Assembly: GCF_026745355.1 (NCBI RefSeq)
Contig: NC_079202.1
Span: 1,528,583-1,592,582, forward strand
Source of the DNA: Beta vulgaris subsp. vulgaris
Lineage: Eukaryota; Streptophyta; Magnoliopsida; Caryophyllales; Amaranthaceae
Reading direction: 5' to 3'
Length of the DNA: 64,000 nt
Position numbers and translations under genes: made by a program. Shown piece by piece: positions 1 through 64,000 of the stretch. Below the pieces are notes generated by a model. The model ran no database searches, had not been told where the DNA came from, and was given only the letters and a program-made list of their open reading frames with translations. The first letter of the stretch is position 1. Each line of letters opens with the position of its first letter.

Positions 1-888
1 TAAATCGAGTTAGAACCTACTCGACATCAGCATCATTATAACCGCAACAGCAACCACTTCAAACCTCAACCTCTAAAACGACCAAAATCCGCAAAACCTT
101 CTTAGCTTGTTTACAACAATAACAAGCAAAATGTTACAGGAGTTTTAGTTAGTAAGAAGTTTGTTAGATTAGTTGGTCAAATTTGTAAGTTCATTATAAA
201 CTTATAATAGGATATTGTTAAGTTCTTCTATAAATAGTTAAACCTTTAATCTGTCATAATCATCCAAGAAAATACATAACTTTCCTAAAAGGGAAATAAT
301 TAGAACACTTTCTACTTTTGCTTTTTCTTTCTCTATTTCTCTCCAATCACATGGGGCACTCTCTTTTTTTCTTCTCTACCTCTCTCCTATCCAAATTTTG
401 TATTGGAGTTGATGAAAAAAAAAGTGTTGCAAGTAAAAGAAATGGAGGAAGTATTACAATTCTTCTTCTCTCTAGAAATTCTCTCCTAAATTTCTGTTAT
501 TTATCTCTCTTCTCTCCCTCATTTTCAGTAAACTTCTGTCAACTCTTTGACACATTTCTGCAGTGAGTTCTATCCTGCATCACATAAAGATTGAAATTGT
601 ACAAAAAAACGAAGATGTTCAGTGTCTTAACTCTACCTTTCAGATATGTCTCCAGTTTTAGTTTCTACTCTACTTAGGTTAAATTTCTGCTAAAATATGC
701 TTTTTCGGCGCTTTCTAAAAGGATCTAAAATAGAAATTTCATACAACGGAATCTACTAACTTAGATCACAAATAATTCAATTATATACAAAAACAACAAG
801 CACGTTAGATCAACTCTCTCCAATATAGCAAAACACAACACTAAATTAAGTCGAAAAGAAGCAAAAAAAAAAAAAAAAAAATCTAAAC
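1..888 (-). other. Part of intron 1 of the Ca2+-ATPase gene
   Basis: This is intronic sequence downstream of the exon at 889-1065 (minus strand), beginning with the GT donor at 888-887. I see no second coding exon before the window edge. The stretch near 131-340 (TGTTACAG start, TATAAATA near 231) looks like a piece of an LTR, but no partner repeat, primer site or duplication was found, so this stays unproven. An A-run at 863-881 is the only other marked feature. Confidence 0.6.
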
Positions 889-1065
889 CTGATTGGAACG
901 GCGAATAGCCTGAGCCTCAGAACGTTTCTTGAGATTTGCAGTGAAACGAAATCGACGCTTTGGATTCTTCACCAACCAGCACAAACTCCTCCATCTTCGA
1001 AGCGCTTCTTCTGATGAATTCTTCGCCTTCACTTCTCCAAACTCTTCATTTATCAAACTCTCCAT
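889..1065 (-). CDS. ACA: Autoinhibited Ca2+-ATPase (type IIB), first coding exon, partial gene
   Basis: The 59 codons encode the N-terminal regulatory tail of a plant P-type IIB Ca2+ pump, closest in my recall to the ACA1/ACA2/ACA7 group. These pumps export Ca2+ from the cytosol into internal compartments and are held inactive by their N-terminus until calmodulin binds it. Visible hallmarks are an acidic MES start, then Trp-Arg and Cys-Trp residues at about 24-30 leading into the basic stretch VKNPKRRFRFTANL at about 32-45, the calmodulin-binding and autoinhibitory core, and RRSNQ at the end. The exon ends in CAG followed by a GT donor at 888-887. No membrane segments or phosphorylation site (DKTGT) are in the window because the rest of the gene lies to the left. 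The ATG is the first in frame. Which ACA paralogue this is cannot be decided from one exon. Confidence 0.88.
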
Positions 1066-1352
1066 CTCCGAATCTCGCCAATTTTTAACAAAAAGAAAAA
1101 AGGAAATTATGAAGCTAAATAAGCTGAAATTGAAGCTTCAAATCACCGAAAATCGCACGAATTATCTCTCATCAACTGTTCGCAATTCAACAACCGTTCT
1201 TCTCAAGTCAACGCTGAAGAAGCAATCAATCAACGAAGTAAGAGACAAATCGGCGAAAATTGAAGTCAATTAAATGTGACGGCGATAAAATTTTACCAGA
1301 GTTAGGTTGATTTTGATGCAGATGTCGATGTCGATGTCGATGTCGATGTCGT
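1066..1352 (-). promoter_or_regulatory. 5' leader region of the ACA gene with a hexanucleotide repeat
   Basis: This is the sequence just upstream of the ACA start codon on the minus strand. It is A/T-rich near the ATG and contains five perfect GATGTC units at 1321-1350 (GACATC on the coding strand), about 255 nt before the start codon. Whether the repeat is transcribed cannot be told here. No clear TATA box was placed. Confidence 0.45.
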
Positions 1353-1933
1353 GATGCTAAAATGAGAGTGGAGTGTGTGTGGAAAGTGAAATTTTTTTGA
1401 AAATGTTTGTTTTCTGCGAAAATGATTTTAATATTGGTAAGAAGGAAAACAATACTACTCCTATAAACTTTGTTGAATTAAGCAAGTGGTGTGGGGGGAG
1501 ACTGGAGAGGGGGAGTTTGGCCTTTTCTAGAAATCTTTTTCCTTGTTTAAGTGCCGAACGCGGAAAGGTTTGATTTTTATTCGATGAGGAAGACATGATT
1601 CCTGCTACAGTGTTTGGTGCGTTGCATTGGTGTTGGCGAGTCAGATGCGCCCATGTGGTGAGGGGGGGGAGTGGAGCTGCCACTGTGCTACTACAGGACA
1701 AATATAAAACGTTTTGGGCGAGACGCGTCTCATTGGGAGTGAAAAAAAAACTCGTATGAATCCGGTACACATTAATGGAAAAAACTTTGTTTACCCAATT
1801 GTTAATCTATTCACTAGAGATAGACATTAATAATAAATGGAGTCCAACTCAGCAGAATTGTTTATTTTTATTTTTAATGGGGAGTCTACCCAGTGGGTAG
1901 ATGTAGCAATCTCTCACACTAATGAGTGTGTAA
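1353..1933. other. Intergenic, no gene seen
   Basis: This is upstream flank of the ACA gene up to the hAT-type element. A G-run with GC-richer sequence lies at about 1485-1690. Open frames on both strands here are short and have no recognisable domains. Confidence 0.5.
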
Positions 1934-2550
1934 TAGAGGTGCTAATCGAGTTGAGCAGCTCGTGATCGACTCGGTCAACTCTCGACTCGAGTTCGTGATC
2001 GACTCGAGACCTTAATGAGTCGAGTTGAGAAAGCTCCAACTCAACTCGATAAGCTCGCGAACAACTTGTTAAAAATTTTTATATAAATTGTTGAAATGAG
2101 AATGAAAAAAATATATACTTAAAAAGAAAGTAAGGTAATCAAGTTAGAAAGGAGGAGGGAGAAACAATGCATAAAACTTATCCCACATTGGTAGAAAGAC
2201 AAAAAAATCAAAGTCTATTTTAAGATGGTGGCTTAAACAAAAGTCCCACATTGGTTGAAAAGTAAAAACCAAAGCTTATTTTCTTTATAAAAGGGAAGGA
2301 TGACATTTGAGAGTATGGTTGAGCTTGATGGATTTGTGTTGGCTTGAGCATAATGAGCCCAAGTCGAGTTGAGCTTGACAAGTTCGAGTCGAGCTTAACG
2401 AGCTCGAGTCGAGTACTAGAGTCGAGTCGAGCATCAATAATTTTTATCGAGCACGAGTCGAGCTAGGAAATTTGGTGCTTGACAAGTTTCGAGTCGAGTC
2501 GAGTCGAACAGACCCCAGCTCACGATCGACTTGCTCGATTAGCACCCTTA
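1934..2550. mobile_element. hAT-type non-autonomous transposon with snRNA-like promoter motifs (copy 1)
   Basis: The element is bounded by near-matching terminal inverted repeats, TAGAGGTGCTAATCGAG on the left and its complement with one to two changes on the right. It is flanked by 8-bp duplications, GTGTGTAA (1926-1933) and GTGTGTAC (2551-2558). TIRs of the TAGRGGTG form with 8-bp duplications are typical of hAT elements. Both ends are packed with GAGTCGAG/CGACTCGAG motifs. The interior codes for nothing but holds two TCCCACATTGG motifs, the second with a TATA box at fixed spacing. End structure, subterminal repeats and these motifs tie it to the element at 15293-16598. Confidence 0.8.
2243..2294 (+). 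promoter_or_regulatory. snRNA-type promoter module (USE + TATA) inside hAT element
   Basis: GTCCCACATTG at 2243-2253 matches the plant U-snRNA upstream sequence element RTCCCACATCG at 10 of 11 positions. After exactly 32 bp comes TATAAAAG at 2286-2293. Plant Pol II snRNA genes use this pair at about four helical turns. A second, weaker motif (ATCCCACATTG) is at 2180-2190, without a good TATA box at that spacing. The function is inferred from layout only. Confidence 0.55.
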
Positions 2551-2699
2551 GTGTGTACTCAATAGATATTGGGTAGGTTGTAATGATTATCACTTTTACT
2601 AGTTCGTCTTTCTCTCTCCTAAGATTTTCTTGTCTTTTCAGTTTCTCTTTCATAATTGCTTGATTTTCTCTCTCTTCAAATTTTTACTCCGTTTTTCAG

Positions 2700-3172
2700 T
2701 TTTTGTAATATAGTTGATTATACAATTGAACATGTTATAGAGGACTAAGATTATTATATTGTCAGTTTCGATATAGTGTTTTGTGTGTGGTATAATGCTT
2801 TTCTCTGTGCTATATTATGTTTATTGGTGATATTGTTTCTTTGTGCTATAGTTCATTTGTGCTATAATGTGTTTGTTTATGATATAATATATTTCTTTCT
2901 GATATAGCGTATTTGTTTGTGATATAGTTTGTTTATGTGTAATATAGTTGATTGTACAATTAAACCTCTTATAGAAGATTAGGATAATATTGTCAATTTC
3001 GACATAGTGTGTTTGTATGTGGTATAGTGTGTTTCGATTTGTTATAGTGTTTATTTGTAATAGTGTTTCGTTGTGTTATGCTATATTTGTTTGTGATATA
3101 GTATATTTCTCTCTTATATAGTATATATGTTTGTGATATAGTGTGTTTCTGTGTATTATAGTAATGTGTCCC
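2700..3172. repeat. Degenerate AT-rich tandem repeat with a higher-order duplication
   Basis: Units of about 20-24 bp built on GTGATATAGTGTGTTTGT recur through the region. A longer segment starting TGTAATATAGTTGATT at about 2705 recurs at about 2937, a period near 232 bp, including the sequence that follows (TTATAGA, AATATTGTCA, TTTCGA). No coding potential. Confidence 0.7.
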
Positions 3173-3385
3173 GATTCACGTACGTGAGTCTAGTGCATAC
3201 TAATTTTACTGTGAACCAGGTCCACACAAGTCAGATTGATCTCTCTAATGCCAATATCTTATACATTGAATTCATTCATCATATATAGTACACAGAAGAC
3301 TGATTTTTGTTTATATGAAACTCTCCTTTTTAGTAATTTTGCTTATTTGGATGCTTTTAGTTGAGTAATGAAAAAAAAATACTTT

Positions 3386-3413
3386 TGGGTGTACCATGTT
3401 CATGGTACACCCA
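3386..3413. repeat. 28-bp perfect palindrome of a MITE-end family
   Basis: The arms are TGGGTGTACCATG at 3386-3398 and its exact complement at 3401-3413, separated by TT. The same palindrome occurs at 62760-62785 and 63391-63428, and in decayed form at 61924 and 62043. Just before it lies GAGTAATGAAAAAAAAATAC, like the GAGTAATGAGC plus A-run seen beside the decayed copy at 62005-62075, so this is probably one end of a truncated element. Confidence 0.6.
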
Positions 3414-6400
3414 GATGTATAATAAATTTTGTACAATACAGCACAACCCAACTCAACCAAGTAACACTAGTTTTTGTGATAATGGTAAGAAATGTGTCTT
3501 AAGTTATAGGACCTGTTTGGTAAAGAGAGTTTTGGAGAAAAATTAGAGGTTTGGCTCATATTAGATTATGTAACGAGTCAATGCTCTCATTTGAGTGTTT
3601 AGTAAAGAGAGGGGTTTGAATTCATATCATGGTGCGTTTGGGAACATAGAATTGAATTTAAAATCTAGAATTTATGCAAATGCATTGCTTGAGAATCCAA
3701 TAGAATTTGGGTTTGAATTTGGGTCAAATACTTAAGATTTCGGACACGCCTGATTTTATTGGATTTCAAATAACTATGAATTAGATGTCATTTCTAAATT
3801 CTATTATTCTCACATTTCTTTTTCTCATTCTCCATTTTCGCTCCTCGCTCCACTCTTATCTCTCAGTCCAATCTGATGTTGTTCTTTGCACACAAAAGAA
3901 TTAGCGACTTTTATTTCCTTCTTCTTCATACCAAAATCCAATTTTCATGACATAACAATTTTATGTAAGTAGTGAATCTGTAGAAATTAAATAGATTAAA
4001 CCTGAATTACAAGAACGAGTTGCCCCGTGGTATGATGGTCATGCCTTAGAAATGAATTTTCCACCACCAGTGCGGATTCACGATGACGTTCGTCCCTCAA
4101 GGTTCAGACAACTATCTCTTACTCCGTGCATCCGGATCAAAGATTGGTATTTCTCAAGAACTACTCAAATCTTAGAGAGATAATAGGGTAGGCTTGTGTT
4201 TAGGGTTTATTAGAATAGAAAAATAATGAAATCTCAGTTTTGAGGAGCAGTATTTATATTAAAGTATAAAAAGGAGTTCCACGAATTGCGAAAATCGCAA
4301 ACCGCGTCAAAAGACGGTCACCTGATCAGGTTGGCGAAGCCGCTCGATTGGCCCACAGAACGAAAAGCGACAATGAGCCAAAATCGAGGAAAAAGGAGCT
4401 CGCCCAAAACCAAAAACTTGTAGGAAAAGGAAAAGATCGTCTCGCTCGATGAAGCGATCCATCGCCCGGTCGGGCAGACCTTCACCCGGTCGGGCGCGAA
4501 GCAAACTTTCGCGTTGATTATTTGGATGTTATCCAACATTTTAGTCTATCATTTTCTTTATGCAATTGAATTTTGTAATTCATTGTGGAGAAAGCAGTGG
4601 CAAAGGTTATTCAGAGGTCAGCATAAGGTTTCAAATTGACTTGCGTGGAGGCAAAATTCATGATTTTCCAGGCAAAATTCTAGGACTTTAAGTCATAATT
4701 TTGTGACTTTGGTGACGATTGTGCCTGGTTACGCCTCTACATCTGATGCAAATGGTTTACGTCTCCAATTGACGAACATCATGTCTTGATATTTGTGTCA
4801 AGAATTGTAGTGTCAAACTCGAAACCGGCACAAATCATGTTTTCTCTACTAGCGCCTGTTCCCACCTTAAAAGATGACAAACCATCGCCGCTGCAGCCTC
4901 TCTCTTCCCTCTTGTTACCCACTTCCCTCCCTCTCTCTCTCTCTTCCATCGTTGCACCATTGCGACACCTTCACCTCCACAACTCGAAGTGTATACTTTT
5001 ATGGTAGAATCCGACCATTTAAACTCCAAATTTGGAGTTTTTATGGTTGAATTTCACCATCTTAAGCCTTTATGTGAATGGTTTCTTTCTCTATCTTTTT
5101 CTCTTGCTTTGTTTTTGGGTCTTAATGGTTGAAATGTTGGTTGTGAATGGTGATGGAAGAAATTTTTTGGCACTGGTAGAGTGAGGAATGTTTAGCACTT
5201 TAGCGGTTGTGTGGGTATAAGTGGTGGAGGAAGAAGAATTGGTGGTGGTTTATTGAGCGAAGCTACTGGTTTTTAGGTCGTTAGGTTTAATTTTCGGGGT
5301 GGGTAGGGATGGTTATCAAGGGTTGGATGTTGTTTTAGGGTGGGTGAGGATTGTTTTTATTGGGGGAGGTCTGGTTTTAGAGTGGTTTTGAGGGGGTTGG
5401 TTGATTCCGTGAGGTTAGGGTGGTTTTTGGGATATGTATGTTGGTTCTTTTTAGGGGGGTTGAAGGTTGTTCTTGGATGGATGGTGGTGGTTATTAGAAT
5501 TTGGAAAAGAGAGGAAGAGATTAGAGAAATCAAAGAAATAAATATACCTGTTTGATAGGTCATAGGTCAATTGGGATTTCTTTAGGAAGATTCTTCAATG
5601 ATTTGGAATATTGTAGGTGTGTCGCCTTCACGGGATGAGCTCGGATTTAATTACCTGGTTATAGGATTTATTGAAAAATAAAGTTGTCAACAAGTCTTTA
5701 AAGGAAGACTAATAAATCTAATTGGATATTATTTGACAAACCATATCGACATCTTAGGGACTTATCCAATATAGATTCCGATCCCCCTCATGACTTCATA
5801 ATTGGTAAATTAACCAAAGACTGATTTCGGGGTGAGGATACGAGCATGATCAGGAATCACATTCGCCCATTGTTAGCCTCTACTTAATACGATTTGTGTC
5901 TATGCAAATAAATAACCACGCAATATGTTCATGCAATCTAAAAATTAAAATATGTTGGTTTATTAAACATAAAAGACCAATGTTTGGTGATATGTTATTT
6001 CTGCGATCAAATTACACGGAACCTTACACAGTTGTCCAAATTATTTGAATTTCATATTTAAAAATGTTATTTAGGTCTTGAAAAAAAAAAAAAGCATGTG
6101 CAGTAACCAAATTACAGGGAACCTTACACAGCTGGCAAGTATATGAATAAAACGAGTTTTGGACAACCACCCCGACAACTTACTTCTTTGCAAAGTAACC
6201 TCGACAACTTGTAAAAACTTGAACATACTTATTGACGATTTTGTGCTTCCTCAAATCAGCTAGTTAACTTCCACAAATTAGCTATCATTTTTTCAAAAAA
6301 CAATACGTAATGCTAGAAAAATTCTCTTGCAAGTCATTTCGACATGCATGCTTCGTAACTCCAACTTAGGACATTAGTTAGGGGTGTATTTTAGCTCCTA

Positions 6401-6890
6401 CCATCTAACCAAAACAGACTTCAGGCATGTCCTCCAAAAAAAAACATATTTATTAATCACTCGTAAGTAGGCTTCCTTTCCAAAGCAGGACGATTGACCC
6501 TCATTCGAAGTAATATTGATCCTTTCCCCTCTTATCTCTGCTACTCTTCTGTAAAAGCTCACGTCATATAGCCTCGTAAATCATTCTAAGTTAAATATTA
6601 AATAGCATTAGTGAAAGCCATTTAGAATAAAACGATACTGAGGTTGTCACCTGCTGCAGTCAAACCCATTGATATGGTTAGGTTAACTCTATGAGCGTAG
6701 TTTAGAAAACATACGTATTACAAAACATGGTTCAACTATTACAGTACATAGCGCAAATCTAGTACAACATACATTCAAGCATTCTTCACAAACGTCATTT
6801 AGTAAAATGAGATGATCATGTTCAAGTTCTGACTTGCTATGGATGCACCCGTTACATATTTCTAGAGCTTCTCTATTTTCCAAAATACCT
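3414..6890. other. Intergenic, repeat fragments only
   Basis: No gene is visible. At 4017-4100 a stretch starting GCCCCGTGGTATGATGG and containing GACGTTCGTCCC resembles a tRNA-derived SINE head, but I found no tail or duplication. A GC-rich island at 4277-4516 with two CCCGGTCGGGC motifs stands out from its AT-rich surroundings and looks like a transposon fragment. At 6007-6034 and 6105-6134 a short direct repeat contains GGAACCTTACACAG. The 5140-5560 stretch is G/T-rich with no recognised domain. Confidence 0.4.
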
Positions 6891-9450
6891 TTTTAATATA
6901 AAAATTAGAGAATTATCAAAGCCTCATTGCCCGTGTGATGACGTATCGACTTATTCAGAATTTTGCAGTAGAAATAATAAATAACTTTGAAAACATAATT
7001 AACTTAGTCAACCATAAAGTTAACTCCAAATCAAACCAAAAGTTAAACCACCTTAAAAGTCAAATACTCAAACCATAATTAAAATCAATTATAAAAGTAT
7101 TAAGCTAAACACAAGCTCTCCACGAGTCCCGAACCCATGATGCATCAACTTGAAACCTAAAAATGGTTGATACTCTATTGATCATGAGAGACTGCTGACC
7201 AAATGGGTCATTACATAATCAATAAGGGACAACCATGATCGACATACACACATAACGACATAAGCACGTAATCAGCAAGCTGAGTACTACATAATCAACA
7301 AATATAAATCCTAACACGATACTAGTATGCATTTAATCAGAGATAAATAATAATATAATAACATGACAAACTAACTATATTAAACTTGTCTCCATAACGA
7401 AAGTTAATTATATTTTAGATTGAATAGAAAGAGTTGTCCAAAACCAAACCAATCTTGAATTTAGAAGACGAAGTATGAGCGCGACTCCGTACTTCAAAGA
7501 CCAACGATATCGAGGTACTAATTAAATAAAATATGACATGGTGATCAATCTGGTCCCAAGAAGAGCCATGGGCTGCAACCATGTACTCCAACTCATACTA
7601 GTCCAACACTTCGGACGTGCACAAGTTTAAAGCTTATAGCTATTCACTTTTCACTAGTAAGTGATTAATAAATTATTTACTTGTGTGACTCTCAACATAA
7701 TCATCAAGGATAATAAAACTTCCATTTTTATCTTAGGATTAGATAAGGTGATCAACAACTCAACAATCCAAGAATAAATCCATTATTAGTTTGTTGATCT
7801 AAGTCAACAATCAACCAACCTTTCATAGGTGAATAACCAACTTACCAAATATGGCCCATATTCTTCATAATGTAAACAAAATAATTCAAAGGGAACAACA
7901 TGATCCAATAACAACATAATTATTAATCTCTCATGTGAATCAATAAAATAGAGTTCCCAATCGCATACACTTGCATCAATCATCCATACAAACATAATAC
8001 AACCAATCATAGGCAACATGCTTCACACAACGGCATAAAACATGTAATTTCACTTGAATATAAATCACATATGAACTATAGATAGTTTCCTATACATGAT
8101 ACTACATAAATCCTAATTTTAGGACTTGATACTAGTCTACTACCACAAAGGTATGTTTGTACCTTGTGTAGATAATATGAGAGGCCACTTTATCAATCCT
8201 AGAAATTGCCTAAAGAAAATTCTCCGCCTACCAAATATCAATACAACCACTAATCAATACTAGAATAAAATTTCAGCAACTTTAAAGTATTTAAATCCTC
8301 TTTTAAAGTGTTTAAAATCCTTTTTAATCAATAAAACTTACAACTATATCTTAATGTCTCCTAGTGTAGTACTACCATACTAGTCATTAAAACCCTCAAA
8401 AATCCATACTTAAACATTTAAAATTCCATCATAAGCATACTAATAAAAATTTCATCAACTTATAATATGTTAAAAACCCTTTAAAACATACTTAAACATA
8501 ATCATAAACAACATAGTACTCAATTTTCATAAACTATAATATAGTATCAGAATTTTCAACTCATAAGACCCTAAAAATCCATGCTTGGATGCTTAAAAAC
8601 CATAACTTAAACATAATTAATAAGTATGAAATTTAATTACTTTAGTATACAAATCATATAATATGAAATTTCTATTTAAATCATCAAAAGTACAAACTTT
8701 AATCATGAAAACATTAAATCAATCCTTAACATAATTTAACATTAAATAAAATCGAGGAGGAAGAAAACAACCAAAGAGAGAGGGGGAGAAAATCGGCGCC
8801 GAGGAGGAGGGAGGAACTCCAACCTGGCTGCTGCCGGCGGCGGTTCGCTGCTGCCGGTGGCAGTCCGATGGCTGGCAGTGCTGGCCAAAAGAAGAGAAGA
8901 CCGAAGGGGGGGGGGGGAAGTGAGGAGAGAGAGAAAAGAAGAGAGGAGAGAAAAGTAGGATGAGTGATTTTTAGTGTGGGGGTTTTTAGTTTACTTTGGG
9001 TTTATATAGGTAACCCCTTGTGGGATTAGGGAATTGTATGTGGACTTTTAAAATCAATGATTGGCCGGGTGGTTAAGTTGAGTAGGGCTCCTCTAACCCA
9101 TTTTGAAATCTTTTATACAACTCAAAAATAATTAAACTCAAGCACACATAATTCTTTACGAAAAACCGATGAAAGAAACCTAACTAGCTTCTAATGAAAA
9201 AAAAAAAACTTCCCCTTGCTTCCTTAAACTTACAATCACGATTGCTAATTAATCATCTAACTCTAGAATTTAGTCCTTAAAGAAATTCCTAATATCCAAA
9301 CTAAACTAGTTCTCAAAGTGGAGTGATTCTTTGTACATTTCACTTTAAAAAGGGTGCAACTCGGCTTCTTATTCTTTCGGAACCTAACACAAAAATTTAC
9401 ATGCAAAAAAAAATCATAAGAAAATACAAAAAGAAAGTACCACAATTAAC
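6891..9450 (-). mobile_element. Putative LTR or solo-LTR region, minus strand
   Basis: This is a long AT-rich non-coding block. On the minus strand it has a good TATA box (CTATATAAA at 9008-9000), followed by a C/T-rich leader and a GC-rich island at 8800-8900 (CTGCCGGCGG repeats). That arrangement is common in LTRs of large plant Ty3-gypsy elements. I could not find a matching second LTR, a primer site or a target duplication, so both the identity and the ends are uncertain. It may instead be unrelated intergenic DNA. Confidence 0.25.
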
Positions 9451-9551
9451 CCAAAATATTCAATACACTTACTGATTTTCTAGCTGGAAGGGATGGTTCT
9501 ATTTCTTGAACCTCTATGCCCTTTAAACTTGGTTTCTTTCATTCGCGGTAT

Positions 9552-9987
<436 letters not shown>

Positions 9988-10096
9988 TATATATATAATA
10001 AGAGTTAGGCTTTGTATGTTGAGAGAGAAAAATGGAGGAAAAGGAAGCAGAACACAACCCTTACATGTACTGCAAGTCTGACGAGTTGAGCAGGGA

Positions 10097-10996
10097 CAGT
10101 GGTGGAGCCAAGATTTCAAAATCGAGGGATCACAAAAAAAGAGAAGGATGCAAATTTATACAAATCATCATAGAAAATTATAAATTACCATCATAAGAAA
10201 CTAAATCATCGTAGAAAATTATAAATTAATTAACACTAATAATTTATACAAATTCACATTTCACAAATTCAACATTCAAAAAAAAAAAAAACAACAAACT
10301 AACGAAGTGCATCAATCACTTATCACAGTTCACAAATTCGAAAATTCACACATGTATGCAAATATTACAATTAATATCAACCAAATAAGATTTTAAATAT
10401 ACAATTTAGGGATTAGGAAATAAATAATGTAGAAGAATTAAAATTAAAATTCCGTAAATGTTAATACAATAATTATTATAATACCTGATGGCTGCAGGGC
10501 TGCGAGCTGCGGGCTGCGGGCTGGTCGGAGGAGGCGAGGAGCGGTGTCGCCTGCCGGAGTGCCGGTGCAGGCATGCGGCGCGGTGCTGTGGTGAAAGCTG
10601 CTTGAACTAGGTCTGGTCGTCAGCCGTCTGGGCAGTGAGACAGCAGTGGGTTAATTTTTTTTTGTAGCGTGAGATTCACTAATTGAGATAGCTGTGTTGG
10701 GAAAGGAAGGAGGGAGAAACTAATAGTTTTCAAAATTAAATGATTTTTAATTTTTAATTTAATTAGAAATTTGATAAGAATTGGGAGTTGGGACCACTAT
10801 AATTAATAAATATAAAGTATGCAAGTGGGTCAAAAAGTAGACAAACTGACATAAATACTTAAATAGTGTGCGTCTGCTACTCTGCTGTGCTTCCTTGATT
10901 TAATTTTTTTTCGTTTTTTTAAGAAAAATCTTTATTTATTTTTTTTAATTTGAGGGGTCACGTGACCCCGTGTGACCCACTGTAGCTCCGCCAATG
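10097..10996. mobile_element. hAT-like non-autonomous transposon with GC-rich internal segment
   Basis: The ends are CAGTGGTGGAGCC on the left and the near complement AGCTCCGCCAATG on the right. They are flanked by 8-bp duplications with one difference, AGCAGGGA (10089-10096) and AGCAGAGA (10997-11004). The interior is AT-rich except for a sharply GC-rich segment at about 10489-10625, which begins with repeated GGCTGCGAGCTGCGGGCT motifs. No transposase is encoded. Confidence 0.7.
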
Positions 10997-10999
10997 AGC

Positions 11000-11870
11000 A
11001 GAGAAAAGGAGGTGAATTATGGACAGTAGGTTTCCTTTAGAATTTTGTGCTGAAGTTTTTGTGAGGAGTAGAGGCTCATGTGAGGAGGGTTTGGCTGTAC
11101 TTATTTCGTATTAATAATCCACTTGCAAAGTTATTTTGGAGCCTCCCTCTTACTTGGTCTAGTATAGCAAATTTCTTCTCTCCTTTAATATTATACCATC
11201 TATTAGTGGTTTAAGGACCCCTACAAGGCTTTTATCTTACTCTAAAATCCCATGAAACAATTTTCCTTGATTAATTTAGGCCCCTTTAATTAAAGGAAGT
11301 CTCAAAGTTCATTCTAACTATAAAAATGCGGTTATTAGTGTGCATTAACAGTCACTACTTAACTTCTCTTCCTTAATATTTCCACAAATTACACGAATAC
11401 AAGTCCTTATACAAACCTCAACCCTAAATACTTACTTAATATAATTGGTTGGTTACTTATTAACAATTGAGGATGTTATTCATATATTACTTTCATTTCA
11501 TGCACACGATTATACATAAACACATATTATTCACATCACATTTTCACACATGACTTATCATACGTTTTAACAACGTACGATTACATTATATTAACTGAAC
11601 TTAGGTTAGTTCATCACAGATTAAATTTTCGTTATTTACCGGCTATTACAGCTTTTCTATTACCAGCATATATGGCCAAATCTGTAGATGCATCTCATCA
11701 AAATATTTTCTAGCGCCAACAAAAAGAAAAAAATTACACTATTCGGATCTAGACTCTAGTGGCTTGGGATAAAAATTTGCCGACCAAAGTCTAAAGGAGA
11801 ATCGGGTTTACGAAAGATATGATCACTTAACAAGGCCTTCATTTAGGTTGAAAATTTACGTACAACGATG
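11000..11870. other. Intergenic, no gene seen
   Basis: AT-rich sequence between the hAT-like element and the LINE remnant. No motif, repeat pair or coding signal was recognised. Confidence 0.5.
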
Positions 11871-11879
11871 ATTTATGGG

Positions 11880-13440
11880 TATGCATCATACAAAAAAAAT
11901 CTCTCAAACCACAACTTCTTGGAATTCCCACCTAAACCAAGTGACTCTCCTATTTGGAGAAATATCTTGTCTCAACAGGATATTATCAGAAAAGGCATTA
12001 GATAAAAAGAAACTAAGAGAATGACAACACTATTAATTTTTGGTTAGATAATTGGCTGGCGTACTCATACTCCTAGAAATAACTAAAACTTCACCATCAC
12101 AAATTGATGTCAATGTGCGCCTAACACATTTCATTCTCCCAAACAAATCATGGGATCTCCATAAATTATCTAATAAGGTCTCGCTCACTTCACATCCTCA
12201 ACATTATTCAAGGCATCCTTATCTCAAAAAATAATATAAGTGAACCCCCATCTGGGTCGACACTTGGTTCATTATGGCAGTTGTTAGTTTCGTCTCACAT
12301 AAAAGTTTCTCTATTAAAACATCCATGTGGCTTGCACACTATCTCCATTCAAGTGAGAAAACATGGCCACACAGATGATTGTGATCCATCGATATCCCAC
12401 CGAAACTACAACTTATTTTTTTGGCAAATTTGGCATAACAGCGTAAGAGTTCGGCACATCCCTCAACAAAGGAAAATCAATCCATTTAACTCTTGCGAGA
12501 TCTGCATCACCTATGAGGAAACCAATAGATCACATATTTTGTAATGTGTGAATATTCAACAACTTTGGAACCTTTTAGAACTAAATGTTGGCTTAATATT
12601 CACTTTCGTGAACATTTGCTTCTTCCAGCTTTAACTGCCAAAAAATCCAAGAAAAGTCTTGTAGCTAAGATCGTTTTCCTACTCTGGAGTATCAGGAAAG
12701 AAAAATAATGACATCATCTTTTAATGAACGCTTCAATATGAACGAAATCCTTCGTAAAGCAAAGTTCTATCAAACCTAGAATGGACATTATGCACCAACG
12801 TCGATCATTGCAATCTCAGAGGTTCACCATACCCTCATACTTCTTGAAACTATGTCATTTCCAGCAGATCCACCCAACCCTCGTTGTTTGGATCCCTCCG
12901 TTATCTACTCACTCCAAGCTCAACTTCGATGGCTCACTTTACTCCTCTTCAGCTGCAGCCAGAGTCATTATTAAAGATCATCCATGTCAACTCATCAAAT
13001 GCGCCTACAATTTAGGCTCTTCTCCAATACTAGCGCTTCACAAGGGAGTTTTTTTATCCATCCAAGAAGGCATCTCCAACCTTTTACTATGCTTCATAAG
13101 GGAGTCTTTTTATCCATCCAAGAAGGCATCCCAACCTCTTGGTTGAAGGAGACAATTTATTAGCTATCAACTCCATTCTCGGCTTATGGAACCCTCCTTG
13201 GCAAATTGCTAACCTTATCGAAGACATCAAGATTCTCCTCAAACACTTCGACAATTGGCATATCAAACATATATTTATCGTGAAGCTAATAAAGCAATAA
13301 ATTGGATTGCTAATGTCGGCCACTTTGTCGATCATTATTTTCCTGCAAAGGACATTCTTAATTCAACTCATTTCAACCTTGTTCATGATGTTTTAGGTAT
13401 TAGGAGTTCCCTCGTGTGGAGAGTCTCCTAAATTTTTCTT
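11880..13440 (+). pseudogene. LINE (L1-type) remnant: 3' part with zf-RVT-like and RNase H-like domains
   Basis: Broken reading frames give pieces typical of the C-terminal half of plant L1-type LINE ORF2. Near 11935 there is an SDSPIWRNILSQQDIIRKGI-like stretch. At about 12410-12540 a zinc-knuckle-like region has FFWQIWH followed by CEICITYEET (zf-RVT). At about 12900-13080 an RNase H-like segment begins WIPPLSTHSKLNFDGS. Multiple stops and frameshifts separate them. A 60-bp internal duplication around STRPSKKA-type sequence lies at 13030-13140. Poly-A tail and target duplication were not clearly identified. Confidence 0.7.
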
Positions 13441-13528
13441 CTTAGTTTTAAAAAAATTTTGAGTCAATACTCAATAGTAAGTATTACACTAGTACATTTG
13501 TATTTTAACAAGTATGGCTTAATTTTTT

Positions 13529-13825
13529 GGAGAATTCACAAGAGCGAGCCTAACTATTACCCATTTTCTTTTATAAGTCTCAACTATGGATTATTTCTTG
13601 TAGGTCCCAAGTTTACCATCTTGTGATTTTTATAAGTCCCGAATCACTTATAAATGATTTAAAAGGTAAGATTTTCTTTAAAAAATTGAAAATCACAAGA
13701 TAGTAAAAGGTCAGGACCTATGAAAATCACAAGATAGTAAACTTGGGACCTGCAGGGAATAATACGTAGTTGGGACTTATATAAAGAAATGGATAATAGT
13801 TGGGCTCTCTCTTGTGAATTTTTCC
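13529..13825. mobile_element. Mutator-type MITE with 9-bp target duplication
   Basis: The 297-bp element is a large inverted repeat with arms of roughly 115 bp. It starts GGAGAATTCACAAGAG and ends with the complement with one indel (CTCTTGTGAATTTTTCC). Perfect 9-bp duplications TAATTTTTT flank it at 13520-13528 and 13826-13834. Long TIRs plus 9-bp duplications point to Mutator. Non-coding. Confidence 0.8.
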
Positions 13826-13891
13826 TAATTTTTTTAATCCGTTAATTTACTAGCCCAATTAAGGAGGGTGAAACCTCTCATGAGTTGGGGG

Positions 13892-14042
13892 TAATAACTA
13901 ATAAGGGGGACCCCAACCTATAAAGAAACTTTTAGAGACTAAAGTCAGAACCAAATATCCATATAAACTCCCCAATTTTAAAGCCGATCAATATCAAACT
14001 CCCGGCCATGAGGTGAGAGCTACAACCATTGAGCTCCCACGT
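13892..14042 (-). mobile_element. SINE-like repeat, copy A
   Basis: On the minus strand it begins GTGGGAGCTCAATGGTTGTA, resembling a tRNA A box (GCTCAATGGTT), and continues with GGGAGTTTGAT, resembling a decayed B box. A second diverged copy lies at 14254-14415 in the same orientation. Tail and target duplications were not resolved. Confidence 0.45.
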
Positions 14043-14253
14043 AATCCTCAATTTTTTTTCTACTCTTATATTACAAAAGTAATGTCGCGAAGGAAAAAAT
14101 TGTTAAATTGCAAACCAAACCGCACCAAACCGTTTTGCACGGTTCGGTTTGAGTTGGCTTGGGCAAAAGTGCGGTGCGGTTTGGGTTGGAAAAATGTCAA
14201 ACCGTATATTTGCGGTTTGGATTGGATTACATCCCAAACCGCGAACACTCCCT
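14043..14253. mobile_element. Truncated hAT-type fragment rich in CAAACCGC motifs
   Basis: The segment between the two SINE-like copies carries direct and inverted CAAACCGCACC/GGTGCGGTTTGG motifs and ends CGAACACTCCCTA, which resembles a hAT right end of the AACACCCCTA type. The matching left end is missing. Confidence 0.4.
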
Positions 14254-14415
14254 AGTAATAAGGGGGACTCTAACCTATAAAGAAATAAACTTTTAGAGAC
14301 TGAATCCAGATGCAAATATCCACATAAACTCTCCAATTTTAAAGCTGATGAGTATCAAACATCCGACCATGAGGTGAAGAGGTCGGAGTTACAACCATTA
14401 GTCTTCCACGTGATT
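14254..14415 (-). mobile_element. SINE-like repeat, copy B
   Basis: This is a diverged direct copy of 13892-14042, sharing CCTATAAAGAAA, TTTTAGAGACT, CAATTTTAAAGC and CCATGAGGTGA. The two copies bracket the fragment at 14043-14253, so they may be a duplication separated by an insertion. Confidence 0.45.
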
Positions 14416-14627
14416 CTCAACGAATGTGGCTAAATAATAGTGAAAGTTTGTTATCAAAGTAAGAAAGAGGGTAGGACTGGACCCACAAGATTTTTGTATT
14501 CCTAAATACAAAATTTATTTCCTCTTCCCAGCATGTTACCAAAGATATTCATGATTTAGGTGTTGTTTGGTTGGAAGCTATTTCCCTTGGAAATACAAAT
14601 TCCTAGGAAATACATTATGGGTGCTGA

Positions 14628-15125
14628 ACTTCTATCCATCGCCCTAAAATTACTTAAAATCGCTCAAAAAAAAGTTGAAATTACATTTCTAGCCTTTTCC
14701 TTCTTTTTCCCTAAACCACCACCACCTCCACCACCATCCACCTCCTGCCACCACCACCCCATTGCCACAGCCACCCACCATCCACCTGGAAGAAGTCGAA
14801 ATTTTTTTAGGGTGATGGGCGAACGTATGGCCAGGAAGTTCGCTCCATGGAACGAACGTCTGGCCTGGACGTTCGCTCCATGGAGATAACGTCCATGGGG
14901 TGCACGTTTGGCCAGGAACTTCCTGGCCAGACGTTTGCCCATCGCACTAAAAAATTTCCACTGCTTTCAGGTGGGTGGTGGAGGAGGTCGCGGGTGGAAG
15001 TGGGTGGTAGGTGATGGCGGGTGGTTGTAGGTGGTGGCAGGTGGTGGTGGGTGGTGTGGAAAAAAGGAAGGGTAAAGTAGTCTATAAAAATGAATTTTGG
15101 GCAATTTTAAGTACTTTTGGGGTGA
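14628..15125. repeat. Large inverted repeat with CCACCA/GGTGGT arms and CCATGG core
   Basis: The two arms pair over roughly 240 bp each with mismatches. AAAATTACTTAAAATCGC on the left pairs with GCAATTTTAAGTACTTTT on the right, then CCACCACC-rich sequence at 14715-14790 pairs with GGTGGTGG-rich sequence at 14975-15055. The core at 14815-14945 repeats GAACGT, TGGCCAGGAAGTTC and GCTCCATGGA modules in both orientations. Open frames here are by-products of the repeats. Confidence 0.7.
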
Positions 15126-15620
15126 CGTTTAACAATCCTCTATGGTGTTGTGTTTGGTTAGAGGAAAATGGGAGAAGCATAAGAAATCAAAATTCCAAGG
15201 GAAATAGAATTTCCCATGAAATATGGGAAATCACTCACCAACCCCCCCTGGTGAGTAATTTCATAGGAAATGCAATTTCCTATGGTGTCAACTAGGGGTG
15301 TTAACGAGCCGAACCGAGACCGAACATACCCAGGCTCGGCTCGGCTCGGCTCGAGAATGAATGAGTTCGAGCTCGAAGCTCGTCGAGCCAAAAAAAATTA
15401 GGCTCGGCTCGAGCTCGAAACGAACATAACCAGGCTCGGCTCAAAGCTCGGCTCGTGAAATTAAAATTTTAAAAATTGAAAGAAAATTTAGCTTAACATT
15501 TATCAAGACTTTAGATATAGCCCAATGTTTTGCCAAACTTTTTATAAGTATGGATGTCAGGCTAATTTTCATTAAATAATGCAAGCCCAACAACCATACA
15601 TTCTACTCCTATCTATACCT

Positions 15621-15673
15621 CATATATAATACAAGAGGTCCCTTATTACTCTTGCTTTTCCCCAATGTGGGAC
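15621..15673 (-). promoter_or_regulatory. snRNA-type promoter module e
   Basis: On the minus strand, USE-like GTCCCACATTG (15673-15663) is followed after 31 bp by TATTATATATG (15631-15621). It is the duplicate of module c, from the internal 325-bp duplication. Confidence 0.5.
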
Positions 15674-15763
15674 TTTTAAAATCCCAACAAAGGAACTCAC
15701 TTAGGCTCTATAGCGACAGGAAAAAAAAGAAGAGATGGGTGCTTAAGATTTTTCTATCATGCG

Positions 15764-15815
15764 CCTTTTATATTTGGAGATGTGAAGTTTTGCTTTTGCC
15801 TCACTGATGTGAGAC
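15764..15815 (-). promoter_or_regulatory. snRNA-type promoter module d
   Basis: On the minus strand, GTCTCACATCA (15815-15805), two changes from the consensus, is followed after 32 bp by TATAAAAGG (15772-15764). It is the decayed duplicate of module b. Confidence 0.45.
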
Positions 15816-15946
15816 TTATAAACCTTAACTAAATAAGCTCAACATTATGTTTTGTCAAACTCTTTATAAGTATGGATGTTAGACTAATTTTCATTAAATA
15901 TGACAAGCCCCACAACCATACATTGTACTCCTATCTATGCATGCCC

Positions 15947-15997
15947 ATATAATACAAAAGGTCCCTTGTTACTCTTGCTTCCTCCCCAATGTGGGAC
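15947..15997 (-). promoter_or_regulatory. snRNA-type promoter module c
   Basis: On the minus strand, GTCCCACATTG (15997-15987), one change from RTCCCACATCG, is followed after 32 bp by TATTATAT (15954-15947). Confidence 0.5.
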
Positions 15998-16080
15998 TTT
16001 CAAATAACCAAAGGAACCCACTTAGGCTTTACAACAGACACCATGAAGAGATGGGTGTAGTTGTTTTCCATATTATGCAC

Positions 16081-16131
16081 ATTTTATATCTGGAGATGTG
16101 AAGTTTTGCTTTTGCCTCACCGATGTGGGAC
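16081..16131 (-). promoter_or_regulatory. snRNA-type promoter module b, perfect USE
   Basis: On the minus strand, GTCCCACATCG (16131-16121) is a perfect match to the plant snRNA upstream element RTCCCACATCG. It is followed after 32 bp by TATAAAAT (16088-16081). Confidence 0.6.
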
Positions 16132-16340
16132 TTATAAAACATAACTAAATAATTCACAAACACTATGCATTATTCCTCATATTCGCAATATGGGTAGAAG
16201 AAATGTGATAGAATTATATATAGTAAAAGTATTAATTTTATGCTAATCCAAGTTTCTAGGCTTTGCATATTTAATGATTGTCCAACATTATAAAATAAGA
16301 CAAATTAAACAAGAATTATAATGAACTTAAAGGGTAATAA

Positions 16341-16392
16341 GATTATATAGGGATAACAAGGTTAGTGTTTACTTTTTCTATCGATGTGGGAC
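16341..16392 (-). promoter_or_regulatory. snRNA-type promoter module a, perfect USE
   Basis: On the minus strand, a perfect USE GTCCCACATCG (16392-16382) is followed after 32 bp by TATATAATC (16349-16341). Sequence between and downstream differs from modules b-e, so the conserved spacing is not explained by the internal duplication alone. Confidence 0.6.
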
Positions 16393-17054
16393 AATACTTT
16401 TTTACATAAAGCATATCTAAAACATTTTACGAACATGTTTGCGAACTTTCGAGCCGAACTCTACTAGGCTCAGGCTCAGGCTCGGCTCGCTAAGGTCACG
16501 AGCCCATCTCGAACTCGAGCCGAGCTTTGACCGAGCCGAGCTTTGACCGAGCCGAGCTCGAACAGTTTGCGAGCCACCATGGCTCATTAACACCCCTAGT
16601 GTCAACCAAACAATTTTATCTAATTCCTAGGAAATTAACAAGGATCCCATAAAATGTAAATTTTCATGGAAAATTACTTCCCTTGAGAACCAAACGAGAC
16701 CTTAGTGTTGTAGACGTAGATAATGCGGTAAATCCAGAACACCATATAATCTCTCAGCTCAAGTCACTTTAATAGAATAAGACGAAGGAATACCATTCCA
16801 AGAAGAAAACCTACTACATATATTGTATATAAAAAAAAAAGCAGGGGCAAAAGAAAGAGAAGACAAAGAATAGCCAGCGATTATAAATTGACATCCACAA
16901 CATATGTTAGTTTTAAAAACCAGATAACGTTGCAACCAATATCGTCTCACATTCCCACCCACCCACTCCTTTTATAGTTGTCTACCCACCAATACTTTCT
17001 ATTACAAAATATAATTCTTATTCATACTAATCCAAAACACCTCATCTTTCTTCA

Positions 17055-17063
17055 TATTTATAC
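17055..17063 (+). promoter_or_regulatory. Candidate TATA box of D14
   Basis: TATTTATAC lies about 80 nt upstream of the D14 start codon, followed by a CT-rich stretch typical of plant transcription starts. The position is plausible but not proven. Confidence 0.35.
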
Positions 17064-17139
17064 TCTCAGTCTTTTTTTTTCAGTAGTAGTATTAGTGCAC
17101 GCAACACATAATAGATTAAGCTAAGAATCTACTTTTAGT

Positions 17140-20100
17140 ATGGGCCAGAATTTGTTGCAAGCACTAAATGTGCGTGTAGAAGGGACGGGTGAGAATTACT
17201 TGGTGTTAGCTCATGGCTTTGGTACTGACCAATCGGCGTGGCAAAGAATACTTCCCTACTTTACTCCTTACTACCGCGTGATCCTCTATGACTTGGCTTG
17301 TGCGGGTAGTGTCAACCCCGACTTCTTCGACTTCCGGCGATACACGACACTCGATGCGTACGTCGATGATCTCCTCGACATCCTCGATGCGTTGGGTGTC
17401 ACGCGCTGTGCCTATGTTGGTCATTCTGTTTCTGCTATGATTGGACTTCTTGCTTCTATTCGTCGCCGTGAACTCTTTTCTAAGCTCATACTTATTGGTG
17501 CTTCTCCTAGGTATGTGTATGAATTATGATCATCACTATTCTTCTCGTAATTTTGATAAGAAAGATTCCCAATTCCTAGTTATGTTTAGTAGTTGGTGTG
17601 TTATTTGGTCAAAAAGGGTACATGTCTTATCTTCTTTTAGTCTAATCTTCGTTGGAGAACTGTCTAGTTTGTCCTCGTCATAAGTTTTATTTGCATATCA
17701 TAACTCTTTTGCACTGTACATAACAACTTTATGACTAAGTAGTAGTACTTGGATTGGATAGTAGTAGACTATTAGTAGGGGAGTTATCTTCGGACTTTGA
17801 TGTCACAACTTACTTTAATCTTATGAGCTAACTGTAGTTTTTAGGGATGAGAGTTCTCTTATCCTTCTTCATTTTCAGAACCCCATGAATAAAGTTCGAA
17901 GATTTTTTAATAATGAATAACCCTAGTTTTAGGGTATTTAATTTACCAATTTTAGCTAGATATCTAAACTTGCATTTGCTTATTTAGTTTAGTTTAATGA
18001 TTAACTTAGATATGACAAGCTTGGTGTTGATGGATATGACTTTTGACTACAAAATAAAAATGCATTTATTATGGATTATTTAGAATAAGTTGTTCCTGTT
18101 TTTTTTCCAATGAATGACATTGACTTGAACTAACCTATCAATTTTCACCATAAATAAGTTGTGTCATGTGTTAAAAATATATTTATTGTAATATGTAGAT
18201 TATTAATACAAGTTTTTTCTTGATATGATTGATTACAGATTAACTTATATAAGAATAATTTCATAAGAATCAGCAAGGTTGGCTTAGTAATTAGTTGGAT
18301 GCATGCCTTCTTTCTACTTTTATGACAAAGTTTTGATTCTTACCTCTTGTAAATCGGGATCTCAAATTCATCCCCTCCCTCCCTACTTACAAGATATCTC
18401 CATCTTACTTAAAAACATAAAAACGATTTCATAATTTTATAATTGCACGTAGTAGACAACAATATCAGTCAATTTTTTTTTACAATGCTTTGATTTTTAA
18501 TGTTTTCAAGTACAACTTTGAACATTCATATTCTTTTTATTAGTAGCAATTATAGAAATTATGAAAATAAATATAATATAATAAGATTAATCTAACAACT
18601 TCACCATCAATAAAATTTTTTAATAGACATTGTAGAAATTATAAATTATATATTGAGATTAATCTAACAACTTTGACCATCATAGTTCTAACTGTAGGTA
18701 TTGTTTTTAAAATTTCGATCCGGATATTACGATCCTACGATTCTACGATACGAGAGGACCTCATCGATGATCCTACGTAGGATCTTAATTTTGTAGGATT
18801 TTCGATCCTATCCAACCACAAAAATTATATGGTAGGATCTTAACATAATTCTACGATATGATCCTATCGTAAAAAAATAAGAAAGTAATTTCACATATTA
18901 TATTTCTCCTATTAGATTTTAATTGTATGTTACTTCAATTTTATTGTATTGAAAAACTATCACCATTTGCTAATGAAATAAGTCATATTAATATATGTAA
19001 ATTTTTAATATGAGTTTCTCACCATATTCTAGCATAATTATCTCTATTTTAATCAGAAAGAAATGAAAGAAGTGTAGTATACTATCTATATTCTATACTT
19101 CATTAAAAAGTGTGGATAATATGTTTTCTCACATATTTTATCCTGCTCTCATTTAAACGATCTACACTCCAATTAATAAAGTCATTTAGAATAAAAAAAT
19201 AATTCTGTGAAGACTTAAATAGATAACCTCATAGAAGAAAATGAGAAGGTTAACCACTAATTTAACTTTATATTTTATGTTACTTTTGTCAACATAAAGC
19301 ATACTTCTTTTAGTTTTCTATTACTTGCATCGTTTCTCATTTTTTTGACAATTTTCTATTATTTGCATCATTTTTAATTTGGACAATATATATTCTTTTT
19401 TTCTCTCTTGGCACATTGAAATCCTTTTTCTCCCTATCTTCTCACCTTAATCCTTGTGCAAATCTTGTGCAAATTAAAACGATACGGATAAATTAGATAA
19501 AATATAAGAAGAGAATCAACAAAGACCTATCGATTCAAGCAGGCGGCCACATTAACTTCAACAATCCTATTTGATACAAATTGCCAATTACACAATCTAT
19601 CTATCACAATCCCATTTGAATGTATGAATTGTTATCAAAGGCAAAAATTATAAATGTTATTACTAACATCGCTCACGTCGTGATAAACTTTGAATGTATG
19701 ATCAAATGGTAATATGGTAATGGAGACATTTGACATGAAAAATTTCTTTTATTAAATAAATGTATTTGAGGGAACATGTTATTAAATATATTACTAGTTA
19801 TTAGGCCCGAGCTATGTTCCAGGTAAGAAAAAAAACTCATTTATTAATATAATACTTTATGATAATAACACTAAATACAACTTAGCCTAGTGGTTAGAAC
19901 TTTAGTATATGTACTTGGGATCAAATCCTATATTATGCAATTTCTTAATTTTTTTATTGTACCTGTATTACAATTAATGTCATTTGGTGCAAAAAAATGT
20001 CCCTATAAAGAAGAAAATAATTCATTCTATTCATAATACTCCATACATTTAAAATTAAATTAAATTGTAGTTTAACTCTTGGTTTCTCTTAAAAACCTAC

Positions 20101-21262
20101 TCTTATAAAATACATTAATTTTGATAAAAGAAGCAAGAAGAGTGTGATGGAGTGTGGGCCGTGGCGGATAAATCTCTTTCTTTCATACTTAACGGGTTGA
20201 AACTTTACATCGATAATATTTGTACTTTTTTCATGTATGAGAATGATATGGATATAGTTAGCTATTGGAGTAGAAGAGTGTCATACATGGCAGGGTCCAA
20301 TTCTTCTGATGCAATAATATATATTGATATTGATATTAACAAAATCTCTGAATGACTAATTGCTCATTCGTGCATCATCAATCCAATCTACAAAACATAT
20401 ATAAATTAGTCATTAGGCTCAGACAATGCCCCAGGGTCATTAATATTTTCATATTAAAAGAGTCGTAGCATATAATGTTCCGAAGTTTATTGGTTAGAAC
20501 TTTACTATATTAACTTGAGGTCATGTGGTCGATTTTTTTTTACGGAGCATGTTTCTAATATTTTAATTTATGTTGACGACGTGAAATGAAACAAGTCAAA
20601 CAACTAAAAGCACGGTGTACCATGTGGCTTTTAAATATACTTGTAGTCTTGTAGATACTCTTGTCCTTGCATATTACTTAATCATGTTTATTTTTCCTTA
20701 TATGTGACATTTATTTATTCCCATTAAGAGTTTCACAAACGTACGTACTATTGGAACTAACTAACATAACACATACTTTGGCAAATGTTGATTAATTTTC
20801 AGGTTCTTGAACGACCATGATTATCATGGAGGATTTGAGGAAGGTGAGATAGAGACAGTATTCTCAGCAATGGAAGCAAATTATGCAGCATGGGTGAATG
20901 GGTTTGCTCCCTTGGCAGTAGGTGCAGATGTGCCAACTGCAGTGCGCGAATTTAGTAGGACATTATTCAACATGAGGCCTGATATATCACTTTTTGTTTG
21001 TAGGACCGTATTTAGTAGTGATTTTAGGGGTGTTCTTGGACTAGTAAGAGTGCCGTGTTACATTATTCAAACAGCCAAAGACATGTCAGTACCAGCATCT
21101 GTTGCTACCTACATGAAAAACCATCTTGGTGGTAAGGGCACTGTCATTATGCTTAATACTGAAGGTCATTTACCACATCTTAGTGCTCCTGCTCAATTGG
21201 CTCAAGCCCTTAGAAGAGCCCTCTCGCAGTCTCAGTCTCAGTCACAGTCACAGTCACAGTGA
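17140..21262 (+). CDS. D14: Strigolactone receptor DWARF14 (alpha/beta hydrolase), two exons
   Basis: Exons 17140-17510 and 20803-21262 join across a GT-AG intron (the split codon AG|G gives Arg124) to encode 276 residues. D14 is the soluble, mostly nuclear strigolactone receptor. It binds and slowly hydrolyses the hormone, then recruits the MAX2/D3 F-box protein to degrade SMXL/D53 repressors, restraining shoot branching. The catalytic triad is present: Ser96 in GHSVSAM, Asp217 in QTAKDMSVP and His246 in [10 protein letters not shown]. The oxyanion-loop motif [10 protein letters not shown] is at 25-34, and the lid region [15 protein letters not shown] at 127-141. [20 protein letters not shown] at 156-175 favours D14 over its paralogue KAI2, and one intron at this site is usual for the family. 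Unlike the usual ~265-residue proteins, it ends in a Ser-Gln repeat tail (265-276) from a CAGTCN microsatellite at about 21226-21260. No disruption is seen. Confidence 0.95.
17511..20802 (+). other. D14 intron (3.3 kb) with decayed repeats
   Basis: The donor is GTATGT at 17511 and the acceptor TTTTCAG at 20796-20802. Within it, 18710-18870 is built of GATCCTACGAT-type repeats in both orientations. At 19870-19930, TTAGCCTAGTGGTTAGAAC plus GGATCAAATCC looks like a tRNA-derived A/B box pair, and a related sequence (TTATTGGTTAGAACTTTA) recurs at 20480-20540, both preceded by TTAGGC. A third such pair may be at 18270-18350. These are probable SINE remnants. No coding sequence is seen. Confidence 0.8.
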
Positions 21263-21888
21263 GATTTTATCTTATTTGTCATGTATCATCTATGATATAT
21301 ACATGTGCATCCATGTATGTTTGGATGGTATGCTACAGAGAACATTTTTTTTTTTTTTTTTTTTTGGGATCAAGGAACAAGTATACTCAATATATGAGAT
21401 AATATAATTGATTCAAAAACTTTTTTGCACTGTATTCTTTACTAAACAGAACTTGTGTTTGCATAGAACTTGTGTTTGCATATGGCTGATGCCTTAGGAA
21501 TTGGAGTTGGCTCAAGTAATGAGTTTTTTCATATTTTCTAGTAAGGTCTCCTGGCTTGTAATGTGCTTTACGGTGGGGATCCTGTGCGAGGACAGTCTAG
21601 AGGAATTCTTCTTACCAATTGTTTTTTTTAAAAAAAAGAATGGGTGATGCCTCATATTGTTTTCTCATGTGCTACATTTCCAAAGTTCAAGAAATCTAAT
21701 ACTATGATGTCAATTTGTATGCGGTTTATATTAACTACTTATTCAAAAGAATTAAAGAATCCTACATGTAAAAGATATAATGTTCCGACGGAAAACATGT
21801 TCTACAAACACAAAGAGAAGTTGTGGGGGAAAAGGTAGAGAAGGAAAAGAGAAAAATGTTGTAAACACTTGTCCTTAACAACGACTTA
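21263..21888. other. D14 3' flank
   Basis: This follows the D14 stop codon and probably includes its 3' UTR. A T-run lies at 21345-21366. No gene is recognised. ACGACTTA at 21881-21888 is the left target duplication of the next element. Confidence 0.5.
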
Positions 21889-23321
21889 GGTGATCTAAAG
21901 CGTAATAATAATAATAACCATCAATTAATCTATCTAACTTTCTCTCTCTAAATATCTTTTTTTCTCTGCCTTCTCTCATAAAACCCTTTTCTCCAAAACA
22001 AACCCTAGAAACTCGTCGGAGTTCCAGCGCCGCGCAAGCCGTCGGCCAATTCTCCGGCGAGTTCCTCTAGTTTTTTGTCGTTGCTTTTCGTTCTTCTTGT
22101 TGGTGGTTTTCTTAGGTTTTCGTTCTTTTAAGTTGGTGGGTTTCTTTGCTTCCCGTTCTTCTCAGTTGGTTCTGGTTCGGTGTTCGCCGGTTAAAACACC
22201 CTTCCTTTGTTGCGTCGTCGTCGAGTCTCACCCTGTCCTTGGTAGTTTCACCCTTGTCGTAGTATTTCCAGCGGCTCCCTTCCCCTCCCCAGTGGTGCGT
22301 CGGGTTCCTCACACCCCTCCCCTGTTTATGTGTTGTTGGGCCTTCCTCTTCCCCTCCCCCTGGTGTCGTGGTTTTGGGCTTCCCCTATCCCCTCCCCTCT
22401 CTAGGTTAGAGTTAGTATCAGTTTGGGCTTCCCCTTCCCTATCCCTTTCCCTGGTTAGTATAACGTGGGCATTCGTTTGGGCATTTCCTTCTCCCTCCCA
22501 GTTCGTGTGGAATTTACCATCCTCTTTTGTTGGTGGTTATCTGGCTCTCTCCTTCCCCTAGTACGTGTTGGAAATTTGTTAGTTGTTTAGTTTGTGAGTG
22601 AGTTAGTATGGGTGTTGCTTTTGTTTTAATAAGCTGCTTGTTACTTGTGTTAATTGCTGGAGGTCGTTTTCATCTGGTTTAAGTGATTGGTTAGGGTTTG
22701 CGTGGCAAGAGATCTCATAAATGGGGTCAGTTGTGTCCGATTTTGACAATCGGACGGTTCTTCGAGATCTAACTCTAGTTAGATCTCAATCTCGCTTGGT
22801 AATGATTTTATCAATCATTGCCTTGACAAAAAGAAATCTGAAGGCGGCTCCCCAATTTGTTAATTGGGTTTATAGCACGTCAACTCAATTGAGCTTCTCA
22901 CCAATGGAGAAGCCTGACATACCCTTCCAAAAGGGTATTGAGTCACAAAGAAATGTGACTCTTCCAAGAAACGTGGATGTAAAATCCCTGTAACAAAAGG
23001 TTATTAGGATTGGTCTTGTCGCGAGTTTCTATCTCGCGGTTACTTTGCTGCCCCGTTTGTGAAATCAGCCTTTTCCTCTCACTCCGTTCGTTAGAGTTCT
23101 AGCGCTCATCATCTACCAGCAAAAGAGTTTTTCTACAGTTTCCTATCATCTCAGTCCTCCAGATCGAGCAGTTTTATCTTTGTTTAAGTTATTTATGCTT
23201 TTGTACTAGTTATGTAAGAACACGTATCACTCAGCTTAGTTTCTTTGTGTTTGGAGGGTTGTATTAGCATTAGGATGTACTTCATTTTTTCATTAATGCA
23301 CATTTCCCCGATGTAAAAAAA
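21889..23321 (+). mobile_element. Non-coding poly-A retroelement with hairpin chain (copy 1)
   Basis: The element ends ATTAATGCACATTTCCCCG-ATG-T plus an A-run (23315-23323) and is flanked by AACGACTTA on both sides (21880-21888, 23322-23330), the marks of LINE-mediated insertion. The 5' part (to about 22080) is T/C-rich with a GC-rich leader (GGCGAGTTCC), like plant LINE 5' UTRs. The middle has repeated GGGCTTCCCCT-CCC motifs. The 3' third (22737-23038) is a row of short hairpins. No conserved protein is encoded. The 41245-42309 element is a relative with about the same 3' two-thirds. Confidence 0.65.
22737..23038 (+). other. Chain of eight stem-loops, copy 1
   Basis: In order: A 22737-22753 (CCGATT/AATCGG); B 22764-22787 (GAGATCTAACT/AGTTAGATCTC); C 22798-22822 (GGTAATGATT pairing with one G-U to AATCATTGCC); D 22851-22868 (CCCAATT/AATTGGG); E 22893-22913 (GCTTCTC/GAGAAGC); F 22919-22938 (ATACCCTT/AAGGGTAT); G 22940-22961 (GAGTCACA/TGTGACTC); H 23020-23038 (CGCGAG/CTCGCG). 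Each is matched in order in the second copy at 41741-42043, with paired substitutions in B and G. Confidence 0.8.
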
Positions 23322-23334
23322 AACGACTTACGTA

Positions 23335-24690
23335 AATTACTATTAGAGATAATAGACATTAATATAGTGAAATTCCGTCTTAAGAGACCTTCTCCTTTGT
23401 ACGTTATGAAAATTAGGAACAATAAAAAAAATTATTTAGTAGTTAAAATCAAAAACAATTTGAAAAATTATCTATCTCTAATTGGTAACTACCCACATAT
23501 TCAATGTAAAATTCTTCTTCCAATTCTCATAACCTTCCTAATAAGAGCATTCACACACATACAATCATCCAATGTAGTGTCTAAATAAATTAATCACATT
23601 CATGATATTTTAGATCATGACATGAAAAAAAGATCATCTTATGTCACGATGAAAAATGAATAGAATGGAAGAATAGGTCATGAGTGTAGGTCCATGGCTT
23701 TATCAGTCTCATTGAAAAGAGCGCAACATATGACTTTGTCAGGTATTTTCCTTTTTTTATGCTTTACTTATCTTTGATGATTTTTTTTTTTTTGTTTTAT
23801 TTATCAACGAACCACAAATTTTACAAGTTATTGGATAAAAAATATATAAATTTGTAGAAGTCGATAATTATATTTTGCTAGTTCATCTTAACACAAACTA
23901 ATAAAATATGGTATATTTGTCTTTACAAGTTACAACCAAATAAAAAGTTGACTTAAATTAGAATCTATCTTAAAATGAATTAATTCTATATCTAAAGATT
24001 ACCTTATGTACTACTAGTATTTCAAAGCTGGCAAGGGTCTCTAGAATTTGGCTAAACCTAACTACCTAAGGGTACTTGATTGATGCCAAAATAAAATTAT
24101 TTTACTATGCTTCAACGCATGCTAGACTCCTTAGCTTGGACCACAATAGATATAGGGTGAGGGACCCTTAAGAAAATTTGTTCTTAAGTTATTAAGTAGA
24201 GATGCCGACACATGGCAAAAACTATGTGGACTTGATAGTTTTGGATGACATTATGATATGTTTTTTCAATAAGGATAAGAACTCTACACGTGATATTCAC
24301 ATGATGTGGCATGCATCATTTCTAGAGGATTCAATCTGTTTGTAGATTGTTTGCCATGCCATGCATATGGGGCATTAGTGCCATCAATTTGAAGTGATGA
24401 AGTTTACAAGTGCTCTGTCTCTCATACTATAAACATCATCTTAATAGTTCTAGCTATCCTCTAACTCTCATACATACATAAATGCTTGTAACTGATCTTT
24501 TAGAGACTATATTTTTAAACAATTTTTTTTTTAAACTTTTGCATATTTACATACTCTAATTTCACTATATTTTTCTCATTCATATGAAACCTAATGTTAG
24601 TTTACGAAGTGTAGTTGAAATTTTAGTAATGGATAATTAATTAGAGAGATTAATGATTAAAAATACCAAACAAATCCATCAACAATTTTT
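23335..24690. other. Intergenic, no gene seen
   Basis: AT-rich sequence with T- and A-runs. No coding signal or paired repeat ends were recognised. Confidence 0.5.
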
Positions 24691-24699
24691 TCTCTTCTG

Positions 24700-25591
24700 T
24701 TTTTTTTTTTGATAATTTTTTTTAGTCTCATTTCATTACTAGCTCAATAGAGCAATCAGATCAAAGCCAATTACATATACCAAATCCACAAGCTTACAAC
24801 CAGCAAAATCAATAAATGAGATACACTATCAAGATATCAAAGCCAGGCCAAGAACTCATCTGCTCGAGTTAATCCTTGCTTTGTTAAGGTGTCAACAACT
24901 GCATTAGAGCTCCTTCCTTGATGAATGATCTTGATCTTTAGCCATGGTCTTCTCGCATTTCGAATGAAATTTAGTTGGAAATTCAGATTCCACGGACCAC
25001 CATTATCTTCATTACACCATTTTACCGCATTTGCTGAATCCGATTCAATTATCAAGCTGTGATTTTAAAAACATTCCATGGACATTGCGATTTGGGAAGC
25101 TCGAAAAATCGCAAGAATCTCGACAGAGTTAATCTCAATGCATGGGATAGGACTGGAGAAAACACATTTGAAGATGCCTCTATCATCATGAAGGGCTCCT
25201 CCTATGGCTGAGAGTGAGAGGGATGATGTCAATGATGCGTCGACATTCCATTTTAGGGACCCAAAGGGAGGTGGAGACCACTCAATGCTTTGTTTTATGA
25301 GCATACGAGGGAATGAAGCTGAGCCCATATGAGTAGCTCACAATAAGCACTTCGGATTACTAGCGATATCGTTTGATGAGTATGGAAAGGGAAGACCCCA
25401 TCCTTTGATCCACCATCCCAGGCGGGATTAATATTAGCTCATGTAACTGAGATGAAGAGCTTGCTTTGCCGCTAAAAAAACTCGCATTGCGCTCCTTTCA
25501 AATTGTCCATATTATGATCGAGAACATTGCAATCCATATTTTCTTGAAAAAGGAATTTTTACCATAAGTAATCCATTGTTCGAAAGCTTCC
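24700..25591 (-). pseudogene. Older LINE 3' fragment with RNase H-like domain
   Basis: On the minus strand the fragment reads, from its 5' side at 25590: a zf-RVT-like tail (a WIAMFSIIIWTIWKERN-like stretch at about 25490-25530), then an RNase H-like domain (RVT_3) with KWNVDASLTS at about 25250 and ESDSANAVKW at about 25030, and a poly-A tail (T-runs at 24701-24724). A stop and frame change split the RNase H part at about 25065. It lacks reverse transcriptase and is either 5'-truncated or interrupted by the LINE next to it. Confidence 0.75.
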
Positions 25592-28500
25592 ATTTTTTTT
25601 TGCTCAATAAGATAAGTTTCATTTCAAACCAAAACCATACATCATATCAAAGTTATCTCTAATTACATATCACCAAACAAATATGCCTCAGCCATTCTCT
25701 ATCTTTCCTTGAAATTTTACTAGGCATCACACTATATATTCTATCTATAATATTCCTCTTAATGATATGCACAGTTTTATCAACACTAGGAACCATTTGC
25801 AACCAAAGGACGCCATTCCTAACTCTCCATATACGGTATATCATAGCAGCAATAACAGCATAACACATCTGCTTCTTCACTCTTGACATTCTGCTTCCCT
25901 TGATGTATCTATAAATGCTCTGGATATTGCTTCCTGCAGTTCTCCACATCAACCAGATTTTAATTTTTCTCACCACTGCACAACTATACACACATTTGAA
26001 GAACAAGTGCTCCTGAGATTCCACTTCTAAACCACAAATAAGGCATAAGGGATCCCTACTTACACCATTGTTAAACTGTCTCTCTGTAGTCTGCATTCTA
26101 TTCTTCATAGTTAACCACATAAAGAATCTGTTGTACAGTCAGTCTATTCCACACCAAAGAGTCCCATCTAACTCTCTCCAACTCACCACACAACAACTGA
26201 TAAATGCTCTTAACAGAGTATTCCTCCATTTGTGACATCACTGTTTCACCCAGACTCCTTTTGATCCTATTTTTCACCTCACAAATTTTTCTCCAGTACC
26301 AACTACTCCGTACTGAAGGTTCATACTCCCACCATCTCACATCTTTTACATAAATTTCACTCACCCACTTAAGCCATAAGCTATCCTTCTTTTTTGCAAT
26401 AGCCCATACATAGCGCCATAATGCTGCAATATTCCACACATGGCAATTTCTCAAGCCCAAACCACCAGCATATAGTGGTAAACAAACTTGTGGCCAAGCC
26501 ACATAGCCAGCTTTACCACTATAATATTTTCCAGTCCACAAATAAGCAAGACAAATGCTATCTACTTCCTTCAACACATTTCTAGGCAGTTTAAAATTTG
26601 TGCCCAGTACACATGCAGGCTCACAAGCACATAATTTATAAGCTTAAGTCTCCCTTGATAAGAGAAATGTCTACTACTCCAAGTTCAAATTCTTGTTGTC
26701 ATCTTCTCTATTATAGAGTTGCGCTCCTTAGTAGAGATCCTTTTAAAACAAATGGGAACACCCAAATACTTGAAAGGCATATGCCCCAAGCTATTCCCAG
26801 TGACATCTAGGATCCTCTACACCTCTTCTCTTTTCATACCAACTATAAACACCTCAGTCTTCTTTTTATTCACCACAAGTCCAGAAGCTTTTGAGAAATG
26901 TTTGAAACCTTGTAGCAAGGTATAAACAGATACAAAGTCACCCTTGGAACATAGGATTACATCATCTGCAAAGCATAGATGATTAAGTTTCACCCCTAAA
27001 CACCTAGGATGAAACTAAAATTGAGGCTTTTCTCCCACATATTTTAATGTCCTAGACAGGTATTCCATGCATAACACAAAGAGAAGAGGAGACATTGAGT
27101 CTCCCTGTCTCAGACCTCTCTTTCCTTCAAAGAATCCACGCAAACTCCCATTTATCTATAGTGAAAACCTTGGAGTACTTACACACTCCATTATCAACAT
27201 GATAATCTTCTCTGGGAAGTTTAAAGCATACAACATTTTCCTTACAAACTTCAAGTCTATGGAATCATAAGCCTTCATCATATCCATCTTGATAATAACC
27301 CCAGGCTTGGCATTTTTCCTTCCATACTCCTTCACAATATCCTAACAGATCATTATATTGTGTGCTATAAATGTGCCTTGAATAAATGCACCTTGATTGT
27401 CTGCAATTATCTCTGGTAGCACCTTTTTCAATCTCAAACACAACAATTTCGTAATTCATTTATATATTACATTGCAACAGGCAATTGGCCTGAACTCTGC
27501 CACACTACCTGGACATTTGACTTTGGGAATCAAAGCCAAAACAGTTGTATTTATCTCTTTCAGTAATTTTCAGAATTCAATGACTGCTCTTATCAAATCA
27601 TCACCCACTACTGCCCAACTCTCCTTATAAAAACCTGATCTAAATCCATCTGGACCAGGAGATTTATCCTCTAACCAATTACTGCTTCATAAATTTGTCC
27701 CTTCACATCCCCTGCAGTGCCCAACAACCCTTTATAATAATTCAGGAAAGCCTCCTTGACACCATTTGGTGAATTTGCCCATGTACCATCCATAGCTCTT
27801 ATACCATACACATTACTCTTCATTTTCCTCTCTTTTATTGCTCTATGAAACTCAGAAGTGTTTGCATCACCCTTTTGGATCCATCTCAGTTTAGCCTTAT
27901 GTTGTAAGAAGGACAAATACTGATCATGGACTCTTCTATAATCTGCGGCAGCTTGGATTTCTGCATCAATTGCCTCCCTCTCACCATTATGCACTCTTTT
28001 CTGAACCTGATTGAGTCTCTCCCTTGCCAAGGTTTCAGCTACATGAACATTAGAGACACCCTCCCTATTCAGCTTCTTCAAAGCCTCTTTCACACTCTTC
28101 ATTCTTCTAACCACCCTGAACATAGGTGAACCAATAACCTCTGTATTCCAGCATTCAGACACAATTTCCAAGAACCTTGGGTTCTTACTCCACATATTAA
28201 AGTACCTAAATGGACATTTAACTCTAACCAACATTGGAGAGTGATCAAAGAGTCCCCCGTGCATAAAATAAGCCTCAGCAGTTGGGAACAAATCCATCCA
28301 TCTTGCATTACCCATCACCCTATCCAACTTGCAGTGCACTCTATCCATCTCTTGTTGCTTATTATTCCAGGTGAAAAAACCGCCACTAGATTTTATATCC
28401 TCCATGCCACACTTTGTAACATACCTACAAAAATCCTCCATTTCAGCATCTCTCACTGCTGCCCCAACTCTCTCCTCTCTATTTAGGACACAATTAAAAT

Positions 28501-28667
28501 CCCCCATTGCAACCCATGGGTCACTCATTGAGCCAGTTAGCCCCTCCAAATCCTGCCACAAACTCCTCCTTTGTGCAATACTATTAAAAGCAAACACAAA
28601 TGTGCATTCTCTCCTTTTGAGATACTCGTAACCAACCTAAACAGGTGAGATATTACTATAGTAACTC
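25592..28667 (-). pseudogene. L1-type LINE, 5'-truncated and frame-broken (EN-RT-zf-RVT)
   Basis: On the minus strand it encodes, in order: an endonuclease domain missing its N-terminus (27671-28630, with DPWVAMGDFNCVL, GGFFTWNNKQ and HGGLFDHSPMLV), reverse transcriptase in broken frames (about 26580-27670, with [14 protein letters not shown] and IKMDMMKAYDS-like stretches, and the catalytic FADD read at about 26957-26977), then a zf-RVT region (25659-26577, with CLICGLEVESQEHLFFKC). The 3' end is a short poly-A (T-run 25592-25600). The endonuclease would nick DNA to prime reverse transcription at the target. TTGTTCGAAAGCTT left of the tail (25576-25589) and TTGTTCCAAAGTCTT at 28668-28682 may be a decayed target duplication. 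Several frameshifts make it inactive. Confidence 0.85.
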
Positions 28668-28682
28668 TTGTTCCAAAGTCTT

Positions 28683-29235
28683 AAATTAATCCAACAATTG
28701 TGTCAATTTAAACCTTCAGACTCTTGTATGACTTATTGCTAAAAGTCTTACTATATTATACGGTTAAATAAGACGATCCATAAAGTTATAAGTGATTTTC
28801 AAGTGGAGTTTATACTTTGTAAGCTACATTATAGACAATTGTTGAAATATACCTTGAATTATCTGGCTCTAAGGTTAACTAAAGACGGGTGGAGTTTAGA
28901 GTTTAGAGGTGAAACACCCTAGTGGAGACATGGAGGTAACACCCCCGAAGTTTTTGGTGTATGCAGTTTAGTAAATCGTTTATATTTTAGTTTTGGTTTT
29001 AGGCCCGATCTATTTAGGTTAATGAGAACGGTACTATATAAACTTTCTAATTAACTTTTACCTCCATCCTTCTATAATCTATACAATCTCTCCTTAAAGT
29101 TAATAAAATTGTTTCTCCTCCACCTGTGGAGGTAGCTAACACATTGTTAGCGAACCACGTTAAATTTGTGTGTCAATTGTTTTTTAATTCTTTGTTGTTT
29201 TATTACTTTCGTCATAACAACAATATCTTGTTAGC
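28683..29235. other. Intergenic, no gene seen
   Basis: No recognisable gene or repeat ends between the LINE and the hAT-type MITE. Confidence 0.5.
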
Positions 29236-29866
29236 TAGGGGTGTTCATGGGTGGTTAACCGTCTCGAAATAACATTTCTCTTCGGTAATCGGAAGTTTCG
29301 GTTCGCTCTTTTTACGAACAGTAACCTAACCGTTTAGAGTGGTTACTGCATGAGCAGCTAACTGTTTTTTGGGTACGATTTTTCAGTTAACCATATATGT
29401 TATACTATTATGTTTTACTTAATGTACATAAATATTCTCATTTTTGTGCATATATTTTAATATTATATATATACTCTAATATAAAATGTATTATAAAATG
29501 GATAATAAATCCATTCAAAAACATAACTAACATTAAGAATTCACTCCATTTCCTAATTATAGTGTTTATATTAGTACTAGAGTTTTCAAATAATTACATA
29601 CTTCCTCTAATTATTGTAACTTAGCAACAAATATTAGCATTAATGTAATTGTTTAAAAATGTTTCACAATAATCAAATAGAGGAAAAAAATATTTCGGCA
29701 TTTTGGTTAACTATTCACTCAAAAATTACAACCGTAACCGTACCGTTAATTTTATCGGTTCGGTAACCGTACTGTTTAAAACTTTTTTTGTCGGTACGAT
29801 AACCACCCATTTAGACCGATTTTTGGGTATAGTTTTTCGGTTTTGCTTTTTTTATGAACTCTTCTA
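29236..29866. mobile_element. hAT-type MITE, decayed right end
   Basis: The left end TAGGGGTGTTCATGGGTGG and the right end complement (ATGAACTCTTCTA) match imperfectly. The flanks are TTGTTAGC (29228-29235) and TTGTTAGA (29867-29874), an 8-bp duplication with one change. Subterminal GGTTAACCG and CGGTAACCG motifs occur in both orientations. Non-coding. Confidence 0.65.
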
Positions 29867-29899
29867 TTGTTAGATACTGAGCTTATCAAGAGTTATGGT

Positions 29900-30145
29900 T
29901 GTTAGAGATATGAGATATAATCAGTATCGGAAAATATATGTATGATATATTTTCCATATTGATATTATTAAGAGAATAATATCCTTATGTTAAGATATTA
30001 TTTAGTGAATAATCTATGATTATGGTCCTATATCTTTTAGGAAGATTGTTTCTTATCTTATGTTACCTTAGATTTTGTATAAATACTCTACCTATTGATG
30101 AATAATATCAAGGCACACAACTAACCATTTACCCTAAATTTGTCA
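29900..30145 (+). repeat. 5' LTR of the TRIM
   Basis: 246 bp with TG...CA ends. It contains TATAAATAC at about 30078-30086, a likely promoter TATA box. Very similar to the 3' LTR, so insertion is not ancient. Confidence 0.88.
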
Positions 30146-30313
30146 TGGTATCAAGAGCAGGTTAAGTTCTTGGGGGTTCTCAATTTTTTTTTCTCTCATG
30201 ATGGGTTGATGTCTGGTTTATTACCCCCATCGGCCGGATATTCCGCTGCGTTCTTCTGTTTGAATCTCTTGGCCACTTTGTTTTTTTCTTCCTTTCACCA
30301 AAAGGAAATCCTT

Positions 30314-30486
30314 TGAAAGTTTGTTTCTGTGATGATGTTCATTCCATCACAAAATTTAAAAAGTTTGTTTCTGTGATGATGTTCATTCCATCACAAAAAT
30401 TTAAAAAGTTTGTTTAAGTGATGATGTTTATTCCATCACAAAATTTGAAAGTTTGTTTCTTGATGATGTTCATTCCATCAAAATTG
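30314..30486 (+). repeat. Four tandem hairpin units inside the TRIM
   Basis: Units of about 39-46 bp begin near 30315, 30361, 30406 and 30448. Each has AAGTTTGTTT followed by a stem GTGATG...CATCAC around an ATGTTCATTC-type loop. In the fourth unit both arms changed together, to TTGATG...CATCAA. Confidence 0.85.
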
Positions 30487-30510
30487 TTACTTTTTTCGTC
30501 TCAATTTCAG

Positions 30511-30633
30511 ATCTGTTTCGAAACAGATTGTGAGACATGTTTCGGCTCTCCCTATGTCGTGAGATAGGGTTTATTGATTCTCCTTGTACCGAGAGACAAG
30601 GCATATTGGTTCTCCCTGTACCGTGAGACAGGG
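30511..30633 (+). repeat. Palindrome plus three covarying hairpins inside the TRIM
   Basis: An 18-bp perfect palindrome ATCTGTTTCGAAACAGAT lies at 30511-30528. Three units at 32-bp spacing follow, each a 6-bp stem with an 8-nt loop: CCCTAT/ATAGGG (30550-30569), CCTTGT/ACAAGG (30582-30601), CCCTGT/ACAGGG (30614-30633). The loops are GTCGTGAG, ACCGAGAG and ACCGTGAG. Stem changes occur in pairs. Confidence 0.85.
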
Positions 30634-30957
30634 TTTATAACTGATTTGAGTGTAGTTTGCTCTGAAAAACCAATATTTGATTGGAGCACGGTTTTGCTCA
30701 GGAAAAACCAAAATACGACGAATTCGAGAAGAAAAGACATTCTCGTTGTAATGTTATATTTGCGGGTTCGAAAAGAATGACGTTCCTGTTTGATTGATGA
30801 TGGATGGGTTCGAAAAAATAAACGTTAGTTCTCAACATTAAAAAAAAAAAATTGTTTTTGAAGGTGACATCACCAGATTTGTGCATCTCGACCTCAACAA
30901 AGAGCAGAATTTCCAATCGCAACGTTTGTGTTACTGCCGTTATAATTTGTGGGAGGG

Positions 30958-31200
30958 TGTTAGAGATATGAGATATATTCATTATCGGAAAATATATGTA
31001 TATATTTTCCATATTGATATTATTAAGAGAATAATATACTTATGTTAAGACATTATTTAGTGAATAATCTATGATTATGGTCCTATATCTTTTAGGAAGA
31101 TTTTTTCTTATCTTATGTTACCTCAGGTTTTGTATAAATACTCTACCTATTGATGAATAATATCAAGGCATACAACTAACCATTTACCCTAAATTTGTCA
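30958..31200 (+). repeat. 3' LTR of the TRIM
   Basis: 243 bp, TG...CA ends, followed by the ATGGT duplication. Differs from the 5' LTR by a few substitutions and a short deletion near the start. Confidence 0.88.
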
Positions 31201-31205
31201 ATGGT

Positions 31206-31553
31206 AGAGCCTCTTTTTCTCCTAGATGTGTAATTAAGATGGATCTAAAAAGCCTACGTGTCCATTGAATGGAGCCTCCTTAACACCTCGCCTTCATCAT
31301 TAGCAAACTTTATGTTGATGTGTAATACTCCATATTTTTGAGTATTTATTTAAGTAATTAAAATATTTATTTTCTAAAATAAATATTTTAAGTAAAGGTT
31401 ATATTAATAATTGTTTTAAAATTATTTTTGGAAGGAGATGGCGCCAAAGTTGAATTTGCTAAGCTTTTGGTTTTAAATCCTAGTCAAAATTTTATTAAAT
31501 AAGTTTTCATACAAAATAAAAAATTTTGAGCGATTTTCTTTGACGGGATTCTA
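31206..31553. other. Short intergenic spacer
   Basis: No gene or repeat recognised between the TRIM and the Helitron. Confidence 0.5.
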
Positions 31554-32043
31554 TCTCTATTATATAAGCCAAGGAGGGAGCTATGGTGTCCTCCAATCAA
31601 ATGTATTTTTTATCATTAGCTAAATATATATACTTAATTGGATATCTAGATTTTGTACAATTATATCATTTCCTAATTTAAAGATGGGTTAAAAATTTCA
31701 ATAATAAACTAAATAAGCATTAACAAACTAACTTGACATAATGAGAAAAATGATTGCTCAATAAAAAAAAAGTTACAAATTTAATTTGACTACAGAACTA
31801 TAAATCTAAATGTTTATCTCCATTTCTTGAAAATTTATAGAGTACAGTAGTTTGTATTACAATAATTATAAACTAGAATTTTTTGACGCGATGCGTGCTA
31901 GAATTTTTTTTCGAAACAGAAACTCGATTTTCTTCGGCATATGAGTCAAATTTTGAACATTAGACATACGAAGTATAATTTTTTTAGTTGCAAAATCTGA
32001 TTGGTTTAGTTTCCGTCACTTAAGTCTCTCACCACTCTTTTTG

Positions 32044-32076
<33 letters not shown>

Positions 32077-33159
32077 CAAAGTTAAATTCTATGAACAAAA
32101 TAGAAATTTTATTGAATTTATTTATGATTTTTAATATTATAATTTTTTAGTTGATTTTTGAATTAAGTACAGTACTTCATAAATTGTAAAGAAAGTAGAC
32201 ACTTTGATTTCAAGTCAATTTTTTCATAGGTTGTAGTTTGTAAGTGAATTTTTAAGTTTTTGTAAAGTTTTCTCATTTTAATGATTTGCATAACGTAAAT
32301 TAATGCAATTTTATGATTTTAGTTGACTTGTGAGTGATTGTTATAATTATATTTTTGATATTTTTGTTTGAAGTCCCCCTTTGATTTGTAAGTGAATTTG
32401 TAATTTAGAATGGGAAAGGGGTAACATAGTCTCTTCATTCGGGGACACCATAGCTTCCCCCTTCTCATATATAATAGAGATATGTTGTACTTTAATTCTT
32501 GAATGATATTTTACATAAACCTTTTTACCTTGATAATTAATCACTATTATATAATAGAAAAAATAGGTCCAAATATATGTAAAAGTTTCATTATATATAG
32601 GAAACACGCACTATAAAAAAGTAAACAATTTTTTTTCTTGTCTAACTTCTAAATTTTTATTTCACTACAAATACACCTCTATTTTTTTTTATCATGACCC
32701 CCATTTATTGTGAATGGTTTTTGAGAATAGTGATGTGTAATTAGATTTTTGTAAATATTTTTGTATGTATTGACGTTCTAGGTTATTAGCTAGTTTTAGT
32801 TTGTATGTTAATCTTAAGTTTTAATAAAGTTTCCTGATTATTTGAGTAATTTGCGTGATTTTTATAACGTGATTTTCTCAATTATAGGGGTGATTTGTAA
32901 AGTTTCTTCTTTTAAGTGATTTGTGAGTGAGTGTTGTAAATTTATTTTTGGTAGTTTTCTTTGAGTGCCGATTTTGATTTTGACATTCCTTTTGTAATCT
33001 AGAAAGGGAAGGGGGGCAAAAGAGGCGTTTCAAAAGAGGACACCGTTGCTCCCCCTTCCCTTATATAATAGAGATCACACTTCTATAATTATAGTTTGAT
33101 GAAATTTATTAAGAATAACCCAAACCATCGACCCACGCATCGCGTGCATAGAAGACTAG
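31554..33159 (+). mobile_element. Non-autonomous Helitron
   Basis: It starts TCTCTATTATATAAG right after an A and ends in CTAG before a T, the A/T insertion rule of Helitrons. Nine bases before CTAG is the hairpin CACGC-ATC-GCGTG (33134-33146), the usual terminator. There is no Rep/helicase gene and no target duplication. The interior contains a partial duplication: sequence ending in a GGACACC-type motif and ATATAATAGAGAT occurs at about 32120-32480 and again at about 32690-33075. The 5' start is echoed in inverse orientation at both sites. T-run at 32047-32070. Confidence 0.8.
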
Positions 33160-33205
33160 TAGTAAATGAGAAGGGGGTCGGGTTTTGTTTCATAGAACTT
33201 CCAAA

Positions 33206-33301
33206 TTTATGATGAAGGTTACAAATCTTGGTTTAATCCCCTCGTTTATGATGAAGGTTACAAATCTTGGTTTAATCCCCTCGTTTATGATAAAAGTTAC
33301 A
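33206..33301 (+). repeat. 39-bp tandem repeat, about 2.5 units
   Basis: Units begin TTTATGATGAAGGTTACAAA at 33206, 33245 and, with changes, 33284. The first two units are nearly identical. Confidence 0.85.
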
Positions 33302-33465
33302 AAGTATTTAATTTTGGAAATTGAGTACTATCTATTATACTCCTATAAATACCATACCTTAAGCCATCTTTTCCACACAAAAACTTTGAAGAATCCGTGC
33401 TCTCAGACTTCAAGATTCTTCCTTCTCTTCTTATCTATTCTATCTAGTTTTATATTTCTCTTCTC
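33302..33465 (+). promoter_or_regulatory. Promoter-like segment abutting the satellite
   Basis: TATAAATA at 33344-33351 is followed by a leader-like CT-rich stretch reading into the satellite at 33466. This could be the edge of a degraded element that brought a promoter. No open frame follows. Speculative. Confidence 0.25.
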
Positions 33466-35918
33466 TTCGAGGCAACGCAAATGATGTCAACCGCCCGAGC
33501 AATATGACCGGGCCTGGAGGAGTCCAAAAATACCCCAAATACAGCCAAAATTGAAGGTTATACGCTTTCGAAATTTCCCGTGGCCTGAGATTCGAACGGC
33601 ACGGGGTGCCTCCTAGGAACATGGGAGGTCATTGGAAAGGAGTCAATTGGCTTGGAACGAATATATGGATGCCTTTACGTTCATTTTGAGGCAATTTGGT
33701 GTTTGACGAGAATGAACAAATGCGGTGTTTAGAGGCTTATCGAGGCAATGCAAATGGTGCCAAGTACCCGCACAACATTACAAGTCACGTCGGCTTTCCT
33801 AGGAACGTTTCATTAGAAAATATGACCAGGCCCGGAGAAGTCGAAAAATATCCCAATAACAGCAAAAATTGAATGTATAATACACGCTTTCGGGCTTTTT
33901 TGGGACCCGAGCTCCGAATGGCACGAGATGCCTTCTAGGACATGGGAGGTCATTGGAAAGGAGTCATGTGGCTTAGAACGAATATATGGATGTTTTTATC
34001 TTCATTTCGACGCAATTTTTGGGATTCACGACAAATGAATAAATGGGATGTTCTGAGGACTTTCGAGGCAACATAAATGGTGCCTACCACCCAGGCCGGG
34101 TAATGTTACAAGTGATGTCGGCACTCCTAAGAACGTTTTGGGAGAAAATAATGACCAGGTCTGAAGAAGTCAAAAAATGTCCCAAAAACAGTCAAAACGC
34201 TTTCGGACTATCCCAGGGCCCAAGCTCCAAATGTCATGGATGCCTCATAGGGGCATGAGAGGTCATTGGAAAAGTGTCATGTGGTTTGGAACGAATATGT
34301 GGATGCCTTTACATTCATTTCAAGGCAATTTTCGGTTTCATGAGAAATGAAGAACTGGGGTGTTCATAAGTTTTTCGAGGCAACACAAATGATGCCAACC
34401 ACCCGAGCAATGTTACAAGTGACATCGGCACTCCTAGGAACCTTTCGAGATAAAAATATGACCGGGACTGAAGAAGTCCAAAATACCCCAAAAACAGCCA
34501 AAATTGAACGAATATATGTATGGCTTTACATTCATTTTGAGGCAATTTTGGGTTTCACGAGAAATGAACAAATGCGGTGTTTAGAGGCTTCTCGAGCCAA
34601 CACAAATGGTGCTAAATACCCGCGCAATATTACAAGTCACGTCGCCTTTCTTAGGAACGTTTTGGGAGAAAATATGACAGGCTCGGAGAAGTCCTAAAAT
34701 GTCCCAAAAATAGCCAAAATTGAAGGTTATAATACACGCTTTCAAACTCTCCCCGGGCCCGATATTCGAACGCCACAGGATGCCTCTTAGGGACATGGGA
34801 GGTCATTGGAAAGGAGTCATGTGGCTTAGAACAAATATGTGGATGCCTTTACGTTCATTTCGAGAAAAATTAGGGTTTCACGAAAAATGAGCAAATAATG
34901 GGGTGTTCAGTGGCTTTTCGAGGCAATGCAAATGGTGCCAAGCACTCGTGCAAAGTTACAAGTTATGTCGCCACTCCTATAAATGTTTCTGGAGAGAATA
35001 TGACCAAGCCCGGAGAAGTTTAAAAATGTCCCTAAAACAACCATAATTGAAGGTTATATTATACACGCATTCGGAATTTCCCAAAGCCAGAGCTCCGAAC
35101 GCCATGGATGCCTCCAAGGGACATCGGAGGTCATTGGAGAAGATTCATGTGGCTTGAAACGAATATGTGGATGGCATTACGTTCATTTCGAGGCAATTTT
35201 GGGTTTCACGAGAAATGACCAAATAGGGTGTAAGAGGTTTTTCGAGGCAACGCAAATGATATCAACCACCCGAGCAACGTTACAAGTGATGTCTGCACTC
35301 CTAGGAACCTTTCGAGAGAAAAATATGATCGGACCTGGAGAAATCCAAAAATACCCCAAAAACAACCAAACTTGAAGCTTACACGCATTCAAACTTTGTC
35401 GTGGCTCAAGATTCGGACGGCACGGGGTAGCTCTTACGGACATGGGAGGTCATTGGAAAGGATTCAAGTGACTTGGAACTAATATATGGATATCTTTACG
35501 TTCATTTTCAGGCAATTTTGGTTTTCACAAGAAATGAACAAATGTGGTGTTCATATCAATCATATGCTTCTCGAGGCAACGCAAATGGGGCGAAGTACCC
35601 GTACAACATTATGAGTCACGTCGGCTTTCTTAAAAACGTTTCGGGAGAAAATATGAGCAGGCCCGGAAAAGTAAAAAATGTCCTAAAAACAGCTAAAATT
35701 AAAGGTTATAATACACGCTTTCGGACTTTCTCGGGGCCCAAGTCCGGACGCCACATAATGCCTTCTACGGCCATAAGAGGTCATTGGAAAGGAGTCATGT
35801 GGCTTCGAACGAATATATGGATGCTTTTACGTTCATTTCGAGACAATTTTAAGTTTCACGAGAAATAAACAAATGGGGTGTTTAGAGGATTTTTGAGGCA
35901 ATAGTGCCAAGTACCCGC
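33466..35918. repeat. Satellite array, about 320 bp per unit, left part
   Basis: Copies of GGTCATTGGAAAGGAGTCAT recur at 33627, 33948, 34261, 34801, 35129, 35448 and 35779, giving periods of 313-331 bp, with one double interval of 540 bp where a unit has lost about 80-100 bp near 34500. Each unit also carries TTCATTTCGAGGCAATTT, TTTCACGAGAAATGAACAAA, AAATATGACC and GGTTATAATACACGCTTTCG. Units differ from each other by many substitutions, so this is an old array. Open frames recur at similar places because the units are alike and look non-coding. Confidence 0.9.
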
Positions 35919-38364
35919 CACAACAAGAATCCGCCATTTTACCGTCCGCATTTACCGTCCGTCAAAATTAGCAGACGGTAAAGTTAAAATTACCGTCCGA
36001 ATTAAACCAGACGCTATATACCGTCCGATTTCCAAAATTTACCGTCCATTATGCTGCCCGACACTATTTACCGTCCGTTTTTACGTCCGCTCAAATATAA
36101 AAAAATAAAATAAAACAATTTATCGTCCGCATAGGACCATTTACGTCCATAAGACGGACGCTAATCTTGCGGGTGATGAATAAGGACGCGACGACCCTAA
36201 TTTTGTTTCATCCACACAATAACAAAAGCATTCTCTCTCTCACTCATCCCAATTCTCTCACTCTCTCTCTCTCTCTCTCTCTCTGTCTCGCTCATTCATC
36301 ATCTCCCACTTATCTCACTCTCTCTCATCCCAATTCTCTCACTCTCTCTCATCGTTTTTTTGTCGTCGCCATCCATCCCCAACATCACAGGCTCCACGAA
36401 AACAGTTGAAATAACGCCTTCGCCATATTTCAAGGTTAAATCTAGTATTTTTTTTCATAATTTTTGTTTTTTTGGGTAGTTTACCGTTTCGATGGTTGGT
36501 TTCCTTTCAAATTCGTTTTTTTAAATTGGTTTTCTTCAAACTTTTTAAATTTCTTTTTTTTTTAAATTTGATTTCTTAAAATTGGGTTTTTTAGTTGGAT
36601 TTGCGCTGTTTTTATGGTTTTTGTGTCAGCGGCGGTTAGGGTTAGGTTTTTTGGGCGGCGGTGGTGAGGGTTTCTGGGTGGCGGCGGTTAGGGTTTTCGC
36701 AAGGGTTGTTCTGGGCTGGGGTTTTTATTTCAAATGGTATTTTTTATATTTTTCGATATTTTTTTGTTTTTGTGGGGTTAGTATAGGGGTGTAAGTTATT
36801 TGGTTAAAAACCGAAAACCAAACCAAACCAAACCGAATTAGTAATTTGGTTTGGTTTTTTTTGAAATTCGGTTTGGTTTGGATTCAAAAAAATTATTTTT
36901 TCGGTTTTTCGGTTTGGATTGGTTTTGGTTTTGGAAAACCGAAAAAACCGAATTATTGTCTATTATTTTTTTGTGTTTCTTTTTTTAATATTAATTACGA
37001 AAATACAAAAATATTGTCACTTAAAATACAAATTATCATAAAGTTTGGTTTAAATTCGGTTTGGTTTTTATCTTGGTTTGATTTAATTTCATTTCGGTTT
37101 GGTTTGGATTTTGGAATATGAAAAAAATTGGTTTGCTTTGGTTTGGATTTTGAAAGATAAAAAAATCCGGTTTGGTTTGGTTTGGTTTTTGGTTTCATAT
37201 TTTGGTTTGGTTTGGTTTGGATTGAGTCGAATTTCGGTTTGGATTTGGTTTGGAAATTTCAAAACCGAATTTATTTCGGTTTGGTTTGGTTTTGACCTAA
37301 AACCAAACCAAAAACCGAACTTACACCCCTAGGTTAGTATTGCGGTAGATCTGAGTTTTTTTTTCAGAACATCTTTGTCCTTTTTAAAAAAAAATTTCTG
37401 CATAGATTTCAGTTTGATTTTTTAAAGGTTTTTTATTTGAATTTCGTTTTCTGGTTTTTTTATTTATTTTTTCTATTTTGATTTTTCTTACTTAGTTTTT
37501 GTCATTCTGATTTTTTATTATGAGTTTCGGGTTTGTGGGTTATGGGGTTCGGATTTAATTAATTTTTTGGTTAATCTCATCTAATTATGCTTGGGTTAAA
37601 TTTTGGTACTGCTTGCTTTGTGGTTTTAATCATATGGTTAAATGTTTATTTTAATGTTGGGGTTATATTAATTTTTGTTCAATCTTTGTGGTTGCAGATC
37701 ATATGTGTGCAAGGATTATTTGAAGAGATTGATTCCAGATATTATTTGAATAGATGTATTTTTTTATTTAACATTTTAGTTTAACTAATTTTGTTCTAGA
37801 TATTACTGGGATTTTAATTGGGATGTAAAATATGTTGTATTTACCATTATAATTAATATGAAGTACTTCTATAGGGATTCATTTTTACGTTTCAATTTCA
37901 ATGTTTCTTTTCATTTTTGTGTGCAATTTCCGTCTGCCTTTGTGATTTAGAGACAGAACCTTACATCAGAAACTTTATCAAAACCTTACATCATTAAGAG
38001 GGAAAAAAATAATAAAGTAATATTTGAATTTGTATTTTATTATGCTGTGTTGTGCAATTTCCGTCTGCCTTTGTGATTTAGCGTCCGCGAATTCGGACGG
38101 TAATTAGCGTCTGACTTTTCAGACGCTAATTACCGTCCGTATTCTTGGACACTAATGACCGTCTGAAATTTCAGACGCTAAATAAAAAATTCGGACGCTA
38201 AATATTTACCGTCCGCCAAACGGACGTTAAATGGAGAATTAGCGACCAGGGGTTTTGCATCAGCCTTTTAGCATTCGTTGACGGACGCTAACCTCTTTAC
38301 TGTCCGATCCCTCATTTTTAGCGTCCGATTTTGGCGGATGGAAAAGAGTGATATTCTTGTTGTG
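35919..38364. mobile_element. CACTA-type non-autonomous transposon inside the satellite
   Basis: The 12-bp TIRs CACAACAAGAAT are perfect inverted copies at both ends, flanked by the 3-bp duplication CGC (35916-35918, 38365-38367). Both subterminal regions (about 35935-36170 and 38080-38340) are crowded with ACCGTCCG, TAGCGTCCG and their complements, the repeated sites that CACTA transposases and accessory proteins bind. The middle has a (CT)n run near 36233-36283 and no transposase. It interrupts a 320-bp satellite unit whose two halves continue on either side, and is itself interrupted by the hAT MITE at 36784-37331. Confidence 0.88.
36784..37331. mobile_element. hAT-type MITE nested in the CACTA element
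   Basis: TIRs TAGGGGTGTAAGTT and its exact complement are flanked by perfect 8-bp duplications GGTTAGTA (36776-36783, 37332-37339). Inside, both ends are runs of TTTGGTTTGG/CCAAACCAAA and CGGTTT. Open frames through the GGTTTGGT repeats are artefacts. Confidence 0.9.
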
Positions 38365-40085
38365 CGCGTATACATGTTACATTGGTCTTCCTACGAATGT
38401 TTCGGGAGAAAATATGACCAGCCCGGAAAAGTCCAAAAATGTCAAAAAAAAAGCCAAAAGTGAAGGTTATAATACACGCTTTCGGACTTTCTTAGGGTCC
38501 AAGCTCCAACGCCGCGGGATTCCTCCTAGGGACATGGTAGGTCATTGGAAAGGAGTCATGTGGTTTGGAACGAATATATGGATGCCTTTATGTTCATTTC
38601 GAGGCAATTTGGGTTTCATAAGAAATAAACAAATGGTGTGTTAGAGGCTTTTCGAGGCAATGCACATATTGCCAAGGACCCACGCAACATTACAAGTCAC
38701 GTCGGCACTCTTAGGATCGTTTCGGGAGAAAATATGACCAGGCCCGGAGAAGTAAATAAAAGTCCCAAAAACAGCCAAAAATTGAAGGTTATAATACACG
38801 CTTTCAGAATTTTTTGGGGCCCGAGTTCCGAACGCCACATAATTTCTCCTAAGGCCATGGGAGGTCATTGGAAAGGAGTCATATGGCTTGGAACGATTGT
38901 ATGGATGCCATTACATTCATTTCGAGGAAATTTTGGGTTTCACGAGAAATGAACAAATGGGGTGTTCAGCGGCTTTTCAAGGCAATGCAAATGATGCCAA
39001 GCACACGCACAACGTTACAAGTCACGTAGACACTCTTAGGATTGTTTTGGGAGAAAATATAACTACGCTAGGAGAAGTCCAAAAATGACGCAAAAATAGA
39101 AAAATTGAAGGTTATAGTACACACTTTTAGACTTTTTCGGCGCCCAAGCTCCGAACACGACGGGATGCCTCTTAGGGACATGGGAGGTCATTGGAGTCAT
39201 ATGACTTAGAACGAATATATGGATGGCTTTACGTTCATTGCGAGGTAATCTTGGGTTTCTCGATAGATGAACAAATGGGGTGTTTAGAGGCTTTTCGAGG
39301 CAACACAAATGTTATCAAGCAGCCACGCAACGTCAAAAGTCACGTCGAATTTCCTATGGATGTTTCGGGAGAAAAAATGACCAAGCCCGAGAAGTAAAAT
39401 TTTTTCCCAAAAGCAGCCAAAATTGAAGGTTAATACATGCTTTCGGACTTTCCCGGGTCCCGAGCTTCGAACACCACAGGATGCCTCCTTTGGCCATGGG
39501 GAGGTCATTGGAAAGGAGTCATGTAGCTTGGAACGAATATGTGGATGCATTTACGTTCATTTCGAGACAGTTTTAGATTTCACGAGAAATGAACAAATAG
39601 GGTGTTTAGAGGCTTTTCGATTCAACACAAATGGTTCTAAAGACCCGCGCAGTGTTACAAGTCATGTCGGCTTTCCTATGAACATTTCGGCAGAAAATAT
39701 GACTGTGCCCAGAAAAGTCCAAAAATGTTGCAAAAATAGCCAAAATTGAAAGTTATAATACATGCTTTGCGGACTTTCTCGGGGCCCGAGCTCTGAACGC
39801 CACGGGATGCCTCCTAGGGACACGGGAAGTCATTGGAAAGGAGTCATGTGGCTTGGAACCAATATATGGATGCCTTTACGTTCATTGCAAGGTAATTTTG
39901 GGTTTCACGAGAAATGAAAAAAATGAGGTGTACTAAGGATTTTCGAGGCAACACAAATGGTGCCAAGCATCACGCAACGTCACAAGTCAAGTGGACTTTC
40001 CTTGGAATATTTCGGGAGAAAAATATGACCAGGCCCGGAGAAGTCCAAAAATGTCCCAAAAAACAGCTAAAATTGAAGGTTACAA
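38365..40085. repeat. Satellite array, about 320 bp per unit, right part
   Basis: This continues the same repeat after the CACTA insertion. The GGTCATTGGAAAGG marker is at 38540, 38863, 39186, 39503 and (as AAGTCATTGG) 39828, with periods of 317-325 bp. The array ends near 40085 after AAATTGAAGGTTACAAG. Confidence 0.9.
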
Positions 40086-40137
40086 GTACTAAAAACTAAA
40101 GGTTACCCAATCCAATTAAAATTTAGCCGAACTAATA

Positions 40138-40432
40138 CTACCTTTGTTCTTTTTCTATTACAACAATATGTTTGGACACAATTTTTAAGAATTTGGAATA
40201 AATGAGTAGTTTAGCATAACTCTTTAATCAAATAGAGTAGGAGAGAAATCATCCTTAGAAAATAAAAGCAATTTTATAAGGCAAAGTGAGTAATTAATGA
40301 TGGTTTTAATAAGATACAATAAGGGCAAGATTGTCAATTAAAGTTGCTTTTTATACCAAAATTGAAATTGTTGCAATAGATGTGAAACTAATCAAAATAG
40401 AAGTTATTGTAATATAAAAAGAACGGAGGAAG
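40138..40432. mobile_element. Stowaway-type MITE
   Basis: The ends CTACCTTTGTTCTTTTTCTA and the right-end complement (AAAAAGAACGGAGGAAG) pair, with TA on both flanks. The interior resembles the element at 60430-60930 along its whole length (AGTTTAGCATAA, GCAATAGATGTGAAACTA), so both belong to one family. Confidence 0.8.
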
Positions 40433-40689
40433 TATATTGTAACCTCATCTCATGTACGGGAGAATTTTATAAGGCAACCAATCTATAATATGCGAATTTT
40501 TGTGTAATAAATGAGCTTTAGTGATTTACCATTTAATACTACCACACATCATCTATTATAAAATAAGTAAGATGTTGATGGAAACTGTGGAATTGAAGAA
40601 AGCAAAGAGGTAGAAAAAAAATTGTGACCTATGTGCAGAAAAAGTCGGTCTTATAAGAGACTATCTAATTTTAATTTAAAATTAAGCAT

Positions 40690-40835
40690 TTTTTTTTTGT
40701 AAGATGAAGAGGACTCACTTGAGGAGGGGGGGGGGGATATGGGAAATTACTCAAATGAGTCCTATGAGGTTTGATCTCCATACCTCAGGGATAACAGATG
40801 GGAAGCGATACCACTACACCACCAATTAGGCAACT
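40690..40835 (-). mobile_element. tRNA-derived SINE candidate
   Basis: On the minus strand it reads AATTGGTGGTGTAGTGGTAT (A box) and, 34 nt further on, GGAGATCAAACCTCA (B box), then a C-run of 12 (G-run 40725-40736 on plus) and an A-tail (T-run 40689-40698). A convincing target duplication was not found. Confidence 0.6.
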
Positions 40836-40859
40836 ATTCAAGTTCAATATTAAGAAGAG

Positions 40860-41234
40860 AATATACCACTTTTTTAATATAGTGAATAGTTTAAGCTATG
40901 TCGATTCATAAAAGTAATATTAGCTTGCAATAAGATTTGAACCAGTGGTCAAAAGATAATAATTGTCCAAGATATGTCGCATCCTCCTTTTCCCTTCATC
41001 ATGCGTTCACATATGTATTACAGTGTACTAAAGGATGATAGATATACTTGAAATTGCAAGATATCATGCATAAACATGTCAAGTAGGCATATTGCAAACC
41101 TAATAACATGCTAATACTTCATGAATTTCATATCTAAGCACATGATGCACATAGAATCACTCAAGAACATCACCAAAATCAAGCTCAAACATGGCATGTC
41201 ACACATTTTTCACTCAGTTTATACTTGGCCAAAT
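40860..41234. other. Intergenic, no gene seen
   Basis: No coding or repeat signal recognised up to the left duplication of the next element. Confidence 0.5.
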
Positions 41235-41244
41235 TTGTTGATTT

Positions 41245-42309
41245 TATACGGGTTTTCCGCTCCCCTTTCCCCCTGTTTTTTGTGGTTAGGTTTGTTAGGG
41301 TTTCCCCTCCCCTTCCCCCTGCTTTGTGGTTAGTTTCCCTTCCCCCTACCCCTAATAGTCAGTTTCGGGCTTCCCCTCCCCCAACCCGGGGTGTTGTGTC
41401 CGGTTTAAAAGAACCATTTGTAGGGCTTCCCCTCCCCCTCCCCCTTCGTGGTGTGTCCAGTTCAAAAAACAGTTGTAGGGCTTCCCCCTAAGCGTTTGTG
41501 TAGGCAGTAACTTAAGTTGCAGGGCATCCCCCCTCCCCTCTTAGTGTAGTGTATTCTATCCTCCGGTGGTGGTTGTTGGTTGGTCTAGTATGGCCCCGTT
41601 GTTTGTTCATTCAGTCTGTTTTGGTTGGCTTAGTATGGTGTTGTTGTTTATTATGGTGGAGGTACTTGTTACTTCGATCTGTCTATGTCGTCGGTTAGGA
41701 TTTGAGTGGCAATCGAGTTCATGTTTGGGGTTTGGTTTCCCCGATTTTAATAATCGGATGGTTCTTCAAAATCTAACCTTGGTTAGATTTCTTTCTCGCT
41801 CGGTAATGATTTCATTTATCATTGCCTTGACAAAACGAAATCTGAAGGCAGCCCCCCAATTTATCAATTGGGGTTACAACGCGCCCAGTTATTTGCGCTT
41901 CTCCTCACAGGAGAAGCCTGCAATACCCTTCCAAAAGGGTATGAAGTCACACAAGAATGTGACTTTCTCAACAAACTCGGCCATCGGATTCCAGGTGACA
42001 GCAGGTCCCTGGCATTGGTCTAGTCGCGAGTTCATCATCTCGCTGGTCCTTAGGTCCCCCGCTCGTGAAATCAGATCTCTCCTCCTACTACGTTTAGCTG
42101 AATTTTGGCGATCGTCATCCACCAGAAGCAGCGTCATCCACCAGATCGAGCCACTTTGTTTTAGTTTATGTTATTTCTGTTTTGGCGGTTGTTGTGTAAG
42201 AGCGAGTTCAGCTCAATTTAGGTTTTGTGCTTATTTGGTTGTTTTTAGTATTAGGTTGTAATGTCTTTTTCATTAATGCAAATTTCTTCGATGTAAAAAA
42301 AAAAAAAAA
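41245..42309 (+). mobile_element. Non-coding poly-A retroelement with hairpin chain (copy 2)
   Basis: It ends ATTAATGCAAATTTCTTCG-ATG-T plus a 15-A tail (42295-42309) and is flanked by TTGTTGATTT on both sides (41235-41244, 42312-42321). It starts inside the C/T-rich block, so it is 5'-truncated relative to the element at 21889-23321, with repeated GGGCTTCCCCTCCCC motifs to about 41540. The hairpin chain follows at 41741-42043. No protein is conserved between the copies. Confidence 0.65.
41741..42043 (+). other. Chain of eight stem-loops, copy 2
   Basis: In order: A 41741-41757 (CCGATT/AATCGG); B 41769-41790 (AAATCTAACC/GGTTAGATTT); C 41802-41826 (GGTAATGAT pairing with one G-U to ATCATTGCC); D 41854-41873 (CCCCAATT/AATTGGGG); E 41897-41917 (GCTTCTCCT/AGGAGAAGC); F 41923-41942 (ATACCCTT/AAGGGTAT); G 41944-41965 (AAGTCACA/TGTGACTT); H 42026-42043 (GCGAG/CTCGC). 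Same order and spacing as copy 1. Confidence 0.8.
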
Positions 42310-42321
42310 TATTGTTGATTT

Positions 42322-44143
42322 CAACTAAACAAGGCAACTTCAAGCCACTTTCTTTCAAAATTTCCCAAAAAACTCATACTTTGAAAAATATGGTATAAAA
42401 TCCCGTACATACCAACTCAAAAACATTATTGGTTTTTGAAGGAGTTCAAACAACCCCCCCCCCCCCAAGGAACATGACTTTTTACCGTACTTTCTTAACT
42501 AATATTATCATACTTTGAAAGAGAAATTCATTAATTGAAGGTCAAACGGTATCTACAATAGATATTAAAGAAAAACAAGATACTATTAAACAAAGTTAAA
42601 TCAAATTTGTCTTCGAAGAAACTACAATGAACTAGATCGAACAATACAGCGCAACCTCCTTGTATTTGCTAAATCAAGCAGTTATTAATGAGGAAGTCTA
42701 TCATTCTAACATAGATTTGGAAGAGCATTCTTGATCGGGCCATGTTAACCGCATCCGAGATTCCAACACCTTCATGTTAGAGTCTTGAATTTCAAACAAT
42801 GAGAATAATTTCTCATATCTAAAAATAAAAAACCCCTACTCACAACTCCCATGGGGAGAAGGAGATTTCTACAACAGAGACTAAAAAAATTCATAACACG
42901 GTTTGAAGAAATCTCATGAAGAAATATTAATTTATTCAACAAAACAAGAAAAAGAATTAAAATTGAAAATAAAAGGGAAAAAGAGACTTACCATGGATGA
43001 AATCATCTATGGCATCCCCTAAACTGTTGAAAAAGGGTAGAGGAGCTAGGGTTTTCTTGACTAATTTATGCATCCTTTGTACAATAATCCTTCGTACATA
43101 AACCAATTACAACATATAATTAAGTTTCGATTATTTACTAAGAACTTAACTAACAGAAATCCTCTCTAACTCAACTCTTACCCTTAATTTTGGATTTCAG
43201 GTTTGAGACACCAATTATGGAGGTTTAAAACTTAATCTAGTGACTCCATAGTGCTGCAAATTACTTGTTAATCTAAGAATTCAATTCCTTGCAAAGAGAT
43301 GAACATAAATAACATAATGAGCTTTGAATTACCAAAAATGGCAAAGGAATTGTGAACGAAAGAAGACGGGTTACTCAGAAATTATGAGTTTGTTGATCAA
43401 TTCTACTCTTTCTTCCCCCCTCACTTAGGTTTTCACTACTTAGCTTCACATGATAGTTGTTTAGCTTGAAAATCTTACCCGCAGGTTAAATTTTTTAACT
43501 ATGACCATTATGAATAATAGACTTGGTTAAAAATTTTAATGCTATCAGGGATTATTCTTTCAAGGGATGTACGAAATTATACGAACAATGAGAAAATTAA
43601 AAAGTAGGCGTTCTTTGAATATCACAAAATAAAAAAGTTACCCTCGACGTTAAATGTTGTTCAAGGTTGTACATTGAATAAAATTTTGAAATTATTTGAA
43701 ATTGACAGATTACACTTTATTATTATTATTATTATTATTAATCTCTTTTAATTTTTGGAAATTGTGTATTACTATTATCTAGAAGAAGCTAAATTAGTGA
43801 ATAGATATTTTAGATGATACTAGTGAGTAGTAATATAAAATGAGTAAAGTTAGATGGATAGTCAGATCTAACGTGGAGGAAGCATAAGCTTATGTTTTCC
43901 AAGTTCCAAACATTAAAGACTGTTTTTTGGTCGGGTACAAGAAACACATGGGTGTGCAATTGCATTATCTCAAGGCCCAGCCCATGGCTTGAAGATATAA
44001 CCCTCCCCCCCCCCCCCCTTCCCCTAAACCCTCAACTATTGTTGGGATGATCCGAATCCCGTACCATGATGTTGTAACGTGAGTTGCAAACCAACTCATT
44101 CTCACCTAATTTTTCACTAAAGATTTACTTAAATACTTTTATA
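42322..44143. other. Intergenic, no gene seen
   Basis: AT-rich sequence with a C-run at about 42457-42469, an (ATT)n run at about 43719-43742 and a second C-run at about 44006-44018. No gene was recognised. Confidence 0.5.
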
Positions 44144-44154
44144 AAAAGTTGCAA

Positions 44155-44862
44155 TTTTTTTTTTGTTTTGGAGGTACATGAGGTACTAGTGGATCCCTAT
44201 CTCAGGGCAATATCCACCAGGAACCCAAAATTAGTAGAATCCCTATCTCAGGGAGAGACTACTAGATAACTGAATAACAAGAAAAAAGAAAAGGAAAAAC
44301 TAGATTTAGCTTCTCAAGGAAGCTTTACAGTCTAATTGCGCAGCTAAACAACAGCCCCACAGCGGTGGAGGAAGTCGCTCACTCGCTTCAGCTTCAAAGC
44401 GCTTCAGATCTGGCCATATGGTCTCCTTGTTTCGGTTGCTGAGCCACCAGCGGCGGCGGTCGGAGTCGATGTCAGCGACATCGATTTGGGCAGACGTTCG
44501 CTTCTTTACAGCGGACGAATCTTCACCTCCTTTTTTCACAGCTTCTCTCACCAGCCTTATCCACCCACCAGGGAGAGAAGAGTTGTTGTCCGGGCCAAAA
44601 TCGGAGCAAAGACCCACCGATGGCGGAGGGTTGAGTAGATCTAGCGAAGGAACCGACCATCAATTAGATTGCAAGGCACAGATGGCCTGCCTAAAACCAT
44701 CAATTAAGAAGGAGATGATGGAGAGGAAGGAATTCGGGGCGGTAGAGAGACGAAATCAGAGGCGGTGGGAGGGCTAATTTGAGGCGGTGGGGGTAGGGAA
44801 CTAGAGAATTCTAGAGAGAAGGAAGAAACCTTCTCTCTAGAATTCTTGGGACAAGTAAGATT
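44155..44862 (-). mobile_element. Non-coding poly-A retroposon, 708 bp
   Basis: On the minus strand it ends ACCTCCAAAAC plus an A-tail (T-run 44155-44163) and is flanked by a perfect 11-bp duplication AAAAGTTGCAA (44144-44154, 44863-44873). Near its 3' end CCCTGAGATAGGGAT occurs twice (about 44202-44217 and 44249-44263), each able to fold as CCCT-GAGAT-AGGG. The 5' part is GC-rich, and a palindrome of GAATTCTAGAGAGAAGG arms lies at 44804-44848. A 103-codon open frame has no recognised domain and is likely chance. It is mobilised by LINE machinery, by inference. No second copy is in the window. Confidence 0.7.
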
Positions 44863-44873
44863 AAAAGTTGCAA

Positions 44874-45262
44874 ATGATTGGACGGGTCGAATATGGTTCG
44901 TGCATGTTAATAGCTGGTATGATCATTATTGAGAAGTTTTAAACAGACCAATAGCATATCCGAGTATGCAGGTTACGAGTCATTAGCAAGTTCGGAAGAT
45001 ACATAGTAAATTTTTTTTGCTATATGTTCTCTTTGTTGCATATGATATTTGGTTTCACTTCTAATTAAAGAACTTGAGGTATGAAATTTTCTTAATCTTA
45101 GAAAACTGATTCAAGAGTAGTCTCCTCAACTCTGCAAATATCGACCAAAAAAAATTGAACTTTTATTTATTTTTTGAAAGGAAAATTTTGAACTTTTTTA
45201 GTATCTAATAAAAATTGTGTTCATGAACAACCCTGTTCAATAAAAATCTTTCCAACATTGGG
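44874..45262. other. Short intergenic spacer
   Basis: No gene seen. TTGGG at 45258-45262 is the left duplication of the copia element. Confidence 0.5.
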
Positions 45263-45361
45263 TATAAGCTTTATTTATATTTTCTGTAAATTTATTATCC
45301 TAGTTAGTAATAGTGATTAGTTAGTCACTTTAAATAGAGATAGATTAACTCTTGCAATTAT
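45263..45361 (+). repeat. 5' LTR remnant of the copia element
   Basis: TATAAGCTTTATTTATATTT at its start matches the start of the 3' LTR. Similarity is lost after ACTCTTGCAATTAT at about 45361. The expected TG start is TA in both LTRs. Confidence 0.8.
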
Positions 45362-46250
45362 CGTATTTTTGAGTTTGTTTAGATCTAGGTTCGTTTTTGT
45401 TAATTTTCATTTTATTTTCCCCTTTTTTTTCATTTTTTTAGATCTAGGTTTGTTTTCGTTAATTTTGATTTCAGTTTTTTTTCCTTTTTTTTTCATTCTT
45501 TAGATTTAAGTTTGTTTTTGTTAATTTTTATTTTAGTTTTTTTCGTTTTTTTAGGTCTATCGTTTTTTTAGGTTTTTTTCGTTAAGTCCGGATTTTGCAA
45601 GTTTTGTATGTAGATTGTATTTTTTTTTAGTTTGGAATTAATGTGGATGTATTTCACTGAAATTTTAGTTGTATGCTAGTGTGTATTTTTTGTTTTAGTT
45701 TGGGATGTATGTTTCTGATTTTTCGTTTTGTTTCATATATGTATGGTTTTTATCTCAATTTTTGTATGTTTTGTTTCGTTTTGTTTTGGGATGTATGATG
45801 ATTTAGCATTAAGTCCAGGTGTTATTACGGTAAGGAAAGAGTATTTCTTAATTTAGGTTAGGGTTTTGGTAGATTTGTTTAAAGTTAGTGTATTATTAAT
45901 TAAATCATAAAGGTGCTAGTGGGTTGGTTTTTCTTACATAGTTTTAAGGGTTTATGTGGACTAAATGTGGATATTTTGTTTTGGTAGTTCAGACCTGTAG
46001 GCCTGCAGGTCTGCAACTGAACTTTTTTTTTACATACAATGCAACAAACTGATGCGGTTCTTAAATAAACCGCATCAGTTAATTACGATGCGGTTTTCCC
46101 TAAGAACCGCATCAGTAAAGCATTTTATGATGCGGTTTTGGACCGCATCAGTAAATGGTTGTAAGCTGTTGCGTACCCACTTGATGCAGACAAAAATCAC
46201 ATCAGAAAGGCCAGTTTTGACCGCATCATGTGGGGTTTTTTCCACTAGTG
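45362..46250. mobile_element. CACTA-like fragment with intact right end only
   Basis: The right end (46250) reads CACTAGTGGAAAAAACC on the opposite strand, a CACTA-type terminus. The 220 bp before it carry six or more GATGCGGT/ACCGCATC motifs in both orientations, typical subterminal repeats. The left part (45362-46020) is T-rich with repeated TTAGATCTAGGTT-CG motifs. The left terminus is absent, so an insertion followed by a deletion probably removed it with the copia 5' region. Confidence 0.6.
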
Positions 46251-49200
46251 CTGATTATATGGTGATGAGTTGGATCTTGAGTTATATGAATTCTGAATTA
46301 GCTGATGCTTTTGGTTATATGGAGAGTTCTATGGAATTAGTGAGTTACAAGAGAGATTTGGCCGAACTAATGGACCTTTGATAATATCAATTAAAGAATG
46401 AAATTGATGTCTTAAAACAAGAAAACATGACTATTGTTGAATATTATGGCAAAATAAAGAGACTATGGGATGAATTGCAAAGTTTGAAGATGATAGATGT
46501 CGGTTTGTAGTTGTGGCGCTTTGAATAATTGTACTTGCAATTTCTTGAAGAAATTACAAGATCTTGAAGCAGAGGATATATTGATGCAATTTCTTTTTGC
46601 TCTGCATAGTGGTTTTGACACTACCATTACTAATGTTCTTTCTATGGATCCACTTCCTTCTAGAAATCGTATGTTCTCAATTGCTCAACAAATTGAGAAA
46701 CAAAAGGAGGTTAGTGCTAGCAGTGTAGAGATTGGTGCTGAAAGTAGCAATGGCTGCGCAAAGATTTCAGAGAGTACAAACACAACAAAACCCATATTTT
46801 TCTAATATATCTAAAAGAGATTGGAAAAAGGAGAAAATGGAGAAATTTTGTGGTCATTGCAAAAATAAGGGACATTCAGTGGACCAATGCTTCAACTTGA
46901 TTGGTTATCCTGAGTGGTATAACACCATTAAGGCAGGCAAGAAAGGTGGAATGGCACACAACAATAGTTATAACATACTTGCATCAAATGCTCATACTGA
47001 ATATGAGGAGACACCTCTTGATTTCACTCTTGGAGCTGGCACTTCTTCACATGTTGTTCATGCTGCTGAAAATATCAATTCTGATATGGTTGCTGCTATT
47101 TGTCAACAAGTAATGCGTGATATGAAGGGCAATCAACACTCTGATGATAATAATGGAGTTGGATCTAGTAGCTTTGCTAGTTTTGCAGGTATTGACTTAT
47201 AATATTTTTCATGTTATGTGATTAAACAACATGATAATGATAGCTGGATCATAGACTCTGGTGCTTGTGATCACATGATATTTGATGAGTCATTGTTAAC
47301 TGATAATAGAAAGTTGCATACACCCATCAAAGTGGGATTACCTAATGAAAGTCATAAATTGGTGAAAATAATTGGAAAGTTATTTTGAGTAGGGATTAGT
47401 CCTGCATGATGTGCTCTTGGTAGAAGGATTTAAATACAATATGATGTTCATAGGACAACTGGTGAAAACATCTGATATTGCAGTAATATTTACTATTGAT
47501 GGTTGTCTATTTCAGGCCCATTCTAGTAAGGATGTCATTGCTATTGGGAAGAAGTATAATGGTAATTTGTAGTTTTTCGATGTCAATTGTCTGAAGCATA
47601 TCAAGAAGCCCAAGGATATAGTAATAAAACATCTTGTAATGCTGCTGTAATTGAGTTGGTGGTTGATACTCAGGTATTACCTGCTAGAATTGCTACTAGC
47701 ACTAAGAATAAATGTGTTGCTGAACCTACATTATAATTGATTCATGCTCGTTTGGGACAAGTTTCATTATGTAAAATGCAACATATAGCAATTTTTAATT
47801 GCAAAGCATTGAAAGAATACAAATATTTTGTTTGCATACATAGTAAACAAGAGAAATTACCATTTTCTGTCAGTACAAACAGAGCTACTTCTTGTTTTGC
47901 TTTAGTGCATATTGACTTGTGGGGTCCACATAAAGTAGCTGCTCTTAATGGTGCATCTTATTTCCTTACTATATTGGATGATTATAGTAGGGTTGTTTGG
48001 ACATTCTTGATACATAACAAGCTTCAAGTATCTAAGGTTGTTGCTGATTTTCTAAACCTGGTAGACACTCAATTTCAGGTTAAGGTGGAAAGTATCAGAT
48101 CTGATAATGGGACTGAACTGATAAAGAAAGAATGCTTAAGGCTGTTTGCTGAAAAAGATATTATTCATCAGAAGAGTGTTCCTTATGTGCCTTAACAAAA
48201 TGGCCGAGTTGAGAGGAAACACAAGCATCTATTGGCTATTGCTAGAGCTTTAAGATTTCAAGCTAGACTGCCTAAGAAATTTTGGGGAGATTGTTTGTTA
48301 ATTGCTACCCACATAATTAACAAACTTCCGATCAAGCTGCTGAATTGGAAAGCTTCTTCTGAATTTTATCTCACACACCACCTTCTTATAGTAATCTAAG
48401 AGTGTTTGGTTGTTTATGCTTTGCTTATAACATGAACACATAAAGAGACAATTTGATATAAGAGCAAGAAAATGTATTTTCTTGGGATATCCATATGGTC
48501 AAAAGGCCTATAAGTTGTATGATTTAAACACCCATACTTCCTTTATATCCAGAGTAATCATATTATTTGAAAACATATGTCCATATCCTAACTCTTCCAT
48601 GTCTTCTAATCTTTCTATTCCTATTCATCTTGTTAATTTTGGAACAAAATTCTGAAGAATCTTTTGTTCCTACTACTCGTTCTTCTTTTGATCATAATTC
48701 CACATATAATTCTATCAATTCTCACTCAAATTCTTCCTTGAAACAACTTGACAGTCCTTCTCTTTCTCATGATTTTTCCTAATATTTCTTCTCCTACATC
48801 TGTTTCTCCTATTAACTCTTTACATTCTCCTGTTTCCACCCCCACACAAATTCTTCCCGGAACCCCTCACGGAAAAATTAAACCTTCCACCAAACTTATA
48901 GATTTTGTTTCCACTTATATTCCTCACAACAATCCCATTATGCCCTCTTCTTTTAGTGAATCTGCTTCTTGTGTAGTTAATTCACAACATATTGTGGAAC
49001 CTAAATTTTAAAATCAAGCTAAAAACAATCTTGATTGGATTATGGCTATGGATAAAGAATTAACATCCTTGGAGACCAATGATACTTGGGAGTTAACTTC
49101 TCTTCCTGAAGGTAAACAAGCCATTGGTTCAAAATGGGTTTACAAAACAAAGTTGAAGCCTGATGGTAGCATTGAGAGACATAAAGCTCGGTTAATTGCT

Positions 49201-50529
49201 ATTGGTTATCAACAGATTGAGGGGAAAGACTTTACACAGACCTTTGCACCAGTTGCTAAATTAGCAACTGTAAGAGTGATGGTTGTTGTTGCTACTGTTC
49301 ATGGTTGGCCATTGTGTCAACTTGATGTGAACAATGCCTTTTTACATGGCTTTCTGGATGAAGAAGTATATGTGCTTCCTCCTGCTCGCTATACTAAGGC
49401 TTGTGATGGTCAAGTATGCAGACTGAAAAAGTCTATTTATGAACTTAAACAAGCTTCTAGACAATGGAACAAGGAATTGAGTAAGTTCCTTAGAAGCTTA
49501 GGTTTTATCCAGTCTAAGCAAGATTACTCTTTGTTTACTAGACTATTAGATGGTCAATTTTTGGTTATCCTGGTTTACATTGATGACATGCTAGTGACTG
49601 GTACAAGTATGCTTCAAATTGATAATGTTAATTAAAAGATATCTTGATAATGCTTTTACCATCAAAGATCTTGGCAACCTGAATTACTTCTTGGGCATTG
49701 AAATTTCCAGAAACTCAACTAGTGTTTTTCTCAGAAAAAAGTATATCAAAGACATTATCATTGATTGTGGAATGGAAGGTTGTGAATTCTCTCCTGCTCC
49801 TTTACCTACTGGTTTAAAACTCTCATCTGGTATTGGTGATATTCTTGATGAACCTGATATCTATAGAAGATTAGTTGGCAGACTTCTATACTTGGGTCTC
49901 ACTATACCTGATCTTTCTTATTATGTGCAACACCTTAGTCAGTTCATGCATCAACCTCGTGTTCCTCACTTGAGAGATGCTTTACATGTTGAAAAATATC
50001 TACAAGGTACTAATGATCATGGTCTATTTTATTCTGCACACAGCAATCTTGATATCTCTGCTTATAGTGACTATGATTAGAGTGCTTGTCAGTTCAGCAA
50101 TAGATCATTAAGTGCTTATGATGTGTTTATTGGCAACAATTTGGTCTCCTAGAAGACTAAAAAGCATACCACATTCAGTAAATCTTCTGCTGAAGCAGAA
50201 TACGTGAGCATGTCCTCCGCAGCTAGTGAATTGGTTTGGTTTCATGGTTATTAGAAGATCTTCAAGTCACTCCACAACTTCCTATTTCTATGTACTATGA
50301 CAACATTTCAGCAGAACATCTTGCTCAAAATCCCAAATTTCATGAGAAAATTAAACATCTTAAAAGGGATATGCATTATGTCAGGAAACAAGTAGAGGCA
50401 GGCTTTATTGTAACTGCTCATGTCCCCAGTGTTGCTCAATTGGTTGACTTACTCATGAAGTCTCTGCCTTCTCCTCAACTTCATTTGCTTTGTTCCAAGC
50501 TTGGTCTTGTTTCAACAAGTACAGCTTGA
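46251..50529 (+). pseudogene. Ty1-copia gag-pol, multiply stopped
   Basis: The domain order is Gag-PR-INT-RT-RNaseH, diagnostic of Ty1-copia. Gag (UBN2-like, SWILSYMNSELADAF) starts near 46265. The zinc knuckle CGHCKNKGHSVDQC (CX2CX4HX4C) is at about 46849-46890. The protease motif IDSGA lies at 47251, and the integrase core has HIDLWGPHK at 47910 and RSDNGTEL at 48100. Reverse transcriptase shows QTFAPVAKLATVR at 49240, QLDVNNAFLHG at 49320 and YIDD at 49576-49587. RNase H has SSAEAEYVSMS near 50187. Stops interrupt integrase (TAA at about 48193), the linker before RT and RNase H (TAG at about 50078 and 50149), with frameshifts between pieces. Confidence 0.9.
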
Positions 50530-50537
50530 AGGGGGAG

Positions 50538-50749
50538 TATAAGCTTTATTTATATTTTATGTAAAGTTTTTATCCTAGTCAACAATAGTGATTAGTTAGT
50601 CACTATAAATAGAGATGGATTAACTCTTGTAATTATTGAGTTAATTGAGCTAAATAACTGATTTCTCTCTCTTCTTTTCTTCCTCAATAAACCTTTCTGT
50701 AATCTCTCTCTATAAATGTGAATATGAAACCTTGATTACGGTTTCTACA
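50538..50749 (+). repeat. 3' LTR of the copia element
   Basis: 212 bp from TATAAGC to TTTCTACA, just after the polypurine tract and followed by TTGGG. Contains TATAAATAGAGATGG at about 50604, the likely TATA box. Confidence 0.85.
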
Positions 50750-50754
50750 TTGGG

Positions 50755-51150
50755 CAAACCCAATCTATTAACTAGCTCTAAGATAAGAGCTATAACAGAA
50801 TCTTCTCAAAGGCAAAACAGGAGCACTAAATTAGTGTGCAAATCAAAAAAGAAATTCTTCCAGAATCTGAAGTTTAGGTCAGTAATAGTGTTCATAATCT
50901 CCAAGTCCCCCCACCACAGCACTAATTAAGTACAGCTTCCACAAAAGCAAAGCACTACACGTGGAAAACGCCATTATACAATAGCCACCTTTATAATCAA
51001 TACCATAATTAACTCATTACTCACCAAGTCACCAATTAGCAACCATGGCTTTTTATATATTGTTCAACTTATATGAGAGAATTCGCCTTTTAAAAAGTAG
51101 TGCGCAATGATGCCAACAAAAAAGAAAAAATTAATTAAGTCTCGTCTTAC
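50755..51150. other. Intergenic, no gene seen
   Basis: No coding or repeat signal recognised. Confidence 0.5.
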
Positions 51151-51151
51151 A

Positions 51152-51500
51152 ACTTAATTCCGTTAAAGCCAATAGTAGTACTTTCTTATCTTGATAGCAT
51201 TTGCTTTTTTGACAATTATGTAGGAGCTCAATTGTTGGATCTTCCACCTCCTAATTTGTTGGTTGTGTGTTCGACTTTTTATTAACCTTAATTTGGAGAG
51301 TTTGTGTAAATATTTGTTTGACTCTTATTAGCCTTAATTCCGTTAAAGCCAATAGTAGTACTTTCTTATCTTATAGCATTTGCTCTTTTTTGACAACTAT
51401 GTGGGATCAATGGTTGGATCTTCCACCTCTCAACTTATTGTCGTGTGCTCGACTCTTATTAGCCTTAATTTGGAGAGTTTGTGTAAATATTTGTTTCAGG
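51152..51500. repeat. 181-bp direct tandem duplication
   Basis: CTTAATTCCGTTAAAGCCAA starts both units (51152 and 51333), and both run through TTGGATCTTCCACCTC and GGAGAGTTTGTGTAAATATT. Identity is high with a few small indels, indicating a fairly recent duplication. Confidence 0.85.
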
Positions 51501-52433
51501 ATATAAATTCCCAATTCTCAATATCTGGAAATTTTCGTATAGATTGGAATCCCCCAACTTATGAGAACTGATCATGCTTGGGCCAGTTTATTATCGAATA
51601 AAAAATAAATATTTGCTTTTCATATATTCTAATTAGTAAATGACGCAAGTGCAACTACCTAATTAATCTTTAAGTAAAGCACGATTAGAGGAACTTTTAA
51701 ATTATTAAAAGTAAAGTTAATAAGATTGCATGATGAAGGTAGAACATACGGGAAACTGCCAACTTTCTTTTACAAAAATGCACAATTTGGTAGTCCCAAC
51801 TCCCATGCATCCAAAAAGACATAAAATGTTTCCAAAGAAAGGAAACACACAAAAAAAGCAACAATAATATATTAGTAATTACATTAAAGGAGACTCCAAC
51901 ATCTCTCACAAAATTTTTACTCATTTTCTTCTCTTTACAAACATGGAAACAAAACTATTTACACTGTAGTTTCTTTTCCTTTCTTTTTCACTTTCACTAA
52001 TATATTTTTCCTTTATGGTTTTTTTTCCTTCATTCTTCTTTCTTCTATATATAATTTTTTTTCCCCTATCTCTATCTCAGAGATAGGCTACAGATATTAG
52101 ATATATTTCCACAGTACAAAACAACTTCTCCAAGTGTATTTACACACATCAAACACAAACTCCGACTCCTTTTCCACACACCCTCAACTCCAAGAGTAAA
52201 AAAGGAAAATAAAAACCCTCCATAAAAAGAAGGCAATTCACTCATGAAAAATATCACGAGTTTTAAAAGATAAGAAATAGACACACCCACATGCACGCAC
52301 GCTCGCACACACGCTATCAGCGAAGAACACGAAAAAAAGGAGAAAAGAAAAGAGAGCGCGCGCAAGAGAAGGGAGAATAATTAATCAAGGGTGAAGGACT
52401 TGAGGGCATGTGGGACAGAAAGGAGTAACATAA
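51501..52433 (-). other. 3' flank of the ARM-repeat gene
   Basis: This lies downstream (on the minus strand) of the ARM gene stop codon at 52434-52436. The nearest few hundred bases presumably form its 3' UTR, including a GA-rich/CGCGCG stretch near 52335-52380. No other gene was recognised and the poly-A site was not placed. Confidence 0.4.
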
Positions 52434-52499
52434 TCAAATGTCTCTGGCAGCGGCGTTGCCGGATCTTGGTTGCCGTAGAAGCTCAATCAATGTCTCCGC
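52434..52499 (-). CDS. Terminal 66-nt exon of the ARM-repeat gene
   Basis: The acceptor CAG ends at 52500. The exon encodes AETLIELLRQPRSGNAAARDI and a TGA at 52436-52434. The LIELLRQPR tail is characteristic of this ARM group and phase 0 matches the end of exon 2 (AKRK then GT donor at 58010-58009), so the exon belongs to the gene 5.5 kb upstream on the minus strand. Confidence 0.88.
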   Translation of the reverse strand, partial: AETLIELLRQPRSGNAAARDI

Positions 52500-55400
52500 C
52501 TGTCCCATAATTCACAGCAACATTAATATAACATCATAATAGTACTAGTATTATATAATGTCAATGAACTAACTTCCAACAAAAAGGGAAGCCCCAAAAG
52601 ACATAACATTTTTTTTAAAAAGTTGTGAGGTGAAGGATCTATTGAACTGGTATCTCGCACAGGTATAATCAATCAGATTTACAGATCAGACTCTTTAGAG
52701 GGAGGGAGAATGGTAAGGGAAACCTCACCCCAAAGATCCCCTAATGGACTTTGATCTTATGATCTTGAAATTATAAAGCCAAACCTTTACCACTAAGTCA
52801 AATCTCGCTGGATAATAAGATAACATACATTCATTATTCATATGCATAAATGCCAGCCACCCCTTTACAATATTCGCTAAATCATACTGTTCCCTCTCAT
52901 CTACCTTTGAAAGGTTCATTTCACATTGTTGTCTTGTCACCTAATTATTGATGTTCAGTATAAAAGACACGTTGATTGTTTCAGAACTTATGCTAAATTA
53001 CGAGTAATAGTAGTATTTAGCAATTATCTCCGACATCATATATTAATTGACTTCATAATTGTTACATTAATATAATATAATATATTAATAATTGATGTTT
53101 CATCATCTTCACGGAAACTGTCTTTGTCTGGTTTAATTGTGAAAGTTCAACAATTTTTAACATGTGTTTGAAAGAAAAAAAAGAATGACAATGACCCAAC
53201 AAACAGTATTAGTACTAGACTTATTTTGACTATGTTCACTTCACCTTACAGAAATGATATTGAGTAAAAAAAAAGTTTTCATAAGCATAAATCAATTTCT
53301 AACGGTAATATCCGTTTTTTTTTTAATTTCCGCAATCTATCCATCTATACTAATATATTAAAAGGCGTTCATAAGAATGTTTATGTGTCACATCTCCTCT
53401 AGAACTCTAATGCAAATGCTCTATTTCATGTCAAACCCCTCAACTAAAAAAATTATGTTGGGTAGTTAGAAGACATCAAAGACGGTGACCTTTGAAACAG
53501 AAAGTGAAAACTTAACTATTGATCCAACATATCATCATTGTTTAATATTTCAAAATAAAAAATATAACAAGATCTTGTAATCATATAAGACTACACAAGT
53601 AGTTGGATACTTAATACATGAATGGTAATGATTATATACTATTGTAGACATAAACTCTTACCCCAATCTCTTGTATTCTTCAAATTATGATCTCAATTTT
53701 TTCCTTACAAGACAAAAATTTACGAAAAGAAACAATCGGAGACATCGCCCGTAACATTCACTAATTTTTTCCAGTAATGTATCATTTCAGAGTTGTGTAA
53801 ATACATTAACCATCCTTTTGTTTACTCTGTAAAAGTTACCTTGTAGTCCATTTCTCCTAGGGAGTAATTTCATATCTTGGCGTGTAATTTTATCAAGTTC
53901 AAAATATAATCATAAAGGACATAATCGGCAAAATACTTTAAGAAGAAGTCTTTAAACAGTAAAGTGAGAAAGCTAAATGCATTAAAGTGTGATTAAGTAA
54001 GGTTGAACGAATTAGTGGACGTTGTTAACTTCTAAAACGACAGACCACTAATTTCTAATCGTACAAGTTAGAACACGTGGTAAATATCATTGACTGGCTA
54101 AGCAATACTAGAAAAAGCTTTAAAAAGAAACAAATCAACACAAATAGATTTTGATCAATAAATATAAGTTTATAAATATCATTTGTTTTAATGTATTCTC
54201 GGATGTTTTATCGCTTGATCAATATATTTGAATGTTTTCTCTCCAAAAAGAAATATTATATTAATTGAAATTCAGTAATTGCATAGCAAATTTATTTATT
54301 AGAACTTTTACTAATAGATTTAGGCTCCGTTTGGTAGGACGTAAAACGTTTTTCTGAAAAACTGTTTTCCTCTATTTTCAGTTTTACATTGTTTGGTTGG
54401 CAAAATAGTGTAAAATCATTTTTCTTTTGAGTAAAATTACTCTCCTAATGATGGAAAACCATTTTCTCTTTAAAATGAAGGAAAAATTGTTTTTTTATCT
54501 CTCTTGTACGCTCCTCTCACTACCTCCTTACCTTCTCTTTTATTTTCCTTTCATTTCATCATTTTTCTTACATGGAACCAAACAACAAAAACTAATTTTG
54601 GAATTGTGTTTTTCATTGTAAATTGTTTTTCATGAAAATCATTTTACACTGAAAATATTTTACGCCGTATCAAACGAAGCCTTAGAGAGAATTACTTTTA
54701 AAATTATTTTATCTTAAGGTAAATATTTTTCATGAGAATAACCCTTTGAGAATGTTCCAATGTTTTTAACATATTAAATTAATATAATTGTGAGAATAAT
54801 TACCATCTAAAGTTAGCCTTAAAATTCAATATATAAGGCTCAAAAGGCACTAAACGTGCCTCCACATGGAGTAGTACTTGATATCAAACCTTTGGTTCAG
54901 TAAAGGACAAGAGCATTTAGAGGATGATTCTATAGGATAGTCATATTGACCATGAATGATATACTACAAAATGATTATATTTTTTTTTTTTTTTTTTTTT
55001 GATTGGGAAATTAAGTCACATTGGCTGGTAAAGCATGCAAAGCATGCTAAGGAAATACCCCAACATAATGTTGGGGGTAAGGATCGAACCCCTGACCTCA
55101 AGGATCAGAGGGGAGTGCTCTACCACTTGAGCTAACTCCTCATCCTTACTACAAAATGATTATGAACTCATCTTTTTAATTAAACTACTATACACTCCTT
55201 CACCTCAAAACAAAAAATCTCTCCATTTATCATAATTTATACCGATTATTAAAAATATTTCACCCTCCGTACAATATAAAAAAAAAAATGTAACTAGCAA
55301 ACTGTTTATTAGAAAACAAGAAAAAAATAGCTCATTTAGGTAATTTCACGTGCATATAGCTCGATCTATTTCCTCAATCTAGTTTAGCTATACTCCTGAA

Positions 55401-58400
55401 ATATAGTCCGGATATTTCAAAAGGTTATTTGGCTTGATTTAAACTCCGTTCATTTATAACGATAGAAACTGAATTGAAATTAACTAAATTAAACTTAAAT
55501 TAAGTTAACTGAAAAAAATTAAACTATAACTTAAATTAATTAAACTAAACTAGAAATAAGTTTAAAAGAACAGAGTCTTAATAAGATAGGCGTCCGCCTG
55601 ATTTTGGAGGTTGGGTAAAAAAAGTAAGAATGGTAGATATTTGGTGAAACTAATAACCTGACAAGCATTCTCCAATTTGGACCCAGTGATCAGTTTACAC
55701 ATGACGGTGTTGTGAACCTCTACCATCCACCTCAATTTTCCACCATTCACGTTACTGATTCGGGGCTTCCTACTTATTAGATATGTCCCTTTCCTTTCTT
55801 CTCATCTTTGTCACTAAGTTAGTGTACGTGAATGTCTCAAATTTCTTCTACTCTCTCCCTTTTTAACTAGGAAAATAATATACATAATTCTTAGGACTAT
55901 GTATAGGAAGGTTAAAATAGAAATAAAAAATTTGAATCAAGCATTTATTATCTCAAATGATGTGAAATTTTATCATGAATTCATAAAATATTTCCATTTT
56001 ACCACATGTATTTAATGCTTATATGTAGCCCTAACGGCTACATATATAATACAAATATTTGAGGCTGAAGAAGTATCACAAAGCGTCATGATCTACTAAA
56101 TACTCCACCCTGTTTTTATTAGTTTACCTATTTCTTTAAGCATGTTTGCCGAAATACTAACTTGAACCTTAATATCTCTAATTATGAATAAGCAAAAATT
56201 TTAAAAAGTTGAATCAAAGAATAATCAAAGTCATGTATGTGAATAGTGTCACACTTTAAAACGAGTAAACTAATTTAAACCGGAATGAGTTATCTTAAAA
56301 AAAAACCAAAAAAAGCTACAAAAAGAAATTGAAAAAAAATGTGTGCTAATGTTTTAAGAGTTTTTTGCGGAGATATACCAAGGTAATAGTGCATTCTGTG
56401 GGAATATACCTCACTAAATTTGTTTTGTGGGGATATACCAACCTAAATTTAAGTTTTGTTAAAAGGTATCAAAAACACTATTTTCGGCGAAAAAGTCAAA
56501 TTTCCAGCCTTTGACTTGCTTAATTACTCTTTGTATAGTGTGTGATATTCAATTGCTTCTATTATATTGATTTTCCTCCAACTTCCTCACTGTTATTTTG
56601 TGGCCCACTCACGAGTTCCTATCAAGTTAAAGGTCGAAAATTTGAATTTTTTGCTGAAAATAGTGTTTTTGGTACCTTTTAACAAAACTTAAATTTAGGT
56701 TGGTATATCCCAAAAAAATTTTTTACTGAGGTACATCCCCACAAAATGCCCTATTACCTTGGTATATCCCCGCAAAATACTCATGTTTTAATGAAAATTT
56801 TACCTAAAAACCTCACAAAGTTAATTAATACACTCTTTGGCTTGATTCATTCGACTTTTAGTTTCATTAGTCATTTATATCAAAGTACACCAACTAATCC
56901 TGTTAATTAGTTTGAAATACTTGTAATGTACTTTAAACTATTTGAACTTTAGTGTAACTGAAAAACCTACCAATGCAACTAGCAACATAATCATCCAATA
57001 GGGACGTGCAAATATATCAAACATAACAAAATTCACACAAAAAAAATATCTTTAGCATATATACTAAGATACTCTTTTCTTGTTCCTTAAAACTTAGAAA
57101 ATTGCTCCTATTGACAATTGACACGTCTCGAATTAGACTATTTCAAAGATATTTATTCCATTCATCTCCAAATGAAAGTTCATTTTCTCAACATTGATAT
57201 AAAAACAAAGTTTCAAGTCAATAATACACAAAATTATAGCAATGGGCGGCCAAAACTATCATTATTTAGATCCATCATTCTTAACGATTTTATAATTGGA
57301 CTTCAATTTAAACAATTTAAAGTATTCTGTAGCAACCAACCGAAAAAACAAAACCAAACTAAAAATAACAATAGTTTGAAAGATGACAAAAGTATTTTGA
57401 ATATAACCGTTGTATATCCTACTATATCAATGTAACAAATTATGTAGACTAATATATTAAATAAAGAATGGTATTGCATGACGCTCTCCTTCTCCTTAAA
57501 AGAATTTTACTCTATACAAACCAGAATCAATAAAAAAAATTAAAAATTGTAAAAGTATAGGATTTGATTCGGCGACTTCAAGTTATCATCTTAAAGTATA
57601 ATTAAATAAAACTTTTCCTCACTCGAGAAATAGCCAAGTCTAACTCATTTATTTCATATTAGTCAAACAAATTTTAAATCCCTTTTTAAGTACTTCAATT
57701 TCCAACTTTTTTATATTGTTCTTTGTTGTGAGAGGGTTGCATTGTAAAAACAAAAATTATTAAAAGAGAGCATTTAATTTTAATATAAAAGTAGACCTAG
57801 TTAGTAAATGGATTAAACTCATCATTGAAAAAAAATTAAGCTGGTCACTATTGAACTATTTCTCTTTTTAACACCTAATTTTAATTTAAAAGTAGACGGT
57901 CTCAGACAAACTCTCGAAAGAGAAAGAGGTGACCGTCATACAAGAAGCGTAAAATATAGAAAATGTGTTGATAAAGAATAGTAAAAAAAGCAATAACAAA
58001 GAAAACGAACCTTTCTCTTGGCCCGGCTAGTACCCGACTGAGACAACGCAACCAACGGTGGAATAGCACCTTCACGCGCCACCATAGTCCGATAAACAAC
58101 ACTATCTTCACACAATTGTAGCAATATCGCCGCAGCAATTTCCTTTTGTCGGTGTGAACCAACCTCCACAATCTCAACCAACACCGGAATACCACCTTCC
58201 TCAACCAATCCTGCTCTAGCTTCCGGCAACGCCACCAATAAGCTCAACACATACGCCGATTTATCTACCATATGTGAACCAAAATCCGCCATTAATTCAA
58301 TCAAAGGCTTCATAATCCCTGATTCAACAGCTCTCATCTTGTTTTCTTTAATCGAACATAAAGAGTAAAGCGCAGTAGATGCATCTTTTTTCCCTCTAAA

Positions 58401-59124
58401 TCCTCCGTTCTCTAATAGATCTACTAAAGCTGGGATTGCTCCTGATCTTCCTATCAATGCCTTGTGCTCATCCACCTGCGTTATATCATATTTATATATA
58501 AGTATATATGTTTCGGTCCTTGCAATCGTAGCATAATGGTTAAGAATTCAACTCTTAAACACGATAATAAAAAGTTTCAAGATCCGCTACTGAATGTACC
58601 TGTGAAATCCTAAGGAGAGCACAGGCAGCATTTTCTCTAGCAGTTGAAGTGCCCGTTTTCAAGGCTCGAACCAAAGGCTTAATTGCGCCGGAAGTTGTAA
58701 TATGATCCTTATTCTCGTCGCAAAGAGAGAGATTAAGAATTGCAGTGACGCCGTATTCTTGAAGCTGAAGATCGGCTGAGTTAACAAGCGAGATAAGTGG
58801 TTTAATTGCGCCGGCTAAGGCGATTTTAAGCCGATTTTCAGGCTTGTTTTTAGCTAGAAGTCGTATTTCCATGGCGGCTTGTTTCTGGTCGTCGATTGAG
58901 GAGGATTCTAAGCCGGAAACTAATTGACGGATGAGATCGTCGGAGAAATCATCAGCTGCGCCGGCGCAAGATAACCATAGTTTCCGGCGACTTTCCGACG
59001 ACGCACATGAAAACTCGCCGGACCTGTCGCTGTTACAGTCGCTAAAAGCGGAGGAAGAGTTGTCGTTGAGGTTGAGGTCGCTGAAATTTCGGCCTAGATA
59101 AGTGAAACCGTTTTTGGTTTCCAT
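52434..59124 (-). CDS. Armadillo-repeat protein, plant 'U-box domain protein 4-like' group, three exons
   Basis: Exons 59124-58600, 58475-58011 and 52499-52434 join in phase 0 with GT-AG introns to give 351 residues. After an acidic, Ser-rich N-terminus (about 1-55), tandem armadillo repeats run from about 60 to 330, with repeated AGAIKPLISLV, SGAIKPLVRAL, SGAIPALVDLL, GGIPVLVEIV and EGAIPPLVALS helices. The C-terminus is AETLIELLRQPRSG followed by a short tail. Armadillo folds bind protein partners. Despite the common database name, no U-box is present, and the length fits the ARM-only Arabidopsis relatives (about 350-360, from memory), whose exact role is unsettled. The ATG is the first in frame, preceded by a CT-rich leader. 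Intron 1 is 124 bp and intron 2 is 5511 bp. No frame damage is seen. Confidence 0.9.
52610..52819 (-). mobile_element. tRNA-derived SINE in ARM intron
   Basis: On the minus strand it has TTTGACTTAGTGGTAAAGG (A box) and GATCAAAGTCC (B box) near the 5' end and an A-rich tail (T-run from 52610). Flanked by ATAACAT duplications at 52603-52609 and 52820-52826. Confidence 0.65.
54323..54681. mobile_element. PIF/Tourist-type MITE in ARM intron
   Basis: The ends GGCTCCGTTTGGTA and the complement of ATCAAACGAAGCC pair with few mismatches, followed inward by paired GACGTAAAA / TTTTACGCC. TTA duplications flank it (54320-54322, 54682-54684). Non-coding. Confidence 0.75.
54979..55146 (-). mobile_element. 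Full-length tRNA-derived SINE with 17-bp target duplication
   Basis: On the minus strand, TAGCTCAAGTGGTAGAGCA at 55134-55116 is an excellent tRNA A box and GGTTCGATCC at 55090-55081 an excellent B box. These are followed by a tRNA-unrelated body and an A-tail (T-run 54980-55000). The duplication TACTACAAAATGATTAT is perfect on both sides (54962-54978, 55147-55163). The intact boxes and perfect duplication point to a recent insertion. Confidence 0.92.
56103..56290. mobile_element. Probable Stowaway-type MITE in ARM intron
   Basis: CTCCACCCTGTTTTTATTAG on the left pairs imperfectly with the right end (CTAATTTAAACCGGAATGAG), and TA flanks both sides. The TIR match is moderate. Confidence 0.5.
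56358..56782. mobile_element. Mutator-type MITE with long inverted arms in ARM intron
   Basis: The arms are about 150-170 bp, starting GAGTTTTTTGCGGAGATATA and ending with the complement of GAGTATTTTGCGGGGATATA. Perfect 9-bp duplications ATGTTTTAA flank it (56349-56357, 56783-56791). If transcribed in the intron it would fold into a long hairpin. Confidence 0.85.
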
Positions 59125-59440
59125 GTTTTTTTGTAGGATTATTTTGTACAGATTGTTTATTACTCGTAGAATTTAATCTGTTTCTTCCAAGTTTTGAGTG
59201 AATTGGGTGTGTTTGTTATTTGGAGTCCATGGAGTGGAATTGTGTGAGTTTTAGTAGTTGTTTTTGGCAGTTATGGAGGTTAAGAGAAGTAGAGGCTGGT
59301 TTTGAGTTGGGTTTGGTAGGAAGATATAAGGGGGAGAGAGAGAGTTTGGGACAGAGAGAAAAGAGTTTGGGGAAGAGAACCTGGACTTTGTGGGGGAAGT
59401 TAAAGGTTCAACTTGGAGATAATCCTTTATTTTATTGTAA
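59125..59440 (-). promoter_or_regulatory. 5' leader and core promoter region of the ARM gene
   Basis: Upstream of the ATG on the minus strand the sequence is C/T-rich (TCTCTCTCTCCCCC around 59330-59345) with a weak TTATATC box at about 59325. CT-rich tracts are usual near plant transcription starts. The exact start is not determinable. Confidence 0.4.
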
Positions 59441-59683
59441 ATCAAACTGATAGAATACAAGTATGATATGGCTAAGAGAAAGAATGCTAAGGTTTAAATT
59501 TTGGTGAAAGTAAAAATTTCAATAATATTAGAGGTAATGGAGAAGATTGGGTTTGTTGGACTTCTGGGTGGGTGATCATGTGCGAGAGTAGTTTAGAGAA
59601 AATTTTTCTTATTATAGGATTTTCAAATAAATATTCAATTGTTGCATTCTTTATAAAAGAATGGAGGAAGTATATAAATAATA

Positions 59684-59979
59684 CTTCCTCCGTTTCATAA
59701 TAGATGCCACATTATTGTTAAAATGGACTCTTAGGTAAAATTTCCAAAGCATGTTTAAGTAGTATAAAGTGAAGTAGATTAATTGTAGTGGTCCCCATGT
59801 ACTTAAAGTGAAGTACATATAAAGTGATTAAAAACGGTGGGGACCACATATAAAGTGAAGTAGATTAATGTACTTAAAACAAGTTAGTGAGGGTAAAATG
59901 GTAAAAGTATAAGGCAAAAGTTACCAAATAAAGAAAAAAAACATTGTACAATATGACATCTATTATGAAACGGAGGAAG
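59684..59979. mobile_element. Stowaway-type MITE upstream of the ARM gene
   Basis: CTTCCTCCGTTTCATAATAG is mirrored at the right end (CTATTATGAAACGGAGGAAG), with TA on both flanks. The 22-24-bp TIRs are almost perfect. Two internal direct repeats contain AAAGTGAAGTA. It lies about 560 bp upstream of the ARM start codon. Confidence 0.9.
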
Positions 59980-60429
59980 TATAAGATAATCAAAGTCAGA
60001 TTTGTGAATTGTAATAAAAGTCAAAATGGTAAAATTAAAAAATTCTAGATAAGAATTGGGCCTCTAGATGAGTAACCATGTGCGAGAGCAGCCTACATAA
60101 AATTCTTCTTACCACAAAATTCTCGAAGAAATATTCAATTGTTACTTTTTTTATGTTACGAAGAAAGTAATTAAAATATTTCCTTCGTTTTGGAATGAGT
60201 ACATGCAACATTTGCACATTAACTCATTAGTTAGTAACTGCTACTTTCTTCATTGTCTTTTACTTTTATTAATTGAAAATTCTAAGATCGTCATATCATT
60301 TAATCTGTGCGTTTATCAACATGCAATTTTGAACAACTATATCTTTAACTAAATATAAAATTAAAAAAAGTTAATATTTGAAACTATATATCAAGTGAAT
60401 CCAACAAGATAATTATATTTTTTCTTATA

Positions 60430-60930
60430 CTTCATCCATTATATTTCTATTGCAACAATGAGTTTGGGCACATTTTTTAATGGAGTGAAAAGGTTGTGTA
60501 GTTTAGCATAAAGATACATCTTTAATTAACTAGAGCAAGAGAAAAATAAATCCTTAATAAAGTATAAGCAACTTTATAAAACAAAGTGAGTTGGTCTTCA
60601 GTGTACTTTCGTACCAGATCGAAAATAATGCATGGGATGGATGCTTGGGCTTGAGAAGAAAGGACGCTTTCAGATACGGAAGGCCACGGAGAGATATTAT
60701 TTATGATCCATGGATCTCCGATCGGGAAACCGTATCCAAGCTCCATGGCTAGTCTGTGCTCTTTGGACTTCCTTCTCAAACATAGCGGTTTATTGATGGT
60801 TTTAGTAAGCTAAGAAGGCAATATTGTCAACTAGAGTTGCTTTTTTTTTTTTTACCTAAAGTGGAAGTATTGCAATAGATGTGAAACTACCCAAAGTAAT
60901 ATTGTTACAATAGAAAAATAATGGAGGAAA
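60430..60930. mobile_element. Stowaway-type MITE with an internal insertion
   Basis: Same family as 40138-40432: the halves match that element before about 60593 and after about 60793. The 200 bp between are foreign and, read on the minus strand, carry MELGYGFPIGDPWIINN, reminiscent of the GDG-x-DPWL linker of plant LINEs. The flanks are TA. Filler DNA from repair or transduction is a likely source of the insert. Confidence 0.7.
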
Positions 60931-61124
60931 TATATAAATAACATAAGATGATCAAAGTCAAATTTGTAAATTGTGTCAAAAGTCAAAATGGCAAATTAAA
61001 AATAAAATAGAGGAAGTCTTATTTAGCTACCAACTTTATCTCATATGCATTCACAAATGTCAAAGAAAAAATATAGTCAAGTACGATTTTTATTTGATTC
61101 GTTCTAATACATACTTTCTTAATA

Positions 61125-61433
61125 CTATATCCGTCCTAGAAAGATTTGAACACTTGTTGAGATACCTATTTTAAGGTGATAAGTTGTACTGTTATAGTAT
61201 GATTATCAAATGTTATTTATTTAAAAAGTAGATGTGATAAGATTTGGTAGGGTATTTTCTATTAGAGGAGAGAAAAAGTTGGGTAACTTTTTATTAATAA
61301 AAGGTAGAGTGTGGGACAAAGAAGTGTAAAAGAAATAATATAAATAGTGGGACCATATCAAAAATGAAAGTGTTCAAATTATTTAGGACAAATATAAATA
61401 GAAAATGTTCAGACTATTATGGAATGGATGGAG
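61125..61433. mobile_element. Stowaway-type MITE
   Basis: CTATATCCGTCCTAGAAAGA at the left pairs with the right end (CTATTATGGAATGGATGGAG) with several mismatches, and GAACA/TGTTC inside. TA flanks both ends. Confidence 0.65.
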
Positions 61434-61923
61434 TATCAACTATTTATAATTTTTTCATATACATAATTAAGGATATTGAAAAACAAAGCAATGCGCCCAA
61501 AAGCGTGTAGGTAAGAAATGTTGCATGTATTCAGAATTGGAGGAAGTACTACTTTTATATAGTTGTTATTTTCCGTATCTATAAATATATGATTTGATTT
61601 TTCAATAGCTATTAATATTTGGTCGTAGAATAAAATATTGTAATTGTTGGGTATAAATATTAAATTTGAATTTTGAATATACTTACTAATGTAATGGGTG
61701 TTGCGCAAAATTTTGAAAAACACAAGAGTACTCCATAGAAAAAACTTTTTTTATGTTGAGTAAATTTCGGAAATGAACGTGATTACTCAATGGACTCTTG
61801 AAGTCTTGAATATACGGTTGTGGCCTTGTGGGGCATCAAAATAGAAGAGTAAAGCTAATCGGTTTTTTATAAATAAAAAAATTGACACTAACATTGATCT
61901 TTGAGCTTATTCATCATACATCA

Positions 61924-62073
61924 GGGTGTACCATGTGCACGGTATTTTCAAGATAATTTTTGCTCATTTGAACTATCATTTTTAGTAAATTTTGCTCCTT
62001 TGAATTATTTCAAATGAGTAATGAGCAAAAAAAAAAATAGCCTTGGATATACCATGTTCACGATACATCCAAG
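61924..62073. mobile_element. Short MITE with decayed palindromic ends
   Basis: The left end starts GGGTGTACCATG-TG-CACGGTA and leads to TTTTTGCTCATTTG. The right end mirrors it: CAAATGAGTAATGAGC, an A-run, then TTGGATATACCATG and a decayed return arm ending CATCCAAG. It belongs to the family of the perfect palindromes at 3386, 62760 and 63391. Confidence 0.6.
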
Positions 62074-62229
62074 CGTGTGATAAAATTTGTATTGATTTTT
62101 AGTATGAAGTTGCATCTATATTACAACAATTATGATGTCAAACTCTTAAATCTCAAATAAAGGTAGGTTGTATGAGTTAAATTTTATCTTTAGTAGTCAT
62201 TTATGTATAAATATACATGAGTTCAGATC

Positions 62230-62453
62230 CTCTAGAGTTTTAGTGAAACTCTACAAGATAGAGTTGTATCTGAGCCATGCATTTTAAAATCAATGGCTCA
62301 TATTGGTGGAAGTGCAAGATTTAGGGTTGAATTTTGATGAGATAAAATATATGGGGAATTTCGGAAAGAGAATATATGAGCCATTGATTTTTTTTATTCA
62401 ATGGTTGATATTGCTCAAACTCTACCTTGTAGAGTTAATTTACAACTCTAGAG
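62230..62453. mobile_element. MITE with about 75-bp inverted repeats
   Basis: CTCTAGAGTTTTAGTGAAAC at the left and the complement of CTCTAGAGTTGTAAATTAAC at the right continue into paired AATCAATGGCTCATAT. No clear target duplication, so the superfamily is unassigned. Confidence 0.65.
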
Positions 62454-62476
62454 ATTTTTTTATATATGTATGTATC

Positions 62477-62622
<146 letters not shown>

Positions 62623-62759
62623 AAATCACCCACTGATCTTATAAAAATGATACCCGAAAATTAAGATCGAATCTCGTCTATATTGATGCGCTAAGTCGTT
62701 ATCTAACACCAAACAAAATCACTTACTAATTGGATGTGGAGAATCTTCATAATAGACCT

Positions 62760-63428
62760 GGGTGTACCATGCTCATGGTACACCCGAGGCTATTTTCAAC
62801 AAATGAGCAAAATCAGCAAAGAGCAAAATGAGCAAATGAGTAAAATGGACAAATGGGTAAAATGAGCAAATGAGCAAAATGAACAAGCATTTACTCATTT
62901 AAGAAAATGAGCACACTTTTACCAAAACTCTGTCATTTGCTCATCATCATCTTCCTCAATTTCAGATCTGGAAATTTCTTTTTTTTTCGCGAATTTTAGA
63001 TCTCCATTGTTGTGTTTGGAATGTTTAGAAGGAGGAGAGAATTGAAACAACAACAACAACAACAACAACAACTGAACAATTAAACAAATGAACAACAATG
63101 AGCAAAATAACAAGAATAGAACAAACGAGCAACAATGGCATCGTCGAAATTGTGGCTGCTTCCTCGAGTTTTCTTCCATGGCTGACATCTCCATTTTTGT
63201 GGGTTTTGTTTTTCTTTACTTTTTGCTGGCGGTGAGAGATAGAGGAATAGAAATGAGCAGCAGCAGCATCATCGGGAAAAATGGCAGTGAAAGCACACGG
63301 AAGAGGAAAACATGGGGAAGAGGAACAGGAGAAAGAGTAGGCGAAATTACTAACGTGCCCCTGAAGTTGTAGTTTATTACAAAAATACCTGGGTGTACCA
63401 TGCTCATGGTACACCCGGGTGTACCATG
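62760..63428. mobile_element. Element bounded by palindromic ends (GGGTGTACCATG family)
   Basis: The left end is the palindrome GGGTGTACCATG-CT-CATGGTACACCC (62760-62785). The right end is the same palindrome (63391-63416) followed at once by a third arm GGGTGTACCATG (63417-63428). Next to the left end, GAGCAAA and AATGAGCAAATG motifs repeat about ten times (62805-62890). The interior has a (CAA)n run at 63045-63070 and GC-richer sequence with no recognised domain. No target duplication was resolved. Confidence 0.55.
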
Positions 63429-63555
63429 AGTGAACTCGTTGGATGTGAGTCGTTTAAGGCTTACGTACTTGGAGAACATGACCATTCAATGGTCAATTTG
63501 GCCTCTCAAGTGTTTGTAAAATGTAAGGCAAAAATGGAGGACAATACTGAGCAAC

Positions 63556-63619
63556 AACATTTTCTTCTTTTTGATAATACAACATTTTCTTCTTTTTGAT
63601 AATACAACATTTTCTTCTT
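63556..63619. repeat. 25-bp tandem repeat, about 2.5 units
   Basis: AACATTTTCTTCTTTTTGAT starts units at 63556 and 63581, and a partial one at 63606. The first two units are identical. Confidence 0.9.
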
Positions 63620-63730
63620 GGTCGGAATATTATCATTACGAAGAAGTGAGAAACATCTATAATGCTGTTTGATTTGAGGAAAACACTTAACAAGCCTTCT
63701 AGGTTTCTTCAAGATGTATTGAATAATTAA

Positions 63731-64000
63731 GGTTTCCCTAGAAACAACATATTTCAGTGATCGATTCCACATAACCAAATTGCTAAATAACAATTAAAGG
63801 TTTGTTTACTCAATCACTCGAAAGACTAAAATCTAGGGTAAATAATTCCATTTCAAGTTTCAACAACTAAGTTTTCTTTAGAAAGAGCATATTTCAGTGA
63901 TCGATACCGCTTAACCAAATTGCTACATTACAATCAAAGGTTTGTTTATTCAATCACTCGAAAGACTAATATCTAGGCCAGATAATTCTATATCATCTTT
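63731..64000. repeat. 140-bp tandem repeat running off the window
   Basis: CATATTTCAGTGATCGAT occurs at 63748 and 63888, and CAATCACTCGAAAGACTAA in both units. Two diverged units are visible, and the array may continue past the right edge. Confidence 0.8.

Follow-up and report, generated by a model that had tools for sequence, protein, structure and literature searches.

A complete, non-coding hAT element of about 1.3 kb, delimited by a structure scan at positions 15293-16598 of the window (the whole 64-kb stretch of DNA analysed here), carries on its minus strand five pairs of a USE motif and a TATA-like box, and such USE-TATA pairs occur in hAT elements of this genome whose subterminal repeats are rich in GAGC. 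From their sequence and spacing, we predict that the five pairs function as promoters of the Pol II snRNA type and that, through them, the element is likely transcribed from inside; we put the probability of this reading at about 0.6.

Structure of the element and its five USE-TATA modules

Short TIRs of the TAGGGGTG type are a mark of the hAT superfamily, and the element has such TIRs, of the form TAGGGGTGTTAA(C/T)GAGCC, together with a perfect 8-bp TSD (GTGTCAAC) and GAGC-rich subterminal repeats. The TSD and TIRs, and the 8-bp TSDs of the copies fetched from the genome, bear out the initial annotation of a hAT-type transposon; the span given for it (15621..16392) lies inside the element, which is larger. 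The features of the element are as follows.

15293..16598, minus strand (that of the promoter modules): complete non-autonomous hAT element; perfect 8-bp TSD; TIR with 1 mismatch in 14; at least 52 matching genome pieces
15285..15292, no strand: left TSD, GTGTCAAC (structure scan)
16599..16606, no strand: right TSD, GTGTCAAC (structure scan)
15293..15310, plus strand: TIR TAGGGGTGTTAACGAGCC, the end that the modules read towards
16581..16598, minus strand: TIR TAGGGGTGTTAATGAGCC, the end that the modules read from; module a begins 206 bp inside
16382..16392, minus strand: USE a, GTCCCACATCG; TATATAAT after 32 bp (16349-16342); pair kept in 29/30 copies
16121..16131, minus strand: USE b, GTCCCACATCG; TATAAAA after 32 bp (16088-16082); pair kept in 28/30 copies
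15987..15997, minus strand: USE c, GTCCCACATTG; TATTATA after 32 bp (15954-15948); pair kept in 24/30 copies
15805..15815, minus strand: USE d, GTCTCACATCA, decayed (family majority GTCCCACATCG); TATAAAA after 32 bp (15772-15766); pair kept in 26/30 copies
15663..15673, minus strand: USE e, GTCCCACATTG; TATTATATA after 31 bp here (15631-15623), 32 bp in the family majority; pair kept in 27/30 copies
15525..16152, no strand: internal tandem duplication (about 15525-15836 and 15847-16152), modules b-c being related to d-e; repeat families D2, D3, D6, and D13

None of the ORFs lying wholly inside the element exceeds 54 aa, and three ORFs of 62-94 aa span one of its ends. All five USE-like motifs previously proposed on the minus strand were found in their places, and their gaps to a TATA-like box (32, 32, 32, 32, and 31 bp) were reproduced. 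Compared with the USE consensus RTCCCACATCG, modules a and b have no mismatch, c and e have one, and d has two; the decay of d is peculiar to the window copy, and the 31-bp gap of e is not that of the family majority. The proposed linkage of b to d and of c to e by an internal duplication was also seen (unit of about 320 bp), and because of it the independent modules number three, not five. Ungapped comparison of the spacers in modules a, b, and c shows no similarity above that of shuffled ones. A TATA-like box was defined as TATAWA or TATTATA, the latter added after modules c and e had been seen; on the minus strand, its frequency per 3-bp slot is 0.010 for the whole window and 0.022 for the element, and a hand estimate from this slot frequency puts the chance that three independent modules share one gap at about 1e-5. 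With two mismatches allowed, the window holds 18 loose USE matches versus 13.25 expected, and 15 of 100 shuffles reach 18, which is no excess. The unusual feature of the window is the pairing of USE and TATA, not the number of USEs.

An Rfam scan of the whole window gave zero matches at gathering score, so that no snRNA stands behind the modules, and a scan of the element gave no snRNA either; on these two scans, the capture of an snRNA by the element was rejected. Weak matches of the element to miRNA and bacterial-sRNA models, mostly in its GAGC-rich ends, were discarded for scores far under the gathering scores. The 3' box motif of plant snRNA genes is CA-N3-10-AGTNNAA. In the sense direction it matches the family consensus once, two of the elements described below (L045 and L111) once each, and two others (L043 and L039) not at all, and it was rejected as a sign of snRNA processing because its matches are inconsistent among elements. 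With no Rfam snRNA and no consistent 3' box, the earlier suggestion that the element makes short snRNA-like RNAs is unsupported.

The modules have the geometry of Pol II snRNA promoters

In plant Pol II snRNA promoters, the distance from USE to TATA is four helical turns, according to excerpts of PMC9845283. We used the U2, U5, and U6 genes of the same genome as a yardstick. Among 12 U2 promoter stretches, a TATA box lies at exactly 32 bp in four, AATAAAA at 32 bp in three, and other sequence at 32 bp in two, and no USE was seen in three. The three highest-scoring U2 loci, from a separate set of 12 stretches that are mostly gene or masked, have no canonical TATA at 32 bp. In addition, a USE-32-TATAAA pair (C6:18034924) stands directly before a U2-like match (C6:18034999) that is below the cut-off, and one of the USE-TATA matches (L049) belongs to a U5 gene, whose gap is 31 bp. 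At the 20 U6 loci, the TATA box begins 26 bp after the USE in eight and about 15 bp after it in one, and the other eleven are without a canonical box. Since the gap is 31-32 bp in those U2 and U5 genes that have a canonical TATA, and mostly 26 bp in U6 genes, the module geometry is of the Pol II snRNA promoter type, and the architecture first proposed for the modules agrees with this calibration. The modules resemble plant U2 and U5 promoters in the USE consensus (RTCCCACATCG) and in the distance of 31-32 bp to the TATA box; unlike these, they sit in non-coding transposons, are arrayed, and have no snRNA behind them.

USE and TATA are common to both promoter types, and the modules might instead be U6-type Pol III promoters making short RNAs, much as U6-like USE promoters drive Cuscuta MIRNA genes (PMC10226582, a commentary). 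However, the TATA of U6-type promoters is one helical turn closer to the USE, and the modules of the window element have 31-32 bp rather than 26; the transposon modules use 32 bp, whereas eight of the 20 U6 loci use 26. We rejected the Pol III reading on this gap and regard it as very improbable.

Only the TATA box is clearly conserved among close copies

A genome search of the assembly that contains the window (569 Mb, 20 contigs; 40 of 1002 candidates scored) found at least 52 pieces matching the element. From these, 30 loci were fetched and aligned, with minus-strand matches turned. The 8-bp TSD is perfect in 18 of the 30 copies and has one mismatch in six more (24/30 with at most one mismatch); in the remaining six, the match ends short of, or is shifted at, an element end. 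Two loci about 20 kb apart on C11, L011 and L015, have the TSD CGTGAGAC in common, and because of this they look like a segmental duplication and may represent one insertion, not two.

The modules are kept in other copies. When all five modules of the 30 copies are counted, 134 of 150 combine a USE that has no more than one mismatch with a TATA-like box 31-33 bp on, and 107 of 150 have an exact RTCCCACATYG and a gap of exactly 32 bp. In the majority sequence of the family, all five modules read GTCCCACATYG (GTCCCACATCG three times and GTCCCACATTG twice). The initial annotation had proposed to test whether USE, TATA, and gap are conserved above the rest of the aligned copies, and this held for TATA, not for USE or the gap. 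TATA divergence within the 30 copies is 0.5%, where base content predicts 1.8% (permutation P = 0.0004), USE divergence is 2.7% versus 3.9% expected (permutation P = 0.34, not significant), and spacer divergence is 3.8% versus 3.2%. No selection on the gap was found within the 30 copies, as gap-changing indels occur in 3-6 of 30 copies per module and are as common as in other stretches of 49 bp. Only the TATA is clearly conserved within close copies. Constant spacing within the array, which had been offered as a sign of function, is weaker evidence than claimed, since the gap gains indels like other stretches; the stronger argument for functional spacing is that the same gap recurs across different families. 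We read the USE-TATA pair as a putatively ancestral feature kept by the transposing lineages while single copies decay. Because young copies decay almost neutrally, the promoter activity of a single copy is probably short-lived and lost quickly.

Genome-wide, USE and TATA are paired at 32 bp

The whole assembly was searched for a USE followed after 17-47 bp by a TATA box, with the reversed pattern as control. The search gave 724 GTCCCACATTG-TATAAA pairs, 604 of them at exactly 32 bp (reversed control, 2), 166 GTCCCACATCG-TATAAA pairs (control, 0), and 108 GTCCCACATCG-TATATA pairs (control, 0); in these counts, a few places fall under two patterns, real snRNA genes are included, and only a few of the 724 pairs were placed in elements. 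Among 100 matches listed of the 166, 77 are at 32 bp and 96 at 31-33 bp, and they form 14 spacer clusters. Among 100 matches listed of the 108, 41 are at 32 bp, 26 at 26 bp, and 12 at 35 bp; at three of the gap-35 places, whose letters were inspected, the box has the TATTATATA form and starts at 32 bp. The genome has two sharp gap classes, 32 and 26. Gaps varying at random, which the initial annotation had named as evidence against its own reading, were not seen; the genome-wide peak stands at 32 bp.

These pair counts refute chance matches in AT-rich DNA, multiplied by duplication, as the source of the modules. Such an origin would fit the ordinary number of loose USE matches in the window and the fact that b/d and c/e are copies; however, the reversed controls of 0 and 2 contrast with 166 and 724 pairs, and the peak appears in many spacer clusters, which leaves chance with next to no probability.

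Pairs of USE and TATA at the U6-type gap (26 bp) are also scattered through the genome as a class of their own, seen in 26 of the 100 GTCCCACATCG-TATATA matches listed (e.g., C1:30275570-30275612). With GTCCCACATTG, pairs at 26 bp were seen at C1:6300535, C1:18550056, C1:27471199, C1:39699304, and C2:7153609.

Other hAT elements carry USE-TATA pairs

The structure scan found three hAT-like elements in the 64-kb window. The second differs from the element described above and also contains a USE-TATA pair, which the initial annotation does not mention.

1934..2550, plus strand: second, different hAT element; TIR TAGAGGTGCTAATCGAG; TSD GTGTGTAA/GTGTGTAC (structure scan); GAGTCGAG repeats
2243..2253, plus strand: USE GTCCCACATTG; TATAAAAG after exactly 32 bp (2286-2293)
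2180..2190, plus strand: USE-like ATCCCACATTG; no TATA at 32 bp

In the genome, the first 30 GTCCCACATCG-TATAAA loci by position, which by their coordinates are 26 distinct places, were checked for hAT marks. At least two GAGC-type subterminal repeats were seen at 28 of the 30 and a recognisable hAT end at 26, by marks that were defined after those loci had been inspected; the exceptions are the U5 gene (L049) and L046. As controls, none of 20 U6 loci qualifies, and the repeats are present in 2 of 21 3-kb pieces of the window. A TSD scan of 16 of the 30 loci gave a hAT-type TSD and TIR in L039, L043, L045, L050, L054, and L055; the TSD of L037 (TCTTGAAC) was recognised by eye, and the scan gave none in the other nine. 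L043, L045, L050, L054, and L055 have TAGGGGTGTTAACGAGCC ends, perfect 8-bp TSDs, and differing inner sequences.

Arrays of four or five pairs occur in at least two groups of families. For example, L037 has four pairs at 32 bp, one of which uses GTCCCACATTA, and L111 (G000:C1:9355700-9356695), a hAT element with the TSD TATATATA, has four USE-TATA modules, all at 32 bp; the module triplet of L111 recurs at many GTCCCACATTG-TATAAA places among the matches listed. The pairs have a common polarity, reading from the TAATGAGCC end to the TAACGAGCC end in loci that show both literal ends. Eight families were compared, six of which had been found via their location in the window or via the USE, and in these eight the distance from one end to the first strict pair is 192-309 bp; the only pair of L045 lies about 940 bp inside, and the first motif of L039 is decayed.

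Elements were also collected by their ends only, as opposite pairs of the exact 18-bp ends at most 3 kb apart on contig C1, which gave 14 elements. A strict pair is present in eight of the 14 and an intact or near-intact pair in ten, including GTCCCACATCG-32-TATATAAT in L110 and ATCCCATATCG-33-TATAAAAG in L106; one element has a decayed TATA (L108, with a perfect USE and TATGAAA at 32 bp), and L105, L107, and L109 have no module. Elements with the same ends and no pairs, the other finding that the initial annotation held to speak against it, thus exist as a minority (3/14 on C1).

The first modules of the eight families have a mean divergence of 0.05 in the USE, 0.11 in the TATA, 0.33 in the spacer, 0.51 upstream, and 0.64 downstream, with a gap that is always 32 bp; because modules were admitted only with a USE match and TAT(A/G) 31-34 bp on, the low USE and TATA divergence and the constant gap are partly built in, whereas the spacer and flank figures are not. 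Taken together, these results place USE-TATA pairs in hAT elements of this genome whose subterminal repeats are GAGC-rich.

The pairs could nevertheless be fossils, if a U-snRNA-type promoter, once present in or captured by an ancestral element of the clan, was then spread by transposition and internal duplication without present use. Near-neutral decay within copies would be expected of fossils, and it fits them that the window element is non-coding with no Rfam match at gathering score and that arrays arise by internal duplication. Against this stand the presence of USE, TATA, and the 32-bp gap in families with a flank divergence of 51-64% (with the module selection just described), the recurrence of the 32-bp gap in many spacer clusters, and arrays in more than one group of families. 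We consider an origin as unused fossils unlikely, though well worth weighing.

Predicted promoter function

If the modules act as predicted, a SNAPc-like factor on the USE and TBP on the TATA would recruit Pol II, and each module would start an RNA about 30 bp downstream. In this way, the housekeeping snRNA machinery of the host would serve as the element's own promoter. More tentatively, the first module may derive from the promoter that drives the transposase in autonomous relatives, a gene that would share its reading direction, and the non-autonomous copies may have inherited it. In search of such relatives, 150 PF05699 matches (of 789 candidates) were compared by eye with 100 listed of 168 TAACGAGCC ends and with the USE-TATA places listed. 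Among the ends listed, one of the 150, a domain at G000:C2:22965177-22965425, lies 775 bp inside a TAACGAGCC end and reads towards it, in the predicted direction; by hand estimate, about 0.03 such matches near an end would arise by chance. The region G000:C2:22965177-22966217, with a hAT dimerisation domain and a 341-aa open frame, is a candidate autonomous relative of the clan. Because no strict pair of the three patterns lies within 8 kb upstream of this candidate, among the places listed, the role of the first module as a transposase promoter stays unproven.

The USE might also work without starting an RNA, as a protein-binding site or chromatin opener for a SNAPc-like or other factor, with TATA and gap inherited from a captured promoter. 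The arrays of L037 and L111, for example, have some modules at distances of only 90-97 bp, which leaves little room for separate RNA genes, and the inconsistent 3' box points the same way. However, of the parts compared, the TATA is the best conserved within copies, which is hard to explain if only the USE mattered, and we hold a pure binding-site role to be improbable.

Extended beyond the window element, the promoter reading would mean that a whole clan of plant hAT elements is driven by the host's Pol II snRNA promoter, built into the elements and multiplied into arrays. The clan would then have spread many hundreds of ready-to-use promoters of the snRNA type through this genome, and this reservoir could make demands on the host's SNAPc-like factor and seed new non-coding genes driven by snRNA promoters. 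We offer this as a tentative possibility, at rather less than even odds. If true, non-coding RNA genes would have a new promoter source in this multi-copy, mobile, and correctly spaced Pol II snRNA promoter, which might also serve as a sink for snRNA transcription factors.

Relation to known systems

Small DNA transposons are commonly credited with the spread of enhancers or of single binding sites for a factor. hAT MITEs, those of the hATpin type among them, are non-coding and multi-copy, with an 8-bp TSD and short TIRs; in these features they, including BvhATpin, resemble the elements described here. A hATpin is marked by a very stable hairpin formed by the whole element. BvhATpin are sugar-beet hATpin-type hAT MITEs (Menzel 2012, as cited in excerpts of PMC11603912 and PMC12804786). 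The words snRNA and TATA are absent from the main text of PMC12804786 and PMC12595863. Searches of an open-access library, which leaves most subscription journals outside, gave, by titles and abstract openings, no description of a USE-TATA pair in any hAT element or MITE.

Among the literature covered, the nearest known systems are the Pol III promoters of TRIM retrotransposons (PMC10886601) and the U6-like USE promoters of Cuscuta MIRNA genes (PMC10226582). The TRIMs Cassandra, Helenus, and Ajax have Pol III promoters derived from 5S or tRNA genes (excerpts of PMC10886601) and are, like the present elements, non-autonomous with the promoter of a host small-RNA gene; however, they are LTR retrotransposons with Pol III promoters, whereas here DNA transposons carry an upstream promoter of the Pol II snRNA type. 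The Cuscuta MIRNA loci (Hudzik 2023, via the commentary PMC10226582) likewise have a USE promoter outside snRNA genes, but it has Pol III features and belongs to MIRNA genes, not transposons. In Brassicaceae, MITEs have amplified E2F sites (excerpts of PMC12595863) and have in this manner spread the binding site of a host factor, as here; unlike the modules, these are single 10-bp sites and not a complete spaced core promoter.

Surroundings of the element in the window

The third hAT-like element of the window (36784-37331) has the TSD GGTTAGTA and the ends TAGGGGTGTAAGTT, is rich in GGTTTGG repeats, and has no USE motifs. An outer element at 14559-16701, with the ends GGTGTTGTTTGGTT/GGTCTCGTTTGGTT and TTA on both sides, apparently encloses the hAT element at 15293-16598; the TTA flanks are presumably those of a PIF/Harbinger element. 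A gene on the plus strand starts at 17141, with a product that we take to resemble the D14/KAI2 alpha/beta-hydrolase receptors, and the modules of the element point away from it.
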